64,000 bases of DNA, taken from NCBI GenBank assembly GCA_003246265.1, contig QKAU01000067.1, positions 124,001-188,000 of the forward strand, written 5' to 3'. The translations under genes and the position numbers were made by a program. Under the pieces are notes generated by a model. It saw nothing but the letters and a program-made list of their open reading frames with translations, was not told the origin of the DNA and did no database searches. Source of the DNA: Kiritimatiellales bacterium (GTDB lineage: Bacteria; Verrucomicrobiota; Kiritimatiellia; Kiritimatiellales; Pontiellaceae). Positions 1 to 64,000 of this stretch are shown here, piece by piece (positions within the stretch are counted from its first letter, which is position 1; each line of letters opens with the position of its first letter).

Positions 1-1141
1 TCTTTTCCGTACCCAGCTCGGCATACTTCTCGGCACCGTGTAGGATGATAACCGGTACACTGGCAAAGGTTTCCACATTGTTCAGCAGCGTTGGTTTACC
101 CCAGAGCCCCTTGATGGCGGGGAATGGGGGCCTAGGGCGCGGCTCGCCGCGGTTTCCCTCGATCGACGTGAGTAGCGCGGTTTCTTCGCCGCAGACGAAG
201 GCGCCGGATCCCATCCTGATTTCGAGATCGAAGTTGAATCCCGTTCCTAGGATGTCCGTTCCGAGCAGTCCATACTCCCGCGCCTGCTGAATGGCCTTCT
301 GAAGCCGTTCAATGGCAATGGGATACTCGGCCCGGCAGTAGACATAGCCGCGATCCGCTCCTATCGCGTATCCGGCAATGGCCATGCCTTCGATCACGCT
401 GTGAGGATCCCCCTCCAAGACGCTGCGATCCATGAAGGCCCCCGGATCCCCTTCGTCGGCATTGCATACCACGCACTTGGAGTCGGCAACCGCCTCCCGG
501 GTGAATTTCCATTTGAGTCCGGTTGGAAATCCGCCCCCACCCCGTCCTCGCAAACCGGACCGCAGGATGCTCTCAACCACGGTGGCCGAATCCATGCTCG
601 CAACCGCCTTTGCCAGCCCCTGATACCCCTTGGCGGCAATGTATTCGGTTATCTTGAGCGGATCGATGTTCCCGCAGTTGCGGAGAACCATCTTCTTCTG
701 GCGCTTGAAATAGTCGATTTCCGCGACATCGGCAACGGGCTTTCCGCTTTCGGCATCCTTGTGCAGCAGATGCGTAACTATTTGTCCACGCAAGAGATGC
801 TGCTCAACAATGCTCTTTGCATCGGCTGGCGTTATCCCCTGGTAGAAGACATTGTCAGGCATGATCTTGGCCACGGGACCCGCGGCACACGGCCCCATGC
901 ACCCTGTTTCCACGACGGTAGCCTTGTGCCCGAGGTCATGGGCGGCCAGCGCGTCCCTAAAGGCCTTGCAGATCTCCAGCGCACCGGACGCAAGGCAACC
1001 CCCGCCAACGCATACCAGGATCTCCCTGGTCGTATCGTCGTGGGACTTAGACAGTGTCTGATCCGCACGCATGCCGAGTTTCACCGCTTCCTGGTTCTGC
1101 AATTTCGTAAGTTCTGCGGGGGATGCGATCTTTTTGGACAT
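1..1141 (-). CDS. NuoF/HndC-like flavoprotein subunit (NADH-binding) of an electron-bifurcating hydrogenase or related complex, 3' end cut off by the window
   Basis: The frame is open from an ATG at 1141 to the window edge; the C-terminus is missing. The first ~110 residues form a thioredoxin-like 2Fe-2S domain (cysteines in CVGGGC and TGCMGPC). After this comes the NuoF core: the glycine-rich nucleotide loop RGRGGGGFPTG, then NADEGDPGAFMDR, then GSGAFVCGEETAL. The N-terminal ferredoxin-like extension is typical of HndC/HydB of [FeFe]-hydrogenase complexes rather than of respiratory NuoF, so I infer electron transfer between NAD(P)H and ferredoxin or H2. The gene starts 2 bp after the stop of the NuoE-like gene, so the two are almost certainly co-transcribed. 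The hydrogenase subunit itself would lie outside the window, and a formate dehydrogenase partner is an alternative. Confidence 0.9.
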   Translation of the reverse strand, partial: MSKKIASPAELTKLQNQEAVKLGMRADQTLSKSHDDTTREILVCVGGGCLASGALEICKAFRDALAAHDLGHKATVVETGCMGPCAAGPVAKIMPDNVFYQGITPADAKSIVEQHLLRGQIVTHLLHKDAESGKPVADVAEIDYFKRQKKMVLRNCGNIDPLKITEYIAAKGYQGLAKAVASMDSATVVESILRSGLRGRGGGGFPTGLKWKFTREAVADSKCVVCNADEGDPGAFMDRSVLEGDPHSVIEGMAIAGYAIGADRGYVYCRAEYPIAIERLQKAIQQAREYGLLGTDILGTGFNFDLEIRMGSGAFVCGEETALLTSIEGNRGEPRPRPPFPAIKGLWGKPTLLNNVETFASVPVIILHGAEKYAELGTEK

Positions 1142-1143
1142 GG

Positions 1144-1674
1144 CTACACCTTCTCCGCTGCAGTTTCATAATACGGGGCGAGCATCTGCTTGATGCGGGC
1201 GGGTTTGACGCGCTGGTGAACATCGTCATTGATCATGATTGCCGGCGCCAAACCGCAGGCTCCGAAGCATCTGGCTACTTCCAGCGAGAATCGCTTGTCC
1301 TCCGTGGTTTGACCCACATCGATTCCGAGTTCCTTCTTGATCGAGTCGAGAACTTGCTTGCCGCCGCGAACGTAACATGCCGTTCCGAGACATACCCTTA
1401 TGACATTTTCGCCCCGCGGCTGGGTCGAGAAGAATGAGTAGAAACCGACAACGCCAGCCACTTCGCTGTATGGCTTGTCCATTTTGGTCGCTATGTGGCG
1501 CAGCACCGCTTCCGGCAGATAGCCGTAGAGTCCCTGGGCGATCTGCAAAGCCGGTATCAACCCGCCATCCTTGTATTTGTATTCGTCTAAAATGGCATCC
1601 AGACGATCCAGCAGATGTATATCTTCGTTATTGCTTGTACACGTACATATTACACATTCATTATTGCTCGACAT
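1144..1674 (-). CDS. NuoE/HndA-like [2Fe-2S] subunit (24-kDa family)
   Basis: A thioredoxin-like ferredoxin subunit with the four cluster cysteines of the 24-kDa family: CLGTAC and CFGAC. The N-terminal helical part (ALQIAQGLYGYLP...) also matches NuoE. I chose the ATG at 1674 because GGGGTGG lies directly upstream; an in-frame ATG at 1686 is possible, and the longer frame to 1761 has no ribosome site. The first residues contain an odd Cys/Asn-rich stretch (NNECVICTCTSNNED) not seen in standard NuoE. Together with the downstream NuoF-like protein it should form the NAD(P)H-oxidising module of a bifurcating hydrogenase or similar enzyme. Confidence in the family is high; the complex identity is inferred. 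Confidence 0.9.
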   Translation of the reverse strand: MSSNNECVICTCTSNNEDIHLLDRLDAILDEYKYKDGGLIPALQIAQGLYGYLPEAVLRHIATKMDKPYSEVAGVVGFYSFFSTQPRGENVIRVCLGTACYVRGGKQVLDSIKKELGIDVGQTTEDKRFSLEVARCFGACGLAPAIMINDDVHQRVKPARIKQMLAPYYETAAEKV

Positions 1675-1782
1675 TACCCACCCCATGGTTCGTGTTCGTA
1701 CGGCATAACTTGCAAAAAGTCGACGTTCCAACATAGCCCACAGGACAGATAGATCAATCAATATCGATATTTATGGATCTAA

Positions 1783-1862
1783 ATTATACGAAATCCGCAT
1801 AAGCCGGGCGCATTAATGCATCATGTTGTTATTATGTCATTTATAATGACTGTTTTAGTCAT
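1783..1862 (-). promoter_or_regulatory. Candidate promoter with a triple GTCAT operator upstream of the NuoE/NuoF genes
   Basis: Reading the minus strand, a perfect TATAAT lies at 1788-1783, about 110 bp upstream of the NuoE-like start, with no good -35 hexamer. Upstream are three half-sites: GTCAT at 1836-1840, its inverse ATGAC at 1846-1850, and GTCAT at 1858-1862. They make two overlapping dyads; ATGACT-N5-AGTCAT at 1846-1862 is perfect. A weak -35 with a dyad upstream suggests an activator or redox-type regulator site, but the cognate protein is unknown. Confidence 0.4.
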
Positions 1863-2177
1863 GATTGCGGGCACCTTTTTCCTCAACCAACAACCTATTT
1901 TGTAGACCCAAGCCACCGTGCTATCGGTTATCCGATGTGGGCAAAGAGGAAGCGATGCTACACATACGCATAGCGGTTGGAACGTTGCCTTCAACTGTTT
2001 TTACCCCCGGCGCTGGCATCGAACGTCCCGATATTTTCCAGCTACTCCCTCCGTGAGGATCCTGAATTATAGTTATCCTTTAGATGGAGTCGTGCTGGAT
2101 TCAAGTGCAACCTGCACACCAATCCATCCATGGTCTAAAGTTAAAAGGACTGTCCGTAGTTTATTCCAGCCTTCTCC
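1863..2177. other. Intergenic stretch between mnmG and the NuoE/NuoF operon
   Basis: I see no credible gene on either strand between the operator-like repeats and the mnmG stop. Plus-strand frames here are shadows without a ribosome site or a recognisable product. A short ATCGG-TTAT-CCGAT hairpin is present near 1922-1935 but has no T tract, so no terminator for mnmG can be supported. Confidence 0.4.
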
Positions 2178-4088
2178 CTATGAACCAGAACTCTCTTTCT
2201 CCCTAATTTTTCGTAACGACATTTCAAGTATGGAAATATCGGAAGGATTAACTCCTGATATTCTCGTCGCCTGGCCAATTGTTTCCGGAAGAATTTTTTT
2301 CAATTTTTCACGCGCCTCAAAACGCAAGCTTTTCAATCTGTCGTATTCAAATCCTGAAGGAATGGGCATATGCTCCAGTCTGGCTGATCCCGCTATCCGC
2401 TCGTTCTCTCGCTTGATGTATCCGGCATATTTGACTTCGATTTCCACTTGCCGAATCACCTCCTCGTCCAACCCCTCTTCTTGGTGGCTCAAGTCAGCAT
2501 AGGTCATTTCAGGCCGCCGGAGCCACTGGGCCAAGGAGGATCCATCACGGTACACATTTTCTAGGCGCCTGCATTCCAAATTGATTTTCTGCTTTTTTTC
2601 TTCTATTTCAGCGATTTCCGTCGAGTCCACAATTCCAAGCTGCTTCGTTTTCTGAAGCAGACGAAAATAGACATTATCCTGTCGCAGTATCAACCGGTGC
2701 TCGGATCGGGACGTGAACATGCGATACGGTTCATCGGCACCCTTGGTAACCAGATCATCAATTAGTACACCGATATAGCTCTCATTCCTCCCCATAAGCA
2801 GTGGATCTCGACCCAGAGCCTTGAGTGCGGCGTTGGCGCCTGCAACAAATCCCTGTCCGGCAGCCTCCTCATAGCCGGTCGTTCCATTGATTTGTCCTGC
2901 GAAATAGAGGTTTTCTACCCGCTTGGTCTCCAGGGTATGGCAGAGTTGCCGAGGATCCGAAAAATCATATTCGATGGCATATCCCGGACGGAGTATTTCC
3001 GCATGCTCGAGACCCGCTATGGAATGGATCATCTTCGCCTGGATATCTTCAGGCAGGCTGTTGGACGTCCCATTGGGATAGAGGCGAACCGTTGTTCTTC
3101 CTTCTGGCTCAATGAAGACGTGGTGGGCGTCGCGACCGGGGAATTTGACGATCTTATCCTCTATGGAGGGGCAATACCGAACGCCGGTGCCTTCAACCAT
3201 GCCGCCATACATGGAACTTTTATTGAGGTTTTCAGCAATGATCTGGTGGGTATTCTCATTGGTATGCGTCAACCAACAGGAGATCTGCTCGCTGCCTGGC
3301 ATCCAGGGATGCAGCGCCTCGTGTTCCACGTGGAACATCGCACGGGGATCATTTTTGCTTTCACTTCCTTGTTCCACGTGGAACATTTTCCACTCCTTGC
3401 GCGCCTTGCTGGAAAAGAAGGGGGGCGGGTGGTCTCCGGGTTGTTGCACCATTTTGGAATAATCAACGGTATTCTTGTGGAGGCGCGGTGGCGTTCCGGT
3501 TTTAAGCCGGCCAAGCTCAAATCCAAGCGACAGGAACGAGGTGGAAAGCTCTTCCGATGAAGCCTCACCCATTCGCCCCTGTGGAATGCTCTTCATCCCA
3601 ATCAATACTCGGCCACGCAGGAACGTTCCCGTGCACACGACCACGGTAGTTGCATCGATATCACCCGAGTTCTTGGTCTTAATGCCCTTTATCCTACCGC
3701 CTTGCGTCCTGATTTCGGTAACAATGTCGTCCATTAGGACAAGGTTTTGCTGCATGGAAAGAACTGCTTGTATCCGCAGGGGAAATCTGTCCTTGTCGCA
3801 TTGCAACCGATTCGATTGAACCGCAGGCCCCTTTCGCGTATTGAGCATTCGGTACTGGATTCCCGTATAGTCCGCATTTCTCCCCATTTCTCCCCCAAGA
3901 GCATCCAGTTCTGAGACAATATGCGATTTAGCAATTCCACCAACGGATGGATTGCAGGGAAGACGACCGATCAGTTTTCTATCCAAAGTGACCAGTAGCG
4001 TCTTCGCTCCCAAACGGGCGGCGGCCAATGCGGCCTCATACCCTGCGTGCCCCCCCCCGACCACCACGACGTCATATAAAGTCTTCAT
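2178..4088 (-). CDS. mnmG: tRNA uridine-5-carboxymethylaminomethyl modification enzyme MnmG (GidA), with an in-frame insert carrying parS sites
   Basis: FAD-dependent enzyme that with MnmE installs the cmnm5/nm5 group on the wobble uridine of certain tRNAs. Visible are the Rossmann FAD motif [10 protein letters not shown] near the start, [51 protein letters not shown] and the helical C-terminus. The length is 636 aa, close to the family. The extra ~35 residues between the PPPFFSS segment and the SCWLTHTNE segment (about 228-262) hold two MFHVE(Q/H) hexapeptides that are translations of parS palindromes. The ATG at 4088 matches the family N-terminus, though its ribosome site is weak. Location close to dnaA/dnaN is the classical arrangement. 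Confidence 0.97.
3322..3337. promoter_or_regulatory. parS centromere site (inside mnmG)
   Basis: TGTTCCACGTGGAACA is a perfect 16-bp palindrome and matches the parS consensus bound by chromosomal ParB proteins (TGTTnCACGTGnAACA type). It encodes residues 251-256 (MFHVEH) of MnmG. parA/parB are not in this window. Confidence 0.9.
3370..3385. promoter_or_regulatory. Second parS centromere site (inside mnmG)
   Basis: An identical perfect palindrome, TGTTCCACGTGGAACA, starting exactly 48 bp (16 codons) from the first, so both keep the MnmG frame. It encodes residues 235-240 (MFHVEQ). The pair would nucleate a ParB partition complex near the origin. Confidence 0.9.
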
Positions 4089-4304
4089 TTTAATAGCCCG
4101 TTGTTATTATCTTTACTTTCATATCGTCTCATCCCGTAATACAGTGGTCAATAATGTGTTATGAATAATAATACTCCGTACTGATTGGTTGATTCGATCC
4201 CCGTGCGCAAGAACGATTTCCATATCTTCATCCAGTCCTGCCAGAATAGGTGTTTGAGTTATGGTCGAATCGCGTTAGCATCGGAATGGAAACGGAGTCT
4301 ATCC

Positions 4305-5153
4305 ATGAATGTCATGATTTCAGGATCATCGGGCCTCATCGGGTCGTCCTTGCGAGCCCGCCTCCAAGGGGACGGGCATACTGTGATCCGTCTTTCCCGC
4401 TCCATAGGAGCCGACACGGAGTTTTCAGGTGTCGATGCCGTCGTGCATCTCGCCGGGGAAGGCATCGCCGATGGTCGATGGACAAAAGGGAAGAAGCGCA
4501 GCATAGAGGAGAGCCGGGTGTCCGGAACACATGCCCTCGCAACGCTTATGGCCAAGGCCGAGATCAAACCGACTGTTTTTATAAGCGCATCAGCCATAGG
4601 ATACTATGGAAACCGTGATAATGATGTTATAGATGAAAATAGCCCCATTGGAACTGGCTTTCTGAGCGATGTTTGCAAAAAATGGGAGGGGGCCAGCAGG
4701 CCAGCCCAAGAAGCCGGTATCCGCACTGTTTTGATTCGTACGGGAATCGTGCTAAGCACGAAGGGTGGGGCGCTATCCAAAATGCTACCTCCATTCAGAT
4801 TGGGGCTGGGAGGCATGATTGGCAACGGGAGACAATTCATGAGCTGGATTAGTTTGGAGGATGAAATTAACGCCATTCTGCATGTTATCGGAACTAAAAT
4901 GATCTCCGGTCCGGTGAATCTCGTTTCTCCCAGACCTGTCACCAATAGGGAATTTACGAGGGTATTGGGAAAAATTCTTAAGCGACCGGCCTTCTTCCCT
5001 CTTCCTTCCTGCGCCGTTCGGTTGCTTTTCGGAGAAATGGGTACTGAACTCTTGCTCTCCAGTACTCGTGTGTTTCCAAAGAAACTGGTGGGATCCGGGT
5101 TCGCATTCAACGATGAAAACTTGGAACAGGCCCTCACGAGGATATTGAAGTGA
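4305..5153 (+). CDS. TIGR01777-type NAD(P)-dependent epimerase (SDR39U1/YfcH-like)
   Basis: Extended short-chain dehydrogenase fold of 282 aa. The nucleotide loop is SGSSGLIGSSL at the extreme N-terminus, followed by VVHLAGEGIADGRW, SASAIGYYG (catalytic Tyr region) and WISLEDEINAI, which is the signature of the YfcH group. The ATG at 4305 is chosen because ACGGAG sits 7 bp upstream and the Rossmann strand starts right there; a longer frame to 4185 adds unrelated residues. It is the first of three overlapping plus-strand genes and is divergent from mnmG. The substrate is not known for this family. Confidence 0.88.
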   Translation: MNVMISGSSGLIGSSLRARLQGDGHTVIRLSRSIGADTEFSGVDAVVHLAGEGIADGRWTKGKKRSIEESRVSGTHALATLMAKAEIKPTVFISASAIGYYGNRDNDVIDENSPIGTGFLSDVCKKWEGASRPAQEAGIRTVLIRTGIVLSTKGGALSKMLPPFRLGLGGMIGNGRQFMSWISLEDEINAILHVIGTKMISGPVNLVSPRPVTNREFTRVLGKILKRPAFFPLPSCAVRLLFGEMGTELLLSSTRVFPKKLVGSGFAFNDENLEQALTRILK

Positions 5154-5509
5154 AAAGAAGCGATGCCCTTGAGAAAATACACCGCGATATCGCCGGCAGA
5201 GAGAAGGGATATCGCGCACAAGCCCTGAAACTATTCCCCCATGTGTGCGCAAGCTGCGGACGTTCCTTCCAAGGGAAGGATCTCAAATCTCTAACCGTCC
5301 ACCACAAGGACCACAACCACGATTACAATCCTCCAGATGGCAGCAATTGGGAGCTTCTTTGCCTCTATTGCCACGACCATGAGCACGAAAAGCACAAGAT
5401 GAAGGGTTTTTCAGATGGAAGGTCCGAACAGGGCTTCAGGAGCGGTGGATTTACCGCCTTTGAAAAACTGGACCAACTGATCAAGCCCAACGGGAACCAT
5501 GACAACTAG
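5150..5509 (+). CDS. YajD-like HNH nuclease family protein
   Basis: 119 aa with a CASC zinc knuckle at about 29-32, LTVHHKDHNHDYNPPDGS in the middle and CLYCHDHEHEKH at the end. This is the layout of the small YajD group of HNH proteins. The start is a GTG whose last bases overlap the upstream TGA, pointing to translational coupling with the epimerase gene. The cellular role of YajD proteins is not established. No toxin, restriction or phage neighbour is present, so a housekeeping DNA or RNA role is more likely than mobile-element function. Confidence 0.85.
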   Translation: MKRSDALEKIHRDIAGREKGYRAQALKLFPHVCASCGRSFQGKDLKSLTVHHKDHNHDYNPPDGSNWELLCLYCHDHEHEKHKMKGFSDGRSEQGFRSGGFTAFEKLDQLIKPNGNHDN

Positions 5510-6479
5510 AACCAGATGCATCCTTTGTCCAAAAGGATGCGAACTGAGGCCGGATCAAACAGGCGATTGCGGCGTCCGACGCAACATCGGTGGAAAAATT
5601 GTTTGCACTACCTACGGACTACCTTGCTCGCTACATGTCGATCCGGTTGAAAAAAAACCCTTGTACCATTTCCTTCCCGGCACTTCGATTCTCTCCATGG
5701 CCACGAGGGGATGCAACCTTCATTGCAAGCAGTGCCAGAATTGGCATATTTCCCAAGCTGGAAAGTCGCGACAGGACGTAATCAACAAGGTTTTTCCGGT
5801 CGATTTGAGTGACATGGCACTCGCAAACCACTGTCCATCGATTGCATATACCTATACCGAACCCTTGGTCTCGTTTGAATACACCTATGATTGCTGCGTG
5901 GCGGCCAAGGATCGTGGAGTAAGAAATGTCCTCGTAACCGCAGCATACATCAATCCGAACCCGCTGCGAAAAATTTGCCGCTTTGTTGACGCCGCCAACG
6001 TCGACCTAAAATCCTTCGACGAAAACTTCTACCATTCCATCTGCGGAGCCGCTCTCAAACCGGTGCTCAAGGCATTGATCTTAATGAAGGAAAGCGGAAT
6101 CCTGCTCGAAATCACCAACTTGATTATTCCTACCCTCAACGACTCCGAGGAGGAGACCGGAAAACTATGCCGATGGGTAGCGGAACACCTCGGCAGAGAA
6201 ACTCCCATCCACTTTTCTCGATTTTACCCGCATAATCAATTGATGCATCTTCCGCCCACAGCGACCACTACGCTCCTCAGGGCCAGGGAAATCGCGCGCG
6301 AGGAAGGACTGATGTTCGTCTACGTCGGCAATATGGATAACAGGGAAGGGGAGGGAACCTGGTGCCCATCATGCGGAACGATGCTTGTTGAGCGGTCGGG
6401 TTACCGGATTGTCGATAACCTGCTTGAAATGGGCCGCTGCCCAAGATGTTCAACCCCTATTCACGGCATATGGGAGTGA
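5499..6479 (+). CDS. Radical SAM enzyme of the AmmeMemoRadiSam / PflA-like group (AmrS type)
   Basis: 326 aa. The N-terminus begins with a CILCPKGCELRPDQTGDC zinc-type region, followed by a radical SAM CxxxCxxC motif with Cys72, Cys76 and Cys79. A rubredoxin-like CPSCG...CPRC element closes the protein. This arrangement fits the 'AmmeMemoRadiSam system radical SAM enzyme' group within COG1180, whose reaction is not settled. Usual AMMECR1 and Memo partners are not in the window. The start overlaps the HNH gene by 11 bp, so the three genes form one transcription unit. It is not a sulfatase-maturating enzyme by motif layout, so it should not be linked to the sulfatase at 45.8 kb. Confidence 0.85.
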   Translation: MTTRTRCILCPKGCELRPDQTGDCGVRRNIGGKIVCTTYGLPCSLHVDPVEKKPLYHFLPGTSILSMATRGCNLHCKQCQNWHISQAGKSRQDVINKVFPVDLSDMALANHCPSIAYTYTEPLVSFEYTYDCCVAAKDRGVRNVLVTAAYINPNPLRKICRFVDAANVDLKSFDENFYHSICGAALKPVLKALILMKESGILLEITNLIIPTLNDSEEETGKLCRWVAEHLGRETPIHFSRFYPHNQLMHLPPTATTTLLRAREIAREEGLMFVYVGNMDNREGEGTWCPSCGTMLVERSGYRIVDNLLEMGRCPRCSTPIHGIWE

Positions 6480-6730
6480 CTCTCACCCGAATTTCCCATT
6501 GATTTGACGAACTCGGCCAACTCCTCGGCAGTAAGGTCTTCCATCTTCAACCCCGCTTGCTTCAGATAGTTTTCTATGCGCTCGATGAATTGATGCATGA
6601 ATTCGTGGCTCTCATCGGATCCCATCAGAACATCGAATCGTTCCCCATGGGTTATCCGTACATGCCCATCTTCCGCATCGAATCCGATACCCAGCAGCCT
6701 CACAATCCGTTTTTGTCCACCACTGCCCAT
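6461..6730 (-). CDS. Small acidic protein of unknown function
   Basis: 89 aa, not recognised. The sequence is charged and predicted mostly helical, with a basic N-terminus (GSGGQKRIVRLLG), a middle segment rich in His/Glu/Phe, and an acidic end (MEDLTAEELAEFVKSM). It overlaps the 3' end of the radical SAM gene by 19 bp tail to tail and lies on the strand of dnaN. Coding is supported by the amphipathic, non-shadow composition and a sensible start, but no family can be named. Confidence 0.65.
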   Translation of the reverse strand: MGSGGQKRIVRLLGIGFDAEDGHVRITHGERFDVLMGSDESHEFMHQFIERIENYLKQAGLKMEDLTAEELAEFVKSMGNSGESHSHMP

Positions 6731-6791
6731 TTTTTACACAAACCTGCTTGCACGCCTAATGCTTAATGGATAGGTTCCCGTACTCGTTTCC

Positions 6792-6865
6792 TGCCGAATG
6801 GTGTAATGGCAGCACAAGCGGCTCTGACCCGCTTAGTCTTGGTTCGAGTCCAAGTTCGGCAACCA
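6792..6865 (+). tRNA. tRNA-Gln (anticodon CTG), CCA encoded
   Basis: A full cloverleaf can be folded: acceptor TGCCGAA/TTCGGCA, anticodon stem AGCGG/CCGCT with loop CTCTGAC (anticodon CTG, reads CAG), T stem CTTGG/CCAAG with loop TTCGAGT, discriminator A and an encoded CCA at 6863-6865. U1-A72 is typical of glutamine tRNAs. Confidence 0.95.
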
Positions 6866-6907
6866 TTCCTTCCTATGACGGCCTCAGCTGCCTTCAAATT
6901 CACACGG

Positions 6908-8002
6908 CTAGCTCACGCGAATCGGCATGATCACATAAAGGAACGGTACGTTGCACTTTATTACACCCGGACTGAGTTCGTCGGAGAGCTCCATATAGAT
7001 CTCATCGCTATCTAGATGCTTTAACGGCGCCATCAGGAAGGCCGGGTTGAACGCGATGTTGATCTCTTTGCCATTGTACTTGATCGGCACGCTTTCCCTC
7101 GATTCCCCCACCTCGGGCGACGAGGTAAGCAGTTCCATGCGGTTTTCACGGATATGTATGCGTACCGAGGCGGCCTGGTCGTCCAGCATGAGGGAAACGC
7201 GGCGTACGGCGCCCATCAACATTTCACGGTCAACAGCGATGCGCTCTTCGCACTGGGAAGGGATTACCTGCCGGTAGTTGGGATAGGTGCCATCGATCAG
7301 CTTGGAGATGATGAAGATGTTGGAAAACTCGAAGGCCACCTGGGTCGTCGACGTCTTGATCGATACATCTCCTTCTCCATCGAGGGTCTTGATGAGTTCG
7401 CCAACGGTCTTGGTTGGGACAACGATGTCGACTTCGGCCTCTTCAGGCATATCGATCTCCTGCTCGACAAGCGCAAGACGGCGACCATCAGTGCACACTG
7501 CCGTTAGCTTGCCGTCGCGGAAGGACATGAACGATCCATTGAGAATGGCCCTCGATTCATCCGTCGACGCGGCATAGGAGGTTTTCTGGAGGATGTCCTG
7601 AAGGATACCCTGCTTCAGCGTATAGGAAAAGCTCTCCTCGAAGGAAGGCATGGGAGGAAAGTCATCCTTTGAGAGCCCTTCCAGCTTGCAGCTGTAGGCT
7701 CCGGATGTGATTTCAGCTACGTCGTCGTTTGAAACGCTGATTTCCACCTGGTGGCTTGGCAGATCCCGGCAGATGTTGAAAAAGCGCCTCGCCGGCAGGG
7801 TTGTAGCTCCGTTGCGGGCGATATCGGCCACCACGGTAGTACGGACACTGACCTCCATGTCGGTCGTGGTAAGCGACAGGTTTCCGTTGTTCGCCTCGAG
7901 CATAACGTTGGAAAGAATGGGGAGTGTAGTACGCTGCCCAACGATGGATTGGACTTTCTGCAGGGCCTCCAGGATCTGCTCCTTCTCGATGCTGAACTTC
8001 AT
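6908..8002 (-). CDS. dnaN: DNA polymerase III beta sliding clamp
   Basis: 364 aa with the three-domain beta-clamp pattern: MKFSIEKEQILEALQ at the start, LPILSNVMLEA, TCKL/EGLSKDDFP-type domain junctions, and the C-terminal FLYVIMPIRVS that matches the family MPMRL end. I chose the ATG at 8002 because AGGAGG lies 7 bp upstream; an in-frame TTG two codons earlier is inferior. The clamp tethers the replicative polymerase and many repair partners to DNA. It lies downstream of dnaA on the same strand with a 312-bp spacer that holds DnaA boxes, the ancestral origin arrangement. Confidence 0.97.
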   Translation of the reverse strand: MKFSIEKEQILEALQKVQSIVGQRTTLPILSNVMLEANNGNLSLTTTDMEVSVRTTVVADIARNGATTLPARRFFNICRDLPSHQVEISVSNDDVAEITSGAYSCKLEGLSKDDFPPMPSFEESFSYTLKQGILQDILQKTSYAASTDESRAILNGSFMSFRDGKLTAVCTDGRRLALVEQEIDMPEEAEVDIVVPTKTVGELIKTLDGEGDVSIKTSTTQVAFEFSNIFIISKLIDGTYPNYRQVIPSQCEERIAVDREMLMGAVRRVSLMLDDQAASVRIHIRENRMELLTSSPEVGESRESVPIKYNGKEINIAFNPAFLMAPLKHLDSDEIYMELSDELSPGVIKCNVPFLYVIMPIRVS

Positions 8003-8314
8003 TAACAAGCCTCCTGTAATAAAGGTATGTTCTATTTATATAATCACTATCCGTATAGGGTGTGGAAAACCGATACAAAACCTATCTATTTTCCGTAACA
8101 CCGTCACCTGTAAAAGATTAAAAACGTCAATAATCCTGTGGATAAGGTGGTGATAAGGGCAGAGTCCTGTTGAAAACCGGAAGTTGCCAAATCCATTGGC
8201 AGGATTTCCACAGCTTGTTCGGGTCTTGTCCACAGGAAGACCCGCTAAAAAATACCGGCGAGCAAGGGGTTAACGTGGTTAAAGGAAGGGATACCAGCCT
8301 TCGATTCCTGGCGT
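8003..8314. other. dnaA-dnaN spacer with DnaA boxes (possible oriC part)
   Basis: This gene-free spacer holds one perfect DnaA box, TTATCCACA (minus strand, 8137-8145), and near matches: TTTTCCACA (minus, 8061-8069), ATTTCCACA (plus, 8204-8212) and TTGTCCACA (plus, 8226-8234). It is richer in A/T around 8030-8130. It also must carry the dnaN ribosome site (AGGAGG before 8002). It is either part of the origin or an autoregulatory region for dnaN. Confidence 0.65.
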
Positions 8315-9697
8315 TCAACGGAGCGCCTTGGAGCAATTCTTTCCAACCTTGTCCTTCAGTATGGAAAGCGTCTGCTGGAGCGACCGGTCATCCTTGGCAC
8401 GCGCCGAAACCTGCTCGTGAGCGTAGAGAATGGTCGCATGGTTTCGGCAAAAGGCTTCACCAATGACAGGGAAGGATTGGGTGGTCATCGTCCTGGAAAG
8501 GTACATGGCGATTTGACGAGGCCATACGATGTCCTTAGACCTCTTTTTTCCGGTCAGGTCGGAGGGGCGGAGATCAAAGTGATCGGCAACGGTCCGCTGG
8601 ATCAGCTCCACGCTGATCGTTGCCTGTGATTCCTTGTCGAGAAGGTCGTGCAGAAGAGTCTCCACCTGTTGCACGTCCAGTTTACGATTGGTGAGCGACA
8701 TGTAGGTTGCCACGCGGATCAGGGCCCCTTCCAGGCTCCTGATGTTGGAAGAGACCCGTTCGGCCAGGTAATCCAGCAAATCGAGGGAAATATCGAGATG
8801 GAGTAGTTCCGCCTTCTTGCGCAGGATGGCGGTACGCGTTTCAACATCGGGTTGCCCCAGTTCGGTAACAAGACCCCATTCGAACCGGGAAATGAGGCGG
8901 GGCGCCAAGCCGGCCATTTCGCTCGGGGTGCGGTCCGAAGTCATGATGATCTGCTTGTGGTTTTCAAAAAGGGTATTAAAGGTGTGGAAGAATTCTTCCT
9001 GGAGGCGAGCCTTTCCGTCCAGGAACTGGATATCGTCGATCATCAGCATGTCGATTTTCCGGTACTTCTTGCGAAACGCGGAAACGCTGTTGTTCTGCAG
9101 TGCTTCGATGTACTCGTTGGTGAACGACTCGCAGGTGATGTAGCACAGCTTGGAGCGCGGCTTCTTGGCGGCAACATGGTTGCCGATCGCTTGCATCAGG
9201 TGGGTTTTGCCCAATCCGACCCCCCCATAGATGAAGAGAGGATTGTAGGTCCTGGAAGGGGAGTTGGCCGCCGCAAGCGCTGCGGCATGGGCGAACTGGT
9301 TGGCGGATCCGACCACATAGGAATCGAACGTATAGTGTGGATTAAGGTTGTGGGACGGCTTTTGCTTGCCCAAGCCGAAGGCCGGGATGGAAAGGTGTGG
9401 TGCGGGTTCCGGCGGTGACTCCTTCTCCTTGACCAGCTCGAAGCAGCTTGAATCCACATCCAGTAAGATGTCCATTTCCCGCCCGCTTACGACGGTAACG
9501 GATTTGCGGATCATCGGCAGGTAGTTTTCTTCCAACCAATCCTTGTAGAAATCATTGGCGACCACCAGCTCCATGCGGTTGCCTTGGGAGGACTGGCACT
9601 TGATTACGGCGATCCAGCGTTCATAGATATCCCCGGAGAGGATCCCCTTGAGTTGTTTACAAGCCTCTTCCCAAATATTGTTGCATTCTCCGCTCAT
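8315..9697 (-). CDS. dnaA: Chromosomal replication initiator DnaA
   Basis: 460 aa, normal length. Domain I is at 1-80 (IWEEACKQLKGILS...), a variable linker follows, and the AAA+ domain starts with YTFDSYVVGSANQFAHAAA. Walker A is YGGVGLGKTHLM; Walker B is MLMIDDIQFL, and sensor/arginine elements appear in RLISRFEWGL. Domain IV carries the DnaA-box-binding signature (AMYLSRTMT... and FCRNHATILYAHEQV). DnaA-ATP melts oriC and loads the helicase. The gene heads a dnaA-dnaN unit and is divergent from the M24 peptidase gene; DnaA-box-like repeats precede it, suggesting autoregulation. Confidence 0.98.
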   Translation of the reverse strand: MSGECNNIWEEACKQLKGILSGDIYERWIAVIKCQSSQGNRMELVVANDFYKDWLEENYLPMIRKSVTVVSGREMDILLDVDSSCFELVKEKESPPEPAPHLSIPAFGLGKQKPSHNLNPHYTFDSYVVGSANQFAHAAALAAANSPSRTYNPLFIYGGVGLGKTHLMQAIGNHVAAKKPRSKLCYITCESFTNEYIEALQNNSVSAFRKKYRKIDMLMIDDIQFLDGKARLQEEFFHTFNTLFENHKQIIMTSDRTPSEMAGLAPRLISRFEWGLVTELGQPDVETRTAILRKKAELLHLDISLDLLDYLAERVSSNIRSLEGALIRVATYMSLTNRKLDVQQVETLLHDLLDKESQATISVELIQRTVADHFDLRPSDLTGKKRSKDIVWPRQIAMYLSRTMTTQSFPVIGEAFCRNHATILYAHEQVSARAKDDRSLQQTLSILKDKVGKNCSKALR

Positions 9698-9988
9698 GTT
9701 GCCCCGAATTCCCCCTGAAAAATGGTTGCTTGTGTTATCAACAAGTTATTAACAGGCAATGTCTTCCCACCTGCTGGATGCAAGCGGAGAAGCTAGGAAA
9801 TGGAGCAGGGGGGCTCAAGGGAGAAGAAAAAAAAATGGTTAAAAAAATCGTATACCACTAAATATAGGTAGCAATGAACTGAATCATACAAGATAGCCAT
9901 CCCGATGTTGGAAAAACATTAGCGCCAAAGTGACGCAGATCGCCAACGTAGAGGCATAAGCGCAAAATTCCAAGGAGGTTGTGAACGA
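9698..9988. other. Candidate replication origin segment upstream of dnaA
   Basis: A 291-bp gene-free divergent region. Two DnaA-box-like 9-mers stand in tandem 11 bp apart: TTATCAACA at 9735-9743 and TTATTAACA at 9746-9754, each differing from the strict consensus at position 6. An A/T-rich tract with long A runs at about 9826-9875 could be the unwinding element. The region must also hold the promoters of dnaA and of the peptidase gene, whose ribosome site AAGGAGG lies at 9972-9978. No experiment or skew calculation was possible here. Confidence 0.6.
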
Positions 9989-11119
9989 ATGAAGGCATTA
10001 ACAGGCATGATCATGCAGTCGGGGTCAAGTCCGAGCACGGCCAATATCAAGTATTTATGCGGATTCGACGCTCCGGATCCCTTCTTCTATCTCCATACAT
10101 CAAAGGGGGGGCACCTGCTGGTTTCTACGATGGAAAAGGGGAGGGCGCTACGGCAATCACGTTCAGGAACAGGGGTTTATACGGCATCCGACCTGGGATT
10201 GTCGGGAAAAAAGGTCTTCGACAAGGTAGAGCAAATCAAGGCGTTGATGCAACATGCGGGAGTACGATCGCTCAAGGTGCCCTCCGATTTTCCCGCCGGC
10301 TTGTTCCAGCTGTTGCTGGGTAGCGGAATAGGTACCTCGATCTTGAAAGGGGATCCGTGTCCCGACAGGGCAGTAAAGAAAAGCGAGGAAATAACCAAAT
10401 TGAAGGGTTGCCAGAAAGCCGCCGCCATGGCCATGGAGTCCGCCATCAACATGCTCGCATCCGCGCGGGTTTCGGGCGATGGCCACCTTCGCGTCGGCCG
10501 GGAAGTGCTCACGTCGGAACATGTGAGGCGGCGAATCCAGGCCGTGTTGCTGGAGATGGGATTCACGGCGAGCCAGACCATTGTGGCCGGCGGCGAGCAG
10601 GCCACCGATCCGCACGAACGGGGGCATGGCCCGTTGAAAGCAGGCGAAGCCATCATCCTCGACATCTTTCCGCAAAGCGAGACGACCGGCTACTGGGGGG
10701 ATTTGACGCGGACGGTTTGCCGAGGCAAGGCCCCGACCGGCCTGAAGAAGCTGTACCGTGCGGTCAAGGCTGCCCAGGCGGCGGCGTTGTCAACCGTCGC
10801 CCCCGGGATTTCCGCCCAGCAGGTGCATGCGGCCGTCGAAGCTCTATTTGAGGAACGCGGCTATGAAACCGGAACGGTCGGCGGAAAGCATGTTGGATTC
10901 ATCCATGGTACAGGGCACGGGGTGGGGCTCGACATCCATGAGATGCCGCGCGTAAGTTCCGCGAGCACGGCAATCCTGGAACCAGGCCATATCATCACCA
11001 TAGAACCAGGGCTCTACTATCCAGGTCTTGGCGGTGTTCGGATTGAAGATACCATTGTCGTCACGGAAAAGGGTTGGAAATACCTGGCTGCTTGCCCGCG
11101 GAAGTTTGAACTGTTCTAG
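9989..11119 (+). CDS. M24 family metallopeptidase (Xaa-Pro aminopeptidase-like)
   Basis: 376 aa with an N-terminal creatinase-like domain (about 1-125) and a C-terminal pita-bread domain. The five dinuclear-metal ligand regions are visible: ILDIFP (Asp), WGDLTRTV (Asp), HGTGHGVGLDIHE (His), ITIEPGLY (Glu) and VRIEDTIVV (Glu). These enzymes remove N-terminal residues preceding proline. No signal peptide, so cytoplasmic. A strong AAGGAGG site precedes the ATG. It is divergent from dnaA across the probable origin. Confidence 0.9.
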   Translation: MKALTGMIMQSGSSPSTANIKYLCGFDAPDPFFYLHTSKGGHLLVSTMEKGRALRQSRSGTGVYTASDLGLSGKKVFDKVEQIKALMQHAGVRSLKVPSDFPAGLFQLLLGSGIGTSILKGDPCPDRAVKKSEEITKLKGCQKAAAMAMESAINMLASARVSGDGHLRVGREVLTSEHVRRRIQAVLLEMGFTASQTIVAGGEQATDPHERGHGPLKAGEAIILDIFPQSETTGYWGDLTRTVCRGKAPTGLKKLYRAVKAAQAAALSTVAPGISAQQVHAAVEALFEERGYETGTVGGKHVGFIHGTGHGVGLDIHEMPRVSSASTAILEPGHIITIEPGLYYPGLGGVRIEDTIVVTEKGWKYLAACPRKFELF

Positions 11120-11174
11120 GCAATAAGGCCTTGATAGGTTGCGTTATGTGCCGCACATGACCGGGAGATGTACC

Positions 11175-11789
11175 ATGAAGGCCAACTTTTCCATGATAGC
11201 TGCAGCCCTGATGGCGATGACCGCCTCGGGTCAGGATACCAACGGGCTTCTTCCGAAAGCACCCGAAGATCTCGGCCGGCCGGAGCATCGTCAACGCTGG
11301 CCGGAACCAACGCCGGAGCAGAAAGAGGAGATCCGCCAGCGTCGGCTGCAGCTTATGGAGCGCGAACTGAAGGAAATCGGGGTGACCGACGAGCAAAAGA
11401 CCAGGATATTCGAGTTGCAGGGAGTCCTGCAGGAGAAGATGCGCGACAACATGGAGCGGCAAAGAATCGCCCGTGAAAAGCTGAGCCGCCTTCAGGACGA
11501 GGGGGCCTCGATGGAGGCGATCGACGCCGCAATCAAGGAACTCGCCGACATCCAGGCGGAGCAGCTGCGGATCCTTGTCAAAAACCGCATGGAGCTGGAA
11601 GGGATCCTCGGCAAGGAAAAGTACGATCTCTTCATGGAGCGGGCACGGGTCCAGTTTCGCAAGCATGGCCGACGGGGCGGTCCCGAAATGCCGCCGCGCC
11701 CGGGTTTGCCTCCGATGCCTGAAGAGGGGGAAGTTCCGCCGCCGCCTTCCCCGGACGAAGTGATGGAATCCGCACCTCCTGCTCCGTAG
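11175..11789 (+). CDS. Secreted coiled-coil protein, Spy/CpxP- or periplasmic heavy-metal-sensor-like
   Basis: The ATG at 11175 begins a signal peptide (MKANFSMIAAALMAMTASG); a start at 11139 would bury it. The mature part has a TPEQKEEIRQRRLQLMERELKEIG helix, VTDEQKTRIFELQ, and a long charged helix to about residue 165. It ends in a Pro-rich tail (PPRPGLPPMPEEGEVPPPP). The helix-turn pattern with repeated 'T.EQ' motifs resembles the LTxxQ Spy/CpxP group of periplasmic chaperones or stress sensors. Assignment to that family is tentative. It stands alone, 55 bp after the peptidase gene. Confidence 0.7.
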   Translation: MKANFSMIAAALMAMTASGQDTNGLLPKAPEDLGRPEHRQRWPEPTPEQKEEIRQRRLQLMERELKEIGVTDEQKTRIFELQGVLQEKMRDNMERQRIAREKLSRLQDEGASMEAIDAAIKELADIQAEQLRILVKNRMELEGILGKEKYDLFMERARVQFRKHGRRGGPEMPPRPGLPPMPEEGEVPPPPSPDEVMESAPPAP

Positions 11790-11847
11790 ACTCAAAACCG
11801 TGCCATATCTACCTGACCACCGCGCGGTCCTGTGCTAGCTTTCGGTC

Positions 11848-12030
11848 ATGGCAGGCAAAAGAATATCTCCTCTGAAGGCCGGATTTTGGCTAACGGAGCA
11901 GGAAAAGGTCTATCTGCTGGTCGTCTGCGCCGTCCTGCTCATCGGCTTTGTAGCGCGTTATTTCCACTTGAAAAACAAAGCCCCGACTGTGTACACGCCT
12001 GCGGTTGCGGAGGAGACCGACCATGGATAA
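11848..12030 (+). CDS. Small single-pass membrane protein of unknown function
   Basis: 60 aa with one transmembrane helix in the middle (about 23-40, YLLVVCAVLLIGFVARYF), a basic N-terminus and a short hydrophilic tail. Its TAA overlaps the start region of the HIT gene by 8 bp, and the shared GGAGGAG serves the next gene, arguing for translational coupling. Not recognised as a named family. The composition resembles ComEA-adjacent or membrane-anchor mini-proteins, but nothing more can be claimed. Confidence 0.6.
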   Translation: MAGKRISPLKAGFWLTEQEKVYLLVVCAVLLIGFVARYFHLKNKAPTVYTPAVAEETDHG

Positions 12031-12436
12031 GTGCATTTTTTGCAAGATTGTTTCCGGGGAAATCCCCTCGACCTCCATCTTCGAGAACGAAGAGGTCAAG
12101 GTTATCATGGATATCGGACCAGTCATCAAGGGGCATGCCTTGGTCATGCCCAAAAGACACTACGATCCCGTCACGGAAACACCCGATTCCGTCCTGTTTG
12201 AGCTGTACCGGGTGGCCAAGCAGGTCGCCAGGGCCCAAATGAACGGGCTGGGTGCGGATGGCGTCAATATCGTGCAAAATAACGGAAAAGCGGCCGGACA
12301 GGAGGTATCGCACATCCATGTCCACGTAATTCCAAGGTTCGTCGGGGACGGCCACCACTGGAACTGGAAGGCGAAGAAATACGACGATGTTGAGGAAATG
12401 ATGGAGTTGGCCGGGAAATTGCGCGATCACATCTAG
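12023..12436 (+). CDS. HIT family protein (HinT-like nucleotide phosphoramidase)
   Basis: 137 aa starting at the ATG of MDKCIFCKIVSGEIP, the classic HIT N-terminus with a CxxC. The catalytic histidine triad is HIHVHVIPRF near residue 98-105. HinT-type enzymes hydrolyse purine nucleoside phosphoramidates such as AMP-lysine. Ribosome site GGAGGAG just upstream confirms the start against an earlier in-frame ATG at 12005. It overlaps the small membrane-protein gene and is followed 4 bp later by a Minf_1886-like gene, so all three look like one operon. Confidence 0.93.
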   Translation: MDKCIFCKIVSGEIPSTSIFENEEVKVIMDIGPVIKGHALVMPKRHYDPVTETPDSVLFELYRVAKQVARAQMNGLGADGVNIVQNNGKAAGQEVSHIHVHVIPRFVGDGHHWNWKAKKYDDVEEMMELAGKLRDHI

Positions 12437-12440
12437 CACG

Positions 12441-12839
12441 ATGAAAAAGCCAAACCTATACGATCTTTTGGAACCCATCCTCTCGAAGGATGGTCGCTAC
12501 AGTGCGGAAGCGTATGTTTTCGTGCGCGAAGGGCTCGACCATACCGTCCGGAAGCTTGGGAAGCCGCGCCATGTATCCGGACAGGAACTGCTGGAGGGCA
12601 TCCGCGACTATGCCCTAGGCGAGTACGGTCCCGTCGCCAGGCGCGTCCTCGCCGAATGGGGCGTCAACGAGTGCATCGATTTCGGACACATCGTTTTCAA
12701 TCTCGTCGAGGAGGGTCTTCTCGGAAAAACGGAAGAGGATTCGATCGAGGATTTCATGGATGGGTACGATTTCCACGAAGCCTTCATCCTTCCTTTCCGT
12801 CCCCGGCAGCCGGATGGCTGCACGGCGACGCGAATCTAG
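12441..12839 (+). CDS. Minf_1886-like small protein (Verrucomicrobia/Planctomycetes-restricted family)
   Basis: 132 aa. Recognised by the pattern: a short N-terminal helix, RYSAEAYVFVREGLDHT, HVSGQELLEGIRDYA, FGHIVFNLVEEGLLGKTEEDS and a FHEAF...PF end. This matches, from memory, the TIGR04138-type family, which is confined to PVC bacteria and has no known function. The gene begins 4 bp after the HIT stop, which suggests co-expression. The presence of this family is one of the better taxonomic hints in the window. Confidence 0.8.
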   Translation: MKKPNLYDLLEPILSKDGRYSAEAYVFVREGLDHTVRKLGKPRHVSGQELLEGIRDYALGEYGPVARRVLAEWGVNECIDFGHIVFNLVEEGLLGKTEEDSIEDFMDGYDFHEAFILPFRPRQPDGCTATRI

Positions 12840-12942
12840 ATTCGATCGCGACGGCAACCGGCGCGCGATGCGGAATCAACGATAATGTTGTTTCTTTAAA
12901 ACCGACGGAAGGGTATTGGGTGCCTTTGCAAAAAGGAAGATC

Positions 12943-14544
12943 ATGCAGGGTTCCATATTTCTTCGCACATCGATCCTCGGGCTATGTTCGCTGGTTTGGA
13001 GCGCCACCGCCGTTGCCGGGGCATTCAAGGCCGATTTCGACACCATACCGGATGGCGCCATCCATGCATCGGCGCCGGAGTGGCGACTGCTCAGTGGCAA
13101 TGGCGATGCGTTCTCGGTGGTTGATGGCGCCGGCAGGAGCGGGGAAATGGGCGACAAGGCGTTGCACATCGTCTATGCCGGACCTGGGAATTTAATAGCT
13201 CTGCCGGGCCGACTGGCATGGGGGGTGGGCGAAACCTGGTCGATCGAATTCGACTTCCGGCTGGTGCTTGATGCGGCCCCGGTTCCTGAAACGCGGGAGA
13301 TGTTCATCCTTGCCATGGGTGGCGAAGGGCTCGCGCCGGACGGTCGCTGGGTCGAGGCCTTGGGAACCGAAGCCGATGGCGAATGGTGCTGGGCCGGCGG
13401 AGGCCCGGCATGGAAAGTGGACTCCAGCCTGCCAGCCGACCGCTTTCTTCAGCGTCCCGCCAGCGGCATATCTACGTCGAGCTGGTTCCACCTGCGGTTC
13501 TCATCCTTGAAGAAGGATCTACCCGGAGCGTTCGAAAACGAACTCGTCATTTCCGATTCGGCAGGAAGGATCGTGCAGCGGCACAATTGTTCAACGCTGG
13601 GCACGGACGATGCGCGCCAGCGCCAAATGTGGCGACTTCAGCAGATGGTCTGCGGCCTGGGCATGGGAAGGGCCCAGCCTGGAGGATCCGTCTACATCGA
13701 CAATCTGGCGCTCTCCTCGCGGCGACCGGGCAGACGCTATGAATGCCACTTCAACGACTATGAGACGGCTTCGCTCTCCAGCCCGGGCAACTGGGCGGTA
13801 ATGGATGGATCGCCCGAAGCCTTTTTCGTGGATAAAGGGGAAGGGTACAGCGGATTTCCGGACGACAAGGCATTGCGGATCGATTTCCGGGAGGGAGGGG
13901 GAGCAGTACTCTGTCCAGCCTCTCTGGGGTGGCTCCCCGGTGAAACGTTCTCTCTGGAGTTCGATTTCAAGCTGGCGCTCGATCCCGGGCCGGTACAAGC
14001 CACCACCGAGCTGTTCACCCTGCTTGTTGGCGATCCGTCGCTGGAGCCCCGGAAGCGATGGATCCAAGCCTTGGGCATCCAGCCGGATGACCGGTGGAGC
14101 TGGATTGGCATGGCTCCCGACCTCGCAAGGGAACAGGACCTGGCACCCGGCGCATTCATTCGCCGGCCCGCGGATGCCCGGGTCGAATCGCATTGGTTCC
14201 ACGCCCGCCTGGTCTCGAGAAAGTCGACGGAACCCAACACGTTCGAAAGCGAGTTCACCGTTCGCGATCCGGTTCTGGATGCGGATGTGTTCAGCCACCG
14301 GTACGCGACTCAAGCCACGGCGCTGCCGCAGGCGGGGACGGTCTGGAACCGCCAATCGATCACCTTCGGCTTCGGACTTGGAACGGAGGCCCCGCATGGG
14401 ACGGCCTGGATCGACAACATCCGGGCCGTGGTGCTGCCCGTTGGCGCGACCGGCGATGAGCTCAACGAATCGATCTCCGATTTTGTTCTCAACACCATCC
14501 GCAAACGAGCAGGGGAGCAGGACGGCGAAGACGGTGGCGAGTAG
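12943..14544 (+). CDS. Secreted protein with two tandem ~250-residue repeats, function unknown
   Basis: 533 aa with a signal peptide (SIFLRTSILGLCSLVWSATAVAG). I chose the ATG at 12943, preceded by AAGGAAG. The rest is an internal duplication. Unit one has DKALHIVYAG, GETWSIEFDFRLVLD and RWVEALGTEADGEWCW. Unit two has DKALRIDF, GETFSLEFDFKLALD and RWIQALGIQPDDRWSW. Each unit ends with a YIDNLAL or WIDNIRA strand. The beta-rich repeats look like concanavalin/LamG-type jelly rolls, hence perhaps carbohydrate or surface binding; this is inference. It ends at a clear terminator, so it is monocistronic. Confidence 0.75.
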   Translation: MQGSIFLRTSILGLCSLVWSATAVAGAFKADFDTIPDGAIHASAPEWRLLSGNGDAFSVVDGAGRSGEMGDKALHIVYAGPGNLIALPGRLAWGVGETWSIEFDFRLVLDAAPVPETREMFILAMGGEGLAPDGRWVEALGTEADGEWCWAGGGPAWKVDSSLPADRFLQRPASGISTSSWFHLRFSSLKKDLPGAFENELVISDSAGRIVQRHNCSTLGTDDARQRQMWRLQQMVCGLGMGRAQPGGSVYIDNLALSSRRPGRRYECHFNDYETASLSSPGNWAVMDGSPEAFFVDKGEGYSGFPDDKALRIDFREGGGAVLCPASLGWLPGETFSLEFDFKLALDPGPVQATTELFTLLVGDPSLEPRKRWIQALGIQPDDRWSWIGMAPDLAREQDLAPGAFIRRPADARVESHWFHARLVSRKSTEPNTFESEFTVRDPVLDADVFSHRYATQATALPQAGTVWNRQSITFGFGLGTEAPHGTAWIDNIRAVVLPVGATGDELNESISDFVLNTIRKRAGEQDGEDGGE

Positions 14545-14571
14545 TGCGTCACCGCCACCGCACCGTTTTTT
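14532..14571 (+). terminator. Rho-independent terminator after the two-repeat protein gene
   Basis: An 8-bp perfect stem, CGGTGGCG (14532-14539) and CGCCACCG (14553-14560), is followed five bases later by TTTTTT (14566-14571). The left arm overlaps the last codons and the stop codon sits in the loop. Confidence 0.7.
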
Positions 14572-14652
14572 ACGTGCTTTTCAGGGTGGAAACGCTGCCG
14601 TTAACCGATATATTCCACGCCCTTGCGCTTTCAACCAACGGAGCAGGGCACG

Positions 14653-17175
14653 ATGAAACAGGACTACCCCTTTCAGGAAATCGAAGCGAAGTGGCAGGAC
14701 TTCTGGGACGACAACGGCGACTTCAGGACCGATCTCGCCGCGGCGAAGAATCCCTACTACTGCCTGATGATGTTTCCCTATCCTTCCGGCAAGCTGCACG
14801 TCGGCCACGGCCGCAACTACATCATCGGCGACGCCGTCGCCCGCTACAAGAAGATGCAGGGCTACGACGTGCTCACCCCGATGGGCTGGGACGCCTTCGG
14901 CCTGCCCGCCGAGAACGCCGCCATCAAGACCGGTACCCCGCCGGCGGAATACACGCTTTCCAACATCGCCACCATGAAGGAGCAGCTGCGCGCCTGGGGC
15001 TGCATGTACGACTGGGAGAAGGAGGTCACCTCCTGTCTTCCGGAATACTACAAGTGGACCCAGTGGCTCTTCCGCCAGTTCTACAAGAAGGGCTTGGCCT
15101 ACAAGAAGAACTCCAACGTCAACTGGTGCCCCTCCTGCGCCACCGTGCTCGCCAACGAGCAGGTGGTCGACGGCGCCTGCGAGCGCTGCGACTCGGAAGT
15201 CGACCAGAAGGCGATGGAGCAATGGTTCTTCAAGATTACCGACTACGCCCAGCGCCTGCTTGACGATCTCGACACGCTGACCGGCTGGCCGGAGCGCGTG
15301 AAGACCATGCAACGCAACTGGATCGGCCGCTCCGAGGGCACCGAGGTCGATTTCGCCATCGTTCCGCGCGAGGATGGTTCAACCGACAACATCGGCCACG
15401 TCACCTGCTACACCACCCGCGTCGATACGATCTTCGGCTGCACCTACATGGCCGTTGCCCCGGAATATCCCGAACTGAAAAACCTGGTGAGAGGTCTGCC
15501 GCAGGAGGCCGAAGTCCTCGAATTCGTCAAGGAAAGCTCCAAGCTCACCAACCTCGACCGCGAGGCCGACGAAGTCGAAAAGGCCGGCCGTTTCACCGGG
15601 CGCTACCTGATCAATCCATACAACGGCGAGAAGATCGAGCTGTGGGTCGGCAACTACGTACTCATGTACGGCACCGGCGCGGTCATGGCCGTTCCCGCCC
15701 ACGACACCCGCGATTTCGCCTTTGCGAAAAAGTACAACCTGCCCATCAAGCTCTCCATCCAGAATCCGGAAGGCTCGCTGGTGCTGGAGCAGATGAAGGA
15801 TGCCTACACCGAAGACGGCACCTGCGTCGATTCCGGCGAATTTTCGAGAATGGACAACCGCGAGGCGATCAAGGCCATGACCGCCCATGCCGAGGAAAAG
15901 GGCTTCGGCCGCGGCACCATCAACTTCCGCCTGCGCGACTGGCTCATCTCCCGCCAGCGCTACTGGGGCGCGCCGATCCCGGTCGTCTACTGCACCGACT
16001 GCGGCACCGTGCCGGAAAGCGAGGAAAACCTGCCGGTCATGCTCCCGACCGACGTCGAGTTCAAGGCCGAGGGCGAATCGCCGCTCAAGGGCTCCGCCAC
16101 CTTCATGAACTGCGCCTGCCCGAAATGCGGCAAGCCGGCCACGCGCGAGTCCGACACCATGGACACCTTCGTCGACTCCTCCTGGTATTTCCTGCGCTAC
16201 CTCAGCGCCCGCGACGCCTCGCAGGCGATCGACACCGCCATCGCCAACAAGTGGATGCCCGTCAACCAGTACATCGGTGGAATCGAGCACGCCATCCTGC
16301 ACCTGCTCTATGCCCGCTTCTTCACCAAGGTCATCCAGGACCTCGGCCTGATCAACTTCGGCGAACCCTTCGCCCAGCTCTTCACCCAGGGCATGATCTG
16401 CAAGAAGGGGCCTGATGGAAACCTGTATAAAATGTCCAAGTCCAAGGGCAACGTGGTCAGCCCCAACGAGCTGATCGAAAAGCACGGCGCCGACACCGTC
16501 CGCCTCTACACCCTCTTCATCGGGCCGCCCGAAAAGGAGGCCGAATGGCAGGACGCCGGCGTCGAAGGCGCCTCCCGCTTCCTCAAGCGCATCTGGCGCC
16601 GCGTCGCCGAAAACCTCGACCTGCTCAAATCCGTGGCCGGAAAAGCGCCCGTCATTGACGGCATGGCCGCCGCCGAGCGCGACCTCTACCGCAAAACCAA
16701 CGAAACCATCCAGCAGATCACCCGCGGGCTCGACGGCGCCTTCACCTTCAACACCGCCATCGCCGCCATCATGGAACTCATGAACGCCATCGACGCGCTC
16801 AAGATTTCCGGCGAAAGCGCCGAATCCGCCAAGATCGTCTTCCGCGACGCCATCGAAAACGTCGTCCTGCTCATCTCGCCCTTCGCGCCGCACATTGCCG
16901 AAGAGCTGTGGGTCGAGCTCGGCCACGCGCCCGGCATCATGAAGGCCGACTGGCCCGTCGTGAACGAAGCGGCCCTCCTGCGCGACGAACTCGAAATGGC
17001 CGTTCAGGTCAACGGCAAGGTCCGCGACCAGATCAAGGTGCCCGCCTCCGCCACCCACGCCGAGATCGAAGCCGTTGCCCTCGCCGCCGAAAAGATCCTC
17101 CCCTGGCTCGAAGGCAAGACCGTCCGCAAGGTCATCGTCGTTCCTGGACGGCTGGTGAATATCGCGGTTTCTTGA
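14653..17175 (+). CDS. leuS: Leucyl-tRNA synthetase
   Basis: 840 aa class I synthetase. The HIGH motif is HVGHGRN (within PSGKLHVGHGRNY, about 41-53), the editing CP1 domain has the TRVDTIFGCTYMAVAPE signature, and KMSKSKGN lies at 593-600. The C-terminal anticodon-binding domain ends in a VNGKVRDQIKVPA element typical of bacterial LeuRS. The ATG at 14653 is preceded by GGAG and matches the family N-terminus (QDYPFQEIEAKWQ). Codon use is distinctly more C-ended than in the flanking genes, which also generates a 559-codon antisense shadow. It is bounded upstream by a terminator. Confidence 0.98.
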   Translation: MKQDYPFQEIEAKWQDFWDDNGDFRTDLAAAKNPYYCLMMFPYPSGKLHVGHGRNYIIGDAVARYKKMQGYDVLTPMGWDAFGLPAENAAIKTGTPPAEYTLSNIATMKEQLRAWGCMYDWEKEVTSCLPEYYKWTQWLFRQFYKKGLAYKKNSNVNWCPSCATVLANEQVVDGACERCDSEVDQKAMEQWFFKITDYAQRLLDDLDTLTGWPERVKTMQRNWIGRSEGTEVDFAIVPREDGSTDNIGHVTCYTTRVDTIFGCTYMAVAPEYPELKNLVRGLPQEAEVLEFVKESSKLTNLDREADEVEKAGRFTGRYLINPYNGEKIELWVGNYVLMYGTGAVMAVPAHDTRDFAFAKKYNLPIKLSIQNPEGSLVLEQMKDAYTEDGTCVDSGEFSRMDNREAIKAMTAHAEEKGFGRGTINFRLRDWLISRQRYWGAPIPVVYCTDCGTVPESEENLPVMLPTDVEFKAEGESPLKGSATFMNCACPKCGKPATRESDTMDTFVDSSWYFLRYLSARDASQAIDTAIANKWMPVNQYIGGIEHAILHLLYARFFTKVIQDLGLINFGEPFAQLFTQGMICKKGPDGNLYKMSKSKGNVVSPNELIEKHGADTVRLYTLFIGPPEKEAEWQDAGVEGASRFLKRIWRRVAENLDLLKSVAGKAPVIDGMAAAERDLYRKTNETIQQITRGLDGAFTFNTAIAAIMELMNAIDALKISGESAESAKIVFRDAIENVVLLISPFAPHIAEELWVELGHAPGIMKADWPVVNEAALLRDELEMAVQVNGKVRDQIKVPASATHAEIEAVALAAEKILPWLEGKTVRKVIVVPGRLVNIAVS

Positions 17176-17261
17176 TTGATGTTGAGCGGTTTGGGGCTGT
17201 GATTGACGAAGATTCCGATATCATCCAACCAAGGATGGTTGGAGGTTTTGAGCACAATGCC

Positions 17262-18059
17262 ATGAAACTCAAGAGCCATTCAGAATCGTTCGGACCCAGA
17301 ATGCCGGTGATGTTTGTCGGGCATGGGAATCCGATGCATGCCATCAGCGAAAACGAATTCACGCAGGGGTGGCAACGAATGGCCGAGGGGTTCTCGCCCA
17401 AGGCGATAGTTTGTATTTCGGCGCATTGGGAGACGCGTGGTACGCGGGTGACCATGGTGCCGAAACCCAGGACCATCCACGACTTCGGTGGATTTCCGCC
17501 GGAACTGTATGCGGTGCAGTATCCCGCCCCCGGCGCTCCCGATCTGGGAAGCGACATCATTGCCGGGGTGCAAGGGTCCACGGTCGAGGAAGATCACGAG
17601 TGGGGCTTGGACCATGGGACGTGGTCCGTGATCCGGCACATGTTCCCCATGGCCGATGTACCCGTGATCCAGCTGAGCCTCGACCGGAACATGGCGCCCG
17701 TTGCGCATTATGAACTCGCCAAGGAGCTTTCGTTCCTGCGCTGGAAAGGAGTGCTGGTAATCGGCAGTGGCAATGTAGTCCACAACCTGCGACGCGCAAG
17801 ATGGGATTCAAGCGAGCCGTACGATTGGGCGGTGGAGTTCGATGAACAGACTCGAAAATCAATCTTGGACGGCAACCATGCCGCCTTGATCAAGGGTGGG
17901 GACCTCGGTAGTGCGGCCAGCCTTTCCATTCCAACCCCGGAGCACTTCCTGCCGCTGCTCTATGTTTTGGCGTTGCAGGCGGATGGAGACGAAGTCCGTT
18001 TCTTCAACGAGCGGATCGACATGGGTTCCATGTCCATGCGCTCGCTGGTTATCTCCTAA
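17262..18059 (+). CDS. YgiD-type class III extradiol dioxygenase (4,5-DOPA dioxygenase family)
   Basis: About 265 aa. LigB-fold features: MPVMFVGHGNPMHAI near the start (first His), CISAHWETRG (second His), HDFGGFPPELYAVQYPAPG, and GLDHGTWSVIRHMFP, with a GSGNVVHNLR segment. Together they supply the zinc/iron ligands of the YgiD group, which cleaves L-DOPA-like catechols in vitro; the native substrate in most bacteria is unknown. The start could be the ATG at 17235 or 17262; the conserved core begins only later, so the choice is not critical. The stop overlaps that of the convergent AllA-like gene by 4 bp. Confidence 0.9.
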   Translation: MKLKSHSESFGPRMPVMFVGHGNPMHAISENEFTQGWQRMAEGFSPKAIVCISAHWETRGTRVTMVPKPRTIHDFGGFPPELYAVQYPAPGAPDLGSDIIAGVQGSTVEEDHEWGLDHGTWSVIRHMFPMADVPVIQLSLDRNMAPVAHYELAKELSFLRWKGVLVIGSGNVVHNLRRARWDSSEPYDWAVEFDEQTRKSILDGNHAALIKGGDLGSAASLSIPTPEHFLPLLYVLALQADGDEVRFFNERIDMGSMSMRSLVIS

Positions 18060-18535
18060 AGTACCAGCTCGCCTCGCTGATCGATCTTTTCGTACACGGT
18101 ATCGTCGTCGAGGAAATCCTTCTTGCAGATGACGAGCATCAGGCTTTCGTCATGCTCAACGGGATAGGGCGCCGTGTGCCAGCATTTTTCGTGAAGCACC
18201 ACCAGCTGGTTCTTCGGGATCCGGAAGGCCTTTACCTCCCCGGCCTTCGGCACGCTGTCGCCGGGCATGGCAACGCCGATGGCCCAGTCGCCCGAAAGGC
18301 AGATCAGGCCCGTCTGCGTCTTGAAATGGTTCTCCAGTTCGTCGAACACCATCTCCATTTTCTTCACGTTCAGTACGCCAACTTCCAGCTCCCCCTCGGC
18401 GGTCAGCAGCGCCTGCTGCTTCCAGAAATTCACGGTGGGCACCGCAATGGTTGGATCTTCCTGGACCGGCAGGTCGATGACCTGCCCGTATGCTGCAAAT
18501 GCCTCTTTGGTGATCTGTTCGATTTTCGCCTGCAT
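18056..18535 (-). CDS. Ureidoglycolate lyase (AllA)-like cupin
   Basis: 159 aa. The pattern KIEQITKEAFAAYGQVID, VGVLNVKKMEMVFDELENH, a conserved WAIGVAMPG and QLVVLHEKCWHTAPYPV matches the ureidoglycolate lyase family. This family releases urea from ureidoglycolate in purine/allantoin breakdown, but many homologues outside allantoin operons have unknown roles. No allantoin genes are near, so function here is uncertain. The ribosome site GGGGG lies inside a stable hairpin, see the leader feature. It is likely co-transcribed with the upstream DsrE gene or has its own promoter. Confidence 0.85.
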   Translation of the reverse strand: MQAKIEQITKEAFAAYGQVIDLPVQEDPTIAVPTVNFWKQQALLTAEGELEVGVLNVKKMEMVFDELENHFKTQTGLICLSGDWAIGVAMPGDSVPKAGEVKAFRIPKNQLVVLHEKCWHTAPYPVEHDESLMLVICKKDFLDDDTVYEKIDQRGELVL

Positions 18536-18539
18536 GTAG

Positions 18540-18585
18540 AACCCCCGCTAGGTGATGTGTGCAACGATTTGCACCAGCGAGGGTT
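18540..18585 (-). promoter_or_regulatory. Structured leader sequestering the ribosome site of the AllA-like gene
   Basis: AACCCCCGCT at 18540-18549 pairs with AGCGAGGGTT at 18576-18585 (one G-U wobble). A second stem, GTGCAA at 18559-18564 with TTGCAC at 18569-18574 and a 4-base loop, nests inside. On the minus strand the proximal arm contains GGGGG, the only ribosome site of the AllA-like gene, 6 bp before its ATG. Confidence 0.5.
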
Positions 18586-18596
18586 GCTTAAGCCGG

Positions 18597-18806
18597 TCAC
18601 ATTGTAAAGGGATTTTCAACCAATGCATCCGGTTCGCAGGAGGTTCCCTGGGTATCGGGGATCGATGCATCTATCTTGCAGTCAGGGGGATGGAGCGGTG
18701 CCCAGGTAGGCAGCCCGCGCGCCCCAAGCAATTTCGGCATGGTTTTATGGGGAATCGGCCCAGCGACGGTGCGACCGTTGGCGGGTACGACCTCGTGCAG
18801 CTCCAC
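18597..18806 (-). CDS. Possible small protein after the DsrE gene, unknown
   Basis: A 69-codon frame starting with GTG (VELHEVVPANGRTVAGPIPH...). It is in the same frame as the DsrE gene after its TGA and stays open for 8 codons before the GTG. The composition (many Pro, paired CxxC-less cysteines, no runs) looks more like protein than like a shadow, but there is no good ribosome site at GTG 18806; GGAGGG at about 18825 is too far. It may be a real small gene or the decayed 3' part of something larger. No family recognised. Confidence 0.35.
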   Translation of the reverse strand: MELHEVVPANGRTVAGPIPHKTMPKLLGARGLPTWAPLHPPDCKIDASIPDTQGTSCEPDALVENPFTM

Positions 18807-18833
18807 CGCTAGCCATGGTGGCGTACCCTCCGG

Positions 18834-19202
18834 TCAGAAGCAGAGAGTGGCGGCGCCGTCCTTGATCAGCTCGTGCATCGCCCCCGAACCCTTGATCACG
18901 GCTCCGTCGATAAGGTCGTTTTCGGTGTATCCCCTGACCTTGGCGCAGGGGGGGCAGACCCAGATGGTGCCCCCATTGGCCTTGAAGTTCTGGATCAGTT
19001 CGTTCAGCGGCGGGTCGAACGGATTGATCCGCACGTCGGCAACGCCTCCTTTGCGGACCAGGTCCACTCCCGTGCTGGTCAGGAATACGACCACATCCAG
19101 CCCCGAGGCCAGCCCGCTGTTGGCGATCGTCCAGGCCACGGTCCCGCGTTCGTCGTCGAGGCCGCGCGAGGAGAGAATAACGAGTTTTTTCTTGGCTTCC
19201 AT
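18834..19202 (-). CDS. DsrE family protein
   Basis: 122 aa. KKLVILSSRGLDDERGTVAWTIANSGLASGLDVVVFLTSTGVDLV is the DsrE N-terminal half; GTIWVCPPCAKVRGYTENDLIDGAVI supplies the conserved cysteine region and C-terminal fold. Members carry sulfur in DsrEFH/TusBCD systems or are orphan proteins of unknown role like this one. ATG at 19202 is preceded by GGAGG; the longer frame to 19241 is not needed. It sits between a membrane-protein gene and the AllA-like gene on the same strand. Confidence 0.88.
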   Translation of the reverse strand: MEAKKKLVILSSRGLDDERGTVAWTIANSGLASGLDVVVFLTSTGVDLVRKGGVADVRINPFDPPLNELIQNFKANGGTIWVCPPCAKVRGYTENDLIDGAVIKGSGAMHELIKDGAATLCF

Positions 19203-19359
19203 GTTGCTACCTCCATTTCGTGTTGAACCGCCGGAGAGCAATCCGGCAGTTGCTATTGCTTCCAGTTGTCGAAGCGGAGTGTAGCAGGCACGGAATAATA
19301 TGTAAACACATGCCTTGCAGAATATTCGGATGAATCGTATCGGGACGGGCGACCGCCGG

Positions 19360-20193
19360 TCAGAAGGGGCGGCGACCGCGGCCCTGCATGCGGACCTGCT
19401 GGCGCTTCGGGGCGAGGGGCTTTTCGAGGTAGAGGCTGTACCACGGATCGCCGAACCCGGCGTTGGAGAAGGCCTTGGCGCGGTTGTTGGAGAGCATCTC
19501 CCAGTTGTGGGCGATGACCTCGTTGTACATCTTCTCCTTCGCCTTGGCCAACAGCTTCCGGGCTTCTTCGATCCGCTCCTGCTTCACGAAGATCCACGAC
19601 ATCACGCCATAGAGGAGGGCGCCGCGGTCGTCGCGGTACCAGCGCGCATGCCGCTTGAATGTCTTTTCGGCGCCCGCCACATCCTTCCGCTGGTACTGCC
19701 GCGCCATCTTCATGGCCACCAGCATGGGATCGGAGAGGAACGGACCGGTGAAAGCGCCCTTGGCGAGGATCGCATCGACCTGCTCGAACTCGTTGAGCTG
19801 GTAGAGGAACTGGAAGCGCAGCGTGGCCAGCTGCTTCGGCATGAGCGGGTTCCACTTCCTGAACGGTTCGAGTCGTTCGGTGAACGCGAGCGCCGACTTG
19901 AACAGCTCATGCTGGTCGCGCTCCAGCTGCTTCTGGATCAGCGAGGGATTGCCTCCCGGCTTCATCTGGAACTGGTTGATCTTGTGGGTGATCCGCTTCT
20001 GGCCCGCCTCCAGCAGCGCCTGGAGTTCGGCATTGACCTTCTTGATGCTCCTGCGCACCAGCAGACCAATCAGCAGCTGCGACGCGACGAATCCGAGGAT
20101 GCCGTAGGCGATCGAGCCGCTCTTGATGCCGGCAGAGAAGCAGGCCCAGCTGATGGCGCCGCCGATGCCCAGTGAAATGAGTAGTGAGAGCAT
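19360..20193 (-). CDS. Membrane-anchored protein with tetratricopeptide-like helices, unknown function
   Basis: 277 aa. Two adjacent transmembrane segments fill residues 1-46 (SLLISLGIGGAISWACF and GILGFVASQLLIGLLV). A cytoplasmic helical domain follows with pairs of helices of TPR/HAT spacing (LNEFEQVDAILAKGAFTG, DVAGAEKTFKRHARWY, ERIEEARKLLAKAKEKMYN). ATG 20193 is used because the membrane segment starts there and AAGGA lies upstream; the open frame to 20520 has a Gly/Ala shadow composition. Similar 'TM-TM-TPR' proteins occur in PVC bacteria without known roles. The end is very basic (KRQQVRMQGRGRRPF). Confidence 0.75.
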   Translation of the reverse strand: MLSLLISLGIGGAISWACFSAGIKSGSIAYGILGFVASQLLIGLLVRRSIKKVNAELQALLEAGQKRITHKINQFQMKPGGNPSLIQKQLERDQHELFKSALAFTERLEPFRKWNPLMPKQLATLRFQFLYQLNEFEQVDAILAKGAFTGPFLSDPMLVAMKMARQYQRKDVAGAEKTFKRHARWYRDDRGALLYGVMSWIFVKQERIEEARKLLAKAKEKMYNEVIAHNWEMLSNNRAKAFSNAGFGDPWYSLYLEKPLAPKRQQVRMQGRGRRPF

Positions 20194-20411
20194 GTTCAGG
20201 ATTTCCTTGGTTATATCCTCTTCGCCGCCAGGCAGGCACACCGCCCGCGACACAGAAGAGGGGAGTCTGCAACAAAAGCGGCCGTAGAGGAAGCCCCGTT
20301 TTCCGGTGGCGCACGGATCACGGACCCGTATCGGAAGCACGCGACTTGACGCTGCGCCAGGTTCCGGTAGGTTCTGGGCGCGGACACCGCGATCCGCTAT
20401 AGGGCCAACCC

Positions 20412-21221
20412 ATGCAATTCGCCTGCTGTGCAAGTACATTGGACGAGGGGAGGGGCCCGCTGCGGTATTGGCGGCGCCACCGCCACCGCCGCGTGCCCGA
20501 AGCCAGTACCCTGCGGGCACTGGCAGGCATCGGCTTCAGATCCGTCGATGTCGTCCCGTCGATGCTGGAAAGCGCCGCCGCGATCGAGACCCTGCGTTCG
20601 CTGGGGCTCGGCGTGACCGGGATGGCGATTTCGGCAGAGGCCCCGGAGGGGGCCTCCTTCGGACCTCTTAACCCCCCGTCGAGTGGCCATTTCGAAACGG
20701 CGATGGCCCATGCGGCGGAGGTTGGGGCGGGATGGGTCTACCTGATTCCCCCGCAGGACCGGCAAGCCCTGCGGCGGTTTGCGGAGTGCGCCGGGGAGCT
20801 GGCGGAGCGGGGCCTCGCGCTGGGGCTCAAGGTATGCCTCGAGCACTTTCCCGCTACCGCGCTGCCCTCCGTGCAATCGACGCTCGGATTCATCCGCGAT
20901 GTGGACCACCCGAACCTCCACCTGCTGTTCGATCTGGGGCACGCGCAGATCTCCGGCGAGGATCCGGCCTTGGTCCTGCCACTGGTGGGCGACCGGCTGG
21001 CGTACGTCCACCTGAACGACAACGATGCCAGGCGCGACCTCCACCTGGGCCTGACCGATGGTATGCAGACCATGGAAAGCCTGGCGGGGTTCTTCCGGGT
21101 GCTGGATGGGCTGGGCTACCAGGGGCCGCTCAGTCTGGAACTGAACCGGGCGCTGCGCAATCCGCTGGATGCCATCCGGCGTTCCCGTAAGATCGTGCGG
21201 CAGCTTGCCGATGTGTCCTGA
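20412..21221 (+). CDS. Sugar phosphate isomerase/epimerase (AP-endonuclease-2-type TIM barrel)
   Basis: 269 aa. After an unusual Arg/His-rich N-terminal insert (residues 15-28, likely a divergent first loop), the TIM-barrel strands follow: GIGFRSVDVVP, LGVTGMAISAE, GAGWVYLIPP, GLKVCLEHFP (metal Glu), LHLLFDLGHAQISG (Asp/His) and YVHLNDND (His/Asp). It ends with a GPLSLEL strand. Related enzymes are hydroxypyruvate isomerase and OtnI/OtnC-like isomerases. It converges with the minus-strand sugar-acid operon, only 6 bp apart, and may act in the same pathway. The start is not supported by a good ribosome site. Confidence 0.8.
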   Translation: MQFACCASTLDEGRGPLRYWRRHRHRRVPEASTLRALAGIGFRSVDVVPSMLESAAAIETLRSLGLGVTGMAISAEAPEGASFGPLNPPSSGHFETAMAHAAEVGAGWVYLIPPQDRQALRRFAECAGELAERGLALGLKVCLEHFPATALPSVQSTLGFIRDVDHPNLHLLFDLGHAQISGEDPALVLPLVGDRLAYVHLNDNDARRDLHLGLTDGMQTMESLAGFFRVLDGLGYQGPLSLELNRALRNPLDAIRRSRKIVRQLADVS

Positions 21222-21227
21222 TCCGGC

Positions 21228-22481
21228 TCAGGCCTTCCGGGCGAGCGGCTTCTGCGGATCCATGCCCAGCCAAAGCAGGATCGCGGCCACGTTGAGCCCG
21301 GCCCCGATATAGAAGAAGGGATCCGTGCTGCCGAACCAACTGCCCAGATAGGGGAAGGCCAGCGAGGTCACGAACGACCCGATGTTGCCGGCCATGTTCA
21401 TGGTGCCCGAAACGGCCCCGGCGTTCTTGCCGCCGATGTCGACGCAGAAGGACCACGAAGGGCTCAGGGTCATGTCGGCCCCGAAGATGGCGATGGTCAG
21501 CAGCAGCACCGCCCCCATCGCGGTCTCCATGTGCAGGCTGCCTACCAGTCCGGCGGCGGCCAGCGCGAAGCCGCTCGCGGCAACCAGCCGCCGTGACAGC
21601 GTCCAGCGGCCGCGACGGAAGATCGCGTCCATCAGCCATCCGGAGAACCAGTTTCCGCAGGCGCCGCCGATCAGCGGGAGGGAGGTGAGCCAGCTGGCTT
21701 CGAGGGTGCCCAGGCCATAGTGGTTCTTGATGTAGGGGAAGAGCCAGGTCAGGCAGAAGAAAAAGGTGAAGTTGCTGCAGAAATACTGGACCATCGCCGC
21801 CCACATGTTGCCGGAGGTGAGCAAGGCGCCCGCCCGCAGGGCCGGGGCGTCCGCATCGTGCTTCTGCCGGGTCCGGACGATCAGCTCCTTCTCCTCGTCC
21901 GAAAGGCGCGGGTGGTCCTCCGGCATGTCGCGGAAGAGCAGGTACCAGGCCACCGCCCAGAGGATGCCCACCCCGCCGAGGCTGAGGAAGGTCGCCCGCC
22001 AGCCGAGGACGGTCAGCATCCACGCCATGAGCGGCATGGCGAATGCGGCCCCCAGCCGGGAGCCGGAGAAGTTGATGCCGGTGACCAGGCCCCGCTCGCT
22101 GAGCGGAATCCATGAAAAGGCGGCGCGTGCCATGGAGGGGAAGGCGCCGGCTTCGCCGACGCCGAAGATGAAGCGGGCCGTGATCAGGCTGAGGAAGTTC
22201 CATGCCATGCCGGTCAGGGCGGTGAAGGCGGACCAGAACGTGACCACCCCGGCCAGCACCCGCCGGGCGCCGAAGCGGTCGGCCAGCATGCCGGAGGGGG
22301 TTTGGGCGAGGGCGTAGCCAAGGGCGAAGGCGGAGAGCACCCAGCCCATCTGGGTATCGGTCAATCCGAGCGACTTGGCGATCGGATCCTTGGCCACCGA
22401 GATGCAGGTCCGGTCGATGTAGAGCAGCAGGGAGAGGGAGAAGGTTCCGAGCACGAAGCAGAAGCGACCGGTATATTTCAT
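21228..22481 (-). CDS. MFS transporter, anion:cation symporter (hexuronate/sugar-acid) type
   Basis: 417 aa, 12 predicted membrane helices. The first helix ends in LSLLLYIDRTCISVAKDPIAKSLGL, characteristic of the ACS family (GudP/ExuT/DgoT relatives), and GYALAQTPSGMLADRFGARRVL is the loop 2-3 motif. These carry sugar acids with H+ or Na+. ATG 22481 follows the Gfo/Idh gene by 4 bp, so it is the last gene of the minus-strand operon. The natural cargo would be the acid degraded by the OtnK fusion and dehydrogenase; inferred from context only. Confidence 0.9.
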   Translation of the reverse strand: MKYTGRFCFVLGTFSLSLLLYIDRTCISVAKDPIAKSLGLTDTQMGWVLSAFALGYALAQTPSGMLADRFGARRVLAGVVTFWSAFTALTGMAWNFLSLITARFIFGVGEAGAFPSMARAAFSWIPLSERGLVTGINFSGSRLGAAFAMPLMAWMLTVLGWRATFLSLGGVGILWAVAWYLLFRDMPEDHPRLSDEEKELIVRTRQKHDADAPALRAGALLTSGNMWAAMVQYFCSNFTFFFCLTWLFPYIKNHYGLGTLEASWLTSLPLIGGACGNWFSGWLMDAIFRRGRWTLSRRLVAASGFALAAAGLVGSLHMETAMGAVLLLTIAIFGADMTLSPSWSFCVDIGGKNAGAVSGTMNMAGNIGSFVTSLAFPYLGSWFGSTDPFFYIGAGLNVAAILLWLGMDPQKPLARKA

Positions 22482-22485
22482 GGCA

Positions 22486-23538
22486 TCACACGGGGTTGCA
22501 GGTTGCAGGTTCCACCACGCGGTTTTCGCGGGCACTGACATAGGCGGCTTCCACCAGACGGACGGAGTGCATGTAGTCGTCCACCGTGCTTTCGAACGGC
22601 TTCCCGTTGAGCATGCAATCGACGAAATGGCGCTGCACGGCGTCGACGCAGTTGCCGGCGAAGCCTTCCCGCGACGGGGTGTAGGCATGCAGCCGGGCGG
22701 GCCGGCCCAGCGGTTTGACGAGGATGGTGCCGTCGAAGCCCACTTCAAGGTGCCCCGAGCTGCCCTCGACCCGGATCTTGCCGAAGGTGTAGCGCGGGTT
22801 CTCGGCCTCGGATTCGTTGTAGCGGTTGGCGTCGAGCACGGCACTGCCGCCGTCGGAAAACCTGCAGAAGAGCATGGCCGTGTCCTCGCCCTTGATCACC
22901 GGATTGCGCCGGGCGATGCTGGCGTAGAGCGTCTCCACCTCGCCGAAGAGAAAGCGGAAGGTGTCGAGGAAATGGACGCCCGTCTCGTAGATGAAGAGCC
23001 GCGGATAGTCGCGGAAGAAGGGTTGGCGGGCGAGGTAGGCGTCGTCGCCCCAGCCGTCGCCGAGCCGCGTCTGGATGGCGCAATGGAAGAAATCGCCGAT
23101 CGCGCCCCCGGCCATGAGGCGCTTGATTTCGCGATACCACGGTTGCCAGCGCCAGTTTTCGTGGACCATGAAGGGGACGCCCGCATGGTTCACCAGTTCC
23201 TGGAGCCCGCTGCATTCCATCCAGGTCGGGGCCAGCGGCTTCTGGCAGATGACGGCGATCTTTCGCTCGAGCGCGGCCTGTACGAGGGGAAGATGGGTCT
23301 CGGGCGGGGTGATGATGTCGACGAAGTCCGGCCGGACTTCGTCGAGCATGCGGCCATAGTCGTTCGTGGAGTAGACCTTCGGAATGTCGAAATCCCGCGC
23401 CATGGCTTCGGCCTTGTCGACCGAACGGTTGCAGGCGGCCTGGATGGAGACCTCCGGCATCCGGCTCCACGATTCGTACTGGAAACGGCTGAAGTAGCCC
23501 GCCCCGACACACACACCGACCAATGGATTCTTGTTCAT
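22486..23538 (-). CDS. Gfo/Idh/MocA family oxidoreductase
   Basis: 350 aa. Rossmann part: VGVCVGAGYFSRFQYESW (nucleotide loop), EVSIQAACNRSVDKAEAM, then CQKPLAPTW with the conserved KP lysine. The C-terminal alpha/beta domain carries VHENWRWQPWYREIK and a GVHFLDTFRFLFGEVETLYA segment with the catalytic His. The substrate is a sugar, inositol or sugar acid. ATG at 23538 overlaps the upstream stop by 4 bp (ATGA), so translation is coupled with the OtnK fusion gene; the longer frame beyond 23538 is a shadow of that gene. Confidence 0.9.
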   Translation of the reverse strand: MNKNPLVGVCVGAGYFSRFQYESWSRMPEVSIQAACNRSVDKAEAMARDFDIPKVYSTNDYGRMLDEVRPDFVDIITPPETHLPLVQAALERKIAVICQKPLAPTWMECSGLQELVNHAGVPFMVHENWRWQPWYREIKRLMAGGAIGDFFHCAIQTRLGDGWGDDAYLARQPFFRDYPRLFIYETGVHFLDTFRFLFGEVETLYASIARRNPVIKGEDTAMLFCRFSDGGSAVLDANRYNESEAENPRYTFGKIRVEGSSGHLEVGFDGTILVKPLGRPARLHAYTPSREGFAGNCVDAVQRHFVDCMLNGKPFESTVDDYMHSVRLVEAAYVSARENRVVEPATCNPV

Positions 23539-25568
23539 GTCAACCTTTCGGCCAAGGTGAGCAGGGCGTCGTCCGCCCCCACGTTGCCGGGGAAGACCAC
23601 GTAGACGAGGCCTTCGTGGCGCGATCCTTCGCCCAGCCGCCAGACCGGCACGCCCGGCAGGGCCTGACCGAGCACGGTCGCCTTGCGCACGCCCAGCGCC
23701 TGCCGGGCCAGCTCGCAGGAGGTGATACCGCCCTTGGCGACGAAGAAGCGCGGGGCGACCTCGATGCTCGAAACGAGTCGGACGAGGAAATCGGAGACGC
23801 GGACGTTGATGCGCAGGCTCTCTTCGGGCGTCGTGCCGGTCTTCAATTCGCGGCTGGTATAGACGACGAGGCACTGGTCGGCCGCCAGCGCCTCGTTCAG
23901 CGCACGGTCCAATCCGGCCCGGTAGGTTTCTTCGTCGGGACCAAGCACCTTGGCCACGTCCACTTCGACCGGCACCACCTTTTCGCAGGTTAGCAGCCGC
24001 TCCAGCTGACGGGTCGATTTGGGAACGAACGAGCCGACAACAAAGAGACCGCCGCGTCCGTGGTCATTGCGGAGTTCCTCCGTCGACAAAAGGGGCCTGC
24101 GCGGCTGGCCGGCGATGATCCGGACCAGGCTTGCGGCGGTGCGGAAAAGCAGGGGCTGGCCGGTTGCCACGGTGTCGAGCAGAGCCAGCGCGGGCACCTG
24201 CAGGTCTTCGTCGATGGCCGCGTTGAGGAGGATCGCCCGGGCCGATGGATCGACTGCCTCCGGTTCGCCTGCGCGGGACGAAGCGATGGAGATGGATTGG
24301 AAGTCGCCGTCGTCGAAATCCCGGCCGGTCTTCTCGCGAATCCAGTCGCGCAGGTTCGATTCGGCATAGCCGAAGGTCGGGTCCTTGGCGAAGGGGGTTT
24401 CGGCGGCGGGCACCAGCCAGCCGCCTTCGTGGACATAGTGGGTGTCTTCGATCGTGATGCGTCCCCCCGCTTCGAAGAAGGGAGCAATGACGTGCGGCGC
24501 GTCCGGGGTTCCCAGCCCTTCGCCAAGCGCGTCGACCTCGGCGGGATAGTGGCCGCGCAGCGTGGAGTCGCCACGGCTGATGGCCAACACCCTGCATCCT
24601 GCCGCCTGGGCGGCTTCGGCCAGCAGCCGGCCGGTATGGCAGGCCAGCTGGACGGCTTCGGGTTCCTGCAGGGCGCGGCTGTTGGTAAGCAGGAAGAAGA
24701 GCCCGGGGCCTTGCTTCATCTCCCGGACGACCAGCTCGTGGTTCCAGTCGGTGTAGACGTTGACGCCGCTGACGGTCTGGGTGCCGGTCGGATCGTCGTC
24801 GAGGACCGCGATGACGATGTTGGCCTCCGCGCGCTTTTTCCGGATGGCCTCGGAAAGGTCGTGGACGGATCGCCGCGGCAGGCTCTCCATGGTTTCTCGG
24901 AAAGGGAGGCGATGCGGGCTGCCGACCGTGGTTTGGACGGCGAAAGCGCGGCACGGGCTTCCGTCGCCTCCTTGGATCCGCAGGGGAAAGGCCCCGAAGC
25001 GGACCTTCTCCGCCGAAATCCGGTCAAGGCCGTGGAGTCCTTCCACGATGACCACGTCGCCGCCAAGGAGGATCTGGTGGATGCGGGCCACTTCGGGCAG
25101 GTTGTCCACGTCGGCCACCGAAGGGGGCTCGACGCCAAGCATGTTGACGTGCGCCTCGACCATCCATAGGGCTAGTTCCTCATCCACGCGGGGGAGTCCG
25201 TGGCGGAAGATTTCGGGGTTGCCGCGGTGCCGATGCCATCCGGTTCGCAGCAATAGCGATTCCCCGGGATGGAAGCGGTCTACAATATCGCCGAGATGGG
25301 CTTTCGTCAGAAGGGTCTTGGGTTCGAGGTCCGGCAGGTCGACGACCCACGCCGTTCCCAGGCAGCGGGCGAGCGGAATCTGGTCGACGGTCTGGTCGCC
25401 GCAATCGAAGTGCATGGGCGAATCCATGTGGGTGCCGGAGTGGGAGTAGAGCGTCAGGGTCGTCGCGTTCCAGCCATCCTTTTCAATGGTTTTGGCAGGC
25501 TGGATGCCCACGCCGGGGATTCCATCGGCAACCGGTGCGGTGAGGTCGATGAACACCTCTACAGGCAT
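23535..25568 (-). CDS. Fusion of a cyclase-family hydrolase with an OtnK-type four-carbon acid sugar kinase (DUF1537)
   Basis: One open frame of 677 aa. Residues 1-235 are a cyclase/kynurenine-formamidase-like metal hydrolase with the motif HSGTHMDSPMHF at 43-54 and LLRTGWHRH. From about residue 250 begins a four-carbon acid sugar kinase: VIAVLDDDPTGTQTVSGVNV near 253-272, then AISRGDSTLRGHYPAEVDAL, APFFEAGGRITIEDTHYVH, and VAKGGITSCELARQALG near the end. No stop or frameshift lies between the parts. Characterised OtnK/DtnK enzymes phosphorylate threonate or erythronate at C4. The hydrolase half may open a lactone of the same acid, which is inference. It overlaps both flanking genes. Confidence 0.88.
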   Translation of the reverse strand: MPVEVFIDLTAPVADGIPGVGIQPAKTIEKDGWNATTLTLYSHSGTHMDSPMHFDCGDQTVDQIPLARCLGTAWVVDLPDLEPKTLLTKAHLGDIVDRFHPGESLLLRTGWHRHRGNPEIFRHGLPRVDEELALWMVEAHVNMLGVEPPSVADVDNLPEVARIHQILLGGDVVIVEGLHGLDRISAEKVRFGAFPLRIQGGDGSPCRAFAVQTTVGSPHRLPFRETMESLPRRSVHDLSEAIRKKRAEANIVIAVLDDDPTGTQTVSGVNVYTDWNHELVVREMKQGPGLFFLLTNSRALQEPEAVQLACHTGRLLAEAAQAAGCRVLAISRGDSTLRGHYPAEVDALGEGLGTPDAPHVIAPFFEAGGRITIEDTHYVHEGGWLVPAAETPFAKDPTFGYAESNLRDWIREKTGRDFDDGDFQSISIASSRAGEPEAVDPSARAILLNAAIDEDLQVPALALLDTVATGQPLLFRTAASLVRIIAGQPRRPLLSTEELRNDHGRGGLFVVGSFVPKSTRQLERLLTCEKVVPVEVDVAKVLGPDEETYRAGLDRALNEALAADQCLVVYTSRELKTGTTPEESLRINVRVSDFLVRLVSSIEVAPRFFVAKGGITSCELARQALGVRKATVLGQALPGVPVWRLGEGSRHEGLVYVVFPGNVGADDALLTLAERLT

Positions 25569-26608
25569 TGGATGATCCTTTCGGTCATCTCCAGGGTGGT
25601 CAGCGGTCCGCGCACGTCGGCACACCGGTTCAGCGGATCCAGCAGGGCGGCGGCCACCGCGCTCTCGATCCGCTCCCCGCAGGCCTGGGCATCGGGATCC
25701 GGCAGCCACTTTAGCATCATCGCCGCCGAGAGGATGGTGGCGACCGGATTGGCGATCCCCTTGCCCGCGATGTCGGGCGCGGTCCCGTGCGAGGGCTGGA
25801 AGACGGCGCAGTCGTCGCCGATGTCGGCCGAAGGGGCGAAGCCCATGCCGCCAACGATGCCGGCGAGGAGGTCCGAAAGGATGTCGCCGAACATGTTTTC
25901 GGTCACGATGACGTCGAAGGTATGGGGCCGCTGGACCAGATAGAGGGCCATGGCGTCGACATAGACGCACTCGGCCTGTACATCGGGGTATTGCTCGGCC
26001 ACTTCCAAGAAGATCCTGCGGAAGAAGACCATCGAGGGCAGTACGTTGGCCTTGTCGACGAGCGTCGCCTTCTTCCGGCGGGCGCGGGCCTGTTCGAAGG
26101 CCATGCGGCAGATGCGCTCGCACCCCTTGCGGGTCAGGACGAGCTGGTCGGTGGCCTTGTCGTGGTCGAAGATGCCGTTTTTGCGGGCGGCGAACAGGCC
26201 TTCCGTGTTTTCGCGGACAAGCATGATGTCGATATCGCCGGGGCCATGGTTCTTCAGCGGGGTGTCCTGCTGGTGGTAGAGCTTGATCGGCCGCAGGCCG
26301 CCGTAGAGGTCGAGGATCTCGCGCAGGTCGATCTGCGGGGTCAACTCGCGCCCGTCGGGCCGCCGCACCGCCGGCAGGCCCATCGCACCCAGCAGGACGG
26401 CATCGGCTTCGCGGCAGGCTGCAAGCGTCGCCGGAGGCAGGTCGTCGCCGCTTCGCCGGAATTCGCCGGCCCCGGCCGGGTATTCGCTGTATTCGAGAGC
26501 GAATTCCGAATGGGCCGCCGTCGCGACCTTCAGGACTTCGACTGCGGCCTGGGTGACTTCGGTGCCAATCCCGTCGCCGGGAAGCACGGCTATGTTGAAC
26601 CGTTTCAT
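25559..26608 (-). CDS. Isocitrate/isopropylmalate-type dehydrogenase (LeuB/tartrate dehydrogenase family)
   Basis: 349 aa beta-decarboxylating dehydrogenase. N-terminus IAVLPGDGIGTEV; IMLVRENTEGLF with the substrate-loop serine replaced by Asn; catalytic Tyr/Lys region TLVDKANVLPSM; metal Asp in TENMFGDILSDLLAG; NAD loop HGTAPDIAGKGIANP. Members act on isopropylmalate, malate, tartrate or 3-hydroxy acids. Embedded in an operon with an OtnK kinase, it may take the place that PdxA2 holds in known threonate pathways, oxidising a phosphorylated four-carbon acid. Leucine biosynthesis is less likely because no leuA/C/D is near. ATGA overlap with the VOC gene. Confidence 0.9.
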   Translation of the reverse strand: MKRFNIAVLPGDGIGTEVTQAAVEVLKVATAAHSEFALEYSEYPAGAGEFRRSGDDLPPATLAACREADAVLLGAMGLPAVRRPDGRELTPQIDLREILDLYGGLRPIKLYHQQDTPLKNHGPGDIDIMLVRENTEGLFAARKNGIFDHDKATDQLVLTRKGCERICRMAFEQARARRKKATLVDKANVLPSMVFFRRIFLEVAEQYPDVQAECVYVDAMALYLVQRPHTFDVIVTENMFGDILSDLLAGIVGGMGFAPSADIGDDCAVFQPSHGTAPDIAGKGIANPVATILSAAMMLKWLPDPDAQACGERIESAVAAALLDPLNRCADVRGPLTTLEMTERIIQCL

Positions 26609-27018
26609 GTGTCTTTCTGCTGGAGGTTGGTCATTTCCCAGAGCACCCCGCGGGTGTCGGCCGGGTTGAGGAAGAGAGCTTTCTTGCCGTTGACGGCCGG
26701 ATGGGGATTGGGGGCCCGCAGCCCGATGCCTTTGGCGGCGAAACCAGCGGCGGCGACCTCCAGGTCCGGCGTCCGCAGGCAGAGGTGGTGAAGTCCTTCC
26801 CCCCGCTCGTCGAGAATGGCGCGCAGCGGATGTTCGGCGGTCAGCGGCTCCACGAGCTGAAGGTCAACGTTCCCCAGGTCGAGATGGGTCAGGCGCACCT
26901 TGGTCTGTTCAAAGGATTCGCTGGCGGTCACCTTCAGGCCAAGCTGGTCGCGGTAGAAGGTCAGCGCCTCTTCCGTGTCGCTGACGAGGAGGGCGATGTG
27001 GTCGAGTACAATGGACAT
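26605..27018 (-). CDS. VOC/glyoxalase superfamily protein (methylmalonyl-CoA-epimerase-like)
   Basis: 137 aa, two beta-alpha-beta-beta-beta units. VLDHIALLVSDTEEALTFYRDQLGLK opens the first unit; HHLCLRTPDLEVAAAGFAAKGIGL opens the second; metal ligands His/Glu occur in DHIA, DLQLVEP and HHLCLR plus GVLWEM. The pattern is near methylmalonyl-CoA epimerase, but in this operon an epimerase or isomerase of a hydroxy acid is equally plausible. ATG 27018 has better homology than the longer frame to 27057. It is probably the first gene of the sugar-acid operon. Confidence 0.82.
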   Translation of the reverse strand: MSIVLDHIALLVSDTEEALTFYRDQLGLKVTASESFEQTKVRLTHLDLGNVDLQLVEPLTAEHPLRAILDERGEGLHHLCLRTPDLEVAAAGFAAKGIGLRAPNPHPAVNGKKALFLNPADTRGVLWEMTNLQQKDT

Positions 27019-27101
27019 GGCGATATGTTTTGCCAATCGCGGAACAAGTTCAACCAAATTGATCTATCCAATGGAACTATCCGCCTCGGGGAGGCGGGCC
27101 G

Positions 27102-27524
27102 CTAGATCGATTGGCCGAATCCCATGTTCCTGATGCCGGCGGCGGAGCAGGCATCCATCACGTCCATGATGCGGCCATGCCGCGTCTCCTTGTGCGGGAC
27201 GATGCTCACGTTCAGCTCGGCGTGCTGCGCCGCGGCAACCTCCTTCAGTCCAGCCAGGTGCCGCACAAGCGCGTCGAGCGCCCGGTCCGCGCCCGGGTAG
27301 CGCAGGCCGTCCAACATGACCGATCCGTCGGCGCCCACCTCGATGCAGGCTTCCACGGGCAGATCGATGGGGGGGCTAGGCTGCGGCAGCAGGAAGCCGA
27401 TTTCGGCCTCCTTCTTCACCAGCGAGGCGGTGACCATGAAATAGATGAGCAGCAGGAAGACGATGTCGATGAGCGGAGAGACCTGATAGTCGATTCTAGC
27501 ATCCAGATGGCGGGCCAGTTTCAT
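27102..27524 (-). CDS. ExbD/TolR-type biopolymer transport protein
   Basis: 140 aa with one N-terminal membrane helix. ARIDYQVSPLIDIVFLLLIYFMVTASLVKKE carries the conserved Asp of ExbD/TolR that conducts protons. A periplasmic domain follows with SIVPHKETRHGRIMDVMDACSAAG. ATG 27524 has AAGGAG upstream. The usual ExbB/TolQ partner is absent: the neighbours are AraC and VOC genes. It could pair with an ExbB elsewhere to power an outer-membrane transporter for glycan products. Confidence 0.88.
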   Translation of the reverse strand: MKLARHLDARIDYQVSPLIDIVFLLLIYFMVTASLVKKEAEIGFLLPQPSPPIDLPVEACIEVGADGSVMLDGLRYPGADRALDALVRHLAGLKEVAAAQHAELNVSIVPHKETRHGRIMDVMDACSAAGIRNMGFGQSI

Positions 27525-27636
27525 CGCCGACTCCTTTCGTGGTTGTGTTGCTCGTTGCTCCACCCCTTCCGGGTGAAGGAATAATAGGGGGAAACGGGCG
27601 GGAGGGAAACATAAAAACCCGGAATGAAGCGCCGTC

Positions 27637-28413
27637 CTATGCGGAGGGCTGGCGCTCCCGCTTGCGGTAGGCGGCGGGGGGGATGCCGATCCACTGCTTG
27701 AAGACGCGGGAGAAGTGGAAGCGATCGTGGAAGCCGGCGTATTCGGCTACCAGGTCGATCGGGAGGGTTTCGTTCCGCACGAGCAGGTCGCAGGCCCAGG
27801 CGATGCGCATTTCCGTGAGATAGGCATAGGGGGTCGATCCGGTCTCCTGCCGGAAGAGCCGGATGAAAGCCCCCCGGCTCATTCCCACCCGCCGGGCGAC
27901 GTCCGCAATTCCATGGGGGATGTTGACCTGTTCGCGGAAGTAGCCGATCGCCTCTTCCACGCGGGGATCCAGGGGCATGACCGCGAAATGTTCAGGAGGG
28001 ATGCCTGCGAGGGCCGCGGCCACCAGCGCCATGGCGTGCATGGTCCCGGCGTCGGTCAGGAACGCGGGCGGGGGCTGGACCGCCTCGATGCAGCGCCGCA
28101 GCAGCTTGCCGAGCAGGGTGTCGAGAGGGATGGGGTACACCCTGGGCTGTACGCGGTCGTAGGGTTCCCCGACGTCGAAATGGAGGAAGAACTGCTTGGG
28201 ATTGTTCTTTTGCGCAGCCGTGAACGAGAAACCCGGCGGCATCAGATAGAGGTGGTCCGGCATGAGATCCACCGTTCCGTAGCGGGTGGAGAGCCGTCCG
28301 CCGGAGGTCTCGTTATGGTAGAGACGCCAGCAGGTGGCGAAGTAGGTGGTCCCGTCCCAATACGGGGCGATATGTTGATAATTTCCATAGTGTATGTGGA
28401 GGGTCGAATTCAC
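27637..28413 (-). CDS. AraC family transcriptional regulator of the glycan locus
   Basis: 258 aa from a GTG at 28413; the open frame extends to 28602 but that part overlaps the divergent promoter region and looks non-coding. Residues 1-150 are the cupin-like sensor domain ([33 protein letters not shown]). The last 90 residues are two helix-turn-helices: [21 protein letters not shown] and [21 protein letters not shown], then the PPAAYRK end. It is divergent from the 28-kb glycoside hydrolase operon and upstream of the ExbD and sugar-acid genes on its own strand. It probably controls one or both in response to a sugar. Start codon is the least certain part. Confidence 0.88.
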
Positions 28414-28467
28414 AATCCATTCAAATAGCGTCGATAAGGACGCCAGAGAAGCCGATAATGTTACTAA

Positions 28468-28495
28468 TATGCATACACAGGGAAATTTTATGCAT
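28468..28495. promoter_or_regulatory. Candidate AraC-type operator (direct repeat)
   Basis: TATGCATA at 28468-28475 and TATGCAT at 28489-28495 are repeated with a 21-bp period in the AraC-GH29 divergent spacer. Two half-sites on one helix face at 21 bp is the usual AraC-family layout. A promoter-like TCGATA (28431-28436) and GATAAT (28454-28459) pair with a 17-bp gap lies just upstream on the plus strand. Confidence 0.45.
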
Positions 28496-28552
28496 GGAGC
28501 GGGGCGCAGGCGGGGCGCAAAGTCTGCCAATTGCTCGACCAAGGAGAAAAAG

Positions 28553-30022
28553 ATGAAAAGAGCCTGCGCACTATCGTTCCTGCTGCTGGGCGCCCAGCCC
28601 ATGCTCCACGCCGTGGAGACCTACGAAGCCACGTTCGAATCGCTTGACCGGCATCAGGCGCCGGAGTGGTTCCGCGATGCCAAGTTCGGTATCTATACGC
28701 ACTGGACGCCGTCGACCGTCGGCGAGGAGACGGCATCGGTCGGGTGGTATCCCTTCTTCATGTACCAGGACAAGCAGGTGCTGGATTCTTCGGGGAAGGT
28801 GAAGGAAGCGGCGCCCAGCTGGGCGTACGTCCAGCACGTGAAACGGTTCGGCGATCCCAAGGAATTCGGCTGGAAGGATGTCATCAAAACCTTCCAGCCG
28901 AAATCGTTCGACGCCGCGGAGTGGGCGGAGCTGTTCCATGAAGCCGGCGCACGGTTTGCGGGGCCGGTGGCGATCCACCACGATGGCTACGCCATGTGGG
29001 ACAGCCAGGTCACCCGCTGGTGTGCAGGGGGCATGGCCGGCTTCGATCCGTCCGCCGAGCTGGAGCGCGAAATCCGGAAGCGCGGCATGCATTTCATCGC
29101 CTCGTTCCACCATGCGCACACGTGGCGCTATTTTGTTCCCTCCTATGCCTTCGATGGTTCGGATCCGGAATATGTCGATCTCTACTTCGAACCCCACAAG
29201 TTCGGCGATCCGATGTCGCCCCGCTTCAGGCAATGGTGGCGCGGGCTCCTCGACGAGTACATCGCGAAGTACGACCCGGACATGGTCTGGATGGACATGG
29301 GAACCCGCGACATCCCCAACGAGCTGATGTATCCGTTCCTTGCCGACTACTACAACCATGGTGTGGGGACGGGCAGGGAGGTCGCGACGACCGTCAAGAA
29401 CTACTCGCCCTACCTGCCCGGCGCCATCGTCGATTATGAAAAGGGACGCGTGAAGGAGCTCAAGCAGAAGCCCTGGCTGACCGACGACACCATGTCGCCC
29501 GGCTGGTTCCATTCCCTCACGAAGCCGTCCGAGAAAAACGCCAACGACGTGGTGGACGAACTGGTGGACATCGTCAGCAAGAACGGCTGCCTGCTGCTGA
29601 ACGTCGGACCGGACAGCGACGGGAAGATCCCCGAACACGAAAAACAGGTGCTGCGCGAAATCGGCGCGTGGCTGCAGGTGAACGGCGAAGGGATCTACGG
29701 CACGCGGCCGTGGACGGTGCAGGCCGAGGGCCCGACGGTGCTGGAGAAGGAGGGCAGCTTCGTCGACAAGAAGCTCGAATATACCTGCGAGGATATCCGC
29801 TACACGATGGACAGGGACGGAAAGACGGTCTATGCCTTTGTGATGGACAGACCGGAAGGCGAGGTCGTGCTGAAGGGGATCGAGGCGTCCGTTAAGGGCA
29901 TGTCCATGCTGGGTTGCGCCGAGTCCGTGAAGTGGACGCAGAACAACAACGCGCTTAAACTCACGTTCCCGGCCGGAGCCGCGGAACAGCCGGCCTATGG
30001 ATTCAAGGTGGTATTGGAATAA
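28553..30022 (+). CDS. Secreted GH29 alpha-L-fucosidase (paralogue A)
   Basis: 489 aa with signal peptide [22 protein letters not shown]29 barrel: [34 protein letters not shown], then PDMVWMDMG with the candidate nucleophile Asp248, and [20 protein letters not shown]-terminal beta domain follows [10 protein letters not shown]. The ATG at 28553 has AAGGAG upstream. The protein is the close paralogue of the one at 42765-44231, aligning end to end with the same active-site numbering. It opens the 28-kb plus-strand operon, and should act on fucosyl residues released or exposed in the periplasm. Confidence 0.92.
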
Positions 30023-30025
30023 GGC

Positions 30026-31447
30026 ATGAAGACCCTGATGCAACGGCTTCTTCTATTGGGTGCGTCGATAGGCTCGGTGCAGGCCCGGCCGTTGGCGGAA
30101 CTGCAGCGCGACTTTGTCAACACGCGCTACCAGGCCTACTTCCACTACAACCTGTGCACCTTCCTGAATGCCTCGACCAATGTCTACCAGGGGCGGTCGT
30201 TCGGCACCGAGCCGCCGGCGATGTTCAATCCACCGTCCCTGAAGATCGGCGAGTGGGTGCGCGCCTGCCAGGCGGGCCGCATGGAGGGCGGATGGCTCAC
30301 GACCAAGCATCATGGCGGGTTCTGCCTCTGGGACAGCGAATTCACGGACTACGACGTGGCCTCCTCGGGCAACACGACGGACGTGGTGCGCGCGTTCACG
30401 GACGCCTTCCGGTCGGCCGGCCTGAAAATCGGGCTCTACTATTCCATGCTGGACTACCACCACGGCATCGACAACGGCACCACGTCGCCGAAGGATGTGC
30501 GGTTCATCAAGAACCAGCTCACCGAGCTGCTCACGAACTACGGGCCAATCGACTATATCAACTTCGATGGCTGGTCCACCTGGCCGACGACACCGGATTT
30601 CGACGACATCCCGTACGGGGAGATCCTGGCGCTGGTCAAGCGGCTGCAGCCCGACTGCCTGGTCATTTCCCACACGTACGAATCCAACCTGTCGCATGCG
30701 GAGGTTCCCTTCGCCGATGCCGCCGGAAAAAACTATCCGTATCATCCGGACTACCTGCGGCCGACCGCCGCCTCCGACTTTGTCCAGCGCGGGTGGTGGT
30801 ACGACGCCAAGCTGCGGCCCGGCGTGCAGAAGAGCGTGGAATACATCCTGGGCAAGCTGGAGAGCTACAACTCCCACAACTCCGTCTACATCCTCAACAT
30901 TGCGCCCAATACCGAAGGAGGGATCGATGCGGATGTGGTTGCGCGGCTGAAGGAGGTGGCGGACGCCTGGAAAAAACCGCCGGACATTCCGCTGGGCGAC
31001 AGCTGGGGCTACCAGTACGCCGTGGAAAACAACCTGGCCTTCATGCGGCCGTGCGAGCAGTCCAGCATGCGCCGGTTTGTGCGCGACAAGCGGGCTTGGC
31101 CCCGCCCGGAGATCGCCGTCGACGGCGTGACGGAAGGCAACGCCATGATGGAGCAGACCTCCTGGACGCTGGAGGAGGAGCGGCCCTGGTGGCGCGTGGA
31201 CCTCGGCGCGGTCCACGAAGTTTCGAGCATCGAGATCTTCAACCGCACCGACGACGGCATCGACCAATTGAGCGACTTCACGGTAACCCTGCACGATGCC
31301 GCCGGCAAGGTCGTATGGAAGTCGGTCCTGGACCAGGCGCCACATCCGGCCGTGAAGCTGGAAGTGCCGCAGAAGAAGGGGCGGTTCGTGAAGATCCAGC
31401 TGAACGGACGCGGAGCCCTGACGCTGGCCGAGGTGATCGTCCGGTAA
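30026..31447 (+). CDS. GH29-type alpha-L-fucosidase with C-terminal F5/8C (CBM32-like) domain
   Basis: 473 aa. Signal peptide to about residue 21. The barrel has AGRMEGGWLTTKHHGGFCLWDS, SAGLKIGLYYSMLDYHHG and INFDGWS with candidate nucleophile Asp181. About 332-473 is a discoidin-type module (AVDGVTEGNAM, WWRVDLGAVHEVSSIEIFNR, GRFVKIQLNG). This is a different GH29 branch from the neighbouring paralogues, likely with other linkage preference. Starts 3 bp after the preceding stop region, so operon member. Confidence 0.9.
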   Translation: MKTLMQRLLLLGASIGSVQARPLAELQRDFVNTRYQAYFHYNLCTFLNASTNVYQGRSFGTEPPAMFNPPSLKIGEWVRACQAGRMEGGWLTTKHHGGFCLWDSEFTDYDVASSGNTTDVVRAFTDAFRSAGLKIGLYYSMLDYHHGIDNGTTSPKDVRFIKNQLTELLTNYGPIDYINFDGWSTWPTTPDFDDIPYGEILALVKRLQPDCLVISHTYESNLSHAEVPFADAAGKNYPYHPDYLRPTAASDFVQRGWWYDAKLRPGVQKSVEYILGKLESYNSHNSVYILNIAPNTEGGIDADVVARLKEVADAWKKPPDIPLGDSWGYQYAVENNLAFMRPCEQSSMRRFVRDKRAWPRPEIAVDGVTEGNAMMEQTSWTLEEERPWWRVDLGAVHEVSSIEIFNRTDDGIDQLSDFTVTLHDAAGKVVWKSVLDQAPHPAVKLEVPQKKGRFVKIQLNGRGALTLAEVIVR

Positions 31448-31463
31448 CCAGGAGTGGAATCGA

Positions 31464-33455
31464 ATGGGCAAGCGATGCGGACATGTCTTGATGCTAACCG
31501 CCAGTCTTGGCGCGGTGTGGCCTGCTGGAGTTCATGCGGGAAAGCACTTCGTGCGCGGGGGGCAGTTCAAGGACCTGATCCTGCCTGTTCCGATTGTCGA
31601 CCGACTCGAAAGCGAAGGGCTCTGGGGCGGACCGAACGTGATTCCGCGCGACCGGGACGGTGGCATCGAAGACAACGAGTGGTGCTACTGGGGCGGCAAC
31701 CCGATCAAGGATACGGATGGAAAGTACCACATGCTGGTCTGCCGGTGGCCTGAACGTACGGGGCATGGCGGCTGGCATGACTCCGAAGTTGCCCATTGCG
31801 TGTCCGAGTCGCCCCTCGGACCCTACGTATTGACAGAAACCGTTGTGGAAAAGGGACACAACCCGGAGGTGATGGCCATGCCGGATGGCAGCTATGCGCT
31901 TCATCTGGCTGACAACCGGGTTTTCACCGCCCCCCGGATGGGCGGCCCCTGGACCCTGCTGGGACGCATGCGACTTGATTCCCGCGGGATGCGGCCCAAC
32001 CATCGGCTGGGATCCAATCTCACAACGGAGTTCCGGCCGGATGGAACGATTCTGTTGATGCAAAAGAACGGGGACATGGCGATTTCGCGGGAGGGGATCC
32101 TCGGTCCCTACAAGATGGTATCGGTCGAAAACTACAGCCGGGCCACCGGGTATCCCGAGGATCCGGTCATCTGGCGGAGCCGGCACCAGTATCATGCGGT
32201 CTACAACCATGCCCAGGACCGCAAGAGCGCCTATATGCGGTCCCTCGACGGCATCCATTGGAAGTGGGAGGAAGGCCTGCCCTACGACGCTTCCACCACC
32301 GTCTATGTCGACGGAACGAAAAACGTGTGGGACAAGTTCGAGCGGCCCAAGGTGGTCCAGGATGCCCTCGGCCGCGCCGCGTATCTCTCGCTCGCGGTCA
32401 TCGATGTGCCGAAACATTTGGATGTGGGTGGCGACAACCACAGCTCCAAGAACATCGTGCTTCCCTTGGTGGTGGAAAAACTGGTCTCCATCGTTCCAGG
32501 GCAGGTGATCGACGCGACAACCCGAAAGATCGAGGTTCTAATTGAGGCGGAGGACGGGTTCGATCCGCTGGCGGAGCTCGACGTGGATTCGCTCCGCTTC
32601 GGCTCGGACTCGGTGGTGAATTATGGAGGAGGCTGCAAAGCCGCCCAATCCGTTCCGCGCGGAAAAGATCTGCTGGTGGCGTTCGAAGGCGATCCGGGCC
32701 TGCGCCATGAGGATTATGATCTCAAGCTGCTGGGCCAAACCAAAAAAGGCGACTTGGTTTTTGGCTATGCCCTCCTGCCCGCCCGCTCCCCGCTGGCGGC
32801 GGCGCTCGTTCATTTGCCGTTCACTGTACGTGGCGAGCCGGGGAAGCAGGTCCTGGAAAGCACGGTTGAAAACTGGGGGATGGAAAGCGCTTCCCCGGTG
32901 ACGGTTGCGGTGTACCGGCACACGCGGAACGAGACGCGGGCAATCGGCACGGCAACGCTTCCGGCGATTCCCGCCTACGGAAAGGCAGACGTATCCATCG
33001 ACCTGCCCGCCGCCCCGGCAGGTGCCGTGGAATACGAGTTGGCACTTTTCGAAACAAACCGGCGGTTGATCCGCTGGCACCAGGTCGATGATACGGACCC
33101 CGCGGTTGCGTTCGAAGGGGATTGGGTGCTGCGCGATGCGGTTGAGGACTGTTTCCTGAAGACAGAGCATGCCAGCACGGCGATAGGCGCATCCGTGACC
33201 TACTCCTTTTCCGGAACCCGAGCGATGGCCTACGGCCGGATCGGACGCCAGCTGGGGACGTTTGACGTGTTCATCGATGGCCGGTTTGTCGAGAAGGTAC
33301 GCTGCAACTGGGGTTCCCTGCTGAATGCGCCGATCTACCAGACGGGCCGGCTGGAACCGGGCCGGCATACGCTCAGGCTGGTGAAGTCGGAAGGGGAGTA
33401 CAACGGCGGAATCGCAGTCGATGCTTTCAGCTGCCAGCCAGAGGGGATGGAATGA
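31464..33455 (+). CDS. Secreted five-bladed-propeller glycosidase-like protein (GH43/GH117 type) with C-terminal binding domain
   Basis: 663 aa. Signal peptide to about residue 25. Propeller region 50-350: DNEWCYWGGNPIKDTDGKYHM, HDSEVAHCVSESPLGPY, GHNPEVM, YPEDPVIWRSRHQYHAVYN and SLDGIHWKWE, in the order of GH43-like blades. Acidic residues suitable as catalytic pair lie in 'NPIKD' and 'YPEDP'. Two beta domains follow; the last (about 545-655, GTFDVFIDGRFVEKVRC, PGRHTLRLVK) is galactose-binding-like. The exact GH family is not certain. AGGAG precedes the ATG. Confidence 0.75.
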   Translation: MGKRCGHVLMLTASLGAVWPAGVHAGKHFVRGGQFKDLILPVPIVDRLESEGLWGGPNVIPRDRDGGIEDNEWCYWGGNPIKDTDGKYHMLVCRWPERTGHGGWHDSEVAHCVSESPLGPYVLTETVVEKGHNPEVMAMPDGSYALHLADNRVFTAPRMGGPWTLLGRMRLDSRGMRPNHRLGSNLTTEFRPDGTILLMQKNGDMAISREGILGPYKMVSVENYSRATGYPEDPVIWRSRHQYHAVYNHAQDRKSAYMRSLDGIHWKWEEGLPYDASTTVYVDGTKNVWDKFERPKVVQDALGRAAYLSLAVIDVPKHLDVGGDNHSSKNIVLPLVVEKLVSIVPGQVIDATTRKIEVLIEAEDGFDPLAELDVDSLRFGSDSVVNYGGGCKAAQSVPRGKDLLVAFEGDPGLRHEDYDLKLLGQTKKGDLVFGYALLPARSPLAAALVHLPFTVRGEPGKQVLESTVENWGMESASPVTVAVYRHTRNETRAIGTATLPAIPAYGKADVSIDLPAAPAGAVEYELALFETNRRLIRWHQVDDTDPAVAFEGDWVLRDAVEDCFLKTEHASTAIGASVTYSFSGTRAMAYGRIGRQLGTFDVFIDGRFVEKVRCNWGSLLNAPIYQTGRLEPGRHTLRLVKSEGEYNGGIAVDAFSCQPEGME

Positions 33456-33481
33456 TGGGCAAGGCGGGAGGCAGGGAGAAT

Positions 33482-35782
33482 ATGCTGAAATGGGGTGCCG
33501 GAATCCTGCTGGCTACGGCGGGGCTGGTTCATGCGGAGAATTCTTTTTCCAAGGCATGCATTCTGAATGCAGCAAGGCGGGTGGCCGAATGGCAGCTCGG
33601 CCACGAGTACATGGACAAGGCCTGGGGATACGACCGCATGGGTAAGGAAAAATACCTGGATTGGGTATACGGGCCCTACCTGAACGGACTGGTGGCGATG
33701 GGGCAGGCTTCCGGTGATGCCTTTTTCATCGAACAGGCTGAATCGATCGGCGAGATGACGGAATGGAAGGTCCTGAAAACAAACTGGGTGGCCAACGACC
33801 ATGCCTCCCCGCAGTCCTGGCTCGAACTGTACGAGCTGGACAAGGATCCCGAAAAGATCGAGGCCACGCTCAAGGCGCTGGATGAATATATGACCCGGAA
33901 CAAGGCGGGCGAAGGGGATTTGATCTGCAACGCAAAAACAAACGGCTGGAACTGGTGCTGGTGCGATGCGTTCTACATGTCGCCCCCGGCCTTCGCCCGC
34001 GCCGCAAAGGTTACGGGCGACAAAAAATACCTGGCGTTCCTGCACGACCGCTGGAAGGCGTCCTCGGAATATTTCTACAGTCCCGAGCACCAACTGCATT
34101 TCCGCGACAACAAGTATTTTGATCGAAAGGAAGCGAACGGTCAGCCGGTGTTCTGGTGCCGCGGCAACGGCTGGGTGATCGGTGGGCTGGTGCGGGTGAT
34201 GCAGTATCTCGACAAAGGTGATCCGGCGTTTCCGATGTATGAAAAGGAGTTCCGGCTGATGGCTGCGCGTCTGAAGGAACTGCAGCTGGATCATGGATTA
34301 TGGAACCCGAGCCTGCTGGATCCGGACTCCAAACCATACCCGGATACCAGCGGAAGTGCATTGCTTCTTTATGGGTTCGCATGGGGAATCAACGAAGGCC
34401 TGTTGCCGAATGAGGAGTATTGGCCGGTGGTTCAAAAGGGATGGCCGGCGTTGTGCGAGTATGTCCAGCCGAACGGGCAGTTTGTGGGGGTACAGCCGAT
34501 CGGCGAGGCCCCGAAGGGTTTTGATGCGAAGACTTCCGTTCCTTATGGCGCGGGCGCCTACCTGCTGGCGGCCTCCGAAGTCTATAAAATGAAGGGAGCA
34601 AAGAGTGCGTTGTCTGCAACGTCCGACGGCGCGGCGGACCGCGCCTATACCATTGCCCTGATGCGGCGTATCGCCGATCCCGTTCTTATTCCGTTGAGCG
34701 AAGAGCGGTTGAATGCAGTCCTGCCGACCCATCCGGAATGGGAGCGGGGCAAAAGCATTCCGACCTCCGAGCTGCAGGCGTTCGGTCGCACCTTGGCCGG
34801 GATGGCACCGTGGCTGTCGCTCGGTGTGGATGAGACGGAGGAAGGGCAGCTGCGGAAGCAATACATTGGTCTGGCCTGCACGGGATTGATCAATGCCGCA
34901 AATCCCGGTTCGCCCGATTTCATGTTCAGCATGGACAAGCGCTTGTACGAGCGCATCGTGCACGCCAGCTATGTCGCCTATGCGCTGCTGGTCGCGCCGG
35001 ACCAGCTTTGGGAACCGCTGACGCCGCAGCAACGCGAAAACGTGGTTGCCGCGTTGAAAACGCATCGCGGCCTGAAGCCGACCGAAAACAACTGGCTCCT
35101 GTTTTCCGCCATCCTGGAATGCGCGATCTGGAAAGCGACCGGGGAATGCGACATGGAGGTGATCGAATATGGAGTCAAACGTCATCAGGAATGGTACCGG
35201 GGGGATGGAACCTACAGCGACGGGCAGGATTTCCATTGGGACTACTACAACAGCTTTGTGATCCATCCGCTGCTGCTGGAAACACTGCGCGTCTGCAAGG
35301 AGAAGGGACATCCGCTCGGGGACTTGCTGCCCGTGGCGCAGAAACGGGGCGAGCGGTATGCCGTGGTGCTGGAGCATATGATTTCACCGGAGGGCACCTT
35401 CCCGGTCATCGGGCGCTCCTCCACCTATCGCATCGCCGCCTTCAATCAGCTCGGCTATTCGATGTTCCGCTTCGGTGTGCCCGAAGAGCTTGAACCGGGC
35501 GCAACGCGCGCGGCGCTTACGACGGTCATCCATCGCATGATGGATGCGCCGGGCACCTTCGATGATGAAGGCTACCTGAACCCGGGCATCGTCGGGCATC
35601 AGCAGGATGCGGTAGATTACTACAACGTGGAGGGGGCACTCTATTTCTGCGCTCTGGGGCTGACCCATCTGGGGTTGCCGCCGGACTCGCCGTTCTGGAC
35701 GGAACCGGCAGGCAAGTGGTTCCAGCAAAAAGTCTGGTCCGGGGATGTGATCCCCAACCAACAGGCATACAAGGAGAAATAA
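33482..35782 (+). CDS. GH105 unsaturated glycuronyl hydrolase fused to a DUF2264-like (alpha/alpha) domain
   Basis: 766 aa. Start at 33482 because the signal peptide begins there with AGGGAG upstream; an ATG at 33452 overlaps the previous stop. Residues 25-375 are GH105: WNWCWCDAFYMSPPAFARAA with catalytic Asp162 (YteR Asp143 equivalent) and PVFWCRGNGWVIGGL. About 380-766 is a second barrel with the DUF2264 pattern (GMAPWLSLG, NNWLLFSAILECA, YRGDGTYSDGQDFHWDYYNSFVIHP). GH105 enzymes remove unsaturated uronic acids left by lyases. The fusion suggests two consecutive steps on one uronate-containing glycan. Confidence 0.85.
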   Translation: MLKWGAGILLATAGLVHAENSFSKACILNAARRVAEWQLGHEYMDKAWGYDRMGKEKYLDWVYGPYLNGLVAMGQASGDAFFIEQAESIGEMTEWKVLKTNWVANDHASPQSWLELYELDKDPEKIEATLKALDEYMTRNKAGEGDLICNAKTNGWNWCWCDAFYMSPPAFARAAKVTGDKKYLAFLHDRWKASSEYFYSPEHQLHFRDNKYFDRKEANGQPVFWCRGNGWVIGGLVRVMQYLDKGDPAFPMYEKEFRLMAARLKELQLDHGLWNPSLLDPDSKPYPDTSGSALLLYGFAWGINEGLLPNEEYWPVVQKGWPALCEYVQPNGQFVGVQPIGEAPKGFDAKTSVPYGAGAYLLAASEVYKMKGAKSALSATSDGAADRAYTIALMRRIADPVLIPLSEERLNAVLPTHPEWERGKSIPTSELQAFGRTLAGMAPWLSLGVDETEEGQLRKQYIGLACTGLINAANPGSPDFMFSMDKRLYERIVHASYVAYALLVAPDQLWEPLTPQQRENVVAALKTHRGLKPTENNWLLFSAILECAIWKATGECDMEVIEYGVKRHQEWYRGDGTYSDGQDFHWDYYNSFVIHPLLLETLRVCKEKGHPLGDLLPVAQKRGERYAVVLEHMISPEGTFPVIGRSSTYRIAAFNQLGYSMFRFGVPEELEPGATRAALTTVIHRMMDAPGTFDDEGYLNPGIVGHQQDAVDYYNVEGALYFCALGLTHLGLPPDSPFWTEPAGKWFQQKVWSGDVIPNQQAYKEK

Positions 35783-38700
35783 TGAGGGGACTAGGGAGCT
35801 TCATCGCGCTCGTATTCTGTTGCGTGATTCCATCGCAGGCGGCGATCGAAAATGTGGTGCTGGTTGGCCGGTCGAACAACGCCGTCGAATTCAAGTCGGA
35901 TGGCGCACGCATCCGCATCAGTGTGCTGACACCGGAGATTGTCCGTATACAGGCTACGCAGGATGAGGCTTTCAAGCCTGCTCTGATGGTTGAAGAGGGA
36001 TTCGTGAAAACCGATTGGCCCGCCCTGGATTTTTCGTTGAATGATCTTTCGGATACGGTGGAGATTTCCACGGCCTCATTGAAGCTGCACGTGACCAAAG
36101 CACCGTTCCGCATTGAGCTGCTGGACGGGAGTGGAAAGCCGCTGCTGAAAACGGTGGCGCAGGGCGTCGCCTTGGAAAAGGGCACGACGTTCCGTTGCGA
36201 ACTGACGGAACAGGACCACTTCTTCGGGTTCGGCTATATGCGAAAATGTTCCGACGCGCGTGGCCAGACACTCACCTGGACGCGAAGCTATCGCAACGAC
36301 GAGGCCACCGTACCCTTTTTCATGAATCCCCGCGGCTATGCGTTTTTCTCCAACAACACCTGGGAAAACGATTTTGATTTCACCGGCAGTGACGCGTTCA
36401 AGATGACGACCGAGTCGGGCGACCTGGATGTATTCCTCATGGTCGGTGCCGATTTCGCCACGCTGCTGGACTTGTATACCGACCTGACCGGCAAGCCGCA
36501 GCTCGTCCCTAAATGGTCGCTGGGTCTGGAGCACCGGGCACGCTATTACGACAACGCGGAAGACGTACTGAAAACCGCGCGGCTCTTCCGCGAATACAAC
36601 ATACCCTGCGAAATCATGGCGCTGGAACCCGGCTGGGAAGAGAAGCCCTATTCCATGCGCTGGGTTTGGAGCCCGGAGCGCTTTCCCGATCCGGTCGGCA
36701 TGATCCGCGAACTGAAGGGCATGGGCTACAAGTTTGATCTGTGGGAATCCGGCGCGGCACCCAAGCAGAATCTCCTGAACGAAGACGTGCGCGAGGCATG
36801 GTTTGCGAAACGCATCCCGGCGCTTGCGGAATGGGGCGTGGATATGTTCAAGCAGGACGATCCATATCCGCGTGGTATCCAGAGCGTCGGCATGGAAGAC
36901 GCGGTAAAGTCCGAGGGTGAAGTGTCGGACGCGGGGCGACAGCCCGGTGAACTGATCACGGTAGCCAATTCGTTCTACACGCGGACGGTTTTCGACGCAT
37001 GGCGCAAGCAGACCGGCCGGCGGCCGGTGATTCAGTTCCACGCCTACAATGCGTCGGTGGGTTCGCAGCGTTGGCCCTACCAATGGGCGGGCGACTTCGG
37101 GACGGGCTGGGGCCTGCTGAATGCCTCGCTCTCCGGCCACCCCATGGTGAACGCGGATGCGCGCCGGCCCTATCTCGATGCGCGGCATCTGGACTTTTTC
37201 ATGTCGGCCGGTCCGGTCAATGACTGCTGGGCCTACACGATCGAACCGTGGAACTACAGCGACCGCCTTCTCGAAGGAGCCCGGATGTATGCCAGCTTGC
37301 GGGCGCGGCTCTATCCCTATCTCTACAGCGCAATGCGCCATGCGCACGAAACCGGCACCCCGATCATGCGTCCGATGGTGTTTAACGATCCGCTCGACCG
37401 GGCAACCTACAGGATCGGTTCGCAGTTTTTCATCGGGGATTCGCTACTGGTCGCCACGACGGTAAAGCTGGACGAATTCGGCGACCACGCACGGGTAGAC
37501 GAAGAGGAGGAAACCCCGAACTACTCCGCACGCAGCACGCCGGTCTATTTGCCAAGGGGCACATGGATCGATTACTGGACAGGCCGGGAATACGTCGCTA
37601 AGACGAATGGTTGGATCGACGTTGCTTTTCCCGGAAATACCGGAGGACCCCTGCTCGTGCGCGAAGGTGGAATCATTCCCATGACCGTCGTGAAGCAATT
37701 CAACGAAGCCGCGCCGGACGAGCTGATCACACTGGATGTCTATCCGTCGGAGCAGTCCGAGACGCATCGGCTTTACGAGGATGACGGCATCACCTTCGGT
37801 TATGAGCGGGGAGCGTTCGCCGACACGGAGTTCCGCTCTGTCCGGAAGGGCGACACTATCACGGTCGATATCGGCGCGCGCGAGGGCGAATACGAGGGAC
37901 AGCCTGCAAAGCGAGACTATCTGCTCAAAGTGCATTCGCTGTTCGCTCCCGAAAGCATGCGGGTAAACGGCGAAGCGCTACCCCGGCAGGCGCGCGACGA
38001 AATCCTGTTCAATACCGCGGCAAAGGGGTGGTACTACGATGCGGCGATGAACAAGATCATCATCAAGCCCCGCGCGGATTGGCATTTCAAGCAGGATGGC
38101 TCCAGCCCTGCGGGAACGTTTCCGCTGACGCCCGCAGAGGAAGCGGTGGCCTTCACTGCCGATGCAGCTACTGGCTCGGCGACGCAGGTGGAAATTCGGC
38201 TGAATCCCGATGAGCAGGCCCGGGTCGGAAATGCTGCGATCATCGTTTGCGAGCCGGAGACCGAATACGTACTGGCGGATGGCGAGAGCACGGTGGCGGT
38301 TCGGGTATCGATCTGTGATCGCGACGGCAACATCGTACCCGATGCGAATCAACAGCTCATAGTATCGCTCGACGGAAGCGACAAGGCGCCGTCGCACGTG
38401 ACGGTTGCGAACGGGGGCGGCGAATTCGTTTACACGGCGCCGGCGGAGCCGGGCACGGCGCAGCTTACGGTCGGCGGTGAAGGCCTTGCGTCCAAGACGG
38501 TCACCCTGAACGCCGCCAAAGGCCAGCTACGGATTATCACCAATCCGGCCTTCAAGGTTCCGGGACCCGGCAAGGGCAAATGGCTGACCAAGCAGTTCAC
38601 GTTTGCGGTTAGCGTGCGCGATGCCGAAGGGCACCGGCTGGCTACGCAAACACCGGTGAAACTCGAGATTCGCGACTACAGGGATCGCGAGTTGATCGAA

Positions 38701-38943
38701 CGCGAGGCGTTGCTGGACGATGGCGAAGCGGAATTCCGCAACGTGAAATACGAGACCCGTCCCGAGAAGTTTATCATCACCGCCACCGCGCCGGGGCTGG
38801 AACCGGCCACCATCAAGGCGTTCGAAAACGCCTGGCACATCCCGGACGATTACTACGAAGACCCGGCCAATAAAATGGGGTTGAACGACTACCTCTTGAG
38901 CAGTGCCGCCCAGGGGCCGCATGGGGAGATGAACAAACCATGA
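35782..38943 (+). CDS. Secreted GH31 glycosidase with long C-terminal beta-sandwich extension
   Basis: 1053 aa; ATG shares one base with the previous stop (TAATG), AAGGAG upstream. Signal peptide to about 20. GH31 barrel: FGFGYMRKC, PKWSLGLEHRARYYDN, then GVDMFKQDDPY with nucleophile Asp359 and QWAGDFGTGWGLLN with acid/base candidate Asp438. Residues 770-1050 are an extra region with an invasin-like Ig domain (EYVLADGESTVAVRVSICDRDG, GGEFVYTAPAEPGTAQLTVGG) and another sandwich. Specificity could be alpha-glucosidase, xylosidase or galactosidase; not decidable here. Confidence 0.9.
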   Translation: MRGLGSFIALVFCCVIPSQAAIENVVLVGRSNNAVEFKSDGARIRISVLTPEIVRIQATQDEAFKPALMVEEGFVKTDWPALDFSLNDLSDTVEISTASLKLHVTKAPFRIELLDGSGKPLLKTVAQGVALEKGTTFRCELTEQDHFFGFGYMRKCSDARGQTLTWTRSYRNDEATVPFFMNPRGYAFFSNNTWENDFDFTGSDAFKMTTESGDLDVFLMVGADFATLLDLYTDLTGKPQLVPKWSLGLEHRARYYDNAEDVLKTARLFREYNIPCEIMALEPGWEEKPYSMRWVWSPERFPDPVGMIRELKGMGYKFDLWESGAAPKQNLLNEDVREAWFAKRIPALAEWGVDMFKQDDPYPRGIQSVGMEDAVKSEGEVSDAGRQPGELITVANSFYTRTVFDAWRKQTGRRPVIQFHAYNASVGSQRWPYQWAGDFGTGWGLLNASLSGHPMVNADARRPYLDARHLDFFMSAGPVNDCWAYTIEPWNYSDRLLEGARMYASLRARLYPYLYSAMRHAHETGTPIMRPMVFNDPLDRATYRIGSQFFIGDSLLVATTVKLDEFGDHARVDEEEETPNYSARSTPVYLPRGTWIDYWTGREYVAKTNGWIDVAFPGNTGGPLLVREGGIIPMTVVKQFNEAAPDELITLDVYPSEQSETHRLYEDDGITFGYERGAFADTEFRSVRKGDTITVDIGAREGEYEGQPAKRDYLLKVHSLFAPESMRVNGEALPRQARDEILFNTAAKGWYYDAAMNKIIIKPRADWHFKQDGSSPAGTFPLTPAEEAVAFTADAATGSATQVEIRLNPDEQARVGNAAIIVCEPETEYVLADGESTVAVRVSICDRDGNIVPDANQQLIVSLDGSDKAPSHVTVANGGGEFVYTAPAEPGTAQLTVGGEGLASKTVTLNAAKGQLRIITNPAFKVPGPGKGKWLTKQFTFAVSVRDAEGHRLATQTPVKLEIRDYRDRELIEREALLDDGEAEFRNVKYETRPEKFIITATAPGLEPATIKAFENAWHIPDDYYEDPANKMGLNDYLLSSAAQGPHGEMNKP

Positions 38944-40877
38944 AATGGATACGCATACTGGTATTTGGTTTGTGGGGGCTGGTGCATGCGGCCCAGGCGG
39001 GAAGCATCGCATCGCCGAATGGGCAGGTGGTGGTGTCGTTCGAGCTCAAGGAGGAGCGGGGCGAGGCCGGATGCCCGACCTATTCGGTCACCTACAAGGG
39101 GAAGGCGATTATTGCGGATGCGCGCATGGGGTTGGAGCTGGATAACGGCGCTTCCCTGAGTCGCGGTTTTACGGTGCTTTCGAGCAGTGAACGCAAGTAC
39201 AGCGAAACCTGGAAGCCGGTCTGCGGCGAGCGCAGCAGCATCGAAGATGCCTACAGCGAGATGACTGTTGTCCTCGCACAGGGCAACTCCTCTACTCCCG
39301 CGATGGAACTGGTCTTCCGCGCCTACGATGCGGGTGCCGCATTCCGGTACAGGATACTGGATGCGCCGCAGTCGGACGGAATGATCCACATCGAACGCGA
39401 GACGACCGAGTTCGCGTTCCTCGCGGACCACGCCGCCTGGTGTACGGTTCGCGCCCAGGGGAAATACTGGAAAACAAAGATCAGTGCACTGGGTGAAGAT
39501 ATCGAACGCCCGTTGACACTGGAGGCGGGACCGGATCTCTACATTGCGATTGCCGAAGCCGCGTTGGTCGACTATGCGCGGATGAAGCTGCATCCATCCA
39601 AGGAAAAGCCGCTGACGGTGGTTGGCGTGCTGAGCAGTGCCGTTGAGGCGTCCCTTCCGCTCACGACCCCGTGGCGGGTCGTCATGCTGGCGGACAGTCC
39701 GGGGCAGCTGCTGGAAAACAACGACATCGTCCTGAACCTGAACGAACCATGCGCGATCGAGGACACCTCGTGGATCAAGCCGGGCCGGGTGATCCGCGAG
39801 GTGACGCTCACGACGCAGGGCGGAAAGGCCTGCGTCGATTTCGCGGTCAAGCACAACCTGCAGTATGTCATGTTCGACGCGGGGTGGTATGGCAACGAGT
39901 ACGACAACACATCCGACGCCACCACGGTCACGGTCGACCCCAAGCGCTCGCCCGGACCGCTGGACCTGCACGAGGTGATCCGCTACGGCGAAGAGCGCGG
40001 CATCGGCATCATCCTGTATGTCAACCATCGCGCGCTGGTGCAGCAGCTCGACGAACTGCTGCCGCTCTACAAGGAGTGGGGCGTCAAAGGCATCAAGTAT
40101 GGCTTCGTGGAGGTCGGTCCGCAGCAGGCGACGAGCTGGCTGCACGAAGCGGTACGCAAGGCCGCGGCCCATGGACTGATGGTGGATATCCACGACGAAT
40201 ACCGGCCGACCGGCTACAGCCGGACCTATCCCAACCTCATGACCCAGGAGGGCCTCCGCGGCGATGAAGGCTATCCTTCCAACGGGGCAAGCCTGACGCT
40301 CCTGTTTACGCGCATGCTGGCCGGGGCCGGCGACAACACCATCTGCTACTACGATTCCCGTGTCGACAGGAACGCGACCCACGCCTTCCAGCTGGCCAAG
40401 GCGGTCTGCCTCTACAGCCCGTGGCAGTTGCTCTACTGGTACGACCGGCCCGAAGCCTCGCCCCAGGGGATCGGCGGGGCCGGAACGGAAATGCCGGTCA
40501 TCGGCGGCGAGCCGGAGCTGGAATTCTTCGACCAGGTTCCGACGGTGTGGGACGATACCAAGGTGATCCACGGGAAAATCGGCGAATATGCCGTGATCGC
40601 CCGCCGCTCCGGCGAGGAATGGTATGTCGGAGCCATGAACAGCCAGGAAGCGAGAACGCTGGATGTTCCGCTAGATTTTCTGGAGCCGGGCAAAAAGTAC
40701 ATCGCGCATATCTATTCAGACGACGAAACGATTCAAACGCGCACAAAAGTCCGGATCGACCGGATGAAGGTCGATGCCGAAACGATCCTGAAGGTCGCGA
40801 TGTCGGCCCAGGGAGGACAGGCCATACGGATTGTGCCGGCCGGGCCGGCGGACCACTACCCGACCTATGGAAAGTAG
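38940..40877 (+). CDS. GH97 family glycoside hydrolase (copy 1)
   Basis: 645 aa, ATGA overlap with GH31. Signal peptide to about 20. N-terminal beta-sandwich (SPNGQVVVSFEL, FRAYDAGAAFRYRI), then barrel: YVMFDAGWYGNEYD, RGIGIILYVNH, WGVKGIKYGFVEVG, DIHDEYRPTGYSRTYPNLMTQEG, and C-terminal sandwich. In retaining GH97 alpha-galactosidases the KxDF Asp is the nucleophile; here that position is Gly (KYGF), as in the inverting SusB-like branch. The reaction is therefore probably inverting alpha-gluco/galactosidase-like, or altered. See the paralogue at 54.5 kb. Confidence 0.9.
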   Translation: MKWIRILVFGLWGLVHAAQAGSIASPNGQVVVSFELKEERGEAGCPTYSVTYKGKAIIADARMGLELDNGASLSRGFTVLSSSERKYSETWKPVCGERSSIEDAYSEMTVVLAQGNSSTPAMELVFRAYDAGAAFRYRILDAPQSDGMIHIERETTEFAFLADHAAWCTVRAQGKYWKTKISALGEDIERPLTLEAGPDLYIAIAEAALVDYARMKLHPSKEKPLTVVGVLSSAVEASLPLTTPWRVVMLADSPGQLLENNDIVLNLNEPCAIEDTSWIKPGRVIREVTLTTQGGKACVDFAVKHNLQYVMFDAGWYGNEYDNTSDATTVTVDPKRSPGPLDLHEVIRYGEERGIGIILYVNHRALVQQLDELLPLYKEWGVKGIKYGFVEVGPQQATSWLHEAVRKAAAHGLMVDIHDEYRPTGYSRTYPNLMTQEGLRGDEGYPSNGASLTLLFTRMLAGAGDNTICYYDSRVDRNATHAFQLAKAVCLYSPWQLLYWYDRPEASPQGIGGAGTEMPVIGGEPELEFFDQVPTVWDDTKVIHGKIGEYAVIARRSGEEWYVGAMNSQEARTLDVPLDFLEPGKKYIAHIYSDDETIQTRTKVRIDRMKVDAETILKVAMSAQGGQAIRIVPAGPADHYPTYGK

Positions 40878-40904
40878 CATGGAAAACAAAGAAGAAGTGA
40901 CACG

Positions 40905-42746
40905 ATGACAACCTCAAGAAGCGTATCCTGCACCGCTGTTCTCGCGTGCGGCCTGGCCCTTGCGGCCTTCGCCGTCGACGAGCCAACCATGGAGGAGATC
41001 TATGCCCGGCACGAAATGCCTGCGTGGTTCAACGAAGCCAAGTTCGGCATCTTCGTGGTGTGGGGCCCGTATTCCGTTCCGGCCTACAACAAGGGCGGCT
41101 ACGCGGAATGGTATGGCATGAACATCTTCCGCAACGAGGACACGAAGGCCTTCCATGAAAAGAACTACGGCGCGGATTTCAAGTACGAGAACTTTGCCGA
41201 CATGTTTGCCGCCGAACTGTGGGATCCCGGTTTCTGGTGCAAGTTGTTCGCCGATTCCGGCGCGAAGTATGTGGTGACCACCGCGAACTACCACGATGGC
41301 TTTTCCATGTATCCGACGAAGTACGGGCAGTTCAACGCGGAGACCGACTGGAACGCGATGGATCGCGGGCCGAAGCGCGATATCCTGGGCGAGCTGAACG
41401 CGGCCGGCGAAAAACTGGGCCTCAAGATGGGCATCTACTTCTCCGTGTACGAATGGTTCAACCCTCTGTGGCTTTCAGGCGATCAGCAACGCTATGCAGA
41501 GGAGTGGTTCCAGCCCAAGTTCAAGGAGGTCGTCACCAACTACAAGCCCTGGCATATCTTCTTCGATGGCGAGTGGAACGGTTCCTACCAGCAGTGGGGC
41601 AGCGACAAGCTGATGTACTGGCTCTACACGGAATCGCCGGTGAAGGACTACGTGGTCACGAACGACCGGCTGGGCATGTGCCGCGGCAAGTTCGGCGATG
41701 TTTTTGAAAGCGAGTATGGCGGCGGAAAATACACCTCCCCGAACCATCCCTGGCAGGAGGATCGCGGGATCGGCCACAGCTACGGCTACAACCGGAACGA
41801 AACCGTTTATGACTACGATTCGCGCGAGGAACTGCTGCGCACCTTCAGCGGTGTGGTGGGCGGCGGCGGCAACTTCCTGCTCTGCGTCGGACCGACGGCC
41901 GACGGCCGCATCCCGGTGATCATGCAGGAGCGCCTGCTGCAGGTTGGCGAATGGCTGAAGGTCAACGGCGATGCGGTCTATGGCACCACGGCCAGCCCGT
42001 TCTGGCCGCGAAAATTCGAATGGGGCACCATCTCGAAAAAGCCCGGCAAGCTCTATCTGCATCTCCACAACCCGAAGCTCGACCACATTGTAATCGAGGG
42101 TTTCAAGGGCAACGTGACGGGGGCGCGCCTGCTGCACAAGGATGGAGGAAAGGACGTCAACGCCGAATTGGACGAAAACACAATCCGCTTGAACTGGCCG
42201 GGTTATCTCAATGATCCGGCGGTGACCGTGATCGAGTTGGATGTGGAGGAGGGCTACACGGTCGATAAGACGCCGCGCCAGTTTGCCGGCGGCGTAGTGG
42301 CTTTCGACATCTGGTCGATGCAGGTGCACGGCACACAGGCCTATCCAAACTACGAGGGCATTTCGAACCGTCTGTTCATGCACGACTGGTGGAAGCCCGA
42401 GGACTACCTGACTGGCGAATTCATTCTCAGCAAGCCCGGCACCTACCGGGTGGAACTGCTCTATGCCGCGCAGGTCGGGGAGGATGGCAAGGGACTCACC
42501 GAGTTCATGGGCGCGGCCAAGCAGTCGAACACCACGGTCGGCGGCCAGTTCACCCTCCAGCTCGGGACCAACATCCTGAACCTGGCGATCGAGGATGTCG
42601 GCAACAAGATGCGCCCCCAGAACAAGGTGGTCGGCGAAGTGATGTTCACCGAACCCGGCAAGCAGGAGCTTGTCCTGAAACCCGATGCATCGAAACCGTG
42701 GAACGGGTTCATGTTCCAGGGGATCCGCTTGGTACCGCTTAAGTGA
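40905..42746 (+). CDS. GH29-type alpha-L-fucosidase with C-terminal beta domains
   Basis: 613 aa. Signal peptide to about 23. Barrel: [54 protein letters not shown] and HIFFDGEWN with candidate nucleophile Asp221, then [19 protein letters not shown]. Residues 440-613 make one or two beta sandwiches ([32 protein letters not shown]), probably carbohydrate binding. It belongs to a third GH29 branch within this operon. Starts 27 bp after GH97. Confidence 0.9.
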
Positions 42747-42764
42747 TAAAACAAGGAGAAGAAG

Positions 42765-44231
42765 ATGAAACACATGCTGCTAACCTGCGGTCTGCTGGCC
42801 GCATCCATCGTATCGGCGCAGGCCGTGGAATCCTATAAGACCACGTTCGAGTCGCTAGATGAACACGGGGCGCCGGAGTGGTTCCGCGATGCCAAGTTCG
42901 GCATCTACACGCACTGGACGCCGACCACGATCGGCAACGAGATCGCGGCGGTCGGCTGGTATCCCTTCTACATGTACCAGAAGGATGAGATCCTGGACCA
43001 TGGACTCAAGGCGACCGGGAAAGGGCCGCACTGGGCCTATACCGAACACGTCAAGCATTTCGGCGATCCCAACACGTTCGGCTGGAAGGACGTGGTCAGG
43101 ACGTTCCAACCGAAAGGGTTTGATGCCAAGGAGTGGGTGGACCTGTTCGAGGAAGCCGGCGCAAAGTTCGCCGGCCCGGTGGCGATGCACCACGACGGCT
43201 ATGCCATGTGGGACAGCGACGTGACCCGATGGAGCGCGGGCAAGATGGCGGGCGTCGATCCCTCGGCGGAGCTGGAGAAGGAGATCCGCAAGCGCGGCAT
43301 GAAGTTCATCGCCTCCTTCCACCACGGCAAGACGTGGGACTACTACGTGCCGTCGTACGCGTTCGACGGCTCCAACCCCGAATTCGTCGATCTCTATTTC
43401 GAGCCGCACGTCAAGGGCGACCCGCACTCTCCGCGGTACCGGAGGTGGTGGCGGGATGTGCTCGATGAATACATCCGGAAGTATGATCCCGACATGATCT
43501 GGTTCGATATGGGCGAGAGCACCGTTCCGAAGGATATCATGTATCCGTTCCTGGCCAGCTACTACACCCATGGCCTGAAGACCGGGCGCGAGGTGGCCAC
43601 CACCTGCAAGAACTATTCAACCTATCTGCCGGGTTCGATCGTCGACTACGAAAAGGGCCGCGTGAAGGACCTGCAGGAAAAGCCCTGGCTGACGGACGAT
43701 TCGATCACGCCGCAGTGGTTCAACTCCAACCGGCCCGGCACCAAGGACGCCAACGACATCGTCGACGAGCTGGTCGACATCGTCAGCAAGAACGGCTGCC
43801 TGCTGCTGAACATCGGGCCTGATTCCAACGGCGTCATCGCCGAGAGCGAAAAGCAGATCCTGCGGGACATTGGCGCGTGGATGAAGGTCAACGGCGAAGG
43901 CATCTACGGTACGCGTCCATGGAAGATTGCAGCCGAAGGCCCGACCGTGCTGGAGAAGGAAGGAAGCTTTATCGAAAAGAAGCTCACCTACACCGCGGAG
44001 GACATCCGCTACACGATGGGCAAGGACGGGAAGACGGTCTATGCCTTCGTGCTGGACAAGCCCGAGGCCGCCGTGGTTTTGAAGGGAATCGGCCAGCCCG
44101 TGAAATCCATTGGACTGCTCGGGTATGTCCGTGCCGTTCAATGGAAGCAGAACCAGCATGGAATCAGTGTCTCATTCCCGGACGATGCGGCAGGGCAGCC
44201 GGCCTACGGGTTTCGAATCGAATTGGAATAG
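42765..44231 (+). CDS. Secreted GH29 alpha-L-fucosidase (paralogue B)
   Basis: 488 aa, signal peptide to about 22, AAGGAG upstream. The sequence matches paralogue A (28553-30022) along its whole length: [45 protein letters not shown] with Asp248, and [18 protein letters not shown]. Many DNA stretches are shared, so a relatively recent duplication is likely. Differences cluster around the active-site loop after the nucleophile (MGTRD versus MGEST), which could alter specificity. Confidence 0.92.
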
Positions 44232-44295
44232 CATGCCGGGCATGGGCCATTTGGATAGTGGCGCATTCGGCCCTAAACGGTATCCTGCGGTATTT

Positions 44296-44313
44296 CGCCC
44301 CTGAATCGGGGCG
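44296..44313 (+). repeat. G/C-rich hairpin between the GH29 and carbohydrate-binding genes
   Basis: CGCCCC (44296-44301) and GGGGCG (44308-44313) make a 6-bp stem with a 6-base loop. No T tract follows, so it may be an RNA-processing or attenuation element rather than a terminator. It sits in the largest gap (118 bp) in the middle of the operon. Confidence 0.35.
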
Positions 44314-44349
44314 ACGGGAGCGGACAACCAAGGGATGAAAGGAAGATCC

Positions 44350-45810
44350 ATGAAGCGACAGATCCTCGGGAGTGTGGCGGCCTTGGCCGCCCTGGCGGGC
44401 GGATGGACGATCCATGCCGCAGAGGCGACCGGGCCCATGGTCTCGGAAGAGGTGGCGTTCGACGAGGTCGACGGCATCGTCGCCGTGGAGGCCGAACACT
44501 TCTACCGGCAGGAGCTGGCGGAGAAGCGCGCCTGGTACATCGTGTCGTCGGCGCGCGTCCCGGAGATCAGGCCGGATGCAGACCCTGCCCACCTGGTCGA
44601 TGCAAGCGGCGGGGCCTATGTGGAGATCTTGCCGGACACGCGCGCTTCGCATGGCCATCCATTGGTCCCGGGGGAGAATTTCAGCGGAGATCCAGGCGCG
44701 CTGGCCTTGGCCTTCTACAAGGTGAACATCAATGCGCCGGGACGCTACTATGTCTGGATCCGGAGCCATTCCACGGGCAGCGAAGACAACGGCGTCCATG
44801 TGGGGATCGACGGACAGTGGCCCGAATCGGGACAGCGGTGGCAGACGACGCAGAAGCGACGGTGGGCGTGGGACTGCCGGCAGCGTACCGAGCAGCAGCA
44901 TGCCGGCGTGCCGATGCAGCTGTTCCTGGACATCGATGCGGCGGGAGAGCACGACATCGTGTTCAGCCTGCGCGAGGATGGCTTCGAAATGGACAAGTTC
45001 GTGCTGGCCCGCGACATCGACTACCGTCCCGAAGGCAAGGGTCCGGCCCCGAAAGCCCAGACGGGGACCTTGCCGGAGGCCTTTGCTGGAATCACGGAAC
45101 AGACCACGGCGACAAAACCCTTCCCGGGGCACTGGGGGACGCCTCCGAAAAGCGGGGATGGGGCCCCGGTCGAGCTTCCGGGGGCGATGGGCTGCGGCAG
45201 TGCTGCGCTGGCAACATGGGTCCAAGCCCAGCTCGACCGGGATGCGGCATCGGATGCCGGATCGCTCTACCTCGAGGCCTCCAGCTTCCCGATCGAGGGC
45301 ACGGACTACTATCTGGACAAGGGGAAATGGCTGGCCATCAACCCCGGCAAGAACCAGACCGCCACGGCCGAACTGCCATTCCCTTATCCAAGCGGGCTGT
45401 ACGACGTTAAACTGCTCGCCGTGGGGGAGGAGGATGGCGAATCCACCTTCACCGTTTACGTTGCCGGCAGGAAGGTCGGGGAGTTCCGTTGCCCGCTCTC
45501 CTCCGAGGCCATGGAGGAGGGACCGTCCTACCAGATGGTATGGGCAGGGCAGGCCATCAACAGCGGGGATCCGATTGCGGTAGGGGCCGCTGTGGCAAGT
45601 AGCGGCGGCCTGGAATTCAGCCGGGCGCGCTGGTCGAGGCTCGTCTTCGCTCCAGCCAACGAAGCCACAAGGGCGGAGGTGGCCAAGGTGGTTGCCGCCA
45701 GGGCAGGGGCGGAAACCGGGACGCAGACCTCCGCAGCCCCGGCGATGCCGCGCGGGCCGGACGCAAAGAAGGTCGTGGAATCGGCCGCAACCAAAGAAGA
45801 GTCACCATGA
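44350..45810 (+). CDS. Secreted carbohydrate-binding protein (GH115-C-like plus 'EDGES' module)
   Basis: 486 aa from the ATG at 44350 (AAGGA upstream). Signal peptide to about 22. First domain: [38 protein letters not shown] and MDKFVLARD, like the C-terminal binding domain of GH115 or CBM35-type modules. Second domain: [36 protein letters not shown] and [12 protein letters not shown]; the same module is in the giant protein at 59.8-62.3 kb. No catalytic domain is visible. ATGA overlap with the sulfatase suggests coupled expression. Confidence 0.75.
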
Positions 45811-47321
45811 AGCGACGCGTGATTGCGGTTTTTCTGGCCGGTCTATGGATGGTGGCGGCCCAGGGCGCCCAGCGTCCCAACGTGGTGATCATCTATGCCG
45901 ACGACATGGGCTACGGCGATTTCGGCGCGAACAACCCGAAGTCGAAGATCCCCACGCCCAACCTCGACCGGCTCGCCGCGGAAGGGATGCGCTTCACCGA
46001 CGGGCACAGCTCTTCGGGGATCTGCACGCCGAGCCGGTTCGCCCTGCTGACCGGCCAGCACCACTGGCGCCGCTTCCATAACATTGTCGATTCATTCGGC
46101 CAGCCGGTATTCAGGCCGGGCGACTTCACCCTGGCGAACATGTTCCGGTCGGAGGGCTACAACACGGCCGCGATCGGCAAGTGGCATCTGGGCTGGGATT
46201 GGAATGCCGTCCGGAAACCCGGGGCACCGGGTCCATCCAAGGAGCGGCCGGACCGACCTGAAGATTACGACTGGAACCGCCCGATCCCCGGCGGCCCCCT
46301 CGACCGGGGGTTCGACTACTATTTCGGCGACGGCACGATCAATTTTCCGCCGTACTGCTTTGTCGAGAACGACCGCGTCGCGGAGGCGCCGACCGTGATG
46401 ATGGATACCGCGGCGCTCAAGGAAATCCCGGAGGGCCACTGGGAGTTCCGGGGCGGTCCCATGGTGGAGGGATGGGATCCGTACGCCGTGCTTCCGACCC
46501 TGGCGGACAAGGCGGAGGCGTGGATCCAAAGGCAATCGCCGGGGAAACCCTTCTTTCTCTACTTCGCCCTGACGTCGCCGCATGCTCCGATCATCCCCAA
46601 CGACGAGTTCAGGGGAAGGTCGAAGGCCGGACCGTACGGGGATTTTGTCTGCGAGACCGACGCCGTGGCCGGACGAATCCTGGATGCGCTGGCAAAGGGG
46701 GGCTTCGCCGAAAACACCCTGGTCGTGTTCAGTGCGGACAATGGCCCGGAAGGCTATGCCTACGACCGGGCGCAGAAGTACGGCCATTGGAGCTCCGAAC
46801 CGCTGCGCGGCCTCAAGCGCGACCTGTGGGAAGGCGGCCACCGGGTTCCGTTCGTCATGCGCTGGCCCGGAACAATCAAGGCGGGCGCAGTGTCGGATGA
46901 AACCGTCAGCCAGGTCGATCTGGCCGCAACCTTCGCCGGAATCATTGGATACACCCTCGGGCCCGACGAGGCGATCGACAGCTATGATCTGCTGCCGGTG
47001 TTGTCGGGGGAGAGGCTGGAGAAGCCCCTGCGCATGGCCACGGTGCAGAACACCTTCCAGGAAAAGTATGCGTTGCGACAGGGGGATTGGCTGTACATCG
47101 ATGCCGGGTGCGGCGGGCAGAAGGGATGGGAGCCGGAGTGGTTCCTGCGGGAGCGCGGCTATGCCGAGGAAAATACGCCGGGCCTGTTGTTCAACCTGAA
47201 GGATGACCTCCCGCAAAAGAAGAACCTCTACTCCGCGTATCCGGAAAAGGTGGCCGCCATGAAGGCCCTGCTGGACGAATATGTCGGCGGCAAGCCCTGC
47301 GCGCCCCACGCGCAACCGTGA
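45807..47321 (+). CDS. Secreted sulfatase, formylglycine (Cys) type
   Basis: 504 aa. Signal peptide to about 21. [18 protein letters not shown] holds the first metal Asp pair, and [16 protein letters not shown] the catalytic CxPxR with Cys73, converted to formylglycine. Further sites: [30 protein letters not shown] and [13 protein letters not shown]. It removes sulfate esters from the glycan attacked by the neighbouring fucosidases. A Cys-type site needs FGE or an anaerobic maturase encoded elsewhere. ATGA overlap with the previous gene. Confidence 0.93.
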
Positions 47322-47424
47322 AGCCGGGCGCGATCCAAATGGACAAGGCTTCCTCCGGCGCGTACAGTGGGCCTGTGTTTGGCAGCCCGCTCCATGCAGG
47401 ACGCGGGCCGCGGGGGCCGGGCCG

Positions 47425-48579
47425 ATGAAAATTGCCGATGTCAAAGCCTATGCGTTCTGGGTGGGCTGCAGGAACACCTGCCTGGTCAAGGTCGAAGCCG
47501 ACGATGGCACCCATGGCTGGGGGGAGTCGGGGCTTTCGGGCCGCGAACTCGCGGTCATGGGCGCGGTGAAGCACTTCCGGGAGTTCCTGCTCGGCAAGGA
47601 TCCGCGCCAAACCGGAGCGCTCTGGCAGGAGATGTACCGAAGCCAGTATTTCGAAGGAGGCCGCGTGCTCTCGGCGGCCATCGCGGCCATCGATATCGCC
47701 CTGCACGATCTCGTGGCCAAGGGCTTGGGCATTCCGGTGTACCGGCTGCTGGGCGGCCGGCAGCGCACGACCATTCCGCTGTTCGCCACGACGACCCGGC
47801 CGATGGGGCCCGAATTGATCGAGGATGTGCTGCGCCTCCGGGGCGAGGGATGGACCGTTATCCGGACCACGACCGGAGTGAACGGCGAACCGGACAGGCC
47901 GACCGTGTTCGAGCCACGGGAATCCCTTGCCGCCGCGGCGGCATGCCTGGCCGAAGCACGCGCGGCGCTGGGCAGCGATGTGGTCCTGGGCATCGATTAC
48001 CATCACCGGCTCTCCGTGGCGGAAACCGTCTCCTTCGTCCAGCGGATGCCCGCGGGCACCCTTGATTTCCTGGAAGAGCCCATCCGCGACCAGTCGCCGG
48101 CGGCGTACCGGGCGCTGCGCCGGATGTGCCCGGTCCCGCTGGCCATCGGCGAGGAGTTCTCGGGCAAGTGGGACTTCGCGCCGTATGTCGAGGAGGCGAT
48201 CACCAACTTCGGCCGCATCGATGTCTGCAATGCGGGGGGCTTCACGGAGTCCATGAAGATTGCGGCCCTGTGCGAGCTGCGCTACATCGACATGATGCCG
48301 CACAATCCCCTGAGCCCGGTCTGCACCGCCGCGTCGATCCACTTCTGCGCGGCCGTTCCCAACCTCGCCTGGCTCGAATACCTCCCCTACACCTCGGATA
48401 CGGAGGATCACCGGCGCTATTTCATCAATGTGCCGGTCGTCGAAAACAACGCGTTTGCGGTTCCGGACGTTCCGGGCCTGGGCGTGGATGTGCACGAGGA
48501 GGCCATCAGGGACCTGCCGTTCAAGCCGTGGGAGCCGCCGCGCCTTGTCCGGCGGGATGGGTCCTACACCAACTGGTAG
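47425..48579 (+). CDS. Enolase-superfamily sugar acid dehydratase (D-galactonate dehydratase-like)
   Basis: 384 aa from ATG 47425. N-terminal capping domain (KIADVKAYAFWVGCRNTCLVKVEADDG, TGALWQEMYRSQYFEGGRVLSAAIAAIDIALHDLVAKGLG). Barrel metal ligands: GIDYHHRL (Asp, acid/base His), LDFLEEPI (Glu), AIGEEFSG (Glu), and MPHNPLSPVCTAA (His). This order is that of D-galactonate/mannonate dehydratases. No signal peptide, so a cytoplasmic step in breakdown of a sugar acid, probably fuconate, galactonate or similar, brought in by the next gene. Confidence 0.88.
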   Translation: MKIADVKAYAFWVGCRNTCLVKVEADDGTHGWGESGLSGRELAVMGAVKHFREFLLGKDPRQTGALWQEMYRSQYFEGGRVLSAAIAAIDIALHDLVAKGLGIPVYRLLGGRQRTTIPLFATTTRPMGPELIEDVLRLRGEGWTVIRTTTGVNGEPDRPTVFEPRESLAAAAACLAEARAALGSDVVLGIDYHHRLSVAETVSFVQRMPAGTLDFLEEPIRDQSPAAYRALRRMCPVPLAIGEEFSGKWDFAPYVEEAITNFGRIDVCNAGGFTESMKIAALCELRYIDMMPHNPLSPVCTAASIHFCAAVPNLAWLEYLPYTSDTEDHRRYFINVPVVENNAFAVPDVPGLGVDVHEEAIRDLPFKPWEPPRLVRRDGSYTNW

Positions 48580-48609
48580 CGCGCTCAACGTCGAAGGATT
48601 CCAGGGCCC

Positions 48610-49920
48610 ATGGGCATGCAGACCGACAGGGGAACGGGAAGCGCGGACAAGCCCACGCGGCGGCGGTACCGCATCCTGGCGCTCATTTTCGCAAGCGTTG
48701 TGATCAACTACATGGATCGGGTCAACCTGTCGGTGGCCGCTACGGCGCTTTCAGGCGACCTGTCGCTGGGCCCGGTCCAGATGGGGCTGCTGTTCTCGGC
48801 CTTTGGCTGGACCTACGCGCTATTGCAGATCCCCGGCGGCGTGGTGGTCGATTTCGTCAAGACGCGCCTGCTCTATCCCCTGATCCTGGCGGCGTGGTCC
48901 ACGGCCACCGTGCTGCAGGGCGTGGCCGGATCGTTCCCCGGGCTGCTGGGATGCCGGCTCTCGATCGGCGTCTTCGAGGCGCCGTCCTATCCATGCAACA
49001 ACAAGATCGTTACGGCCTGGTTCCCAGAAAGCGAGCGGGCCGGGGCCATCGCGGTCTACACGTCGGGGCAGTTTGTCGGGCTCGCCTTCCTGATGCCGCT
49101 GCTCGCCACGGTACAGTCCTGCTTCGGCTGGCGGGGCCTGTTCTTCGCGTCCGGCGCCGTCGGCATCCTGTGGGCGGTCGTGTGGTACATGGTCTACCGG
49201 GAGCCTTCCGAGGACAAGGGCGCCAACCCGGCGGAGCTTGTGCATATCCGCAGCGATGCCGGAACGGCCGCCCCGGCTGCGCCCGATGGTTCCCCGGCCT
49301 TCGAATGGCGCAGGCTCGCCTTCGCGCTGACCCAGAGAAAGCTGTGGGGAATCTATATCGGCCAGTTCTGCCTCGGCGGTACGCTGATCTTCTTCCTGAC
49401 CTGGTTCCCGACCTACCTCGTGGAGTATCGCAACCTGGATTTCATCAAGTCGGGCTACATGGCATCCATCCCTTTCCTGGCCGGGTTCTGCGGCGTCCTG
49501 GTTTCCGGCTTTGCTTCGGACTACATGGTGCGGAAAGGGATCTCCCGCGAAATCGCGCGCAAGGCTCCGGTCATAGCGGGAATGTCGCTCTCCATGGGCA
49601 TCGTCGGGGCGAACTACACCCAGAACACCGCCTTGATCATTGCGTTCCTGGCGCTCGCATTCTTCGGGAACGGGCTGGCGTCCATTACCTGGGTTTTCGT
49701 CTCGCTGTTGTCGCCGGCAAAAACGATCGGGCTGGTCGGGGGGTGCTTCAATTTCATCGGCGGACTGTCCGCCATCGTTGTTCCGCTGGCCATCGGCTAC
49801 CTGGTGAAGGCGGGGGACTTCCGTCCGGCGCTGCTGTTCATCTCGGCCCTGGCCTTCCTCGGCGTCTGCTCCTACCTGTTCGTTGTCGGGAAGATCGAGC
49901 GCATCGAGGCCGATCCCTGA
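48610..49920 (+). CDS. MFS transporter, ACS (sugar-acid) type
   Basis: 436 aa, 12 membrane helices. Typical ACS opening ILALIFASVVINYMDRVNLSVAA, then GWTYALLQIPGGVVVDFVKTRLLYP and GVFEAPSYPCNNKIVTAWFPESERA; the pattern is that of glucarate/galactonate/hexuronate carriers. It follows the dehydratase by 30 bp, so the pair likely imports and dehydrates the same acid. It is a single inner-membrane carrier, with no Sus-like outer-membrane system nearby. Confidence 0.92.
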   Translation: MGMQTDRGTGSADKPTRRRYRILALIFASVVINYMDRVNLSVAATALSGDLSLGPVQMGLLFSAFGWTYALLQIPGGVVVDFVKTRLLYPLILAAWSTATVLQGVAGSFPGLLGCRLSIGVFEAPSYPCNNKIVTAWFPESERAGAIAVYTSGQFVGLAFLMPLLATVQSCFGWRGLFFASGAVGILWAVVWYMVYREPSEDKGANPAELVHIRSDAGTAAPAAPDGSPAFEWRRLAFALTQRKLWGIYIGQFCLGGTLIFFLTWFPTYLVEYRNLDFIKSGYMASIPFLAGFCGVLVSGFASDYMVRKGISREIARKAPVIAGMSLSMGIVGANYTQNTALIIAFLALAFFGNGLASITWVFVSLLSPAKTIGLVGGCFNFIGGLSAIVVPLAIGYLVKAGDFRPALLFISALAFLGVCSYLFVVGKIERIEADP

Positions 49921-50154
49921 GACCGGGCCCGTTGTGGTCCATAATTCCCGCCGGGGGCAGGGCGTCGGTGAAACCCGAAGAGAGGATTGAAGCCGCCGCG
50001 CTTCTCGGCTACGCTGGATCTATTGCGTGGGAATCGGTTGCCAAGGGGTGTGGACATGCCGGACGCCGCCCCCGCCGCCCGGGACAACGGCTTTAGGTGG
50101 AAGCGGGACCGGGCAATGCGCCACGCAGGGTCCGGCAAGACGGGGAGCGGTGGC

Positions 50155-52344
50155 ATGACAGGGAAACCCAATCGCCTTTTGCTGGTGGCCTGCGTGGTGG
50201 TGGCGTCCGGCATCGCGACAAGTGCGGCGGCGGACGCCATGGCCCTCGACGAAGCCCGGACGACCTACCTGCTTGCCCGCGTCCAGAAGGGGCTGGCGGA
50301 ACTCGGGATCGAACACGTGGTGGCACCATGCCCCGCTCCGGATTCCGGCTGCGTGCTGCGCATCCAGCTGCCCGCCGATGGCCTGCAGCTCGATTTCTGC
50401 CTGAACACGAACCTCGTGGTCGAGGCCTTCAGGCTCGGGCGGGGCGGAAATGCGCTCACGATTTCCGGAGCGGACATCGGCGGATTGCTCTATGGCTTCC
50501 AGGAATGCGCCGACCAGATGGCCGCGGGCCAGCGGCCGGGCGCGATTAAGCCCGTGGAGCAGTCGCCGCATTTTGCGTTCCGCGCCCTCAAGTTCAACCT
50601 CCCGTGGTCCTCCTACCGCACGGGCGAATCGCTCCAGCTGCACATGCGGACCGTCCGCGACCTCGCCTTCTGGGAGCGCTTCCTGGACATGATGGTGGAC
50701 AACCGCTTCAACGCCCTGACCCTCTGGAACCTCCATCCGTTCACCTTCATGATCCAGCCGGAAAAATATCCGGAAGCGACGCAGTTCAAGGGCGAGGAGT
50801 TCGAGGAGTGGCGGCGTTTCTGGACGGCGCTGTTCCAGATGGCCAGGGACCGGGGGATCGAGACCTACATCGTCAACTGGAACATCTTTACCTCCCCGCA
50901 AATGACCGAGGCGCACGGCGTGGCCAACTACAAGGAGGAGCTGGAGTGGCACTACGGATACACGCCGCCCGAAACCTCCCCGCTGGTCGTGGACTACACG
51001 CGCGAGTGCGTGACGCAGGTCATCAACGAATATCCCAACCTGACCGGCCTGGGCGTGAGCGTCGGCGAACGCATGAAGATGCCGATCGAGGAAGCGATGC
51101 AATGGATCCGCGACACGTTCGTCGAGGGCATGCGCCGGGCCGACCGCCCGGCCAGGTTCATCCACCGCGCACCGTTCTCGATCAGCCCGGAAGAGGCCCG
51201 GAAATACATCGAGTCCTACACCGACCTGCCGCAGCCGATCATCATGGAGTTCAAGTTCAACTGGTCCCACTCGCACTCCTCGCCGCACCTCTCCATCACG
51301 CACGGCGGCGGGATCGGCGACCAATACTGGAACCCGATGCCGTCGAACTACCGGATGGCGTGGATGATGCGGAACGAGGACTTCTACATGCTGAACTGGG
51401 GCGAGCCGGACTTCATCCGCGAGCACATCCGCATCAACGGTGGCGATCATGTGCTCGGCTACTTCGTCGGCTCCGAGTGCTATATCCCGGCCAAGGAATA
51501 CCGCATGAAGGAGGGCGTCGACTACCCGTGGGAATACGCCTTTGAGAAGCAGTGGGAGTTCTACCAGATGTGGGGACGCCTGCTCTACGATCCCGGGCTT
51601 TCCGACGACTATTTCATCGGCCGGATGGCGGACCGCTACGGAACCCCGGCGGCCGAAAGCATGTTCCGCGCCCTAAAGCTCGGAAGCCGGATGCCGCTGC
51701 GGCTGGCCTCCTTCTACAAGTCCACCTGGGACTTCACCCTCTACGCGGAAGGCTTCATCAACGGCGAGCAGATCTACAAGACCTACAAGCAGCCCGAGAA
51801 GGCTTTCATCAACGTCCGGGAGATGGCCACGCACAAGCCGCTGGATGCCGGCTATCTCTCCGTTGCGGACTTCGTGCAGAAGAAGATCGCGGGGGAACCC
51901 ATCCCCGGCGGCGTCGTCACGCCCGCGAAGCTTGCGGAAGCCCTCGCGCAGGATGCCGATGAGGCGCTCCGCCTGTGCGATGCCATCGCCGGCCTGGTTC
52001 CGGATTCGGAAACGGACTTCCGCATCGAACTGAACGACATCCGGGTGTGGGCCTACTTGAGCCGCTACTTTTCCGACAAGCTCAATGGGGCGGTCTGCTA
52101 CCAGGAAGCGGCGATGACCAGCAACCGGAACAGCCAGGCCGACGCCGTTGAGCATCTCAGGCGGGCGCTGGCCGATTGGAACGCCCTGGTCGACATTACC
52201 GAAGCGCAGTACCAGGAGGTGTCGCTGCCGCACCTGCGGACCTACAAGTTCTCGTGGAAGCTCTTCCTCCCTTCGGTGCGGAGGGATATCGAACTCGCGG
52301 AAGAGCTGTTCGAGGGGGAAAATCCTATCGCTTCCAAACCCTAG
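50155..52344 (+). CDS. Large secreted alpha-glucuronidase-like (GH67/GH20-superfamily barrel) protein, uncharacterised (copy 1)
   Basis: 729 aa. The ATG at 50155 with GGGGAG upstream starts a signal peptide (LLLVACVVVASGIATSAAA). Residues 25-135 are an alpha/beta domain with an ISGADIGGLLYGFQE segment, as before GH20/GH67 barrels. Then FRALKFNLPWSSYR, FLDMMVDNRFNALTLWNLHPF, YIVNWNIF, YPNLTGLGVSVGERM, then a long helical C-terminus. Acidic residues in 'GVSVGE' and 'YFVGSE' sit where barrels place catalytic residues. No family is certain. The adjacent paralogue suggests a two-enzyme step. Confidence 0.7.
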   Translation: MTGKPNRLLLVACVVVASGIATSAAADAMALDEARTTYLLARVQKGLAELGIEHVVAPCPAPDSGCVLRIQLPADGLQLDFCLNTNLVVEAFRLGRGGNALTISGADIGGLLYGFQECADQMAAGQRPGAIKPVEQSPHFAFRALKFNLPWSSYRTGESLQLHMRTVRDLAFWERFLDMMVDNRFNALTLWNLHPFTFMIQPEKYPEATQFKGEEFEEWRRFWTALFQMARDRGIETYIVNWNIFTSPQMTEAHGVANYKEELEWHYGYTPPETSPLVVDYTRECVTQVINEYPNLTGLGVSVGERMKMPIEEAMQWIRDTFVEGMRRADRPARFIHRAPFSISPEEARKYIESYTDLPQPIIMEFKFNWSHSHSSPHLSITHGGGIGDQYWNPMPSNYRMAWMMRNEDFYMLNWGEPDFIREHIRINGGDHVLGYFVGSECYIPAKEYRMKEGVDYPWEYAFEKQWEFYQMWGRLLYDPGLSDDYFIGRMADRYGTPAAESMFRALKLGSRMPLRLASFYKSTWDFTLYAEGFINGEQIYKTYKQPEKAFINVREMATHKPLDAGYLSVADFVQKKIAGEPIPGGVVTPAKLAEALAQDADEALRLCDAIAGLVPDSETDFRIELNDIRVWAYLSRYFSDKLNGAVCYQEAAMTSNRNSQADAVEHLRRALADWNALVDITEAQYQEVSLPHLRTYKFSWKLFLPSVRRDIELAEELFEGENPIASKP

Positions 52345-52370
52345 CCGTTGCAACCGATCGGATGGTCCGC

Positions 52371-54575
52371 ATGAAAAAGCAATTCAACCCGATCCTGTGC
52401 CGGGCCCTGGCGGCCGGCGTCCTTTGCGCCGCCATCGGTTGTGTCGCCGACGTCCCGGTGCGGTCCTACCGGCTGGAATACGATGAAAGCCTGCCGCAGG
52501 TCGCCTTCGCCGCCTCCCGCCTGGTGGATGCGCTGGAAAGGCGTGGAGCGCACGTCGGGGGCACGAACGCGGTCGCGATCCGCTTTGCGCTCGAGGACGG
52601 CGCGACGAAGCCGGGCGGGTTTGCCATCGCGAAGGAGGGCGATGCCGGCATCGCCATCGTCTCCGCCGACGCCAACGGCCTGATGTACGGCGGGCTCGAA
52701 GCCGCGGAGCAGCTTGCCCTCCACGGAGTCATCCGTGAAGCAAGGATCGATCCCTGCATCCAGCGGCGCGGGATCAAGATGAACATCCCGCTGGATGCGC
52801 GGACGCCCAGCTACGACGACAGCGGCGATGCGGCGCAGCGGAACATCGCGGAGATGTGGAGCTGGGACTTCTGGGAAGCCTACCTCGACCGCATGGCGGT
52901 CAACCGCTACAACGTGCTCTCCCTCTGGAACCCCCATCCGTTTCCCTCGATGATCAAGATGGAGGACTACCCCGACGTGGCGCTCGACGACGTATGCATC
53001 ACGACGCTCGAGCCCGGAGGCCGGGAAAACGAATGGGGCGAGCCGCAGATGGTGTCGCGCAACGTCGTTGCAAATCTGAAGGTGGTCAGGCGCATGGCCA
53101 TCGGCGAGAAGATCGCCTTCTGGAAGCGGGTCATGCAGCGGGCGGCCGACCGGGGCATCGATCTCTACTTCATCACCTGGAACGTCTGTCCCAACGCGGC
53201 CGCGCAGCCGGTGGAACCCTTCTACCGGACCTACGGCGCGGAGCTGAAGGGGGAGCGGCCGGGGGCCTACGGGATCAGCAACGAAATGGGCAATCCGAAG
53301 ACGGTGGCCTATGTCCGGGCGGCGGTGCGCGATTTCCTGCTCACCTATCCGAACGTGAAGGGGATCGGGACCACGGCCGGCGAACACATGGTGGACCAGT
53401 CGGGCCCCTACACGCGCGAGCAATGGATCTGGGAGACGTACGGCCTGGGCATCCTCGACGCGAAGCGGGCGCAGCCGGACCGCAAGGTCGATTTCATCCA
53501 CCGGGTCTGGAACACCGACATGGACAAGGTCATGAAGTTCTGGGACCGGTACCCCGACACGTTCAGCGCCAGCTTCAAGTATGCGAGGGCGCGCCTCTAC
53601 TCGACCCCGAAGCCGCCCTTTGCCGCCGGGCACATCGAGGCCATGAAGAAGTACGGCATCAAGTCGTGGTGGAACCTGCGCAACGACGACATCTTCGTGC
53701 ATCGCTGGGGCGATCCGGACTACGTGCGGGCGTTCATCGCGAACTTCGATCCCGAATGCACCGCGGGCTTCTACATGGGGTCGGACGGCTACGTGTGGGG
53801 GAGGGAATTCCTGGAGAAGCGGCCCGCGCTCTCGGGCATGCTCGAGTTCGACAAGCACTGGTACCGGTTCATGATGTGGGGGCGCCTCGCCTATCGCAAT
53901 GATCTGGACCAGGCGTTCTTCGTCGCGAAGTTGCGGGAGCATTTTCCTTCCGCCGACGCCGAACGCCTGTACGCCGCCTGGCAGGCCGCATCGCGGATCA
54001 TCCCGCTGGTCAACCGCTACCATTGGCGCGACTGGGACTACCAGTGGTCCGTGGAAGGCTGCCTCGACATGCGCAATGGATTCCACACGGTGGTCGATTT
54101 CATCGACAACCCGACCCTGGCCGGAAGCGGGCTGCTGAGCCCGGCGGCCTATGCGGAGGCGGTCGCGGCCGGGAAGGCGGTCCCGGAAGGGGTGTCGCCT
54201 TTTTCCGTGGCGCAGGAGCTGCGGGCGCTGGCCGAGGCTTCGCTCTCCGGTGCGGCGGCGCTGCACGGCCAGGCGGCCGACCCCGAGTTCGAAGCCGTCC
54301 TGGGCGATATCGCCAGCATGGCCTGGCTGGGCCGCTACTATGCCTGCAAGATCGAGGCGGCCGCCGAGCTGGCCCTCTATCGTTCGAACAGGGATGGTAG
54401 GCACAAGCAGCGCGCGGTGTCGCAGCTCGAGGCGGCGGTGCCGGCATGGCGCGAGTATGCCGGCATCTGCGGGGCGCACTACCACGTGCAGATGCTGGCG
54501 CGCACGCGGCGCCTGGATTGGGAGGCATTGGCGGAGGAGGTGAAGAACGATGTCCACGCTCCCTGCAACCAATAG
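52371..54575 (+). CDS. Large secreted alpha-glucuronidase-like protein, uncharacterised (copy 2)
   Basis: 734 aa, starting at ATG 52371 (or ATG 52362). Lipoprotein-like signal (LAAGVLCAAIGCVAD), so the mature protein may be lipid-anchored at that Cys. Same layout as copy 1: SADANGLMYGGLEAAEQL, RGIKMNIPLDARTPSY, YLDRMAVNRYNVLSLWNPHPFPS, LYFITWNV, YPNVKGIGTTAGEHM and GFYMGSDGYVWGREF. Identity to copy 1 is modest, yet domain order and barrel motifs are the same, which argues for an old tandem duplication. Overlaps the next gene by 26 bp. Confidence 0.7.
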   Translation: MKKQFNPILCRALAAGVLCAAIGCVADVPVRSYRLEYDESLPQVAFAASRLVDALERRGAHVGGTNAVAIRFALEDGATKPGGFAIAKEGDAGIAIVSADANGLMYGGLEAAEQLALHGVIREARIDPCIQRRGIKMNIPLDARTPSYDDSGDAAQRNIAEMWSWDFWEAYLDRMAVNRYNVLSLWNPHPFPSMIKMEDYPDVALDDVCITTLEPGGRENEWGEPQMVSRNVVANLKVVRRMAIGEKIAFWKRVMQRAADRGIDLYFITWNVCPNAAAQPVEPFYRTYGAELKGERPGAYGISNEMGNPKTVAYVRAAVRDFLLTYPNVKGIGTTAGEHMVDQSGPYTREQWIWETYGLGILDAKRAQPDRKVDFIHRVWNTDMDKVMKFWDRYPDTFSASFKYARARLYSTPKPPFAAGHIEAMKKYGIKSWWNLRNDDIFVHRWGDPDYVRAFIANFDPECTAGFYMGSDGYVWGREFLEKRPALSGMLEFDKHWYRFMMWGRLAYRNDLDQAFFVAKLREHFPSADAERLYAAWQAASRIIPLVNRYHWRDWDYQWSVEGCLDMRNGFHTVVDFIDNPTLAGSGLLSPAAYAEAVAAGKAVPEGVSPFSVAQELRALAEASLSGAAALHGQAADPEFEAVLGDIASMAWLGRYYACKIEAAAELALYRSNRDGRHKQRAVSQLEAAVPAWREYAGICGAHYHVQMLARTRRLDWEALAEEVKNDVHAPCNQ

Positions 54576-56526
54576 GAAATCGCGGCGGGCCGTGCGGCCG
54601 GGAGCAAGTTCGGCACGGGCTGCTGCCTGGGTTGCCGCAATGGTCCTGCCGGCCGCGGGAGCGTTGGCGGAAGGGGTTGCGCTCACGTCTCCGAATGGCC
54701 GGATGGGCGTTTCCATTTCGAACGATAATGGACAGCTTCTCTACAGCATCACGTGCGACGGGGAAGCACTCGTGGCTCCTTCGCGTCTGGGCATGGTGCT
54801 CGAAGGCGACAGGGAAGAAGGTGTGTGGACCCCCACGGAACACGGCACGCGATCCGTTGATGAAACCTGGACGCCGGTGTTTGGCAAGCGCTCGCACGTC
54901 CGCAACAGCTTCAACGAATTGAGCCTGGTGCCCGTGCGCGACGAGTCCGGCCGGGAGCCCTCGATGGTTGTGTTCCGGGCCTATGACGAGGGGGTTGCTT
55001 TCCGCTATGTGCTTGGCCCGGCAGACAAAACCCCCCGGCAATTGGATATCGTGCGCGAGCTGACGACGATCGACCTGGCGGATGCCGGGGCGCAGGCCTG
55101 GAGCTATGTTCCCGAGCGGCGGCCGGTCGGGCCGGAACCCCTGGCCAAGATCAGTGGGACGCGGAAATATCCGCTGGTCGTGAAGAACTCCAGATCCCGC
55201 TGGCTGGCCATCACCGAAGCTGCCCTGCACGATTTCGACCACTTCGATGTCTTGTTCGGCGAAGAAGCGCCTGCGGCTCGACTCCAGATCGATCGCTGCA
55301 GCATAACAACCCCCTTCGCGACGCCATGGCGCGTCATCATGATCGCCGACGAGCCCGCATCCTTTATCGACTCCGACCTGCTGGTCAACCTCAGCCCGCC
55401 ACCCGACGGCGACTTTTCCTGGGTGCACCCCGGCGTGTCGCTCTGGGACTGGCGCGCATGGGGGCATCGAGCCAAGGACGGGTTTACCTATGGGCTGGAT
55501 CTCGACTCCTGGAAGCGCTTCATCGATTTTGCTGCCGGGCAGGGGATTCCCTATCTGTTGCTCGACGCCAACTGGTACGGGCCGGAGCACTCCACGCTTT
55601 CCGATCCCTTCAGGGGCGGCAAGGCCGCCGAGGTCAAGCTGGCGCTGGAGTATGGCAAGGCGAAGGGCGTTGGACTCATTCTCTATCTCAACGACCGGGC
55701 CTCCGTTAACTTCAGCATGGAAGAGATAGCCGCGGCCTATGCGGAATGGGGCGCGGTCGGCATCAAGTACGGGTTCATGGAAGGGAAAAACCAGGAAAAG
55801 GTGCGCAAAACCGAACGGGTGGTCAAGGCCTGCGCGGCAAACCGGCTGCTGGTGGATTTCCATGATGGTCCCATCCCGCCAACCGGGCACGAACGAACCT
55901 GGCCGAACTGGATTACCCGCGAATACAACCATGCGCAGTCGGACGCCAAGCGCACCCACTTGCCCGGCGATTTCGTGCACATGGCCTATGTCAACGGCAT
56001 TGCAGGACCCATCGATGGAAACCACGGCATGTTCGATCACGAGTACTCCGTCGCCCAGCGCCCGAGAATGTTTGCGGAGCTGTATTCCACCATCGTGGCG
56101 GAAGCGGCGCGTTCCCTGATACTCTATTCCGGGATGACGATTCTTCCCGATTCCCCCGATTCCTACCAGGAACACCTGGACCTGTTCGCTTTCTTCTCTG
56201 CGCAGCGGCAGCCGTGGAAGCAAAGTCGCACCCTGGCGGGCGCGTTTGGGGAATGGATCACCACCATGCGACAGGCGCGCGATGACACCTACCTCGTGGC
56301 AACGGCTACCGATGAATCCGCCCGCACCATCAGGATCCCGCTGGATTTCCTGGAGGCGGGGAAAACCTACCAGGCCACCATTTTCCGCGACGCCGCGGAT
56401 GCCCACTATCAAACCAACCGGTCGGCCTACGCGGTCGAATCCCGGGAAGTTGCAGTCCATGACTGCGTGGATGCCTTCCTCGCACCCGGAGGAGGCCACT
56501 GCATGATCATCAAGGCAAGGCCATAG
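54550..56526 (+). CDS. GH97 family glycoside hydrolase (copy 2)
   Basis: 658 aa; signal peptide lies after a basic leader (RAAAWVAAMVLPAAGALA). Domains as in copy 1: SPNGRMGVSIS, FRAYDEGVAFRYVL, IPYLLLDANWYGPEH, GVGLILYLND, AVGIKYGFMEGK and LVDFHDGPIPPTGHERTWPN. Again Gly stands at the position of the retaining nucleophile, and Glu follows two residues later (YGFME). Last gene of the operon, followed by a strong hairpin. Confidence 0.9.
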   Translation: MSTLPATNRKSRRAVRPGASSARAAAWVAAMVLPAAGALAEGVALTSPNGRMGVSISNDNGQLLYSITCDGEALVAPSRLGMVLEGDREEGVWTPTEHGTRSVDETWTPVFGKRSHVRNSFNELSLVPVRDESGREPSMVVFRAYDEGVAFRYVLGPADKTPRQLDIVRELTTIDLADAGAQAWSYVPERRPVGPEPLAKISGTRKYPLVVKNSRSRWLAITEAALHDFDHFDVLFGEEAPAARLQIDRCSITTPFATPWRVIMIADEPASFIDSDLLVNLSPPPDGDFSWVHPGVSLWDWRAWGHRAKDGFTYGLDLDSWKRFIDFAAGQGIPYLLLDANWYGPEHSTLSDPFRGGKAAEVKLALEYGKAKGVGLILYLNDRASVNFSMEEIAAAYAEWGAVGIKYGFMEGKNQEKVRKTERVVKACAANRLLVDFHDGPIPPTGHERTWPNWITREYNHAQSDAKRTHLPGDFVHMAYVNGIAGPIDGNHGMFDHEYSVAQRPRMFAELYSTIVAEAARSLILYSGMTILPDSPDSYQEHLDLFAFFSAQRQPWKQSRTLAGAFGEWITTMRQARDDTYLVATATDESARTIRIPLDFLEAGKTYQATIFRDAADAHYQTNRSAYAVESREVAVHDCVDAFLAPGGGHCMIIKARP

Positions 56527-56598
56527 AAGAGCAATGCTTGGCGGCCCGCCCCTGCCAAATACGGTTTTCCCGGAAGCGGGAGAGGAACCAAATAAAAG

Positions 56599-56622
56599 GG
56601 GTCCCGCCTTGCGGCGGGACCC
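56599..56622. terminator. Bidirectional hairpin terminator between convergent operons
   Basis: GGGTCCCGCC (56599-56608) and GGCGGGACCC (56613-56622) form a perfect 10-bp stem with loop TTGC. On the minus strand it is followed by CTTTTATTT, a good U tract for the giant glycosidase gene; on the plus strand it ends the polysaccharide operon, though the tail there is poor in T. Confidence 0.8.
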
Positions 56623-56643
56623 CAGTCTCCTCTTGAGTGAACC

Positions 56644-59600
56644 CTAAGGCAGCTCGGGCACGACGCGGAAGTACATGGCATCCTTGTCGCCGCCCCAGAC
56701 CTGGTGCTCGGACTCGTCATAGTCCGGGTTGGCGGTCGGGTAGGTCGTTTCCTCATCCCACGCCGCCACCCAGGTCCCGTCGATCAGGTTGGTGCACCAT
56801 TCCGCACGGTAGACGATGCCGGGATTGTCGTGGGCCACCGCCGGATGGTAGAGGCTGACCACGCTGTTGGAGTGGTAGGCCATGCCGATGCCCATCGCCT
56901 TCACGCCCGGATTGGTCGGGTTGCCGCCCATGGCGAATTCGTAGAGGTCCGAATCGCCGTCGCCGTCGCTGTCATGGCCCGGGATGCCGTTGAGCCCAAA
57001 CTCGACGATGAACTGCTTCCAGGCTGAGCCGCCGCCGAGGTTTTCGCCGATGAACGAGAACCGGTCGATCTTGCGGTTCCTTGCCTGGGCGTTGGAGTCG
57101 GACTGCCCGCAGCCGAATCCGCCGTAGAGGGTCGTGGCGGCATACAGGCCCGCATGGGTAATGCCCGTGGCGGTATAGTTGAGCAGCGGCGTGGAGGCCG
57201 TCGGGTCCGCATCCAGGTTGTACAGCTTGGTCGTCATCGCCCAATCGGTAGCCGTGGCGCCGCGCGTCAGGGTCGCCGTCATCATCAGCAGGGCGCTGTT
57301 GGTGTCGCCGCCCGCGATATCGATGCCGATCGAGGCCGGCGAGGTCCGCGGCGACTCGAGGCCCAGTTGGGAATACCAGCCGGTCCCTTCGAGGCCGATG
57401 TAGTAGCCGGCCGCGAAGTCGCGGTTGATGGAGGCCTTGAGTCGTTCAGCCGTGGCGGCGTTCGATGAGCTGTAGAAGCCGATGTTCATGAGAGGCTTCT
57501 TCACCGCCGTGGAGAGGTCGGTGAAGCTGAAGACCATCGTGACGGTGAACGCATCCTGGTTGTAGGGCACGCCCTGGCTGTAGGCGGTGTGCTCGTAGCC
57601 GAGCGGGTCGATGACGGCCCAGCCGGATCCGGCGGCATCCGCGACCAGGGGGTTCTTCTCGCTGGTCCAGTCCGCATGGGTTTTCAGGCTGCCGTTGGCA
57701 TACCCCTCCGCCGTGGTGAAGTGCACGATGTTGGTCGATGCCGGCGGCGAGACGGCGAGCGCAACGGCGATGTTCAGCGTGGCCATGTCCATCGCGCCCA
57801 GCTGGTCCTCGACCATCACGGTGAAGGCATTCGGTCCAACGTCGCCCGCGCCCGGCGTGCCGGAGAGCGTACCGTTGGCCGCGACGTTCAGCCAACCTGG
57901 GCCGGCCACCTTGGAATAGGCCAGCGCGTTGCCGGCGTTGGCATCGGTGGCCATGCCGTCCAGCGAGCCGGCGTAGGCCGTACCCTCGGTGGCGGCAGGC
58001 AGGTTGATCGGATCCGCGGAGAAGGCCGGCGGCGCGTTGCTCGCCACATCGAGGGCCAGTGTGGCGATGTCGTGCGCCAGCCAGGAATCCTCGACCTTGA
58101 CCGTGAAGGCGTTGGGTCCGACATCCCCCGCGCCCGGCGTGCCCGAGAGCGTTCCGTTGGGAGCGACGCTCAGCCATGCCGGACCGTCGACCTTGGAATA
58201 GGTCAGCACGTCGTCCGGATTCACGTCGGCGGCGCTGCCGTCGATGGTTCCGGTGTAGGCGACCCCTTCCGTGGCGAACGGCAGGTTGATCGGATCGGTG
58301 TTGAAGGCCGGCGGGGAATTGATCTCGATCAGCAGTTCGGGCCGGCTGCCTGCGGCGGCTTCGCGCGAGGCGTACTTGACCAGCCCCGGATCGGCGCTGG
58401 AGAGCACGAACGACGCGACCTGGTCGCCAGCCATTTCGGCGAACACCTGGGCGGTCACATCCAGTTCGATCCAGCCCGTAGCCGCCGGTGTTGCGCTGTC
58501 CATGACCGCGCCTGCGGCAGGCTTGTTGCTCCAAGTGAGGGTGGTCTCGCCCCAGTTGTCGTCGGCGACGGCCTGCAGGGTATGCGCACCGCCGGTGCCG
58601 TAGTTCTCGGCCACCTTCAGCCGCAGCGTGACCTTGTCCATCGTGTTGGTGTCGAGCGAGGAGAGGTCGAACCGCAGGTAGGCCATGCGGGTGAAGGATT
58701 CGTTGCCGGGATCGGCCTTGCAGAGCAGTTCGGCGGCGGTGCCGAAGTTGTCGCCCGCAAAACTCCCGCCCTGGACGTAGGCGTCGGCGACGGGATTGAG
58801 CTTGTCGCTCACGGAGGGGCTTTCATCCACCGCGATGTAGAGTGCGGCGGTGTCGAATGCCCCCTCGGGATCCTGGACACGGACGATGAACTCGTTCAGG
58901 CCGACGTCGTCGAGTCCCGGGATGCCGGAGAGGACGCCGCTGGCGGCAATGTTCAACCAGGCCGGGCCGGCCACCTTGGAATAGGTGAGGACGTCCGTGG
59001 CGTTGAGGTCGAAGGCCGAACCGGTGAGGGTGTCGTTGTACTCCTGCGTGGCCGTCGCGTTCGCCCGCGCCATGCTGTTGGTGGTGAACGCCGGCGCCAC
59101 GTTGCCCGACAGGGTGAAGGCGTCCACGTCTACGACCATCGTGTTGCTGATGGTCGTCCCGCCCGAAGTGGCGGCGAGCTGCAGGGTGTAGAGCCCGGGG
59201 CCGCCCGTGATGAGCGCGGCGGTGTCTTCGGCCGTGGCATCCGTGAACTGGACCGAGCCGGGACCCTGGACGAACGACCACTGCACCGTGTAGGGCGCGG
59301 CCATGAGCACCGTGCCGTCGAGGGTGACATAGACCTGGTTGCCCTCTTGCGGGAGGTTGACCGCCTGGTCGGGACCGGCATCGACGGCACTTCCTACGAG
59401 GACCGCCCAGTCAAGGGAGCTGTCCGCCGGTGGATTGCCGATCGACACGGTGGAGCCACCCGTCACGGAGGTGATGGATCCCTGGATCAGGGTGCCGCCG
59501 TCGCGCGGGTTGAACCAGTAGACGGGAAAGGTGCCGCTTGCGCCGGAGAGGTTCAGCGTGGTGGTGCCGCCGTTGGCCAGGTAGATCGCGTAGACCTGGC

Positions 59601-59820
59601 CCGCCTTGGCGAAGCAGTACTTGTCGTTGTTGTTGCCGGTGTTGCCGATGAGGCCGTTCGCGTTTGCCATCTCCGCAAAGGGGAGGTAGGCGTTGAAGAA
59701 GTGCTTGGCGTGGCGGCAGTAGTCCCACATCCGGTTGCGGCTGCGGTAGTCCTCCATCTCGAGGTCGTTCTCGACCATGCTGTAGCCGGCGTAGAGCTCG
59801 GCGCCGGCCCCGCCCGCCAT
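56644..59820 (-). CDS. C-terminal part of a frameshifted secreted glycosidase: Ig-like repeats, DNRLRE (CBM96-like) domain and Ca-binding tail
   Basis: 1058 codons from ATG 59820, but homology clearly begins before: the frame upstream reads [10 protein letters not shown], the usual barrel continuation of the neighbouring DUF5060 protein. So this is the 3' part of that gene after a one-base loss. Domains: end of barrel, PKD-like (about 150-235), an Ig/cadherin-like repeat (about 240-330, TYSKVAGPAWLNI), DNRLRE/CBM96-like domain (about 340-500, MAYLRFDLSSLD, SRPELLIEI), two more Ig repeats with LSGTPGAGDVGPNAFTV, a LamG-like region, and DSDGDGDSDLYEF, a thrombospondin-3-type Ca loop. Secreted or surface exposed if joined to the upstream signal peptide. 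No good ribosome site at 59820. Confidence 0.75.
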   Translation of the reverse strand: MAGGAGAELYAGYSMVENDLEMEDYRSRNRMWDYCRHAKHFFNAYLPFAEMANANGLIGNTGNNNDKYCFAKAGQVYAIYLANGGTTTLNLSGASGTFPVYWFNPRDGGTLIQGSITSVTGGSTVSIGNPPADSSLDWAVLVGSAVDAGPDQAVNLPQEGNQVYVTLDGTVLMAAPYTVQWSFVQGPGSVQFTDATAEDTAALITGGPGLYTLQLAATSGGTTISNTMVVDVDAFTLSGNVAPAFTTNSMARANATATQEYNDTLTGSAFDLNATDVLTYSKVAGPAWLNIAASGVLSGIPGLDDVGLNEFIVRVQDPEGAFDTAALYIAVDESPSVSDKLNPVADAYVQGGSFAGDNFGTAAELLCKADPGNESFTRMAYLRFDLSSLDTNTMDKVTLRLKVAENYGTGGAHTLQAVADDNWGETTLTWSNKPAAGAVMDSATPAATGWIELDVTAQVFAEMAGDQVASFVLSSADPGLVKYASREAAAGSRPELLIEINSPPAFNTDPINLPFATEGVAYTGTIDGSAADVNPDDVLTYSKVDGPAWLSVAPNGTLSGTPGAGDVGPNAFTVKVEDSWLAHDIATLALDVASNAPPAFSADPINLPAATEGTAYAGSLDGMATDANAGNALAYSKVAGPGWLNVAANGTLSGTPGAGDVGPNAFTVMVEDQLGAMDMATLNIAVALAVSPPASTNIVHFTTAEGYANGSLKTHADWTSEKNPLVADAAGSGWAVIDPLGYEHTAYSQGVPYNQDAFTVTMVFSFTDLSTAVKKPLMNIGFYSSSNAATAERLKASINRDFAAGYYIGLEGTGWYSQLGLESPRTSPASIGIDIAGGDTNSALLMMTATLTRGATATDWAMTTKLYNLDADPTASTPLLNYTATGITHAGLYAATTLYGGFGCGQSDSNAQARNRKIDRFSFIGENLGGGSAWKQFIVEFGLNGIPGHDSDGDGDSDLYEFAMGGNPTNPGVKAMGIGMAYHSNSVVSLYHPAVAHDNPGIVYRAEWCTNLIDGTWVAAWDEETTYPTANPDYDESEHQVWGGDKDAMYFRVVPELP

Positions 59821-62255
59821 CAGGTTGCCCCAGGGGTGGTTCCGCCGGGATAGCCGGGATAGCCGTCGTCCGGTGGGTTGGCCCAGAGAGCCGAGCCCTG
59901 TTCATCGTTGGCCACGATCCACGGGCGCCCGGCGGCGGTCGATTCCGCGATCCACTGGAGGGTCTCCCCGTGGACGGCGGAATAGTTGATCTGGATCGAG
60001 CAGCCGGTCAGCTTGGAATTGCTGCCCAGCAGCGGCCGGTAGACGGACTCCTGGCCGTCGGGAAGGGTATGGAGCACGATGTTGTTCCCGTAAGGGTCGT
60101 GGTCGTGGAAGTACTGGGCCATCTGCTGCTGCTGGAGCGTGGTCTGTCCGTTTTCCTCGCCGAGGTTCCAGTTGAGCGCCAGGTGGTGGCCGAAACGCGC
60201 GATCAGCTCGCGATAGTAGAGCTTGCGCTCGATGCCGAGATCCCCGCCGTCCAGCCCGTAGGAGCCGTTGTCGTTCTCCATCTCCTGCGTCTTGAAGTGC
60301 TTGTACAGGCCCTTGGTGTCGGCATGCGAGAAGACGATTTCCCACTGGTCGAGCTTGGAGCAGTCGTATTGCAGGCGCTTGTTGTAGTCGATGAAGGGCC
60401 AGACGTTGCGGCCGTCGCCGCCGACGTTGTAGGTGAGGAACGAGAAGACGTTCATCTCTTCGGAGGCGAGGTAGTTGAGCGCACCGATCATCCCCTTGCC
60501 CTTGCCGTCCATCCAGGCCGGATCGCCGGTCTTCCAGTCCTGGACGTGGGGGCCCCACGTCTTCATGAACTGCTTGGCGGGGTCGTACCCGTAGGTGCCG
60601 TCGAAGTCGTTGTAGCCTAGGAAGGTCTCGGGGGCGTCGGAACCGGTCTTGATAAAGGCTTCGCCGGTTTCGGCATGCTTGAGGTAGCGGGTGCCGTCGT
60701 AGACCAGGCGGCCCTTGCCGCGCAGGTCGGCTCCACCCTTGTCGGTCGCAACCACGACGAAGAATCCGCTCGCGCCGTCGAAGCCGGTCGCGGTGCCGGC
60801 GGTGGGCGCGTCGTCGACCGCCACGTTGGTTCCGGTGCGGAAGGAGGCGGTGTAGTTCCATGTGCCGGTTTCATCCGGCGCGAAGTGGACGCGCCAGATG
60901 CGGCCCGTGGTGGCGCCGGTCTCGCCGGCGTTGCCGTCGGCGGCGTAGTAGCCGGGAACCTTGTAGCTCTTGCCGCTGCCCGGATGGGTGAAGGCCACGT
61001 CGAGGCGGTAGTTGGTGAAGGGGTTGGGGTTCGCGGTCTCGGAGGTGCTGGGCCCTTCGAAGGCGATGCTGACCTTGTGCCACTTCTTGAAGCTTCCGCC
61101 GGGGGAGCGCTCGCCGTAGATGCCGGCGGTCGGCGTGTTTTCGGCGGCGGAGGGCGGCGGGGGGGCTTCGGCGGCGACCAGCTGGATCTGCCGCCAGCGG
61201 CCGCGCGACCAGGCGAAGCCGCCGCTTTCCGGGATCAATCCGTTCGAGTGGGTGTCGGATTCGATGGCGAGGATATCGCCGGCGTTGATGACGATGTTGC
61301 TCCAGGTATGGAGATGGGGCTGGCTGTCGCCGGCGGCACCGACCCGCGGGTTCTGGTAGGTGGCGGCCTGCGAGCCGTTGACCAGCAGGTGGTAGGTCGA
61401 TTCGCCATCCTCTTCGGTGAGGGTGGTGATGGTGACGTTGAAGTTTCCGGATGCGCCGCCGTAGGTGAGCTGCGCCCGGGCGAACTTGCCCCGGTACGAG
61501 GTGTTGGCCGCGTTGATGGCCAGCGCATTGCGGGCGGCATCGACGTAGTAGGGCACTTCTCCTGCCGTGATGTTCGGGAAGTCGTTGGTGGCGCGGTAGA
61601 CGCCGGGGATGGCGCCGTCGGTGGCCGATTCGGGCATCGCGTTCACGGTGCTTTCGTTGAACGCGAGGTCGCTGCGGTAGATCACCATGCGGTCGATCGC
61701 ATGGCCCGGCGAGCGGGCCGCCAGCTCGATGGCATGCGTGCCCGGACTGTAGTGGCGGATTGCAACGTTGTAGTATTGGTCGCCGTACGAGGGCTCGAAG
61801 GCGGTGCGCCAGTCCCATGCGGTCTTGTTCTGGACCCAGACCTTGGTGAAGTTGCCGAAGTCGTAGTAGCCGGCGACCGGTGTGCCGGAGGCGAACCGCA
61901 CGAAGGTGTCGTTGCCCGCATCCCCGGCCCCCACATCGTTGTACTGCTTGGTGCGCCAGCGGAAGAAGTAGTCGCCCTCGGTGGAGATGTTGAATTCATA
62001 GCGGATCACGGCTTCGACCGCCGAAGGCAGGCGGGTGTTGCCCGAGAACTGTGCTCCGGTCCACTCCAGCCAGCCATCCCCCAGGCTGCCCGCCATGGTG
62101 GCGTCGGTCGTGTAGGTCGACGGCCGGGTGATCCAATCGTCCACGATCTGGCCGTGTTCGGCCTCCATCACGACGTAGCCGCCGCTTTCCAGCCACGCGG
62201 CCGGCGCCCAGGTCGCCGCTGCGCAGCACATGAGTGCAATCCATCCCTTTTTCAT
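59820..62255 (-). CDS. N-terminal part of a frameshifted secreted glycosidase: binding modules, DUF5060 and DUF4038-like barrel
   Basis: 811 aa from ATG 62255 (AAGGAG upstream, signal peptide to about 22). Residues 23-215 are a CBM-like domain ([17 protein letters not shown]); 220-370 the 'EDGES' module ([28 protein letters not shown]) shared with the protein at 44350; 390-500 DUF5060 ([24 protein letters not shown]); then a TIM-barrel part ([33 protein letters not shown]). The frame stops early at 59820 with PGGTTPGAT, inside the barrel. The next frame resumes correctly, so the gene is split. It begins 1 bp after the FecR stop. Confidence 0.8.
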
Positions 62256-62256
62256 C

Positions 62257-63564
62257 CTATTCTCCTTGTTGTTCTCCATTCCCCACCACGAGGATCAGAC
62301 GCGGAGGCGTCTCCCCCTCCGACGAATAGAACCAGAAGTCGTCGCCGCCCTTGTCCATCTCGATGACCAGGACATTCATCCCGTCCCGGATGGCGGCCGG
62401 ATCGATCTCCAGTTCCAAATCTTTTCCCTGTTCCATGGTGCCGGTGTAGTGCGCCACCTCGGAGCCCGCGGTCCGGACGTTGCGTGAGATTTCCCACCCC
62501 GGAGCCCCCGTGTCGGGCATCGCGTAGATCCGCAGGGTGCCGGCCCCTCCCCAGTCCGAATCCTTGTGGGCAATGCGCAGCCGCAGGGTGGCGCGGGAAA
62601 CCATCCCGCCGAGCGGGCCCAGATCGAACTTCAGCAACCCGGAGAGGTTGCGTTTCGGGTCGATGCCGATGAAGTCCTGGTCGATGCCCCGGCGATGGTG
62701 GATGGTTTCGTCATAGGTTGGCGTATGTACGGCGGTCTGCGCGCGGGCATCGTTGTACAACCGGGCGGCCGCCGTGTCCGCCGCCATGCCGGCCGAGACC
62801 TCCGTCGAAGAGCCGTCGAGATGGTTGATAAAGCGGACGCATCCCGAGTGCACCAGCAACTGCGTGAACTCCTCCACCAGCAGCTCGAAGGAGGTCCCGA
62901 TCACGATGGCCTCGGCATCCTTGCTGACGAGCCGCATCGGCCGGTCGGGTTGCTGTTTGGCCACCTGGGCGAACAGGTGGCCGCGGGTTAGGCGGATCTT
63001 CTTCGCGCCGCCATTGTCGTACACCGAGAAGACGGTGCTTTCCGCCAGGTCGAGACGGGTTCCGTCATCCACGTACCGCAGCGACATCCGGGATGAGGCC
63101 GGCACGACGATGTAGTCGCCATCCCACACGGATGCGCCCGGCTCCAGGGTGCGCCGCCGTCCCTCGTTGATGGCATAGGCCTGCGAATCCGCGGATATGG
63201 CGAGGTCATCGATCTTGGCCACGACGGTTTTCTGGAGGACCAGCGCGGAGAAACCGTGCCTGACCTCCGTCCGGGTGGAGAGATAGAGGGTCCCCATCGT
63301 CAGGAGGATCGCGGCGGCGGCGGCGATCCTGCGGAATTTTGCCGCCTGCCGGTGCCGGGGTTCGAAATGGAGGATCTGCGCGGCCTGGGCGTGCCGGACA
63401 TGGTGCAGCAGCCACTCCTCGCCCGAGGCGTCCATGAAACGGCCGCGCAGGTCCGGATCGGCGTCGAGTCCTGCCTGGAGTTCCGCGATCTCCTCCGGGG
63501 CAAGGTCCCTGAGGTAGTACTCTTCGACCAGGTGTACCAGTCGTTTATCGGTGCGATGGGTCAC
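62257..63564 (-). CDS. FecR-type anti-sigma factor with C-terminal DNRLRE/CBM96-like domain
   Basis: 435 aa from a GTG at 63564 that overlaps the sigma TGA (GTGA), with AGGAGG upstream. Residues 1-75 are cytoplasmic (ZAS-like, [25 protein letters not shown]); about 79-96 is one membrane helix; FecR domain about 130-275 ([34 protein letters not shown]). Residues 285-430 look like a DNRLRE/CBM96 domain ([42 protein letters not shown]). Usual FecR proteins lack this tail. The periplasmic part is thus a candidate glycan sensor that releases the sigma factor. Confidence 0.88.
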
Positions 63565-64000
63565 AGGACCTCCTGGTGCTCGAGCTGCTCCTCGACGCAG
63601 TGCCGCAAGGCGTTCTTGAGCCGCTTGAGGAGGGCATAGATGCTTTGGACGGAGTGGTGCAGGTCGCCGGCGATCCGCGAACAGTCCATTCCCTGTCCAT
63701 ATCGCAGTTCGACGATCCGCCGCTGGCGGGCGGGCAGCTTTCCGAGGCACAGGTTGAGGGCCTGCTGCCGCCGGGAGATGCCCTGGGGCTCGAACAAGCG
63801 GGCGTGGGGAAGGCACTCGGCGATCGTGTCGAAGCGCAGCGTGGCCGCCTCGCGCCCCTGTGCCTCGCGCCATTTCAGGATCTTGTTCCGGGCAATGCCC
63901 AGCAGCCAGGGATGGAGCGGCCGCTCCTCGTCGAATCCGGCCGCCTTCTGGGCCACGACGATGGCGACATCCTGCAGGATCTCCTCGGTCGCGTGGTAGT
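63561..64000 (-). CDS. ECF-type RNA polymerase sigma factor, 5' end outside the window
   Basis: At least 145 residues, open to the window edge, so the start is missing. Region 2: HATEEILQDVAIVVAQKA and LHPWLLGIARNKILKWRE. Region 4: CLGKLPARQRRIVELRYGQGMDCSRIAGDL with helix-turn-helix, then SVQSIYALLKRLKNALRHCVEEQ. This is the planctomycete/Rhodopirellula-type ECF group found with FecR-like anti-sigmas. Translation is coupled to the anti-sigma gene. The predicted target is the operon itself, including the giant glycosidase. Confidence 0.9.
   Translation of the reverse strand, partial: YHATEEILQDVAIVVAQKAAGFDEERPLHPWLLGIARNKILKWREAQGREAATLRFDTIAECLPHARLFEPQGISRRQQALNLCLGKLPARQRRIVELRYGQGMDCSRIAGDLHHSVQSIYALLKRLKNALRHCVEEQLEHQEVL

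Follow-up and report, generated by a model that had tools for sequence, protein, structure and literature searches.

A sigma/FecR-type anti-sigma pair with a CBM96/CBM100-like tail beside a secreted glycosidase in Pontiella, a candidate glycan switch

The closest described counterpart of the system reported here is SigI/RsgI of Clostridium thermocellum, in which a sigma factor and a membrane anti-sigma factor are encoded in one operon, the anti-sigma factor RsgI is composed of a cytoplasmic inhibitor, a transmembrane segment, a self-cleaving extracytoplasmic domain and a C-terminal carbohydrate-binding sensor, and the pair controls glycosidases under autoregulation (PMC12203970, PMC6056542). 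The sensor domains of RsgI proteins are directed at cellulose, arabinose, pectin or xylan (PMC12203970). Cell-surface signalling of the FecI/FecR/FecA and FoxR type likewise involves a sigma/anti-sigma gene pair, a FecR beta domain and a Gly-Thr dipeptide, and the Gly-Thr pairs of E. coli FecR and FoxR are non-enzymatic self-cleavage sites (PMC9249621). Planctomycetes-Verrucomicrobia degraders possess many sulfatases and glycosidases, but little is known of how they sense polysaccharides, and the only regulators named in the Pontiella genome papers that we searched were two-component neighbours and TonB transporters.

In the window, the stretch of 64,000 nucleotides analysed here (G000:C72:124001-188000, from the 3.0-Mb genome, in 81 contigs, of a marine polysaccharide degrader of the Pontiella group), the minus strand carries an ECF sigma gene, followed by a gene for a FecR-type anti-sigma factor and then by a gene for a secreted DUF5060 glycosidase. 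The sigma product of 176 aa (complete gene L002:11561-12091) scored 139.1 bits against TIGR02989 (Sig-70_gvs1, the ECF gvs1 subfamily), above the cut-off of 124.55; its gene starts at about 64091 in window coordinates, beyond the window edge, so that the window holds only the 3' three-quarters (63561..64000). The anti-sigma factor, of 435 aa, starts with GTG (62257..63564), and its start overlaps the sigma stop by 4 nt (GTGA). Only 2 nt separate the FecR stop from the glycosidase start, which reads ATGAAAAAGGG..., lies behind AAGGAG and is typical of a signal peptide. A GH97 gene follows the cluster and a GH3-like gene, assigned from reading its ORF, precedes it. Thus, sigma factor, membrane anti-sigma factor and secreted DUF5060 glycosidase form a single tightly packed cluster. 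The original prediction had placed the pair at 62257-64000; strand, order and the overlapping or abutting arrangement were confirmed, but with the FecR start at GTG 63564 and the sigma start outside the window, FecR plus sigma occupy 62257-64091.

The glycosidase itself departs from the co-transcribed giant enzyme that had been anticipated. It is secreted and lies directly downstream, but it is broken into two ORFs: a 5' part with a likely ATG at 62255, a signal peptide, PF16586 (81 bits) and GH115_C (59820..62255, minus strand), and a 3' part with collagen-bind_2, PKD, Ig repeats and CBM96 (56644..59901, minus strand; open frame L002:4644-7901). Comparison with the C60 paralogue placed the absence of 31 nt, and with it the frameshift, at 59828..59838 (about 59832). 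This deletion is either a true mutation or an assembly error of the MAG; in the first case the enzyme may be lost from the window operon, with C60 still intact, and the second case has no consequence. A phmmer search of the glycosidase against the PDB gave no match, and its CBM96/DNRLRE domain (58324..58803, minus strand; PF24517, 133 bits) is of a general subtype.

The N-terminal parts of the anti-sigma factor resemble those of known FecR proteins. Residues 4-46 (63427..63555, minus strand) are predicted to form cytoplasmic anti-sigma helices, which the full-length model places at 4-15, 23-35 and 37-46 with moderate to low confidence, and a transmembrane helix is predicted at residues ~77-98 (63271..63336, minus strand) from a hydrophobic stretch and a modelled helix 72-98 of low confidence. 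Residues 114-263 (62776..63225, minus strand) form a periplasmic FecR beta domain, which Foldseek matched to PupR (6ovk) and a Parabacteroides anti-sigma factor (4m0h) with an rmsd of ~2 Å over 114-118 columns. PF04773 was matched at residues 152-243 with 37.1 bits (cut-off 24), as it was in all 12 members of the family, and the 11 homologues of the window FecR align at full length with 32-41% identity. In an HMM alignment to K-12 FecR, Gly223-Thr224 (62893..62898, minus strand) is in register with E. coli FecR Gly181-Thr182, and this dipeptide is invariant in all 12 homologues; as judged from the alignment, it is the equivalent of the E. coli self-cleavage site. The RsgI domain was absent from the cluster proteins in Pfam and NCBIfam scans.

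C-terminal to these parts, residues 276-428 (62281..62739, minus strand) were modelled as a CBM96/CBM100-like jelly-roll, a putative sensor domain. The AlphaFold model of this tail (pLDDT 85, pTM 0.82) had its top PDB matches in 8wab (Z 16.7) and 7vbo (Z 14.7), ahead of TGF-beta-type prodomains as the next fold (Z 11.8), so the C-terminal DNRLRE/CBM96-type domain of the original prediction is borne out by the structure model, which resembles that fold above all others. PF24517 (CBM96) matched the window tail only weakly (E 0.011; 16 bits, failing the cut-off of 26), and such a weak match was present in 8 of the 12 family tails, with a best E of 0.003. A profile of seven tails (six from FecR proteins, one from a glycosidase) had 7vbo as its best PDB match (E 0.0019), and an HMM built from the CBM96 domains of glycosidases and small proteins, in which no FecR sequence was included, picked up the window tail with an i-E of 3e-17 in a small database. 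Together, the fold match, the tail profile and the CBM96 HMM identify the tail as a divergent member of the CBM96/CBM100 fold group, and its homology to CBM96 is solid by the three routes of profile, FecR-free HMM and model. The two fold relatives with solved structures are both binders of anionic glycans: 7vbo is the alginate-binding founder of CBM96, in which mutation of R36 abolishes alginate binding (PMC9971899), and 8wab is, by the title of its structure entry, a chondroitin-sulfate-binding module, very probably the CBM100 founder that PMC11943901 cites as its reference 81.

This tail is where the protein departs from FecI/FecR/FecA and FoxR-type signalling, since a CBM-type domain replaces the C-terminal region that contacts the STN domain. 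The genome contains three TonB-dependent receptors, none of them on C72 or C60, so that neither the window locus nor the C60 locus has a linked TonB receptor gene. A search of the genome, which is 96% complete, found an STN domain only in a secretin-like protein; given this completeness, an STN-receptor gene may have been missed. The absence of an intervening TonB receptor, as originally proposed, therefore agrees with both the linkage and the genome search, and with neither a linked receptor nor an STN transducer, direct input to the tail is the simplest idea. A conventional relay, in which an outer-membrane receptor or another partner touches the tail, which would serve as an adaptor for protein binding, could draw on the homology of the FecR domain to TonB-linked FecR/PupR and on the three receptors in the genome, but it has to do without a linked receptor gene at either locus, without a counterpart of the STN-contacting part and with a sole STN that sits in a secretin-like protein. 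We consider such a relay quite unlikely, and TonB-coupled FecIR signalling was set aside for want of an STN transducer in the genome.

To place the tail among its relatives, a tree was made of 39 domains, comprising the 12 FecR tails, CBM96 domains of giant glycosidases, two small CBM proteins and 20 other CBM96 domains (18 from the genomes examined, two from one outside protein). The 12 tails were monophyletic (UFBoot 100), and tails, giant-glycosidase CBM96 domains (C60, G005, G017, G024, G027) and the two small CBM proteins were separated from the 20 others with a UFBoot of 95, the tail/enzyme-subtype split being independent of rooting. The motifs GGNDxWF and GGxGxxR are common to tails and enzyme subtype and are absent from other CBM96 domains. 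The CBM96 domain of the window glycosidase falls in the other group, and the sensor-like subtype is found in the C60 paralogue and in other species. Hence the proposal that anti-sigma factor and glycosidase have a domain of the same type is true inside the window at the level of the superfamily only, the window copy not being the sensor's nearest subtype, and we rejected the narrower claim of the same domain there on the basis of the tree. A general rule that FecR tails in PVC bacteria match their neighbours was also rejected, as of 20 loci it applied to just two, both NPCBM loci and related to each other. In those loci (L153:7343-8779, L154:7833-9182), the NPCBM tails of FecR have counterparts (E 1e-19) in ~1300-aa proteins encoded at a distance of ~3-4 kb, apparently an independent case of sensor and neighbour having a common module.

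The signature common to tail and enzyme domain also bears on a different reading, in which the tail responds not to a nutrient glycan but to a cue from within: a sulfated exopolymer or envelope glycan of the cell itself, or the giant enzyme under export, recognized through its related CBM96. Such a cue would accommodate the sigma/FecR pairs that occur without an enzyme gene and the sulfated glycosaminoglycan-like exopolymers made by Pontiella (PMC7356697). It is at odds with the nearest structural relatives, which are polysaccharide-binding modules of catabolic enzymes, and with the window enzyme, whose CBM96 is of another subtype. Overall, an internal cue appears unlikely, though not negligibly so.

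The residues of the tail suggest a ligand contact of its own. While the GGNDxWF loop conserved in the tails aligns at the N157/Y159 loop of CBM96, the position aligned with R36 holds Arg in 0 of 12 tails, compared with 7 of 7 enzyme-subtype domains and 10 of 20 other CBM96 domains. Since no tail carries Arg at this position, the tail, from its sequence, probably reads its ligand otherwise than CBM96 does. The missing canonical binding Arg, along with the score under the Pfam CBM96 cut-off, would also fit a tail that is a passive remnant of domain capture on a switch answering envelope stress. We regard this as very improbable, because the tail is kept in all 12 copies with D404, D409, W411, G340, G342 and R345 invariant, and the searches for relatives turned up no family member that lacks it.

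In searches that covered 58 relatives, 388 genomes from the phylum and the GTDB contig collection, full-length relatives came from the genus Pontiella only, where 7 of 28 genomes have them, with 12 copies altogether; named loci of the same family are those of Pontiellaceae B1224, B12227 and MAG SZUA-494. Ten loci had enough flank to be evaluated. Downstream of sigma/FecR, the DUF5060 glycosidase follows directly in 6 of these, another secreted PKD protein is present in 1 and no linked target in 3. The order sigma-FecR-glycosidase is repeated in C60, G014, G005, G017 and G024. Counted by genome, 6 of the 7 that have the switch also contain a member of the close glycosidase clade (identity of 60% or more), as against 0 of the 21 that lack it (Fisher p ~2e-5, calculated by hand, with the relatedness of the genomes left uncorrected). 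Two close-clade giant DUF5060 glycosidases (L039, L040) have no adjacent sigma/FecR, and their genomes also contain orphan sigma/FecR pairs (L034, L033). Control in trans of the stand-alone giant enzymes of G024 and G027 by the orphan pairs was considered but not adopted, the one match upstream being a degenerate GACTAA.

Upstream of the sigma gene, nearly all copies have a promoter-like element resembling TGMCTAAT-N~20-TAGGGT, usually at a distance of 54-71 nt from the start; in C60 it takes the variant form TGCCCAAT. Exact TGMCTAAT precedes the sigma gene in 10 of 12 copies, and of its 12 occurrences in 365 kb of strand-bases, 10 are those before sigma and 2 lie downstream of the glycosidase at the same loci. 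Extra two-box elements were seen on the minus strand of L030 at 5275 and of L032 at 10701, downstream of the giant glycosidase and before further genes. In the 3.0-Mb genome of the window, the two-box pattern has one site, before the window's sigma gene. In most of the seven genomes counted, two-box numbers were not above the reversed control, and only the placement stands out; likewise, a genome-wide regulon sought with the loose pattern TTTTNNTGCCTAAT at one mismatch gave no excess over control and was rejected. The element, as a sequence pattern, would fit autoregulation with a very narrow regulon.

Taken together, we lean with modest confidence towards a dedicated, self-contained glycan switch, in which the tail would be the direct sensor and the sigma factor would drive its own operon. 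Without ligand, the N-terminal helices of FecR would hold the sigma factor. In a diderm host the tail lies in the periplasm, which means that it has to bind a fragment present there instead of the intact polymer; oligosaccharide fragments of an anionic polysaccharide would bind the tail directly, taking the place of the STN of a TonB receptor. Precut at Gly-Thr, the FecR domain would then be exposed to periplasmic and RseP-like proteases, and the freed sigma factor would transcribe its own operon, yielding more enzyme and switch together. Growth on sulfated polysaccharides is known for Pontiella strains (PMC6388578). Against the glycan switch count the missing R36 Arg, the 3 of 10 loci without an enzyme, the 1 with another secreted protein and the frameshifted window enzyme, and the pI of the tails, mostly below 7, is unhelpful for an anionic ligand.

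The logic proposed for this switch is that of SigI/RsgI. Different from that system, the sigma factor is of the ECF gvs1 type rather than SigI, a FecR domain with Gly-Thr stands in place of the periplasmic autocleavage domain of RsgI, the tail is of CBM96/CBM100 type rather than CBM3, CBM42 or PA14, and the sensor of this diderm host faces the periplasm. The window FecR would work like an RsgI but is not one. CBM96 (7vbo) and CBM100 (8wab) have the same fold as the tail, which differs from them in having no R36 equivalent, in scoring under the Pfam cut-off and in sitting on a regulator. FecR-NPCBM fusions of the same phylum also carry a carbohydrate-binding-type domain C-terminal to FecR, but the CBM is a different one and the FecR parts are just remotely related. 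Given RsgI anti-sigmas of the same logic and the FecR-NPCBM fusions present elsewhere in the phylum, the system has precedents, and its proposal as a candidate undescribed signalling system was overstated. Among the open-access papers searched, none dealt with FecR joined to LamG, NPCBM or carbohydrate-binding domains; FecR-LamG proteins are presumably present in planctomycete genomes. Two further arrangements were noted: a 759-aa frame (L063:340-2619 / L158:7343-9622) with Sigma70 region 2 and FecR combined in a single chain before a further C-terminal region, possibly a sigma-anti-sigma fusion, and a FecR protein (L054:943-2352) whose C-terminal region weakly matches GH71 (E 0.0036), possibly an inactive-enzyme sensor.

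More tentatively, and a little short of an even chance in our estimation, FecR may have exchanged the input of a TonB receptor for a putative glycan-binding domain of common descent with a module of the enzyme under its control; sensor and enzyme would then read related ligands, RsgI-like logic would have evolved separately in a diderm, with FecR as its scaffold, and the promoter would be used at no more than one or two sites per genome. If true, the anti-sigma factor and the adjoining enzyme would have a shared domain lineage, and the family would offer a testable class of sensor with a built-in clue to its ligand and a candidate promoter. It would also point to more than one origin of glycan-sensing anti-sigmas, out of unrelated parts.
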